A stretch of 24,817 bases of DNA from a virus, in IMG/VR virus record IMGVR_UViG_3300046517_000575, positions 1-24,817 of that record; one strand, 5' to 3'. The position numbers were made by a program, and so were the translations under genes. The number at the start of each line of letters is the position of its first letter. Position 1 is the first letter of the stretch. The notes below the pieces were generated by a model that saw nothing but the letters and a program-made list of their open reading frames with translations, was not told the origin of the DNA and ran no database searches. Below are positions 1-24,817 of this stretch, piece after piece.

Positions 1-2
1 AC

Positions 3-401
3 GTGAAGGAGTGGCAGCCGATAGAGACAGCGCCGAAGGACGGGACCAACGTTCTGGTCTGTCGCGAAATGGAAGATCGTAGCGTCGGCGAAGCCTTCTT
101 TTGGGAAGGTGCATGGCGCACATGGGACGGCGAGAACCATACCCGCACATCGTGGATTGAGGGTTACCTGACGCATTGGCGGCCGATGCCGGGCGCATTT
201 CCAGCACCAACAAACCGGAGAATAGAAATGGCGCGCATGAGCAAGAAGCCGACTGCCAACCAGCCTGACTTGACACTGACTGTTATTGCCGAACGACTCG
301 GTTGCGAACCGGATGCAGAAGCGATCTGCGTTGCAATAGAGCGCCTCAAACGCAAGGCACCCAGCCGCGAACCGATCAGCGGACAAAACTGTGAGAAATA
401 A
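3..401 (+). CDS. DUF551-like small phage protein (possibly 5'-truncated)
   Basis: Reads from a GTG at position 3 to a TAA at 399-401 (132 aa). The first 65 residues follow the pattern of the small phage DUF551-type proteins: WQPIETAPKDGT near the start, a Trp-rich centre, and a closing THWRPMP. Function is unknown for that family. Residues about 75-132 form a separate Lys/Arg-rich segment beginning MARMSKKP, which could be a second domain or an internal start at an in-frame ATG. The window begins two bases upstream, so the ribosome binding site cannot be judged and the gene may begin earlier. It heads a plus-strand run of small genes with 1-nt to overlapping spacing. Confidence 0.65.
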   Translation: MKEWQPIETAPKDGTNVLVCREMEDRSVGEAFFWEGAWRTWDGENHTRTSWIEGYLTHWRPMPGAFPAPTNRRIEMARMSKKPTANQPDLTLTVIAERLGCEPDAEAICVAIERLKRKAPSREPISGQNCEK

Positions 402-402
402 G

Positions 403-567
403 ATGTTCTACTGTGACAAATGCCGGGTGAAAAACGAGTGGCCTGCGGGATTTTCGCAATCGCGAGGACCGTGCGAGGTGTGTGGCAAACCCGCGCTCTG
501 CAACGATGTGCCATCTAGTTGTCTACCAAGGCCCAAGCGATCTCCACAGGAGAGCGCCAGTGACTAA
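403..567 (+). CDS. 54-aa zinc-finger-like micro-protein
   Basis: ATG at 403, one base after the upstream stop, TAA at 565-567. The protein begins MFYCDKCRVKNEW and has a second CEVCGK pair about 17 residues later. The C-x2-C ... C-x2-C layout is typical of a small treble-clef or zinc-ribbon fold, with an extra Cys at residues 33 and 40. This is the only frame that keeps paired cysteines. The gene overlaps the start of the next gene by 8 nt, as expected for coupled phage genes. No specific function can be assigned; single-strand nucleic-acid or protein binding is the usual role of such folds and is inference here. Confidence 0.6.
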   Translation: MFYCDKCRVKNEWPAGFSQSRGPCEVCGKPALCNDVPSSCLPRPKRSPQESASD

Positions 568-754
568 ACCCACGCGCAAGCAGATCGAAGCCGCCGCCGA
601 TCAAAGGAATCCCATGCTTCACGAACCCGCGATACTCACCAATCGGAGAGGTGACAAAACTAAACCGCCCGCGTGGGGGATCGTGTGCGACGGCGATTGC
701 GGCATGTTCGTGCCGGATAACGATGAAACCAAAGAGGAAGCAGCCGTCCGATGA
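560..754 (+). CDS. Small hypothetical phage protein
   Basis: The chosen start is the GTG at 560 because AGGAGA at 548-553 lies 6 nt upstream. A longer in-frame version from 482 would overlap most of the preceding Cys-rich gene. The 64-aa product has a basic N-terminus (TKPTRKQIEAAAD), a centre with a Cys pair (VCDGDCG) and an acidic end (DNDETKEEAA). It is not recognised. Its stop overlaps the ATG of the next gene (ATGA), which suggests translational coupling. Confidence 0.55.
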   Translation: MTKPTRKQIEAAADQRNPMLHEPAILTNRRGDKTKPPAWGIVCDGDCGMFVPDNDETKEEAAVR

Positions 755-894
755 CCGAACACGCTTACCTAGAAGACTTGGCCCAATGGGCGGATGCGGC
801 AGTTGAACTTTTCCCGGTTCATGGTGAAAGGTTTCAAGAGATAGCGAGAGTGCTACGGGCTGGTGTTGCCCCACCAGACCAGCCCGAGAGTTGA
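751..894 (+). CDS. 47-aa hypothetical protein, end of left plus-strand run
   Basis: ATG at 751 overlaps the previous stop (ATGA), and TGA is at 892-894. The product is an acidic amphipathic helix-like peptide (MTEHAYLEDLAQWADAA onward) with a proline-rich end. It is not recognised. It is the last gene before the hairpin terminator at 982-1009, so the four leftmost genes probably form one transcript. Confidence rests on the coupling geometry rather than on homology. Confidence 0.45.
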   Translation: MTEHAYLEDLAQWADAAVELFPVHGERFQEIARVLRAGVAPPDQPES

Positions 895-981
895 CGGCGG
901 GTCTTTTTGGACATAGTTTCAGGTAGTGTTCGAGATGACGGCTTAGGCCACGACCTCACGCAAGTTCCCCTTGCAGGACAC

Positions 982-1009
982 ACAAAAGGCCCCTCGCGGG
1001 GCCTTTTGT
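982..1009. terminator. Bidirectional intrinsic terminator
   Basis: A perfect 12-bp stem (982-993 paired with 998-1009) with the stable TCGC tetraloop. The stem has a GGCCCC core flanked by A4/T4, so it gives a U-rich end in both directions. It lies between the convergent ends of the plus run finishing at 894 and the minus operon finishing at 1029. Confidence 0.9.
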
Positions 1010-1028
1010 TATTCCAAGGCGATGCCTG

Positions 1029-1223
1029 TCAGGCTCGCAGATCGTCAACGCCCTTCTTGGTGTCGAGCATCAGGTTGACCAGACAGGCGACGGCACCGGG
1101 GATGCGTGTCCTGCCGCCGACCCAGTCCCGCACCGTGGTTTCGTTGACGCCGATGGCGCGGGCGAACCCCATCTGGGTGGTGCCCAGAAGGGTGAAGGCC
1201 TTGCTGAGTTGCCGCTGGGTCAT
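1029..1223 (-). CDS. Small helix-turn-helix DNA-binding protein
   Basis: The 64-aa protein starts at the ATG at 1223, whose ATG overlaps the recombinase stop (ATGA). An in-frame extension to 1310 exists but would lie inside the recombinase. It contains a Cro/C1-like or DUF-type [32 protein letters not shown] at about residues 17-45, where helix 2 (GFARAIGV), the turn and recognition helix (NETTVRDWV) are clear. It may regulate its own operon or the paired operators upstream of 2160 and 2879, which is inference. It is last in the minus operon, 20 nt before the terminator. Confidence 0.75.
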
Positions 1224-1903
1224 GTCGGTAACCCGGACGTTCCGTTCAGGCCCGCCTCTTGCGGTGCCGACAGCCTCTCGATCAGTCTGATGACGGTCTT
1301 TGACGACCACTGACCGCCGGTCGCGGTCTCAAGGCCACGGGCATTGAGGGCTTGGGCGATCTTGCGCGACGACAGATGTCGGAGGTCTGCCAGTTCAGCC
1401 CGCATCGTCTCAGCGAAGGCCACTGATGCGTCCCGGTTCTTGGCCGGTGTGGTTGGGCTGCCCAACCTGACGCCGCGCTGCTTGGCCGCCGCAAGCGCGA
1501 CCTTGGTGCGGCTAGAGATCATGCGGCGTTCCTGTTCCGCCAGCGCTGCGTAGATGTGCAGCATGAACGGATCGGCGTTGGGGCCGAGATCGCAGACGAT
1601 GAACGGCACGCGCTGCGCCATCAGGCCAGCGATGAAGGCAACGTCGCGGCTCAGGCGATCGAGTTTGGCGACGATGACGGGACAGCCGAGTTCCTTGGCT
1701 GCGGCCAGCGCCGCCTTCAGTTGCGGTCGCTTGTCGAGGGCATCGCAGCCCTTGCCGGTTTCGACTTCGGTGAAGGTCTGCGAGATCAGGAAGCCTTCCG
1801 TCTCGGCGAAGCGCATCAGGGCTGAACCCTGCGCCTCGATGCCGAGGCCGGACTTGCCCTGCTGTTGCGTCGAGACGCGGATGTAGGCGATGGCGGGTTT
1901 CAT
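1220..1903 (-). CDS. Small serine recombinase (resolvase/invertase family)
   Basis: The 227-aa product starts at [15 protein letters not shown] (ATG at 1903, overlapping the upstream TGA). The catalytic serine sits in YIRVS (Ser11), followed by the usual GLGIEAQ, and the family motif KLDRLSRD carries the active-site arginines. The C-terminus has a helix-turn-helix ([35 protein letters not shown]). Length fits classical resolvase/invertases or short resolvase-like proteins, not large serine integrases. It would cut and rejoin DNA at paired short sites by a covalent phosphoserine. No recombination sites or invertible segment were recognised nearby, so resolution, inversion and integration roles are all open. 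Confidence 0.9.
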
Positions 1904-2160
1904 CGGGAACACCTGACCGCATAGTCGTAGGTTGCGCCATCGGATGCCGTCAGAAATCCGCAACTGCCATGTATCGATGTGAACACGATGGAAGAACGAT
2001 CTTCTGGGTCATCGGTGAGGCACAGTCCGGTTTCAATGTCATAATCGTGGAAGGTTTCGCCAGCGTCCCGCCCGTAGGCGGCAACAGCGGCTTCGATGTC
2101 TTCGCCGTCAGGAACGATGGCAATCAGCATTTCGGGCGTGAACGCGATGGTGTAGGTCAT
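1900..2160 (-). CDS. 86-aa acidic hypothetical protein, first gene of the recombinase operon
   Basis: The start is the ATG at 2160, preceded by GCAAGGGGAACT (2164-2175). The 30-nt in-frame extension upstream is rejected because it crosses this ribosome binding site. The product ([19 protein letters not shown] onward) is acidic, with no transmembrane segment or recognised motif. Its stop overlaps the recombinase ATG (ATGA). It opens a three-gene minus operon: unknown, serine recombinase, HTH protein. Confidence 0.7.
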
Positions 2161-2163
2161 TGG

Positions 2164-2175
2164 AGTTCCCCTTGC
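2164..2175 (-). promoter_or_regulatory. Extended Shine-Dalgarno element GCAAGGGGAACT
   Basis: On the minus strand GCAAGGGGAACT lies 3 nt before the ATG at 2160. The same 12-mer precedes the starts at 2879 and 5839, and an 11/12 version precedes 5450. A GCAAGGGGAA version precedes the plus-strand start at 3016. It decides the start codon in all these genes. Confidence 0.75.
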
Positions 2176-2196
2176 GTGGCTGGATGCCACAACAGC

Positions 2197-2225
2197 GTTG
2201 TAGGGTATTTCACCCTGTGGTGCAA
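2197..2225 (-). promoter_or_regulatory. Candidate sigma70-like promoter with operator for the recombinase operon
   Basis: Minus strand: TTGCAC (2225-2220), 17-nt spacer, TACAAC (2202-2197), 37 nt before the ATG at 2160. The spacer contains the inverted repeat AGGGTGAAATACCCT (2202-2216). The arrangement is nearly the same at 2916-2944. The hexamers are weak matches to consensus, so the promoter is inference supported by the paired layout. Confidence 0.5.
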
Positions 2226-2253
2226 TAGGCCTGTGAGGCTGTGGACAAAGAAA

Positions 2254-2274
2254 AACCCCGCTAGATGCGGGGTT
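2254..2274 (-). terminator. Intrinsic terminator of the minus pair 2879-2280
   Basis: AACCCCGC (2254-2261), loop TAGAT, GCGGGGTT (2267-2274). On the minus strand the stem is followed by a run of five T residues, giving a good rho-independent terminator 6 nt past the stop of the gene ending at 2280. Confidence 0.85.
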
Positions 2275-2279
2275 CTGTC

Positions 2280-2591
2280 TTACTTCTGTTTGCCGATCGG
2301 CGGCGGCTTGACCGGGACGTATTTGGGCGTCCCGAAGACCGGCGCGGTGAGATCGATCATGCTGCCGTAGCTGACCATCGAGCCATTCATCTTGTAGGCC
2401 AGCATCAGGGCTTCCCTGACGAGATCGTCGTCGGGTCGCTGCGGCACGACATAGACGGTGCCGTCGGGATCAGTGCAGGTGGCCCTGAAGCCCGCGACGA
2501 TGTCGCAGGCCGGGAACTTGGGCTGGGCGAGGGCTGGTGACGCCAGCGAGATGACGATGAGTAGCAATTTGGCGCGCAAAAAAAGGGTCAT
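2280..2591 (-). CDS. Small secreted/periplasmic hypothetical protein
   Basis: The 103-aa protein has a textbook signal peptide: a basic start (MTLFLRAK), a hydrophobic core (LLLIVISL) and an AxA-type cleavage site (SPALA then QPKF). The mature part of about 80 residues carries two Cys (CDIVAGFRATC) that could form a disulfide, and ends PVKPPPIGKQK. Function is not recognised; a lysogenic-conversion or superinfection-related periplasmic role is possible but only inference. It lies 3 nt after the upstream gene and directly before an intrinsic terminator. Confidence 0.7.
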   Translation of the reverse strand: MTLFLRAKLLLIVISLASPALAQPKFPACDIVAGFRATCTDPDGTVYVVPQRPDDDLVREALMLAYKMNGSMVSYGSMIDLTAPVFGTPKYVPVKPPPIGKQK

Positions 2592-2594
2592 GGT

Positions 2595-2879
2595 TCAAGC
2601 CCACGCAAACATGGTCGAGCCGATGATGTCGAAGGCCGCATCCTTGGACAGCCCGATGTGCTCGTTGAGTTCGTAGGCCCAGCGGTGTGCTTCGTCGTAG
2701 GTGGTGAAGGTCTTGCCCTCAATTGGGCAGTAGCCCTGTTCGTCCTTGACGGCCACGCCAAGGCAATAGCCAGCCCGAGAGACGGTGGCAACGAAGGCAT
2801 AGACCTTGCCGTGGAACGCGCCCGCGACCTTCTGGTCGAGGATCGCGGCCTCGAGGTTCCGGTTCGTGATGTCAGTCAT
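2595..2879 (-). CDS. 94-aa hypothetical protein
   Basis: ATG at 2879 with GCAAGGGGAACT at 2883-2894. The product (MTDITNRNLEAAILDQKVA onward) looks soluble and alpha/beta, with a conserved-looking TYDEAHRWAYELNEHIGLS segment near residues 59-77. No family is recognised. It is first in a two-gene minus operon with the secreted protein and is expressed from the promoter-like sequence at 2916-2944. Confidence 0.7.
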   Translation of the reverse strand: MTDITNRNLEAAILDQKVAGAFHGKVYAFVATVSRAGYCLGVAVKDEQGYCPIEGKTFTTYDEAHRWAYELNEHIGLSKDAAFDIIGSTMFAWA

Positions 2880-2882
2880 TCT

Positions 2883-2894
2883 AGTTCCCCTTGC
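2883..2894 (-). promoter_or_regulatory. Extended Shine-Dalgarno element GCAAGGGGAACT
   Basis: Exact 12-nt copy of the element at 2164-2175, on the minus strand 3 nt before the ATG at 2879. It fixes the start of that gene. Confidence 0.75.
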
Positions 2895-2915
2895 GGGCCG
2901 GAATGGCCCTGACGG

Positions 2916-2944
2916 GTTATGGCACAGGGTGAATTACCCTGCAA
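2916..2944 (-). promoter_or_regulatory. Candidate promoter with operator for the 2879-2280 operon
   Basis: Minus strand: TTGCAG (2944-2939), 17-nt spacer, CATAAC (2921-2916), 36 nt before the ATG. The inverted repeat AGGGT-N5-ACCCT (2926-2940) occupies the spacer and touches the -35 hexamer, so a bound repressor would block RNA polymerase. It matches the layout at 2197-2225. Confidence 0.5.
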
Positions 2945-2957
2945 GAGGGCTTACGCA

Positions 2958-2973
2958 GGTTTCACGTGAAATA
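2958..2973. promoter_or_regulatory. parS-like palindrome
   Basis: GTTTCACGTGAAAT (2959-2972 within this 16-bp site) contains the perfect palindrome TTTCACGTGAAA. It matches the bacterial chromosomal parS core GTTTCACGTGAAAC at 13 of 14 positions. It lies in the divergent gap between genes starting at 2879 (minus) and 3016 (plus). It could bind host ParB, or act as an operator for an unidentified regulator. Confidence 0.5.
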
Positions 2974-3015
2974 GTTGAAAATAATTCTGCCGCTGTAATG
3001 CAAGGGGAAATCGCC

Positions 3016-3246
3016 ATGAAACCCTGCCCGATCTGCCAGCATGAAGGCCAAGCGACGATCTGGCCCTATCTGAAGGGCGGGACAGGGCGCGACGGCGAGC
3101 GCATCGACTGGCTGCGCTGTTCGTTCTGCCATGCGCTGTTCTCGGACCTGACGAAGCCGCGAGGGGTCTACGCGCCCATGTGCCATGATCCCGCGCTCTG
3201 CATGCCCAAGGGCTACTGCCCGCGCGATCCCGCCTGTAACGAATGA
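3016..3246 (+). CDS. 76-aa Cys-rich zinc-finger-like protein
   Basis: ATG at 3016 with GCAAGGGGAA at 3000-3009 upstream. The product begins MKPCPICQHEG and carries CSFC about 30 residues later. This gives C-x2-C ... C-x2-C of a zinc-ribbon type, followed by a C-terminal cluster of four more Cys (MCHDPALCMPKGYCPRDPAC). Such small proteins are common in phage accessory regions and the function is unknown. It is the only gene on the plus side of the divergent gap holding the parS-like site and begins a plus-strand block. Confidence 0.7.
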   Translation: MKPCPICQHEGQATIWPYLKGGTGRDGERIDWLRCSFCHALFSDLTKPRGVYAPMCHDPALCMPKGYCPRDPACNE

Positions 3247-3264
3247 GACAATCGGGAACCTGCC

Positions 3265-3516
3265 ATGTCCAACATGAAGACGGTCTCGCTGGTCGCGCAT
3301 GAGACGCGGCTGGCGAAGGCCGAGAGCGCCGCCAAGCTGGATGCGGTGGCGCAAGACCTGTATGCTGCGCTGGAGCCGATCAGGGCGCAACTCAAGGGGC
3401 TGGAAGCCGCAATCCGGCTGACCAACGAAATGGTGCAGCGGCAGGATGAGTTCACCACCAAGACGCTGTCGCAACTGTTGACCGATGTGGAAGACCTGAA
3501 GCGGAGACCGACATGA
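3265..3516 (+). CDS. 83-aa coiled-coil hypothetical protein
   Basis: ATG at 3265 (MSNMKTVSLVAHETRL onward) with GGGAA upstream. An alternative ATG lies at 3274. The sequence is rich in Ala, Leu, Lys and Glu with heptad-like spacing from about residue 15 to 80 and has no Cys, so a single long helix or coiled coil is likely. Function is unknown. Its stop overlaps the ATG of the following 21-aa ORF (ATGA). Confidence 0.6.
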   Translation: MSNMKTVSLVAHETRLAKAESAAKLDAVAQDLYAALEPIRAQLKGLEAAIRLTNEMVQRQDEFTTKTLSQLLTDVEDLKRRPT

Positions 3517-3578
3517 AGCTGACCGCCAAATGCCCGAAATGCGGCATGCGCCACAAGCCGGGACCGTGTCCGAAATGA
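3513..3578 (+). CDS. 21-aa Cys/His micro-protein
   Basis: ATG at 3513 overlaps the previous stop (ATGA), and the stop at 3576-3578 overlaps the next ATG. The peptide, MKLTAKCPKCGMRHKPGPCP plus a final Lys, has C-x2-C-x3-H-x5-C, a compact zinc-knuckle-like pattern. Its ATGA junctions on both sides argue that it is translated. Function is unknown; metal and nucleic-acid binding is inference from the pattern. Confidence 0.5.
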   Translation: MKLTAKCPKCGMRHKPGPCPK

Positions 3579-3709
3579 GGCAGGCCAGCACCAGACAGTT
3601 GAAGACCCTGCGCGCCAAGGGCAAGCTATTGCTGCGCAAAACACGCGGGATCAAGGTTGGGACGAAGCGCGGAACGTACCAGCGCAGACCGACGCAAAAG
3701 GCTCAATAA
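3575..3709 (+). CDS. 44-aa highly basic micro-protein
   Basis: ATG at 3575 in the ATGA overlap with the previous stop, TAA at 3707-3709. About one residue in three is Arg or Lys (MRQASTRQLKTLRAKGKLLL, then RKTRGIKVGTKRGTYQRR). It has no recognised domain. The composition suggests nucleic-acid binding, which is inference. It ends a chain of three tightly coupled ORFs starting at 3265. Confidence 0.45.
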   Translation: MRQASTRQLKTLRAKGKLLLRKTRGIKVGTKRGTYQRRPTQKAQ

Positions 3710-3774
3710 CCGGCCAACGTCAGGACAGCGCCGATCAGAGCCAAGACAATGATGATGGTGATCACAGTGGTCAT
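3703..3774 (-). CDS. Candidate 23-aa single-pass membrane micro-protein
   Basis: On the minus strand an ATG at 3774 opens MTTVITIIIVLALIGAVLTL, ending AGY and TGA at 3703. Nearly the whole peptide is one hydrophobic segment, as in tiny phage or bacterial membrane peptides. No good Shine-Dalgarno is visible. It is antisense to the last 7 nt of the preceding plus gene and otherwise fills the gap 3710-3801. Treat it as a candidate only. Confidence 0.3.
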   Translation of the reverse strand: MTTVITIIIVLALIGAVLTLAGY

Positions 3775-3801
3775 CGGATGACAGGGTGTGACGGGAACTA
3801 A

Positions 3802-4077
3802 ATGGCGAGAGCACTTACCGATATTCGAAGTCTGGCACGATCTCACTCAAACATGAGCGTAAGAGTGCTGGCGCAGATTGCAAGATCGAAGGCAGCGCCT
3901 GCTGCTGCGCGTGTCGTCGCAGCCAATAGCTTGCTGGATCGCGGCTGGGGCAAGGCTGACGTTGTCCATGCTGGTCCTGATGGTGGACCGATCCAAGTCA
4001 TCATCCGTCAACTCGTTGATGTCATTCAGCATTCCGATCCGCTGACGATCGAGCACGATGACGACTGCGACAAGTAA
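3802..4077 (+). CDS. Conserved phage protein, candidate small-terminase-like
   Basis: ATG at 3802, 91 aa. The segment TDIRSLARSHSNMSVRVLAQIARSK then AAARVVAANSLLDRGWGKA has the helix-rich form seen in small conserved proteins of alphaproteobacterial prophages, usually not far upstream of the large terminase. It ends in an acidic tail (EHDDDCDK). A DNA-packaging role is suggested by position, about 1.8 kb before the terminase, but no diagnostic HTH is evident. The packaging role is inference; the gene itself is well supported. Confidence 0.65.
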   Translation: MARALTDIRSLARSHSNMSVRVLAQIARSKAAPAAARVVAANSLLDRGWGKADVVHAGPDGGPIQVIIRQLVDVIQHSDPLTIEHDDDCDK

Positions 4078-4246
4078 TCGTTCGTATGCCTGCCGCAGCT
4101 AGGGATTACCTCACCACCTAAGCCCTTGATAGTGCTAGACATTCGCATCGGAGGGTGGGGTGGTCTCCGGGGGCTATGTCGGGGTTGAATGTCGTTCAAG
4201 TAGTGGTACCGGTTATTGCCTTACATTTCCGCGTTGTGGTTCGTGT

Positions 4247-4480
4247 TCAGCCCACATTCCCGCGCTGTTTCCGCGACTTAGCCACGATTTCGGGATGCTC
4301 GGCGACAGCCTGTTCCCCGGCTTGGCGCATGCTGGCCTTGTCGGTGGGTGGCGTCAGGCCTGCGGCCTTCAGCCGGTGCAGGCGGGCTTTCTTGGCGGCG
4401 AGGCGCGGGTTGAAGTGGAAGGGCTGCCAGTGCTTTCCCGATGTGGAGAAAGTGGTGCCGCTTCCTTTGAGTTTTTGCAT
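4247..4480 (-). CDS. 77-aa basic hypothetical protein
   Basis: The chosen start is the ATG at 4480 (MQKLKGSGTTFSTSGKHWQP onward), with an AGAGAG purine stretch upstream. The frame stays open to 4561 but without a better site. The product is Lys/Arg-rich with a KHWQPFHFNPRLAAKKARLHRLKAAGL segment typical of small unclassified phage proteins. Function is unknown. It sits alone on the minus strand between two plus genes. The flanking gaps 4078-4246 and 4481-4624 show no other convincing gene. Confidence 0.5.
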   Translation of the reverse strand: MQKLKGSGTTFSTSGKHWQPFHFNPRLAAKKARLHRLKAAGLTPPTDKASMRQAGEQAVAEHPEIVAKSRKQRGNVG

Positions 4481-4624
4481 CGGAGGCTCTCTGCACTGTT
4501 GGTTGTGGAGAGAGGGAGGGGAGAGGCCTCGCGCCATAGCAAAAAAACGTCCGTGTGTCACTTCCTCCCCGACAACCTCAGATGACGGTAGCCACGAGAA
4601 ATATGTGGATGGGATGTTGATTTA

Positions 4625-4921
4625 ATGGAAGCCCCGAAGTGCCGCGTCTGTGGCGAGCGTCACTGGTCCCGCGTCTGCAACGACGGCGATCAGCCGATGA
4701 AGGGCGTTACGAAGCCCGTAACAGTTACGCCCGCCGTAATGCATGAAGTTACGAAGACCGTAACGTGGTGCAAGACCTGCGGTGAGAATGCCGTTCTGAT
4801 CGAGGCGCTGGAGGATGAGGTTGCGATGCTGAAGCGCCAGCTTGCCGCCTACACCAAGGCTGCGATGACGCCTGCGGAGCGCATGAAGAAGATGCGGGCT
4901 TCGCGCAAGCAGGTGGTCTGA
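4625..4921 (+). CDS. 98-aa zinc-knuckle plus coiled-coil hypothetical protein
   Basis: ATG at 4625. The N-terminus has CRVCGERHWSRVC, a C-x2-C-x4-H-like knuckle, and CKTCGE follows at about residues 49-54. Residues 55-80 form a short coiled coil (NAVLIEALEDEVAMLKRQL), and the C-terminus MTPAERMKKMRASRK resembles the basic end of many small phage proteins. Two copies of a GTTACGAAGNCCGTAAC repeat encode the VTKPVT and VTKTVT segments. The Shine-Dalgarno is weak. It converges with the minus gene at 4923 with one base between stops. Confidence 0.6.
   Translation: MEAPKCRVCGERHWSRVCNDGDQPMKGVTKPVTVTPAVMHEVTKTVTWCKTCGENAVLIEALEDEVAMLKRQLAAYTKAAMTPAERMKKMRASRKQVV
4706..4764. repeat. Two copies of a GTTACG-N5-CGTAAC inverted repeat
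   Basis: GTTACGAAGCCCGTAAC at 4706-4722 and GTTACGAAGACCGTAAC at 4748-4764, 42 nt apart. Each is internally palindromic at its ends. They lie inside a coding region and encode V-T-K-x-V-T, so they may be a peptide repeat rather than protein-binding sites. Confidence 0.55.
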
Positions 4922-4922
4922 C

Positions 4923-5450
4923 CTAACTTGGTGTGCGGTGGATGGCTTGGCGGAATTGCTCGATCAGGTGGGGTGGGGTTTTTGGGTTCGTCATCCAGTC
5001 GATCACCCGGTTCATCGGGACCGCGAAGTCGGTGACGCGGATCGCCCGGTCCTGCGGCTGGCCTTTGGACGCCCGTTCCATTGCTTGCCACGTTTCGTGA
5101 AAGCCGGTCGCGATCAGCCTCCCGCTTCGCAACTCGCCCAGCAGTTCTTCCTTTGAAAGCCCCTTGAGGAAGTCGGCCAAAGGCATCAGCACCAGCGAGG
5201 GGTTTTCGTCCATCAACTCGACGGCCTCTTCCGCCGGTAGCGGTTGCCATCCGGCATCGAGCGCCGTCCGGGCCTCCTCCTTCGGCAGCTTGACGCGCTT
5301 GCCGGTGGCATCGATCGCGGTGGCGGGCAGCGTGCCCTTCGCCACTTCCTCTGCCAGCGCGAAGCGTGCCTGTCTGCGGGTTTTGCCGGTCGTCTTGACG
5401 ATGTGGGCGATGGCTTCTTCTTCGGTCCACCACTTGCTGTTCTTGCTCAT
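4923..5450 (-). CDS. 175-aa hypothetical protein
   Basis: The start is the ATG at 5450, with CAAGGGGAACT at 5454-5464. The extension to 5591 would overlap the upstream gene and lacks a ribosome binding site. The product begins MSKNSKWWTEEEAIAHIVKT and is soluble, rich in Glu/Lys and largely helical, with an early TTGKTRRQARFALAEEV helix pair. No family is recognised. Its ATG overlaps the upstream stop (ATGA), so the two minus genes are co-translated. It converges with the plus gene ending at 4921. Confidence 0.65.
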   Translation of the reverse strand: MSKNSKWWTEEEAIAHIVKTTGKTRRQARFALAEEVAKGTLPATAIDATGKRVKLPKEEARTALDAGWQPLPAEEAVELMDENPSLVLMPLADFLKGLSKEELLGELRSGRLIATGFHETWQAMERASKGQPQDRAIRVTDFAVPMNRVIDWMTNPKTPPHLIEQFRQAIHRTPS

Positions 5451-5839
5451 GTGAGTTCCCCTTGGTTTGTCGGTCCTACCAGTTCTGACGGCGGCCTTGG
5501 GATGTCTTGTCCGACTGGCTTCCAGAGATGCAGGCAGTTGGGATGGCAGTTGACGTAGTCGCTTTTCGGCGGGTGCAACTGCATCACGCATTCCTCATCA
5601 TCCCAGAACAGGTCTTTGACGAAGCACATCTCAGCCCAGTTTGGTGGCCTGCGCTCGACCGAGACGCTGACGTGTTCCCAGTTGAACTCACTATCGACGC
5701 CGCTGGAGATGATGTGCAGGACGTAGCCCTTAGGGCCTTGCATGACAAATGCGCCGGTCATGCCGTAGCTGGGATCGCTGGCGTATGGCCCGTGCAGGAC
5801 GCGGGCGGCCTCCAGCTTTTCTGGAATTGTGTTCTTCAT
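5447..5839 (-). CDS. 130-aa conserved phage protein (DUF7694-like)
   Basis: The start is the ATG at 5839, preceded by GCAAGGGGAACT at 5846-5857. The product contains WEHVSVSVERRPPNWAEM, then FVKDLFWDDEECVMQLHPP, then NCHPNCLHLWKP. I recognise this as a recurrent small phage protein pattern (DUF7694-type, from memory and not confirmed). Conserved Trp, Asp/Glu and His residues suggest a compact domain of unknown function. It is first in a minus pair with the gene ending at 4923 and lies directly before the divergent large terminase gene. Confidence 0.7.
   Translation of the reverse strand: MKNTIPEKLEAARVLHGPYASDPSYGMTGAFVMQGPKGYVLHIISSGVDSEFNWEHVSVSVERRPPNWAEMCFVKDLFWDDEECVMQLHPPKSDYVNCHPNCLHLWKPVGQDIPRPPSELVGPTNQGELT
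5454..5464 (-). promoter_or_regulatory. Extended Shine-Dalgarno element (11/12 match)
   Basis: Minus-strand CAAGGGGAACT, 3 nt before the ATG at 5450. It differs from GCAAGGGGAACT only at its first base. It lies inside the 3' end of the upstream gene. Confidence 0.65.
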
Positions 5840-5845
5840 GTTGTG

Positions 5846-5857
5846 AGTTCCCCTTGC
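5846..5857 (-). promoter_or_regulatory. Extended Shine-Dalgarno element GCAAGGGGAACT
   Basis: Exact copy of the 12-mer on the minus strand, 6 nt before the ATG at 5839. It sits in the 34-nt divergent gap before the terminase GTG at 5874. Confidence 0.7.
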
Positions 5858-5873
5858 GCCATAGGCCACGTTA

Positions 5874-7235
5874 GTGAAGCTAGAACTTCCGCATAATGGC
5901 TGGCAGGCGCGCCCGCATCAAGCCAATCTGTGGACCTATCTGGATCAGGGCGGCGACCGGGCGCTCGCGATCTGGCACCGACGTGCGGGCAAGGACGAAA
6001 TCTGCCTGCACCATGCGGCGGTAAGCGCGATGAAGCGGCCCGGCAACTACTGGCATTGCCTTCCTGAGTTTCTACAGGGTCGCAAGGCGATCTGGACCGC
6101 GATCAACGCCCACACGGGAAAAAGAAGGATCGATGAAGTCTTCCCCGAGACGATCAGGGAGAACGTCAGTGACAACGAGATGTTCATCCGCTTCAAGAAC
6201 GGTTCGACTTGGCAGATCATCGGTAGTGATCGTTACGACGCGACAGTCGGCGCGGGCGTTGCGGGAATTACTTATAGTGAGTGGGCATTGGCTAATCCCT
6301 CTGCGTGGGCCTACCACCGCCCAATGCTTGCTGAGAACAAAGGCTGGGCGTGTTTTATTTCTACTCCCCGAGGCCACAACCATTGCAAAGCCCTGTTCGA
6401 CCACGCTTCACAAAGCCCGGACTGGTTCTGCGAACTGCAAACCGCCAGAGACACCGGAGCGCTGAGTGACGCCGAACTGGATGAGGCGCTCAAGGAATAC
6501 TGCGCGCTGTACGGCGAGGACATCGGCCGAGCGCAGTTTCAGCAGGAATATCTCTGTTCGTGGAACGCCGCAATTCTCGGTGCCTTCTACGCCTTGGAAA
6601 TGGCTTCCGTTCGCAACGAAAACCGGATTGCCGAGATCGAGGCCGATCCCAACGCACAGGTCCACAGGTCTTGGGATTTGGGAGTGCGTGATGATACCGC
6701 AATTTTTTGGTTTCAGACGGTGGGTGCGCAGTGCTTCATACTCGATTGCTATTCCGCTTCTGGTGTCGGCGTCGAACACTTCGCGGAAGTCATCGAGGCG
6801 AAAGCGCACAAATACGGCTGGAAAAGTGGATCTGATTTTGTCCCCCACGACGCCAAGATAAAGGAGTGGGGCACCGGGCGAACCAGAGTGGAAACCATGC
6901 AGAGCCTTGGCCTGCATCCGATGCTGGTGCCGCTGACCACGATCGGCGACGGCATCAATGCGGTCAGAAGGGTACTGCCCTTGAGCGTGTTTCATCCGCG
7001 ATGCGAGGAAGCCATCACCGCACTCGAACAGTACAGAAGAGAATGGGACGACGAGAAAAAAGCGTTCCGCGCTTCCGCCGTCCACGACTGGACCAGCCAT
7101 TACGCCGACAGCTTCCGCTATCTCGCGCAGTCATGGCGCGGCGGCTTCAAGCGGACACCTATCATCAAGCAGGTATTTAGCGAGGGGATCGTGATCCCGC
7201 CGCCACCTGAACCACGACGAGGAATGATTTTGTGA
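5874..7235 (+). CDS. terL: Terminase large subunit (DNA-packaging ATPase/nuclease)
   Basis: The 453-aa protein powers packaging of phage DNA through the portal and cuts the concatemer. The ATPase half has a Walker A-like HRRAGKDE (residues 35-42), a Walker B-like ITYSEW (132-137) and the coupling motif FISTPRGHNH (161-170). The nuclease half has RSWDLG (Asp268), VPHDAK (Asp326) and a final HDWTSHYADSFRYL with Asp405/Asp411, the expected acidic triad of the RNase H-like fold. Length is normal. The start is a GTG at 5874, with little Shine-Dalgarno; the next in-frame ATG is far inside the ATPase. The stop is the first of two tandem TGA codons just before the portal gene, which continues in the same frame. 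Confidence 0.95.
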   Translation: MKLELPHNGWQARPHQANLWTYLDQGGDRALAIWHRRAGKDEICLHHAAVSAMKRPGNYWHCLPEFLQGRKAIWTAINAHTGKRRIDEVFPETIRENVSDNEMFIRFKNGSTWQIIGSDRYDATVGAGVAGITYSEWALANPSAWAYHRPMLAENKGWACFISTPRGHNHCKALFDHASQSPDWFCELQTARDTGALSDAELDEALKEYCALYGEDIGRAQFQQEYLCSWNAAILGAFYALEMASVRNENRIAEIEADPNAQVHRSWDLGVRDDTAIFWFQTVGAQCFILDCYSASGVGVEHFAEVIEAKAHKYGWKSGSDFVPHDAKIKEWGTGRTRVETMQSLGLHPMLVPLTTIGDGINAVRRVLPLSVFHPRCEEAITALEQYRREWDDEKKAFRASAVHDWTSHYADSFRYLAQSWRGGFKRTPIIKQVFSEGIVIPPPPEPRRGMIL

Positions 7236-7238
7236 TGA

Positions 7239-9557
7239 TTGCAGTTTAAATTGGCTGACCAAACCAACGACGAAGACCTTCGTCACGACGACATCGAATT
7301 TGATCCGACCATTGAACCGAAGAAAGCCGATGCTTGGTTGAACCTGATCTCCGAAAGCGAGGATGCGTTCGAGAAATACAACGACCACTGCGACAAGATC
7401 GACAAGCAGTTCGCCTCACTCGACCGCCTCTCCAACATGGCGCGGGACAAAGAGTTCCAGATGTTCTGGGCCAATGCGTCGGTGCTGATGCCGTCGATCT
7501 ATGCCAAGCCGCCGGTGCCGGTGGTGGTGACCAAGTTCCTCGACCGCCGCCCGGTCTACGAGGCCGCCGCCGAAGTGTTGGAACGATGCTGCGTCGTCGC
7601 CTTCGATCTCGCCGGAATGGACGAGTTGATGAAGCTGGTCAGGGACGATCTCGCCCTGATCGATCGCGGCGTGGCGTGGGTGCGCTACGAGAGCGCCAAG
7701 AGTGGCTATTACGACACTGAACACGTCTGCATCGACTTCAAGAACAGAAAGGATTTCCTGCATTCGATCTCAAGGAACTGGCGCGAGGTGACGTGGGTCG
7801 CGGCGGCTTCCTACCTGACGCGCAAGGAAGCCCGCGCGCGTTTCTTCGAACACTCGGGCGATGAGTACCAGAGCGCCGACTATCGCGTTGACAAGGATAC
7901 GCAGGAGGTTGGCGGTGCCGACAACCGGGAACGGGCGAAATTCTGGGAAATCTGGAGCAAGGGTGACAAGCGCGTCGTCTGGGTCGCCGAGGGCTGCGAG
8001 AACATCTTGGATGAGGACGATCCGCACCTTGATCTCAGAGGATTTTTCCCCTGCCCGAAGCCCGCGTACGGGACCGTACAGCGAGGGTCTCTGGTGCCGG
8101 TACCTGATGTCTTGCAGTACCGCGACCAACTCGAGGAAATCAACCTCCTGACCGGTCGCATCCACGCACTCTCCGACGCCATCGAGTGCAAGGGCTTCTA
8201 TCCGGCGGGCGGCGCAGAGTTGGGCGACGCCATCCAAGCCGCGATCCAGCACAAGACGCCGGGCAGGGTGCTGGTGCCGATCTCGAACTGGGCAGCGTTT
8301 GGTGGGAGCAAGGAAATCATCATCTGGTTGCCGATCGACCAGATCGCGACGACCATTCAAGGGCTGGTGGCCTTAAGAAAGCAGATCATCGACGACATCT
8401 ACCAGATCATGGGACTTTCCGACATCATGCGGGGATCGACTTCCCCCGAGGAGACCCTTGGCGCGCAGCAACTGAAATCCGAATACGGTTCGACCCGCAT
8501 CCGCGACAAGCAGCAGGAACTGGTCAGGCTGGCGAGAGACCTTGTCGAGATCACGAGTGAGATCATCACCGATAAATTCTCTGACAAGACCATCATCGAG
8601 ATGAGCCAGACGCAGCTTCCGACGCAGGCGATGCAGAAGAAGCAGGTCCAAGACATCCAGACCCAGTTGCAGGCCGCGCAACTGTCGATGCAGAAGGCCC
8701 AACAACTGCCCCAGTTCCAGCAGGCGCAGCAATCCAACCCGCAACAGGTCCAGCAGGCGCAGCAGCAACTCCAGCAGATGGTGCAGACCGGTCAGGCCTC
8801 GATCAAGAAGATCATGGAGAAGCCGACCATCGAACAGGTGCTGCACCTGTTTGGCGACAGTCGCACCAAGTGCTTCGTCCTCGACATCGAGACCGACTCG
8901 ACCATCATGCCGAACGAACAGGTCGAGAAGCAGCAACGCACCGAGTTCATCGGGGTTTTGTCGCAACTGATGCCGCAACTGTCCCAGATGATCATCGCCG
9001 ATCCGCACTCCGCCAATCTGTGCGGACAAATCTTGAAGTTCGCCACCGGCCCGTTCCGGGCGGGCAGATCATTGGCCGCCTCGATCGACGAGTATGTCGC
9101 AACGCTGGAAGACAAGGCCGATCAACCCCGGCCCGACGATCCCACCACCGCGCAGAACAAGACCGCGCTCCAGATCGAACAGATCAAGGACCAGACCAAC
9201 CAGAAGAAGATACAGAACGAGAGCGCGATAGAGGCCGCCAAACTCAAGCAGGACGATGCTCACAAGCAACTCGAGTTGCAGGCGCAGCTACAGATGAAGC
9301 AGATGGAATTGAGCGCCAAGCAAGGCGACATCCAAGAGCGCAAGGACCATCTCAACCTGCAAGCCGTGCACGATCAGGAAACCCACCAGCAGTCGATGAT
9401 CAAAAACCAAGCCGACATCGACCTCGCGCGGCAGAAGGCCGACCTCGCGGTCCAGCAGCACCAGATGAAGCAGAACGACATGGCCGCAAGGCAGCAGGAG
9501 AGACAGGCGGCGGCCCAGTTCAAGTTGATGCAGCCGCCGCGAGAAGGGCCGATCTGA
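7239..9557 (+). CDS. Portal protein, large podovirus type
   Basis: The 772-aa protein forms the ring at the capsid vertex through which DNA passes. The N-terminal region KADAWLNLISESEDAFEKY (29-47) and the clip/stem region DIYQIMGLSDIMRGSTSPEETLGAQQL (386-412) are typical of large podovirus portals. A Gln-rich stretch (about 458-520) and a long helical Gln/Lys-rich C-terminus (about 640-772) follow, likely a barrel or coiled coil. The start is TTG at 7239; a TTG at 7251 is possible, and the first ATG is at codon 67, too far in. The frame is the same as the terminase, separated by TGA TGA, with GAGGA about 16 nt upstream. Confidence 0.9.
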   Translation: MQFKLADQTNDEDLRHDDIEFDPTIEPKKADAWLNLISESEDAFEKYNDHCDKIDKQFASLDRLSNMARDKEFQMFWANASVLMPSIYAKPPVPVVVTKFLDRRPVYEAAAEVLERCCVVAFDLAGMDELMKLVRDDLALIDRGVAWVRYESAKSGYYDTEHVCIDFKNRKDFLHSISRNWREVTWVAAASYLTRKEARARFFEHSGDEYQSADYRVDKDTQEVGGADNRERAKFWEIWSKGDKRVVWVAEGCENILDEDDPHLDLRGFFPCPKPAYGTVQRGSLVPVPDVLQYRDQLEEINLLTGRIHALSDAIECKGFYPAGGAELGDAIQAAIQHKTPGRVLVPISNWAAFGGSKEIIIWLPIDQIATTIQGLVALRKQIIDDIYQIMGLSDIMRGSTSPEETLGAQQLKSEYGSTRIRDKQQELVRLARDLVEITSEIITDKFSDKTIIEMSQTQLPTQAMQKKQVQDIQTQLQAAQLSMQKAQQLPQFQQAQQSNPQQVQQAQQQLQQMVQTGQASIKKIMEKPTIEQVLHLFGDSRTKCFVLDIETDSTIMPNEQVEKQQRTEFIGVLSQLMPQLSQMIIADPHSANLCGQILKFATGPFRAGRSLAASIDEYVATLEDKADQPRPDDPTTAQNKTALQIEQIKDQTNQKKIQNESAIEAAKLKQDDAHKQLELQAQLQMKQMELSAKQGDIQERKDHLNLQAVHDQETHQQSMIKNQADIDLARQKADLAVQQHQMKQNDMAARQQERQAAAQFKLMQPPREGPI

Positions 9558-10876
9558 TGAGTGACACCTATGGCTATTCCGATCTGGGAATACCCATCGG
9601 GGCATTGGCAGCACCGGACGACTACCAGCCGGGCGAACGGCAGTGGTCGAACGTCATCAACAAAGCCCCGGCAGCGATTGGCAGGGGGCTGTACAATTTC
9701 GGCGAACAGTTGGCGACGTTGCCGCAACGGTCGATCCAAAACTCGCAGTTCTCGGTGGATACCGGCACCTACGATCCCACCGTCCCGGTCGAGGCGGCGC
9801 TGACGACGATGGCCCCCGGTTCGCTGGTGGGAGCGCCGGTCAAGGCGGGTGAGGCGGCGCTGGGCGCTGGTCCGACCAGATCGCTGTTTGATTACTCCAA
9901 ACTGGAGAAGGTGCCCGGCGTGCCGCAGGTCGATCTGCCGCGCTACACACCACCTCGTGGTGTGCCCGAGCGCATTACCGACATCACCAACGACCCGACC
10001 GTGCGCGACAAGATGCTGGAGGTCATTTCACAGGGCCAAAGGATGGGCGGCGGTAATTGGTATAATGCCGATCCACTGCGCGCAGCGTTCAACGCAGAAC
10101 TTGGTAGCGGAGGCGATGCCGCCTTCCGTAAATATATGGACATGGTTGCAGCCACCTCGCCACGTTCCGAAGTCGGGGCCAACGTGCGCAATGCTTCCTA
10201 CTACTATGGACGCGCGATGCGCGGCGAGGGAATGCCGGAAGTCGGCACGCCAAACCCGCAGCCCTATGGACACCTTGCACAGCGTCTACATCAGATGAAC
10301 GCGGAACGGGTGGCGGGGCCGGGCTGGGATGCACTCAACAATCCAAAGCCTGCCTCTTTTGCCGAAAACCTGACCGGCAACCAACAGCCAGTCACCGTTG
10401 ATACGCATGCCTTCCGTTTGCCGGGGATCGTCGCGCAAGACCCGCGTTTTTTGGAGACCGCTTTTCAGGTTGCCAAGGACGCGCCGAAGCAAAACATCCC
10501 GAAGATGATCCAGTCCGGCGAGACCACATTGGCCGAGGCCGCCAACCGACCGGCGTGGTGGCAGGCGCAGCCGAAAGCCAATGAATATGCGGCGATGGAA
10601 AAATACTATCAGTCACTTGGCAAGGAACTTGGCCTGACGCCCGCACAGACGCAGGCATCGGCATGGGTTGGCGGCGGTAAATTGACCGGGCTGGCTTCGG
10701 ACGAAAGTAAACCGTTCCTGCGGTTCTTTGAGGATCGCGTCAACATAACCGCTGACAAGACCGGCAAGACGCCGAAGCAAGTCTTGAAAGAATTTATTCG
10801 CGGCAAGGCCCCGCTATTGGGTCTTGGTGGCGCGGCGATGGGAGGGCTTGCGGGGCAGGACGACTATTCTCAATGA
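9557..10876 (+). CDS. Virion-associated protein with HhH-GPD-like VDTH motif
   Basis: The 439-aa product starts at the ATG at 9557, overlapping the portal TGA (TGATG). The first 130 residues look low-complexity and linker-like. Residues about 150-380 form a domain with AATSPRSEVGANVRNASYYYGRA (198-220), SFAENLTGNQQPVTVDTHAFRLPG (267-290) and LGLTPAQTQASAWVGGGKLTG (358-378). I associate this pattern with a phage domain of unknown function (DUF7178-like, from memory). VDTHAFR resembles the catalytic-Asp motif VDTHxxR of endonuclease III-type glycosylases. The C-terminus has a Gly-rich hydrophobic segment (GLGGAAMGGLAG). Its place after the portal suggests an ejected or capsid-internal protein, which is inference. 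Confidence 0.7.
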   Translation: MSDTYGYSDLGIPIGALAAPDDYQPGERQWSNVINKAPAAIGRGLYNFGEQLATLPQRSIQNSQFSVDTGTYDPTVPVEAALTTMAPGSLVGAPVKAGEAALGAGPTRSLFDYSKLEKVPGVPQVDLPRYTPPRGVPERITDITNDPTVRDKMLEVISQGQRMGGGNWYNADPLRAAFNAELGSGGDAAFRKYMDMVAATSPRSEVGANVRNASYYYGRAMRGEGMPEVGTPNPQPYGHLAQRLHQMNAERVAGPGWDALNNPKPASFAENLTGNQQPVTVDTHAFRLPGIVAQDPRFLETAFQVAKDAPKQNIPKMIQSGETTLAEAANRPAWWQAQPKANEYAAMEKYYQSLGKELGLTPAQTQASAWVGGGKLTGLASDESKPFLRFFEDRVNITADKTGKTPKQVLKEFIRGKAPLLGLGGAAMGGLAGQDDYSQ

Positions 10877-10997
10877 GATATTCGGTCGCCGATAGCGCGG
10901 CCCAATCGTCAAGCGTCATGGTCGCCACCGTTCTCCCGTCGCGAGAGAGGTGAACCAGCCAGTTGCTGCCGTTCCAGTCGAGCGTTGTGATCCACAT
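10794..10997 (-). CDS. Candidate 67-aa minus-strand protein
   Basis: ATG at 10997 with AGAAGGGG upstream (8 nt spacing). It reads MWITTLDWNGSNWLVHLSRD then GRTVATMTLDDWAALSATEY, a plausible small beta-rich fold, then a Pro/Arg-rich tail. The last 83 nt are antisense to the 3' end of the preceding gene, and the tail's composition looks like read-through into antisense sequence. It is the only candidate gene in the 10877-11052 gap. Function is unknown. Confidence 0.45.
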   Translation of the reverse strand: MWITTLDWNGSNWLVHLSRDGRTVATMTLDDWAALSATEYLIENSRPAPQALPSPRHQDPIAGPCRE

Positions 10998-11052
10998 GAT
11001 GCAAGCCCCTTCTGAATTAGTCAGAATTTAGCCTATCACAGAGGAGACTACA

Positions 11053-11706
11053 ATGGCCCAAAGCGCAGTAACCGTGACCTCGCCCAACCCGACGCCGCCG
11101 ACCAATCTGTCATTTGTCGGAGCCACGCCGCCTCACGATGTCTTGCAGGCCATTGCCGACGACGGCATTGCGCTCGCAACCCCGAACGCGACCTCCAGCG
11201 CCGCCGCCAACGGCAATACGCTGAACGAACCGAGTGGCTCGCGCATCGTGTTCGCGGCCAAGACGGCGGCGGCGGGATCGGGCACTAGCGTCGATGGCGA
11301 GGGCAAGGGCACGGAAGTGGTGGTCACCGCGACCGTTCCGAACCCCAGTCCGGCGGGCCAGTTGCAGATGGTCAGTTGCGGCCCGGTGCTGACGCCGGGG
11401 ACGCTGCCGGTGCCCAATGCCCTGCATCCCTCGACATTGTCGGGAACGGCGGTGCCGACGCTGACCGGCGCATCCGGCGCGAGCAACGTCTCAGGCGCAG
11501 GCACCACGCTGATGACGGCGACCGGCACCAACTACAATCGCGGCAGCATCGTCAACATCAACGGCGTCCCCTACCAGACCAACTTCGTCAGCGCGACCTC
11601 GATCACGGTGACCAACGCGCCGAAGCGGGCGACCGCTGGCACCGTGCCGGTCACCGTGACCAGCAACGGCATCACCACCGCACCCGTGAACTGGACCTTC
11701 ACATGA
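11053..11706 (+). CDS. Ig/TIG-like decoration protein
   Basis: ATG at 11053 with AGAGGAGA 7 nt upstream. The 217-aa product is rich in Thr, Ser, Val, Ala, Asn and Gly, beta-rich, with no membrane segment. Residues about 130-217 have the form of an IPT/TIG immunoglobulin-like domain: VSGAGTTLMTATGTNYNRGS, then VNINGVPYQTNFVSATSITV, then TVPVTVTSNG. Such domains decorate capsids or tails and may bind surfaces or polysaccharides. It is coupled to the next gene by TGATG. Confidence 0.75.
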   Translation: MAQSAVTVTSPNPTPPTNLSFVGATPPHDVLQAIADDGIALATPNATSSAAANGNTLNEPSGSRIVFAAKTAAAGSGTSVDGEGKGTEVVVTATVPNPSPAGQLQMVSCGPVLTPGTLPVPNALHPSTLSGTAVPTLTGASGASNVSGAGTTLMTATGTNYNRGSIVNINGVPYQTNFVSATSITVTNAPKRATAGTVPVTVTSNGITTAPVNWTFT

Positions 11707-12206
11707 TGGGCATCGAGAGCATCAACGAACCCGGAAGTGGCCGTACTTGGATGGTGACGCCGGTCTCGATCAACGAGCCGCCGAAGATGGACTTGGACCC
11801 GCCGGTCATTGCGTCCATCGCCCCCGACACCGCAGTGATTGGTGACCCCAGCTTTACGCTGGTGGTCACCGGCACCGGCTTTTTCGCCGACAGCGTCATT
11901 GTCTTTGCAGGCAATGACGAACCCACTACGCTTGAAGCGGACGGCACGCTGACGACCGGCGTCAACATGGGCGTCTGGCTTGGCCCCGACACACTGCCGG
12001 TGCAGGTGCGGAATTTCAACGTGGTGAGCAATGCGGTGGAGTTCACCTTCACCGCAGCCGCCGGGACACGAATGGCGGCAGAAGAAGAGGGTGTCGATCC
12101 CGACGATCTGGAGGAAGAGATCGAGGAAGCCGCCGAAGAAGGCGACTTCAAGCCGACGCATCGCGGCAAGCCGACGCATACGCTGCCGCACAAGAGGAAG
12201 AAATGA
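11703..12206 (+). CDS. Second TIG-like protein with acidic linker and basic tail
   Basis: The start is the ATG at 11703 (MMGIESINEPGSG), overlapping the previous stop. The open frame continues far upstream only as a shadow of the preceding gene. The 167-aa product has a TIG-like domain (PPVIASIAPDTAVIGDPSFT to NAVEFTFT, about residues 35-120). A strongly acidic stretch follows (DPDDLEEEIEEAAEEGD), and then a basic His/Lys tail (THRGKPTHTLPHKRKK). The charge split suggests docking to another virion protein or DNA. It overlaps the next gene by ATGA. Confidence 0.75.
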   Translation: MMGIESINEPGSGRTWMVTPVSINEPPKMDLDPPVIASIAPDTAVIGDPSFTLVVTGTGFFADSVIVFAGNDEPTTLEADGTLTTGVNMGVWLGPDTLPVQVRNFNVVSNAVEFTFTAAAGTRMAAEEEGVDPDDLEEEIEEAAEEGDFKPTHRGKPTHTLPHKRKK

Positions 12207-12967
12207 GTCTGCCGGTCGTCACCGTCGCATCCGGCGGTCTCCCCGTGGTCGATGTCACCGCAAGCAAGCCGTTGCTGGGCATGGCGGTCACCGAAGCACT
12301 CAACGGTCGAGGCACTGCGGTGACCAAGGTCAGCAACAACATCGGGATGCCGGTCAGCTATGTGGTGGATGGCGGTTACGCGGCGCTGGACCCGGCTTCG
12401 GCTGTCGCTGTCGCGCTTTCTGGAAATAATCTCGTCGCCACCAATACCGGGACGACTTCCACCAATCAGGGTGCGCGCGTCGGCACCGCCCTTGGGAAGG
12501 TTTCCGGCAAGTTTTATTTCGAAATGACGTTCACGACCATTCTCAATACGGGCCTCAACGTCAATACAGGCGTTGGCATTGGTCCGTCCAATGTGGCGAA
12601 CTACAGTACACTAGGGAACACCGGCAGCGGCGGCGCGATCTTGCCGGAGCATGGCGGCTCTGTCGTCAACGGAAGCGGTCTCGGCAATTTCGGGCAACGG
12701 GCTTCCGGCGATGTCATCGGCATCGCCGTCGATCTCACCAATCATCAAATCTGGTTCCGGGTGGCCCCCATCGGCAACTGGAATGTTTCGGGGACTGCCA
12801 ATCCGGCCACCACTGCTGGCGGCTACATCATCCCCAGCAGTTCGCTGGTGCCGGTTTGCGTCTTTGGTAATTCCTTGTGTACTGCCGGTAACGTCATCAC
12901 GGCTAATCTTGGCTCGTCAGCATTCAGCGGTGCGGTGCCTGCCGGATTTACTGCGGGATGGATTTGA
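12203..12967 (+). CDS. SPRY-like virion protein
   Basis: The 254-aa product (ATG at 12203, ATGA overlap) has an N-terminal region of short VxxGGLPV and VTKVSNNIGMPV repeats (1-55). A beta-sandwich that resembles SPRY/concanavalin-like domains follows: KVSGKFYFEMTFT near 98-110, VGIGPSNVANYS, and GDVIGIAVDLTNHQIWFRV near 179-197. Such domains in phages are commonly structural or receptor-associated. It follows two TIG-like proteins, forming a three-gene decoration group between portal and scaffold. Confidence 0.75.
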   Translation: MSLPVVTVASGGLPVVDVTASKPLLGMAVTEALNGRGTAVTKVSNNIGMPVSYVVDGGYAALDPASAVAVALSGNNLVATNTGTTSTNQGARVGTALGKVSGKFYFEMTFTTILNTGLNVNTGVGIGPSNVANYSTLGNTGSGGAILPEHGGSVVNGSGLGNFGQRASGDVIGIAVDLTNHQIWFRVAPIGNWNVSGTANPATTAGGYIIPSSSLVPVCVFGNSLCTAGNVITANLGSSAFSGAVPAGFTAGWI

Positions 12968-12968
12968 T

Positions 12969-13268
12969 TTGGTCAAGCTGGTCGAGGTCGAGCCGGGCAA
13001 GTTCCGCGTCGAACGGTCAAGGCCTCGACCAGCGCGTTCCGATCTGGCGCTGCCCAACATCATCTCCGATCAGATGCCGCCGACCGAACAGGTGGACGGC
13101 AAATTCTACGAGAGCAAGCGCGCCTTCCGCGCCGTCGGCAGATCGCTGGGCCTGATCGAAATCGGCAACGAAAAACAGAAGCCGAAGACGCGCGTGAACG
13201 ACAAGGCGGGCCGCCAGCGATCGATCCACAAGGCCATCGAGAAGTACAAGGCGGGGCACCGTGCCTAG
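12969..13268 (+). CDS. 99-aa conserved phage protein with TTG start
   Basis: The open frame extends to 12651, but the upstream part is a shadow of the SPRY-like gene. The likely start is the TTG at 12969 (then VKLVEVEPGKFRVE), with GGGATGG about 10 nt upstream. Conserved-looking features are RSDLALPNIISDQMPPTEQV and DGKFYESKRAFRAVGRSLGL then IEIGNEK. This is the form of a small podovirus protein that I recognise as recurrent but cannot name. The C-terminus is basic. It overlaps the next gene by 8 nt. Confidence 0.65.
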   Translation: MVKLVEVEPGKFRVERSRPRPARSDLALPNIISDQMPPTEQVDGKFYESKRAFRAVGRSLGLIEIGNEKQKPKTRVNDKAGRQRSIHKAIEKYKAGHRA

Positions 13269-13437
13269 CACCTCCGAAAAGCAGCGCCGCTTTATGGCGG
13301 CAGCAGCACACTCTGCAAAATTTGCAAAAGAAGCAGGCATCAAGCAATCGGTCGCGCAGGAGTTCAACCGCGCCGATCAGGCCAAAGGCCGCCGCAACGC
13401 CATCAAGAAGGCGTTCAAGAAGACCAATCTGAAATAG
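13261..13437 (+). CDS. 58-aa conserved phage micro-protein
   Basis: GTG at 13261, TAG at 13435-13437. The sequence starts VPSTSEKQRRFMAAAAHSAK then FAKEAGIKQSVAQEFNRADQ. This is the S-x-K-Q-x-x-F-M-x-A-x-A-H pattern of a small protein widespread in phage structural regions, of unknown function. The C-terminus is strongly basic. It overlaps the preceding gene by 8 nt, and its stop codon forms part of the AGGAG ribosome binding site of the scaffold-like gene. Confidence 0.7.
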   Translation: MPSTSEKQRRFMAAAAHSAKFAKEAGIKQSVAQEFNRADQAKGRRNAIKKAFKKTNLK

Positions 13438-13447
13438 GAGCACGAAT

Positions 13448-14659
13448 ATGTCAGACGTTACCGTTGCCCCCGATGGGGGCGGCGCACCTCCTGCTGCGTC
13501 CAGCGAAGTCGTCATCAACGAGAACCCGGTCGCCTCGCCGAACCCGGTTGGAAGCCAAGCGCCCGACAAGCCGGTCGATCACGCCGATGCGCGCCGGGAG
13601 AGCATCAAGGCGGCCTTTGATCGCGCCAACAATCCCCAACCCAAGGCCGAACGGCCAAAGCCCAAGGTCGAGCCAGCCGAGGCGAAGGCGGGCCACAACA
13701 ATCCACCCGAGGAGACCGAGAAACTCAATCTCAAGAAGCGGCCCGACGATCAGCCCAGAGGCGACCAGCCGCGAGATCGTGGCCGGTTCGCCCCACGACA
13801 GCAGGATGTCAATCAACAGGCCGATGCCGGAACACGCCCCGCCGCCAAGCAATTGCCCGAAGGCACGCCCTACCGCGAGCCGCCGCCGCGCATGGCCGAG
13901 CACGCCAAACGGGAATGGGCCAACGCGCCAGAGAGCGTGCGCGGCGAAGTCCACCGCATGCATCAGGAATTTGGCGCGGCGTTCCAGCGCCATCGCGCCG
14001 ACGCCGAGGCGTTTGCCCCGATCCGGCAATTCCACCAGATGGCGCAACAGCACGGCACCACGCTGGAGCGTGCGCTCAACAACTACGTCTCGATGGAACA
14101 GAAGCTGCGCGCCGATCCGATCGGCGGGCTGGATGTCATCGTCAACAATCTGAACCTGCGCACCCCGGAAGGCCAGAAGCTGACGTTCCGCGACATTGCC
14201 TACCATGTGCTGTCGCAGTCGCCCGAGCAACTCAAGATGCTGCAACAGGGCAACGCGCAGACCGCCGCCTCGCACCAGATCGGAGCACTGCATCAGGAAA
14301 TCGCGGGCTTGAAACAGCACCTCGCGCAGATGCATACTCAACAGCAATTTGTCTACACCCGGTCGCAGGTCGATCAGTTCGCTGACAGCCATCCGAGGTT
14401 TGACGAACTGGGCGACCTCATCGAGCAAGAACTCAAATTCGGGTTCGATCTCGAAACCGCCTACCGGCGCGCGGAACTATTCCGCCCGACCACCCATGCG
14501 GCTCAGACCCGCACCCCATCGGCTCAGACCCGACCCGCCGACAAGAGCATTTCTGGAAGCCCTGACGTGTCTCCCTCAAACGGAGCGTCACGATCCAAAA
14601 AGCCAGTCGGTCGCCGAGAAGCAATCCAGAACGCCATGCGCGCGAACGGAGTGCTTTGA
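13448..14659 (+). CDS. Scaffold-like protein preceding the major capsid protein
   Basis: ATG at 13448 with AGGAG at 13436-13440. The 403-aa product has a disordered Pro/Asn/Asp-rich N-terminal 150 residues and a helical middle (about 150-330) with RMHQEFGAAFQRHRADAEAF and LRADPIGGLDVIVNNLNL. It contains long Gln-rich helices and a basic C-terminal end (SRSKKPVGRREAIQNAMRAN). Size, helicity, charge and position directly before the capsid gene fit an assembly scaffold, whose basic C-terminal helices bind capsid subunits. No homology test was possible. Confidence 0.8.
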   Translation: MSDVTVAPDGGGAPPAASSEVVINENPVASPNPVGSQAPDKPVDHADARRESIKAAFDRANNPQPKAERPKPKVEPAEAKAGHNNPPEETEKLNLKKRPDDQPRGDQPRDRGRFAPRQQDVNQQADAGTRPAAKQLPEGTPYREPPPRMAEHAKREWANAPESVRGEVHRMHQEFGAAFQRHRADAEAFAPIRQFHQMAQQHGTTLERALNNYVSMEQKLRADPIGGLDVIVNNLNLRTPEGQKLTFRDIAYHVLSQSPEQLKMLQQGNAQTAASHQIGALHQEIAGLKQHLAQMHTQQQFVYTRSQVDQFADSHPRFDELGDLIEQELKFGFDLETAYRRAELFRPTTHAAQTRTPSAQTRPADKSISGSPDVSPSNGASRSKKPVGRREAIQNAMRANGVL

Positions 14660-14706
14660 ACCCCTGAGAGGCATCGCAAGCGCGAGCCTGAAACGATGGA
14701 GCCGAC

Positions 14707-15729
14707 ATGGCAAATATCAACACCAACGCTGCATATCAGCAGATACTGAGCATGGCGCTGGAGGATCGTTCTTCCAGCTACCAAGACCTCGTCTCGAACA
14801 CCAACGCCCTTCTCGCCGTCATCAAGCGCAAGGGCTTGTGGCAATCCTACTCTGGACCGCGCATTCGGCAGACCTTGCAGGTCTCCAAGAACGTCGCCCA
14901 GTGGTATTCTGGCTACGATCAATTGCTGAACCCGGCAATTGACCTGTTCAACGATGCCTTCTTCGATCCGAAGATGGTCGTCGTTCCCGTCATCCTCTCG
15001 ATGCAGGAAATCCTCAACAACGAGGGTCAGGCGCAACTGATGGACGTTTACGACAGCTACATCGACGCTGCCGAGCGTCTTCTTCAGGACACGATGGATG
15101 CAGGCATCTACAGTGACGGCACCGCCAACGGCGGCAAGCAGATCACCGGGCTTGCCACCGCCGTGCCCATCGTCGTCAACTCCGGCACCTACGGCGGTAT
15201 CGACCGCAGTGCTGCCGCGATCTGGCGCACCTCTATCTTCGACGCCCAGACCTTTAATACGGGCATCGGCACGCAGGTATTGTCAACCACCATCCGCCCG
15301 TTCCTCAACGCAATCATGACCAACCGTTCGCGCAACCGCGACTACGCGGACTTGCTGATCATGTCGCCGGAACACTACGCGGCCTATGACGCGGCAACTG
15401 TCGCCATCCAAAGGCAGCAGAACGAGACCTCGCTTGGCAAGCTGGGCTTCTCGGCTCTGGAATATATCGGCGGCGGAAAGCGCGCCGAGATCGTGCTCGA
15501 CGGTGGCATCGGATCGAACATGCCAGCGAACACCACGTTTGGCCTGAACACCGACACCTTCCGGCTGCGCTACCATCCCTCGCGTAACTTCGACAAGGTG
15601 TTCGACGGCGACGGTATGATGCCAATCGACAAGGACGCCATCGCGCAGTTCATCGGCTGGATGGGCGAACTCACGATGACGAACCCGCTGTTCAATTGGA
15701 GGTTTTATGATAGCAACCCGGCAACCTAA
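14707..15729 (+). CDS. Major capsid protein, HK97-fold type
   Basis: ATG at 14707 with GGAG 5 nt upstream. The 340-aa product builds the capsid shell. Typical features are an N-terminal helix (MANINTNAAYQQILSMALED), the long conserved segment with SYIDAAERLLQDTMDAGIYS followed by DGTANGGKQITGL, an ADLLIMSPEHYAAYDAA region and a C-terminal FRLRYHPSRNFDKVFDG. It follows the scaffold and is intact in length. The last codons (15697-15729, W-R-F-Y-D-S-N-P-A-T) look recoded: an in-frame near-copy lies 0.4 kb downstream at the end of the HNH gene that overlaps this 3' end by 23 nt. Confidence 0.9.
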   Translation: MANINTNAAYQQILSMALEDRSSSYQDLVSNTNALLAVIKRKGLWQSYSGPRIRQTLQVSKNVAQWYSGYDQLLNPAIDLFNDAFFDPKMVVVPVILSMQEILNNEGQAQLMDVYDSYIDAAERLLQDTMDAGIYSDGTANGGKQITGLATAVPIVVNSGTYGGIDRSAAAIWRTSIFDAQTFNTGIGTQVLSTTIRPFLNAIMTNRSRNRDYADLLIMSPEHYAAYDAATVAIQRQQNETSLGKLGFSALEYIGGGKRAEIVLDGGIGSNMPANTTFGLNTDTFRLRYHPSRNFDKVFDGDGMMPIDKDAIAQFIGWMGELTMTNPLFNWRFYDSNPAT

Positions 15730-16147
15730 GGGTTGTGTCGAGTGGAAGGGTTACGTCGGCAATCACGGTTACGGAGTTCAATCCGTAGCCGGTCGTCCTA
15801 CTCTGGTGCATCGACGCGCATACGAGGACAACTTCGGCCCCATACCGAAGGGAATGTGCGTCTGTCATCGTTGCGACAATCGGCTTTGCGTGGAGCCGCG
15901 TCATCTTTTTCTCGGCTCCATCGAAGACAATACGGCTGACATGATGCAAAAATCTCGTCAGGCGCGCGGCGAGCGTCACAGTCAGGCAAAGCTAACCGAA
16001 GCCGATGTTGTAAACATCAGGCGGGAGTACGGTTCCGGCCCTACTCAGCGAGAAATCGCAAAACGTCACGGTGTCTCAATCGGCACGGTATCCATGATCG
16101 TCAACAAGAAGATTTGGCGTTCCTACGACTCGAACCCGGCGGCTTAA
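15697..16147 (+). repeat. Recoded duplicate of the capsid gene tail flanking the HNH insert
   Basis: The capsid gene ends (15697-15729) W R F Y D S N P A T stop, and the HNH gene ends (16115-16147) W R S Y D S N P A A stop. Eight of ten residues match, but only about 21 of 33 bases. TAC GAC in the downstream copy is TAT GAT in the upstream copy, and this is what creates the HNH start codon. Confidence 0.75.
15707..16147 (+). CDS. HNH homing-type endonuclease overlapping the capsid gene 3' end
   Basis: The 146-aa protein starts at the ATG at 15707, out of frame inside the last capsid codons. It has the HNH features GCVEWKGYVGNHGYG (9-23), HRRAYEDNFGPIPKG (35-49) and CVCHRCDNRLCVEPRHLFLG (51-70). 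The DN and His residues are those of the beta-beta-alpha metal fold. A helix-turn-helix (TQREIAKRHGVSIGTVSMIV, 113-132) would read DNA. It lacks the FWxKV N-terminus seen in the second HNH protein here, as if trimmed to fit. Its last residues repeat the capsid tail. Likely role: cutting uninserted capsid genes to spread the insert. Confidence 0.9.
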   Translation: MIATRQPKGCVEWKGYVGNHGYGVQSVAGRPTLVHRRAYEDNFGPIPKGMCVCHRCDNRLCVEPRHLFLGSIEDNTADMMQKSRQARGERHSQAKLTEADVVNIRREYGSGPTQREIAKRHGVSIGTVSMIVNKKIWRSYDSNPAA

Positions 16148-16176
16148 TCAGCCGACGCTAGATGCCCCTCGCATCG

Positions 16177-16206
16177 AGACCGCGCGATGCCCCCGTCGCG
16201 CGGTCT
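16177..16206 (+). terminator. Intrinsic terminator after the capsid/HNH genes
   Basis: An 11-bp GC-rich stem (AGACCGCGCGA, 16177-16187, paired with TCGCGCGGTCT, 16196-16206), 8-nt loop, followed by TTTCCTTTCTC. It lies 30 nt past the HNH stop and would separate abundant capsid transcription from downstream genes. Read-through could still supply the tail genes. Confidence 0.8.
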
Positions 16207-16229
16207 TTCCTTTCTCAATGGAGAACCAC

Positions 16230-16925
16230 ATGCGTAACGACCCCGACGACGCGCTGGTCGCGTTGTTCAAGCACCACGCCAATCACAACGAGGCCAAGAG
16301 CCTCGCTGCGGGCCGCCCGATCTTCGATGACGTTGAGGTCTGCGAAATCCGCAAGCCCGGCTCGAAGGACTACAGCGTGCATCCGGCCACGGAATTTTCT
16401 CACTGGGATGTCGATCCGATCACCGGCAGTCAGGTCAAGGTCACCTATGCCGAGCGTTTCCAGAGGCAATATCAGCAGTTCAAGGCCAAGGCGGCGCAGA
16501 CCAAATCCGGCACGCCGCTGGAGCATGCCAAGTTCCTGACCGAGGGCCGACGCGCCGAACTGCGTGCCCAGAACATCTACACGGTCGAGGCGCTCGCCAC
16601 CATCGACGGGCAGGAACTGAAAAACCTTGGACCCGGCGGCAGGGAACTGAAGAACGCCGCGATGGAATACATCGAGGAGAGCAAGGCGAGCGTGCCATCG
16701 ATGGCGATGCAGGCCGAACTGGAAGCCTTGCGCGCCAAGAATGCCGTCTTGCAGGAAGACCTTGAGGCGGCGAAAGCCTCTGGCGAGGGTGAGTTCAGGG
16801 ACATGAACCTCGAACAGTTACGCGAGTTCATCACCGCACACACCGGGCATGCCCCGATAGGTACGGCGAACCGCAAGACGCTGGTGCGGATGGCGATGGA
16901 AGCAAGACCGGAGAAGGTAGCCTGA
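16230..16925 (+). CDS. Conserved post-capsid podovirus protein
   Basis: The chosen start is the ATG at 16230 (MRNDPDDALVALFKHHANHN) because GGAG lies 6-9 nt upstream; an ATG at 16218 lacks a site. The 231-aa product carries EVCEIRKPGSKDYSVHPATE, then a YAERFQRQYQQFKAKAAQTKSGTPLEHAKFL pattern and NIYTVEALATIDGQELKNLG. I recognise this as a conserved protein found directly after podovirus capsid genes, of unknown function. The C-terminal third is a coiled coil (about 150-190) plus a SAP-like helix pair (LEQLREFITAHTGHAPIG). A capsid-assembly or completion role is inference. Confidence 0.75.
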   Translation: MRNDPDDALVALFKHHANHNEAKSLAAGRPIFDDVEVCEIRKPGSKDYSVHPATEFSHWDVDPITGSQVKVTYAERFQRQYQQFKAKAAQTKSGTPLEHAKFLTEGRRAELRAQNIYTVEALATIDGQELKNLGPGGRELKNAAMEYIEESKASVPSMAMQAELEALRAKNAVLQEDLEAAKASGEGEFRDMNLEQLREFITAHTGHAPIGTANRKTLVRMAMEARPEKVA

Positions 16926-16926
16926 G

Positions 16927-17634
16927 ATGACACTGTTGTCGGTGGTGAAGGATGTCTGCGCCAACGTGGGTGTTCTTGTCCCGCAGAGTGTGTTCTCCAA
17001 CATCAGCGGCAACCGCACCATGCAGGAAGTGTTGTCGCTTGCCAACGAGATGGCGCAGCGCATCGCCTACGACACACGGGACTGGACGAAGCTGAAGACG
17101 ATCGCGACCTTCACCGGCGACGGCACCACGCAAAACTTCAACTTGCCCTCCAACTACAAAAGGATGCTGCTGACGGCCAATGTCTGGCTGTCAACCACGC
17201 CGAACCATCCGATGCGGTTCGTGCCCGATCTCGACGTGTGGATGCAGCGCCGCACCCTGAACCGCAACGACCCGTGGGGAGAATGGACGATGGTTGGCGG
17301 CCAGATGCTGATCTTTCCGATCATGGGCGTCGGTGTTACCGGGACGTTCGCCTATCTCGACAAGAACTGCATCAACCTCACCTCTGGCGGAAGAGGCGAC
17401 AGCTTCATGGCTGACGGCGACAGTTTTGCGCTGGACGAACGTGTCCTGAAGCTGGGCATGACGTGGCAGTGGAAAGCACAGAAGGGAAGTGCCTACTCCG
17501 AAGACATGTCTACCTACGGCGATGCGCTGACCTATGCGATGGGCCACGACAGCCCGTCGCCGACCATTGTGGGAAGCCTGCCGTCTTCCGCAGCCCCCAA
17601 TGTAGCCTATCCCTATCCGGTGCCGACGCCGTGA
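16927..17634 (+). CDS. Candidate head-tail adaptor protein
   Basis: ATG at 16927, one base after the upstream stop, with GGAGAAGG upstream. The 235-aa product starts with two helices (LSVVKDVCANVGVLVPQSVF, then EVLSLANEMAQRIAYDTRDW), followed by beta-rich segments (NFNLPSNYKRMLLTANVW, then EWTMVGGQMLIFPIMGVG). It ends with a Pro-rich tail. This layout and place fit the adaptor/connector family that docks under the portal (P22 gp4-like in role). The assignment rests on fold style and order. Confidence 0.65.
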   Translation: MTLLSVVKDVCANVGVLVPQSVFSNISGNRTMQEVLSLANEMAQRIAYDTRDWTKLKTIATFTGDGTTQNFNLPSNYKRMLLTANVWLSTTPNHPMRFVPDLDVWMQRRTLNRNDPWGEWTMVGGQMLIFPIMGVGVTGTFAYLDKNCINLTSGGRGDSFMADGDSFALDERVLKLGMTWQWKAQKGSAYSEDMSTYGDALTYAMGHDSPSPTIVGSLPSSAAPNVAYPYPVPTP

Positions 17635-17653
17635 TTATTGCGAGGGCAAAATC

Positions 17654-19330
17654 GTGAGCCAGCATCAGGCGCTTCGACGGGTGGCGGTGCCGGGGCAGGT
17701 CGCGCAGCAGATGCAGACCACCACGCTGCCCGCGCCGACGCGCGGCATCGTGCAGAACGAGAACGAGAGTTTCATGTCGCCGGGCGGCGCGCTGGTCTGC
17801 GACAACTGGGCACCGACCATGAAGGGCGTCAAGCTGCGCGGCGGCTGCGTCCGCTGGTGCGTGCTGCCCGAGACCACGCCGGTCATTTCCGGGTTCGAAT
17901 ATGCATCCGGTAACGTCCAGAAGATGTTCGCGGGCAACGCCACCAAACTCTACGACGTGAGTGCGACGACGCCCGTTCTGGTGAAGTCGGGCCAGCTATC
18001 CGGCAACTACTGCGCCAGCCAACTCGCCAACCAAAGCGGCGGCGACTATTTGATGGTGGTCAACGACGCCGGGGATTATCCGCTGCGCTACGACGGCACG
18101 ACGTGGACTGTGCTGAACGCGGGCCAGATCACCGGGCCAGCCGGAACGTCCGTCGTTGCCGGGCACAATCTCACCTACGTCTGGAAATACCGCAACCGAT
18201 GGTTCTTCATCGAGGGCGGCAGCATGAACGCCTACTATTTGCCGCTGAACGCCATTCAGGGCGCGCTGTCGGCGATCCCGCTGTCCGGGGCCGCGACCAA
18301 AGGCGGCAAATTGTTGTTTGGTGCGACGTGGAGTGTGGACGCAGGCGACGGCATTGACGACAAATGCGTGTTTGTCACCGATCAGGGCGAACTCCTGATC
18401 TTCACCGGCAGCAATCCCTCCGATAGCGCCAACTGGCGGCAGGAAGGCCGATACCAAGTACCGGCCCCGATGGGGATGAACGCCCACATGGCGATGGGCG
18501 GCGACATGCTGATTGCAACGGTGGCGGGCATCGTGCCGATCTCGGCGTCGATCTCCAAAACCCCGGAACAACTCGAACTCGCCGCCATCACGCTGACGAT
18601 CAAGCCGATGTGGCGCGACGAGGTCAACGCCAAGCGATCGTGGGCGTGGACCATGAAGAACTGGGAAGAGTACGGCGGCATCTTCGTGACGTGGCCGGGC
18701 GGCAATCCCGGCAACCAGTATTGCGCGGTGGTCAATGCCGCGACCGGAGCGTGGTGCCGCTTCGTCGGTTACGACGCCACCTGCTTCATGCGCGTTCGCG
18801 GCGACATGTTTTTCGGGACGCAAACCGGGATCATCATGCAGGCCGACCGCACCGGTCTGGACGACGGCTTGCCCTATACGGCGGTTCTGGTGGGCGGCTG
18901 GGAGATGTTCCAAAGCCCGTCGCAGACCATCACATGGCGGCAGGCGAGGGCGTCGTTCTCCGCATCCAACGGCCAACCGTTCCAGCCGCAACTCTCGGCG
19001 ACCGTGGACTATGTCGTCACATTGCCGACGCCGCCGCCGCCGGGCGTCGATCCGGGGATCGCCGATGTCTGGGATCAGGGCCATTGGGGACCGGACATGG
19101 GCGGGCCGCCGCCGCCGGTCCCGACCGCCCCGCAACGCGCGCAATACGCCCAGTGGGATCAGGCCGCGCCCGGCAAGCCCGTGGTGAGAAACACCGGCTG
19201 GGTTTCCATCGGGATGACCGGCTACACCCATGCGCCGATCGTGCAGGTGACGGTGGCGCAGCAGGCCAAGCCGATCGTGGAATTGATCTCGATTGCCGCG
19301 ACGTTCGAGCGTTGCGGCATCAACGTCTGA
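17654..19330 (+). CDS. Tail-hub / DNA-stabilisation-like beta-rich protein
   Basis: GTG at 17654 with GAGGGCAAAA upstream. The 558-aa product is beta-rich throughout with repeated Trp/Gly turns: WAPTMKGVKLRGGCVRWCV (52-70), an NRWFFIEGGSMNAYYLPL segment, CVFVTDQGELLIFTGSNP, and MGGDMLIATVAGIVPIS. The pattern is like the beta-propeller-type proteins that plug podovirus portals (P22 gp10-like in role). A Pro-rich loop (PTPPPPGVDPG, then GGPPPPVPTAP) interrupts the last third, and the end is RCGINV. A long antisense open frame here is a composition artefact. Confidence 0.75.
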   Translation: MSQHQALRRVAVPGQVAQQMQTTTLPAPTRGIVQNENESFMSPGGALVCDNWAPTMKGVKLRGGCVRWCVLPETTPVISGFEYASGNVQKMFAGNATKLYDVSATTPVLVKSGQLSGNYCASQLANQSGGDYLMVVNDAGDYPLRYDGTTWTVLNAGQITGPAGTSVVAGHNLTYVWKYRNRWFFIEGGSMNAYYLPLNAIQGALSAIPLSGAATKGGKLLFGATWSVDAGDGIDDKCVFVTDQGELLIFTGSNPSDSANWRQEGRYQVPAPMGMNAHMAMGGDMLIATVAGIVPISASISKTPEQLELAAITLTIKPMWRDEVNAKRSWAWTMKNWEEYGGIFVTWPGGNPGNQYCAVVNAATGAWCRFVGYDATCFMRVRGDMFFGTQTGIIMQADRTGLDDGLPYTAVLVGGWEMFQSPSQTITWRQARASFSASNGQPFQPQLSATVDYVVTLPTPPPPGVDPGIADVWDQGHWGPDMGGPPPPVPTAPQRAQYAQWDQAAPGKPVVRNTGWVSIGMTGYTHAPIVQVTVAQQAKPIVELISIAATFERCGINV

Positions 19331-19360
19331 GTTATCGCAAGGGCGAAACTGAGGGAAGCA

Positions 19361-19744
19361 ATGGCACAGCCATATGATCCGACCGGCGCGCTGGGCGGCC
19401 TGTTCGCGCCCGCCTACATCCACGGCAACCCGCAAGCCGAAGCGGCGGTCGCCGACTGGACGGCGCGGCATTCCACCGCCACCAACGACGTGATCAACGC
19501 CTCGCGCGCGCCCGCAACCTTCGGTACCGGCAATGCCGCAGGTGCGGTCGATGTCAACGCGCTGGTCGCATCCGCGCAGGGCGGCACCTACGATCCCGGC
19601 CCGCGACGCGATGCCATTGCGGCGCAGATCGTCGCGCAGCCCGCGCCCAGTGGCTACACGCCCAAATATCTGCCCGGCGGCGGTCTCGATCCGAACGATC
19701 CGGGGAACATCGCGCAATACTATCGCCTGATGGGAGGTGGCTGA
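19361..19744 (+). CDS. Gly/Pro-rich virion protein with one YYRLM module
   Basis: ATG at 19361 with GAGGGAAG 4 nt upstream. The 127-aa product begins MAQPYDPTGALGGLFAPAYI and is Ala/Gly/Pro-rich and probably disordered, with no membrane segment. It ends with a complete module: PRRDAIAAQIVAQPAPSGYT followed by PKYLPGGGLDPNDPGNIAQY and YRLMGGG. The same unit recurs in the two following genes. Function is unknown; the module may be a short binding motif. It is coupled by TGATG to the next gene. Confidence 0.65.
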   Translation: MAQPYDPTGALGGLFAPAYIHGNPQAEAAVADWTARHSTATNDVINASRAPATFGTGNAAGAVDVNALVASAQGGTYDPGPRRDAIAAQIVAQPAPSGYTPKYLPGGGLDPNDPGNIAQYYRLMGGG

Positions 19745-21285
19745 TGGCTGACTTTGGCGGCATGAGCGCCGACCAGATCAATGCCTCGATGGGCTTCGGT
19801 CCCGGCGGCGTCGGCGATCAGTCGCAGGCGTTCATCAACAGCATGTACGGGCCGCAGGGCTTTGGCAGTTCTACTTACGGCATGGTTGGCGGCTATCCGT
19901 CGTTTGGCGAACCATCAGGGCCGGGAAGTGTTCATGGGCCTGATCCCAACGATCCCGCCAACATCGCGCTTTACTATCAATTGATGGGAAGAGGCGGCGG
20001 CACCGGCTACGACTACGGCAGTCTGTATCAGCCGCCCGCAACGGTAAACGACAGGTTCAGCCAGCTACCGGGTCAGCCCTACTATCCCGGCTATGCCGAT
20101 AACACATTCGGTGCGGCCAACGCCCAGCAGAGCGCCGCAGCCGCCTCGCCGGATGCCGATCTGGTCGCGACCTACTACCGCCTGATGTACGGCATCGGCG
20201 CTCCGTCGCAGCAGCAGCAGATACAGACGCCGCCAGCAGGACCGGCCCCATCGCAACCCGTCTCGCAGGACTGGAACTCGTACTTCAACGGTTTTAACGC
20301 GCCGCCATCGCAGCAACGCGACAGCATCGCCACCGCATTGATGACCCAGCCGCCGCAGACATCGATGAACAATCCCAGTTCGCAGGCGCTGCTGGGCTAT
20401 ACGCCAAGTTATCTGCCCGGCGGTAGCCTCAATCAAAACGACCCCGGCAACATCGCGGAATACTATCGCCTGATGGGTGGTGGTGGTGGAGTTAGCAACG
20501 CTCCAGCCTATCAAGGCAATCCGTACTACTTGCCTGATCCGATGCAAGGCCAACAGTCGATCTCGCAAGGTGGCGGTCTCGGCGCGCCCGGCTTCGGTCC
20601 CTACGGCGGCTCCAGCTACTCCGGACAGCCCGGCTATGGTCTGGCGATTGGATCAGTCGGCGGCCCCAATGTCGGCGAAACTTTCGGAACGAGTGGTGGC
20701 GGCCCGATGTACGGCTATGGCGGCCTGACAGAGCAAGGCGGCGGCGACATGGGAGCGCGGTTCAGTCAGTTGATGCAGCAGGGCGGCGCGGGTGCCGTGC
20801 AAGCCGATCCGCAGTTGCAGGCCGAATACTATCGATTGATGGGAGCCAAATAGATGGCCGATCTCAGCGAACAGGACAACGCGCAGCGCGATGCGATTGC
20901 GCAGGCCTACACCCCGAAATATCTCGCCAGCGGCGGCCTCGACCAGAACGATCCCGGCAACATCGCGCAGTATTACAAATTGATGGGCGGGGGAGGTGGC
21001 GGATATTCCGCGCCAGCACAGCCTGCATGGTCACCGCCTGCACAGCCTTCTTACTCGCCGCCGCCACAGCCCCCGCCACAACAGGCGGCAGGCGGCGGCG
21101 ATCTGAAGTATCTTCCGGGTGGTGGCATTGACCAGAATGATCCCGGCAACATCGCGGCCTATTATCGATTGATGGGCGGCGGCGGCGGTTATTCTCCGCA
21201 GCCTGCCGCGCCAGCCGCACCATCGGGCGGCGGCCAGTCGCAGGCTGATCTCGTCGCAATCTACAACCGGCTGATGCCGGGTGGC
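19652..21285 (+). repeat. Dispersed NDPGNIAxYYRLMGGG peptide-coding repeat (8 copies)
   Basis: Full units (YLPGG-x-NDPGNIA-x-YYRLMGGG type) are encoded at 19652-19741, 20395-20490, 20908-21003 and 21097-21192. Shorter or degenerate copies ending in YYQLM, YYRLM or YNRLM are at 19939-19989, 20152-20190, 20800-20850 and 21238-21285. Copies share protein and much DNA sequence, with mostly synonymous differences, so they arose by duplication and are kept by selection on the peptide. Confidence 0.85.
19744..20853 (+). CDS. Gly/Gln/Pro-rich virion protein with four YYRLM modules
   Basis: ATG at 19744 in a TGATG junction; stop at 20851-20853 directly followed by the next ATG. The 369-aa product is low in charge and rich in Gly, Ser, Tyr, Pro and Gln, so mostly disordered or glycine-rich beta. 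Modules lie at about residues 66-82 (PDPNDPANIALYYQLMG), 137-147 (DADLVATYYRLM), 218-246 (full unit) and 353-369 (ends EYYRLMGAK). QRDSIATALM (191-200) matches a second shared motif. Position between the tail-hub and fibre-like genes suggests a minor virion or ejected protein. Confidence 0.65.
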   Translation: MADFGGMSADQINASMGFGPGGVGDQSQAFINSMYGPQGFGSSTYGMVGGYPSFGEPSGPGSVHGPDPNDPANIALYYQLMGRGGGTGYDYGSLYQPPATVNDRFSQLPGQPYYPGYADNTFGAANAQQSAAAASPDADLVATYYRLMYGIGAPSQQQQIQTPPAGPAPSQPVSQDWNSYFNGFNAPPSQQRDSIATALMTQPPQTSMNNPSSQALLGYTPSYLPGGSLNQNDPGNIAEYYRLMGGGGGVSNAPAYQGNPYYLPDPMQGQQSISQGGGLGAPGFGPYGGSSYSGQPGYGLAIGSVGGPNVGETFGTSGGGPMYGYGGLTEQGGGDMGARFSQLMQQGGAGAVQADPQLQAEYYRLMGAK

Positions 21286-21822
21286 CGACCGGCGGGTCTG
21301 CCGCAGACCTACTCGCCGACCGGCGTCGTCGGCTTTGCGCCTGAACAGTGGCAGGCGCTGCTGCCGCAGATCGCGCAGCAGCAGGCGGCAGGCATGCCGC
21401 TGCCGTCATGGGCGACCGACGCGCTGTCACAGGACACCAGTGGAAGTCAGTTCTTCGGCGGCGGCAGTCCGCCCTCAGGTCAAGGCTTCCCGACTGAACG
21501 ATTCCAACCGTTCCAGTCGCCGTCTTACGCCCCTCCTTTTGGTACTCGATTTGGCAGTCCCCAAGCCGAGATCGGTGCGCCCGGCACCTACGATCCATTC
21601 TTGTATGGCGGCGGCGGTGGCGCTGGTGGCTACCCATCCGGTTTTGGTACCGGAACGATAGGGCAACCCGGTTCTGGCATCGATGGCTGGGGCGTGGGCG
21701 CGGGTCAATTACCGGGCTATGCCAGCGGCGGGTTTGGCGGCTTCTTGTCCTATCCGGGTTCCGACATCATGGGTGGCACCGGCTTTGAAAGCCCCTTTAG
21801 CGGTTCCTACGGTGGCTACTGA
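20854..21822 (+). CDS. Gly/Pro-rich virion protein with three YYRLM modules
   Basis: ATG at 20854, immediately after the upstream stop. The 322-aa product has full modules at residues 19-50 (AYTPKYLASGGLDQNDPGNI, then AQYYKLMGGGGG) and 82-113, and a degenerate one at 129-144 (SQADLVAIYNRLMPGG). The second motif QRDAIAQA is at 11-18. A helical stretch FAPEQWQALLPQIAQQQAAG (161-180) is followed by a Gly/Tyr/Phe/Pro-rich tail with no predicted fold. Function is unknown. It is coupled to the GNAT-like gene by TGATG. Confidence 0.65.
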   Translation: MADLSEQDNAQRDAIAQAYTPKYLASGGLDQNDPGNIAQYYKLMGGGGGGYSAPAQPAWSPPAQPSYSPPPQPPPQQAAGGGDLKYLPGGGIDQNDPGNIAAYYRLMGGGGGYSPQPAAPAAPSGGGQSQADLVAIYNRLMPGGRPAGLPQTYSPTGVVGFAPEQWQALLPQIAQQQAAGMPLPSWATDALSQDTSGSQFFGGGSPPSGQGFPTERFQPFQSPSYAPPFGTRFGSPQAEIGAPGTYDPFLYGGGGGAGGYPSGFGTGTIGQPGSGIDGWGVGAGQLPGYASGGFGGFLSYPGSDIMGGTGFESPFSGSYGGY

Positions 21823-22307
21823 TGCTCGACTACGTCTACGGCCACGATCAGATCGTTGCGCGCTTTGTGGCTGATCTGATCCCGCATTGTCACCGAGGCT
21901 TCGGGCCGAACATCAAGGCAATGGGCGTGGTCGATGAAGAAGGCAAATTGATCGCAGGCATCGTGTATTCAAATTATGACCCAGAGGCTGAAACAATTGA
22001 GATCAGCGGTGCAGCCCTTCCGGGCAAGTATTGGCTAACTAGAGGCACTATCGAACGCATGTACGTCTATCCGTTCTTGCGTTGCGGTTGTCAAATGATC
22101 TACCAGAAAACGCCAGCCGATAATGAGCGCCTACTGGGGATATTGGCGGCTTACGATTACTCGTTCATTCCTGTGCCGAGAATGTTTGGTCGCGAGCAAG
22201 ATGGTGTTCTGTGCGTACTGACATACGAAGCATGGTGCGCCAACAAATTTAATCGACGTTTTAAGCATCATTTGCGAGACATTGCTCGCCATGCGGAGGC
22301 TGCGTGA
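21822..22307 (+). CDS. GNAT-like acetyltransferase-fold protein
   Basis: ATG at 21822 overlaps the previous stop. The 161-aa product has beta strands AMGVVDEEGKLIAGIVYSNY (33-52) and ETIEISGAALPGKYWLTRGTIERMYVYPF. A motif A-like RMYVYPFLRCGCQMIYQKTPADNERLLGIL segment is followed by AAYDYSFIPVPRMFGREQDG (109-128), similar to GNAT-type proteins kept in podovirus structural operons. The canonical Q/RxxGxG/A acetyl-CoA loop is reduced to R-C-G-C, so catalysis is uncertain. The 3' end is antisense to the minus-strand HNH gene for 47 nt. Confidence 0.7.
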   Translation: MLDYVYGHDQIVARFVADLIPHCHRGFGPNIKAMGVVDEEGKLIAGIVYSNYDPEAETIEISGAALPGKYWLTRGTIERMYVYPFLRCGCQMIYQKTPADNERLLGILAAYDYSFIPVPRMFGREQDGVLCVLTYEAWCANKFNRRFKHHLRDIARHAEAA

Positions 22308-22728
22308 CATGCCTCCATGCCTCGCCACGTCTGATCCTGTTTATTGTTGCGCGTGTGACACCGAATTTAGCCGCGAGTTGCTGTCCGTTGCCTTTGTCAC
22401 GGAATATCGTGAGTGCGATCGAAGGCGTAAGCCTTGTGGTGCCCGGCCCCTTCCCCTTAATTCGCATGTCGCGAGAATTATCAGCATGCGTTCCGAGAAA
22501 CAGATGATCAGGATTGACGCACAGGGTGTTGTCGCAGCGATGACAAACGCAAGCGCCTTCTGGGATAGGTCCGAAAGTATGTTCAAAACTAGCGCGATGG
22601 GTATGGACAGTTTTGCCATCCACGAGAGCATTTCCGTACCCGTTGATAGGCCTACTCTTTGCCCCGCGCCAGTTCCAGCAACCGCCGGGCGTGCGATCAA
22701 CCTTCGACCAAAATCGTTCTGTGAGCAT
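22261..22728 (-). CDS. Antisense HNH homing-type endonuclease
   Basis: ATG at 22728 on the minus strand, 155 aa, stop at 22261. It has the complete family layout: FWSKVDRTPGGCWNWRGAKS (6-25), HTHRASFEHTFGPIPEG (42-58), CVCHRCDNTLCVNPDHLFLG (60-79), and a C-terminal helix-turn-helix QQLAAKFGVTRATINRI (116-132) ending GEAWRHV. The last 14 residues (TQPPHGEQCLANDA) read into the antisense strand of the GNAT-like gene, as if the insert lost its own stop. It fills the 450-nt gap between plus-strand genes. No clear Shine-Dalgarno; a TATAAT lies 8 nt before the ATG (22741-22736). Confidence 0.9.
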   Translation of the reverse strand: MLTERFWSKVDRTPGGCWNWRGAKSRPINGYGNALVDGKTVHTHRASFEHTFGPIPEGACVCHRCDNTLCVNPDHLFLGTHADNSRDMRIKGKGPGTTRLTPSIALTIFRDKGNGQQLAAKFGVTRATINRIRRGEAWRHVTQPPHGEQCLANDA

Positions 22729-22757
22729 GACGCTAATTATAATCGAAAGGCCGCCTG

Positions 22758-23126
22758 ATGCCAGTCCCCTATCTCAATCCGATGGCGAACAATCAACGCA
22801 ACAGCATCACGCAGGCCCTGATGAACGTCGCCAGTCCGCCGCCGCGACCGCAGATGCCACAGATGCCGCAGCCGCAGCAACAGATGCAGATGCCGCAACA
22901 GCCGGTGCCCGGCGCACCGCCGCAGGGCCAGCCCGTGCCGCAAGCGCCGCCCGCGCAGATGCCGTTGTCGCCGGGCGCGCCGCCGATCCAGACCGCGCCG
23001 GGTCAGCAACCCGCACCGTTGCCGGGGACTGCAATGGGTTCACCACAGATGCCGCAGTCGCAAGGCATCCCGCAACAGATGCCACAGCAACAGATGCCGA
23101 TGCAGCAACCACAGCAAGGCTACTAG
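22758..23126 (+). CDS. Pro/Gln/Met-rich virion-region protein
   Basis: ATG at 22758 with GAAAGG about 8 nt upstream. The 122-aa product begins MPVPYLNPMANNQRNSITQA then LMNVASPPPRPQMPQMPQ. The N-terminal NQRNSITQALM matches the second short motif found in the YYRLM genes. The rest is almost purely Pro, Gln and Met in QMPQ-type repeats, surely disordered. Function is unknown. Its stop codon TAG is part of the AGGAG ribosome binding site of the fibre-like gene. Confidence 0.65.
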   Translation: MPVPYLNPMANNQRNSITQALMNVASPPPRPQMPQMPQPQQQMQMPQQPVPGAPPQGQPVPQAPPAQMPLSPGAPPIQTAPGQQPAPLPGTAMGSPQMPQSQGIPQQMPQQQMPMQQPQQGY

Positions 23127-23138
23127 GAGTATACAACC

Positions 23139-24560
23139 GTGGGTAAGCCCGATGCTCCAACACCACCCAATCCGATAGCGACGGCACAGGCGCAGACCGG
23201 GACCAATGTCTCGACGGCGGTCGCCAATGCCTTCCTGAACAATACCGGGCAGATCAACCCGGACGGATCGTTGCGCTACGACGTGACCGGCAATTACGGC
23301 TGGACCGACCCGACGACGGGATCGACCTACAACATCCCGACGTTCACCGCGACACAGTCGCTGTCGCCGCAGGGCGAAGCGATCAAGCAGCAGACGCTTG
23401 GCGCGCAGATGAACATGGCCGGGATGGCGAACGCGCAGTCCGGTCGCATCTCCGGTCTTCTCTCCAACGAAATGGATTTAAGCGGCGCGCCCAGCGCAGG
23501 CAGCGCCAGCGGCATCACGAATGTGCCGGGCGCAGCGACCTCGTTCAACGCGGGCGGCCCGATCCAGACCTCGCTGGGCGATGCGGGCGCGATTACCCGC
23601 AGTTACGGCGCTGGCGATTTCTCCACCGATCGGCAGAACGTGCAAGACGCGCTGATGGCGCGGATCAATCCGCAACTCAACATCCAGCAAGACAAACTAC
23701 AGCAGCAACTCGCCGATCAGGGCATCCGCTACGGCAGCGATGCCTACAACAATGCATTCACGCCGTTCAACCAGCAGGCTAACGACGCGCGCTTTGCCGC
23801 CATCAATCAGGCGGGGCAGGAACAGCAGCGCATGATGGACATGGCTTCGCAGCGTGCCGGGTTCGAAAACTCCGCGCAGCAGCAGGCCTATACGCAAGCG
23901 TTGGGCGCGGGCAGTTTTACCAATGCCGCGCAGGGCCAGCAATTCGGCCAGAACGCCGCCCAAGCGACCTTTGGCAATGCAGGCCTCGCGCAGCAACTAG
24001 CGCAGCAGCAGGCGGGCTTCAACGCTTCGCAGACCGCGCGCAATCAATACATGCAGGAACAATACGCCACCCGGAACCAGCCGATCAACGAGATCACCAG
24101 CCTGTTGTCCGGGTCGCAGGTGCAAAGCCCGAACTGGCTGAACACGCCGTCGTCGCAAATTCCGACCACCGACATTGCCGGGATCATCAACAACAATTTC
24201 TCGCAGCAACTGGGTGTCTACCAGCAGCAGAACCAGAACTATCAGTCGCTGATGGGCGGCATCCTTGGGCTGGGCGGCAAGGTAGGCTCCGCAGCAATGA
24301 TGTCGGATCGGCGCGAGAAAGAAAACATCGACCGGGTTGGCACCGTGTTCGCGGCGTCGGTGCAAGATGTCGATCGCGACGAAAACAAGAAGCTGCCGAT
24401 CTATCGATATTCCTACAAGGACGATCCGGCCTCGATCCGCCACATCGGCCCGATGGCGCAGGACGTGGAAAAGATCGAGCCGGGCGCGGTCGAGGAGCAT
24501 GACGGTGTCAAGTACATCAGGCCTGCAAGGGTCATGGGTTCAATCTTGAGGGCATCGTGA
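23139..24560 (+). CDS. Fibre-like virion protein with S74 self-cleaving chaperone end
   Basis: GTG at 23139 with AGGAG at 23125-23129. The 473-aa product has a beta-rich N-terminus, a long Gln/Ala-rich helical region (about 165-370) and a short Gly segment. A C-terminal domain from about residue 388 reads MSDRREKENIDRVG, then LPIYRYSYKDD, then RHIGPMAQDVEKIEPGA. This is the peptidase S74/intramolecular chaperone signature. The catalytic Ser389 and Lys394 (five residues later) are both present, so self-cleavage just before Ser389 after trimer formation is expected. The long Gln-rich helices are unlike a classical tail fibre and may be an ejection or trimeric coiled-coil protein. Confidence 0.8.
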   Translation: MGKPDAPTPPNPIATAQAQTGTNVSTAVANAFLNNTGQINPDGSLRYDVTGNYGWTDPTTGSTYNIPTFTATQSLSPQGEAIKQQTLGAQMNMAGMANAQSGRISGLLSNEMDLSGAPSAGSASGITNVPGAATSFNAGGPIQTSLGDAGAITRSYGAGDFSTDRQNVQDALMARINPQLNIQQDKLQQQLADQGIRYGSDAYNNAFTPFNQQANDARFAAINQAGQEQQRMMDMASQRAGFENSAQQQAYTQALGAGSFTNAAQGQQFGQNAAQATFGNAGLAQQLAQQQAGFNASQTARNQYMQEQYATRNQPINEITSLLSGSQVQSPNWLNTPSSQIPTTDIAGIINNNFSQQLGVYQQQNQNYQSLMGGILGLGGKVGSAAMMSDRREKENIDRVGTVFAASVQDVDRDENKKLPIYRYSYKDDPASIRHIGPMAQDVEKIEPGAVEEHDGVKYIRPARVMGSILRAS

Positions 24561-24814
24561 TGGGCGTCGTCGTTCCGCAGGAAGTTGCAGCCCTTGGTTA
24601 TCAGCAACTGCAAATGCGCAAGCGCATCGCCATGCAGATGATGGCGCAACAGCAGCAACGGGCAAGGCCCGCTGCACCCGCCATCGCCGCGCCCGATCTC
24701 GCAGCCGCCCAGATGCAGCAGATGCAGGCGCAGCAACAGCAACAGGCCGAGATCGAGGCGCAGCGGCAGAAGTGGCTGGAAGATGCGCAAGAGCAAAGAG
24801 TGGCAGGTGTGTGA
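24560..24814 (+). CDS. 84-aa Gln-rich helical protein
   Basis: The chosen start is the ATG at 24560 (MGVVVPQEVAALGYQQLQMR) in a TGATG overlap; a GTG three bases earlier is possible. The product is dominated by Gln, Ala and Met (QMQQMQAQQQQQAEIEAQRQ), a likely single coiled coil. It resembles the Gln-rich end of the portal and the middle of the fibre-like protein in composition only. Function is unknown. The stop at 24812-24814 overlaps an ATG at 24814 that would open a further gene beyond the window. Confidence 0.6.
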   Translation: MGVVVPQEVAALGYQQLQMRKRIAMQMMAQQQQRARPAAPAIAAPDLAAAQMQQMQAQQQQQAEIEAQRQKWLEDAQEQRVAGV

Positions 24815-24817
24815 TGG

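Follow-up and report, generated by a model that had tools for sequence, protein, structure and literature searches.

Homing of group I introns and inteins places a nuclease gene inside an essential gene, preserves the product of that gene and destroys the target site. In fungal mitochondria, mobile ORFs carry a foreign C-terminal stretch while the native one lies downstream, as described for atp6 of Allomyces macrogynus and for atp6, atp9, cox2, and nad3 of Glomus (PMC3630166). There, a LAGLIDADG or GIY-YIG endonuclease ORF is located in the 3′ part of an essential gene, the imported replacement of about 50–240 bp bears many synonymous differences, and the native C-terminal stretch is left behind the nuclease (PMC3630166). 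Among phages, the seg and mob genes of T4 are intronless, lie beside essential genes and overlap the upstream gene with their starts by 11–24 bp (23 bp for mobA and 20 bp for segC), and the free-standing homing endonucleases of T4 carry flanking sequence along at homing (PMC2988022). The review by Edgell treats split genes (Aeh1 nrdA/mobE, T4 gene 60/mobA) and intergenic sites; its text is free of the string "duplicat", and no passage was found in it on a gene end that an insertion had doubled in recoded form (PMC2988022). No phage precedent of such a gene end was found in the literature searched, which does not prove its absence.

In this study, an HNH gene at the end of a phage capsid gene was analyzed in a viral DNA of 24,817 nt (IMG/VR record IMGVR_UViG_3300046517_000575, positions 1 to 24,817; hereafter the window). 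We estimate a probability of about 0.82 that the 3′ end of the capsid gene was invaded by a cassette in which a replacement tail is combined with the gene of a free-standing HNH homing endonuclease. The invaded gene (14707–15729, + strand) encodes a major capsid protein of 340 aa, as indicated by its relatives and by the match to PHROG 9953 major head protein (E = 2.6e-79). It terminates in NWRFYDSNPAT, as the initial annotation had stated, and its working, upstream tail (WRFYDSNPAT and stop) occupies 15697–15729 (+). Also as annotated, the HNH ORF (15707–16147, +) uses another frame, starts 23 bp inside the capsid ORF and ends in KIWRSYDSNPAA and stop, that is, WRSYDSNPAA. This second ending (16115–16147, +) appears to be the remnant of the old capsid 3′ end, now fused in frame as the C-terminus of the HNH protein, and the 33-base ends of the two ORFs are mismatched at 12 positions. 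The TGGAGG motif, a good ribosome-binding site (RBS), and the HNH ATG 4 nt downstream of it both lie within capsid codons (15697–15709, +). That start codon is created by the capsid codons TTT TAT GAT (read as T-TTT-ATG-AT); compared with TTC TAC GAC in L003, the closest insert-free relative, the annotated change from TAC GAC to TAT GAT and the new ATG are visible. Like T4 mobA and segC, the window HNH starts inside the upstream gene, with a 23 bp overlap (PMC2988022).

The HNH protein of 146 aa is an HNH_3 endonuclease with a C-terminal helix-turn-helix; it matched the PF13392 profile with 44.7 bits, above the curated cut-off of 24.8, and also PHROG 1872 endonuclease. Its N-terminus is about 7 residues shorter than that of the relative at 22261–22728, as had been noticed from the sequence. 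The HNH motif (15860–15905) reads CVEPRHL, while most relatives have CVNPxHL; the asparagine position is Glu in the window HNH, Glu or Lys in L088 and L093, and Asn in other relatives. Since Glu replaces the usual Asn, activity of the window HNH is uncertain, and the protein may be weak, dead or changed. The relative at 22261–22728 is an antisense (−) gene, and in L003 another HNH gene, in sense orientation, is located one gene farther (listed with L312:9083–9540); nuclease turnover in the phage group of the window is high.

The capsid frame is continuous and has its own stop, so that no intervening element of the group I intron or intein type is present, and no Rfam match was found in the window. 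The essential gene product is preserved as in intron and intein homing, but here with neither an intron nor an intein. The likeness to the fungal mobile ORFs is closer. An endonuclease ORF in the 3′ part of an essential gene, a replacement C-terminal stretch with many synonymous differences and a native stretch downstream of the nuclease are common to both; the native stretch is found in the window itself, and the imported synonymous gene end upstream of the nuclease is found across the site in related phages. Because the nuclease is of HNH_3 type in a phage, not LAGLIDADG or GIY-YIG in mitochondria, the element works alike but is not a member of that class. The phage case further differs in that HNH and HNH-AP2 genes of DNA phages are involved, that several unrelated nucleases occupy one site, and that the remnant is sometimes the C-terminus of the nuclease itself.

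The ending shared by the two proteins belongs to the capsid. Nearly all of 185 capsid loci naturally end in (W)R.(Y/F/I)DSNPA(A/T) or DSVPAS, the prophage capsids of Rhizobium, Mesorhizobium, Afipia, and Brucella terminate in DSNPA or DSVP(A/G)S, and W331, D335, S336, and P338 are invariant among 12 diverse capsids, so a replacement tail would be needed by any element that disrupts this end. In contrast, YDSNPA is absent from the ends of all 32 HNH relatives taken from elsewhere; their termini are W(R/K)H(I/V) and stop, or otherwise. Therefore, the YDSNPAA of the HNH protein is capsid-derived, and the earlier judgment that the shared tail is foreign to the HNH family and not due to chance was borne out on both counts. 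The frequent W-R/K termini of the HNH family, which resemble the capsid tail, would speak for a coincidence or for an ending inherent to that family, yet the 0/32 count and the native capsid 3′ flank found directly past the remnant make such an explanation negligible.

That flank was identified with L003, the capsid of which is 98% identical in protein and 92% in DNA; a flank-pattern search for a closer empty allele returned L003 only. L003 is without a net 418 bp that the window carries (15705–16122, +, from the L003 alignment), that is, this close relative has a clean version of the site without the gene; the ends of this insert are uncertain by several bases, as the tail is repeated. In L003 the capsid stop is followed by TCAGCCGACGTTAGATGC and then the terminator, as is the HNH stop in the window, and the order of capsid stop, TCAGCCGACG, terminator and next gene matches the DNA past the window HNH stop. 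Likewise, TCAGCCGACGTTAGATGCACCTCGCATCGAG, the terminator hairpin and the next gene lie 3′ of both stops. The native capsid terminator, directly behind the capsid stop in L003, is at 16176–16207 (+) in the window, and the next structural gene (16218–16925, +) starts 489 nt past the capsid stop, vs. 69 nt in L003. Homology to L003 starts in the remnant at 16115–16147 and spans its stop. The downstream copy therefore sits where the capsid gene formerly ended.

It had been predicted that an insert-free capsid gene would be followed by the terminator region at 16148–16206 and would end in DNA closer to 16115–16147 than to 15697–15729. The first part agrees with L003, while the second fails: L003 has 7 mismatches of 33 to the downstream and 5 to the upstream copy (over the last 27 bases, 5 to each), and TGGAGG and AGC are common to L003 and the upstream copy. 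Therefore, taken by itself, the window would also fit a simple tail duplication, in which end joining or staggered-break repair doubled about 30 bp of the resident capsid tail, no donor tail was involved and both resident copies later drifted. The TGGAGG and AGCAACCCGGC shared between the upstream copy and L003, together with the similar divergence of both copies from L003 (5 and 7 of 33), speak for such a duplication. The 5/33 differences of the upstream tail are not significant at the gene's own divergence (p = 0.10), and the three consecutive C to T synonymous changes in the window fit recoding better than drift, though again not significantly. The pair of window and L003 thus does not decide which copy is foreign, and a donor origin of the upstream tail is unproven there.

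The capsid site proved to be invaded repeatedly. Several of the first 80 capsid relatives have a long gap behind the capsid gene that holds HNH-AP2 endonucleases, and after widening by searches with HNH-AP2 nucleases and another capsid, 27 distinct insertions at the capsid end were obtained, most of them HNH-AP2 genes, of several types and unlike the window HNH; most of the contigs are metagenome assemblies. The old-tail motif was found near the nuclease end in 10/27 capsid-site genes vs. 1/72 nucleases elsewhere (Fisher p = 5e-6; the insertion loci share ancestry, so this and the further p values overstate independence and are indicative), and the strict motif occurs at about 0.27% of random positions. 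The single outside match, L173, is also a capsid-site locus, with its capsid gene off the contig. This difference in motif rate also refutes a chance or family origin of the ending. About 17 of the 27 insertions have no remnant that passes the strict motif. For four loci (L134, L136, L148, and L126), an interpretation as serial insertions, in which a newer nuclease would precede an older one, was rejected, since the additional stretch encodes, without a change of frame, a second AP2 domain (L126:2119–2898, L134:2986–3750, L136:2365–3141, and L148:1257–2000); the L126 frame also extends into a downstream small MARKPKPKPTKKG gene. In a Rhizobiales prophage (isolate AFS095166, L283:4001–5640), a capsid-end HNH-AP2 gene follows a recoded tail, with no clear old-tail remnant.

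The remnant lies in the nuclease frame in the window, L070, L260, L127, L240, L136, and L129, giving nuclease termini EDSNPAA in L070, L260, L127, L240, and L136, and TNPAA in L129. Such in-frame tails, present in several nucleases of two types, could suggest a function in the HNH protein, for example binding of capsid partners by the nuclease, kept or acquired by selection. This is most doubtful, as the remnant is out of frame or behind the nuclease stop in L144, L050, L143, and L173, and is absent in others; in L144, L050, and L143 it is located at or behind that stop.

The independent insertions then identified the native copy. In the final 21 bases, compared in each pair with an insert-free relative, the remnant had 0 mismatches and the working tail 7 in L260/L233, 0 and 6 in L240/L243, 1 and 7 in L127/L243, and 3 and 8 in L144/L266. 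Homology to the empty allele begins 4–5 bases before the end of the old capsid stop in L206 and L123, and in further pairs at −22 to −4, within the coding bases of the old tail. The third-position GC of the last 13 codons, relative to the gene body, was shifted by −0.27 in inserted genes (n = 28) and by 0.00 in empty ones (n = 84; p = 4e-12), demonstrating the recoding of the working tails. In two cases the capsid 3′ end was replaced abruptly: mismatches were absent until 126 nt before the stop in L076 vs. L199 and until about 108 nt before it in L240 vs. L242, with many after these points. Among 25 insertions, the distances of capsid body and nuclease were uncorrelated (r = 0.03), while those of tail and nuclease were correlated (r = 0.42, partial 0.44, permutation p = 2e-4).

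Judged from these sequence comparisons, the recoded working tails move together with the nuclease, not with the capsid. The direction is settled by the recurrence at the site, with the downstream copy apparently native and the upstream tail apparently imported, and the initial claim that the downstream copy is the original capsid 3′ end is upheld by the empty site of L003 and by the independent insertions. The further claim that the insert brought a recoded capsid tail holds site-wide in other phages, whereas in the window alone the evidence stays at p of about 0.1. A duplication of the resident tail is accordingly improbable: elsewhere the working tail departs from the empty allele at 6–7 of 21 bases and the remnant is identical to it, the tail tracks the nuclease, and the working tail, with many mismatches behind capsid sequence that shows none until 108–126 nt before the stop, is clearly foreign.

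Transfer of flanks together with the gene, as described for T4, may be reflected in the abrupt tract boundaries of the AP2-type insertions and, for the window HNH, in the mosaic contig L002, which is possibly a chimeric assembly. L002 is identical to the window at 13017–13990 and from 14449 to 17208, and to L003 at 14035–14377 and from 17295; compared over window positions 13017–17745, it is window-like from 14378 to about 17250 around the HNH gene and L003-like on both sides. This fits a transfer of the window HNH with its flanks, by natural recombination or as an assembly chimera. A chimeric assembly could give such a mosaic, and the window itself could be suspected of being two alleles stitched together in metagenome assembly. 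An artefact is hardly credible, as the same structure is present in three further contigs and, combined with other nucleases, in numerous contigs of different samples, and as four prophage records carry it at another gene (see below).

For the invasion as a cassette, we infer the following course. The nuclease would break or nick the insert-free capsid gene within its last roughly ten codons, and the nuclease-bearing genome would serve as the repair template. On the left side, homologous recombination inside the capsid gene would give the recipient the recoded tail, the stop codon and the nuclease gene of the donor; on the right side, rejoining to the recipient at or near the cut would leave the last old capsid bases behind the nuclease. 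With the conserved NWRxYDSNPA ending encoded in the imported tail, the capsid protein would hardly change, and the recoded DNA should escape cutting. In the window, the nuclease frame happens to read into the remnant, giving the YDSNPAA terminus.

A screen for a repeated gene end at 76 other HNH loci with an upstream gene singled out only one group, in which an HNH-AP2 gene follows a lambdoid antitermination gene N, recognized from its homology to annotated N genes, in four prophages (L183, L184, L185, and L187, around 2693–3700). Their N bodies are of three dissimilar kinds, yet the last approximately 15 codons and the nuclease are almost identical. The working ending is SENITAR, and behind the nuclease a recoded ending, SENVTAR or ESVTAR, was found, while insert-free N genes terminate in YRKSKQLTAR. 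This N-gene remnant also lies outside the nuclease frame, which again argues against a function of the tail in the nuclease. Neither an exact empty allele of the N-gene element nor the N-site nuclease DNA in E. coli genomes, phages, and plasmids was found. The N gene looks like a parallel case, with the same arrangement at another essential gene. Two other candidates were dismissed, an integrase/HNH pair of Gordonia, the genes of which are convergent, and the HNH gene between internal virion protein genes of the T7-like Ro45lw, where a repeated end is absent.

Capsid-site HNH-AP2 genes carry a strong hairpin of about 9–17 pairs at the RBS (L050:7024–7125, L029:7024–7100, L076:1172–1240, L070:7024–7092, and other HNH-AP2 loci), the arms of which differ among families while the pairing is kept. 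These hairpins resemble the RBS-sequestering hairpin of Aeh1 mobE, as summarized from a reference in PMC2988022. No RBS hairpin was detected at the window HNH (z = −0.28), which instead starts inside the capsid gene.

The principle has a precedent in the fungal mitochondrial mobile ORFs; the broad recurrence is the surprising part. Since the arrangement recurs with other nucleases as well as in another essential gene, it seems to represent a general invasion route that uses neither an intron nor an intein. Phages may well host a general class of natural home-and-rescue elements, in which unrelated nucleases carry a recoded 3′ end of the essential gene that they cut, replace it on arrival and leave the old end as a scar, at the capsid gene in phages of Hyphomicrobiales and relatives and at antitermination N in lambdoid prophages. 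As outlined for HomeR (PMC7968924), engineered home-and-rescue drives rest on this logic too, in that a nuclease is inserted into an essential gene, the remainder of which is recoded and cut-resistant; being synthetic CRISPR constructs in insects, they are alike in principle only. The capsid site thereby links phage homing with the fungal mitochondrial cases and with that drive logic, and it is ready-made for asking whether recoding gives resistance. As the scar would mark the break-repair point, likely cleavage sites would be readable from the sequence. The 3′ ends of genes near homing genes can differ in history from the remaining gene, which is a warning for their comparison. A selfish nuclease can thus occupy an essential gene without splicing, by bringing a replacement for what it breaks.
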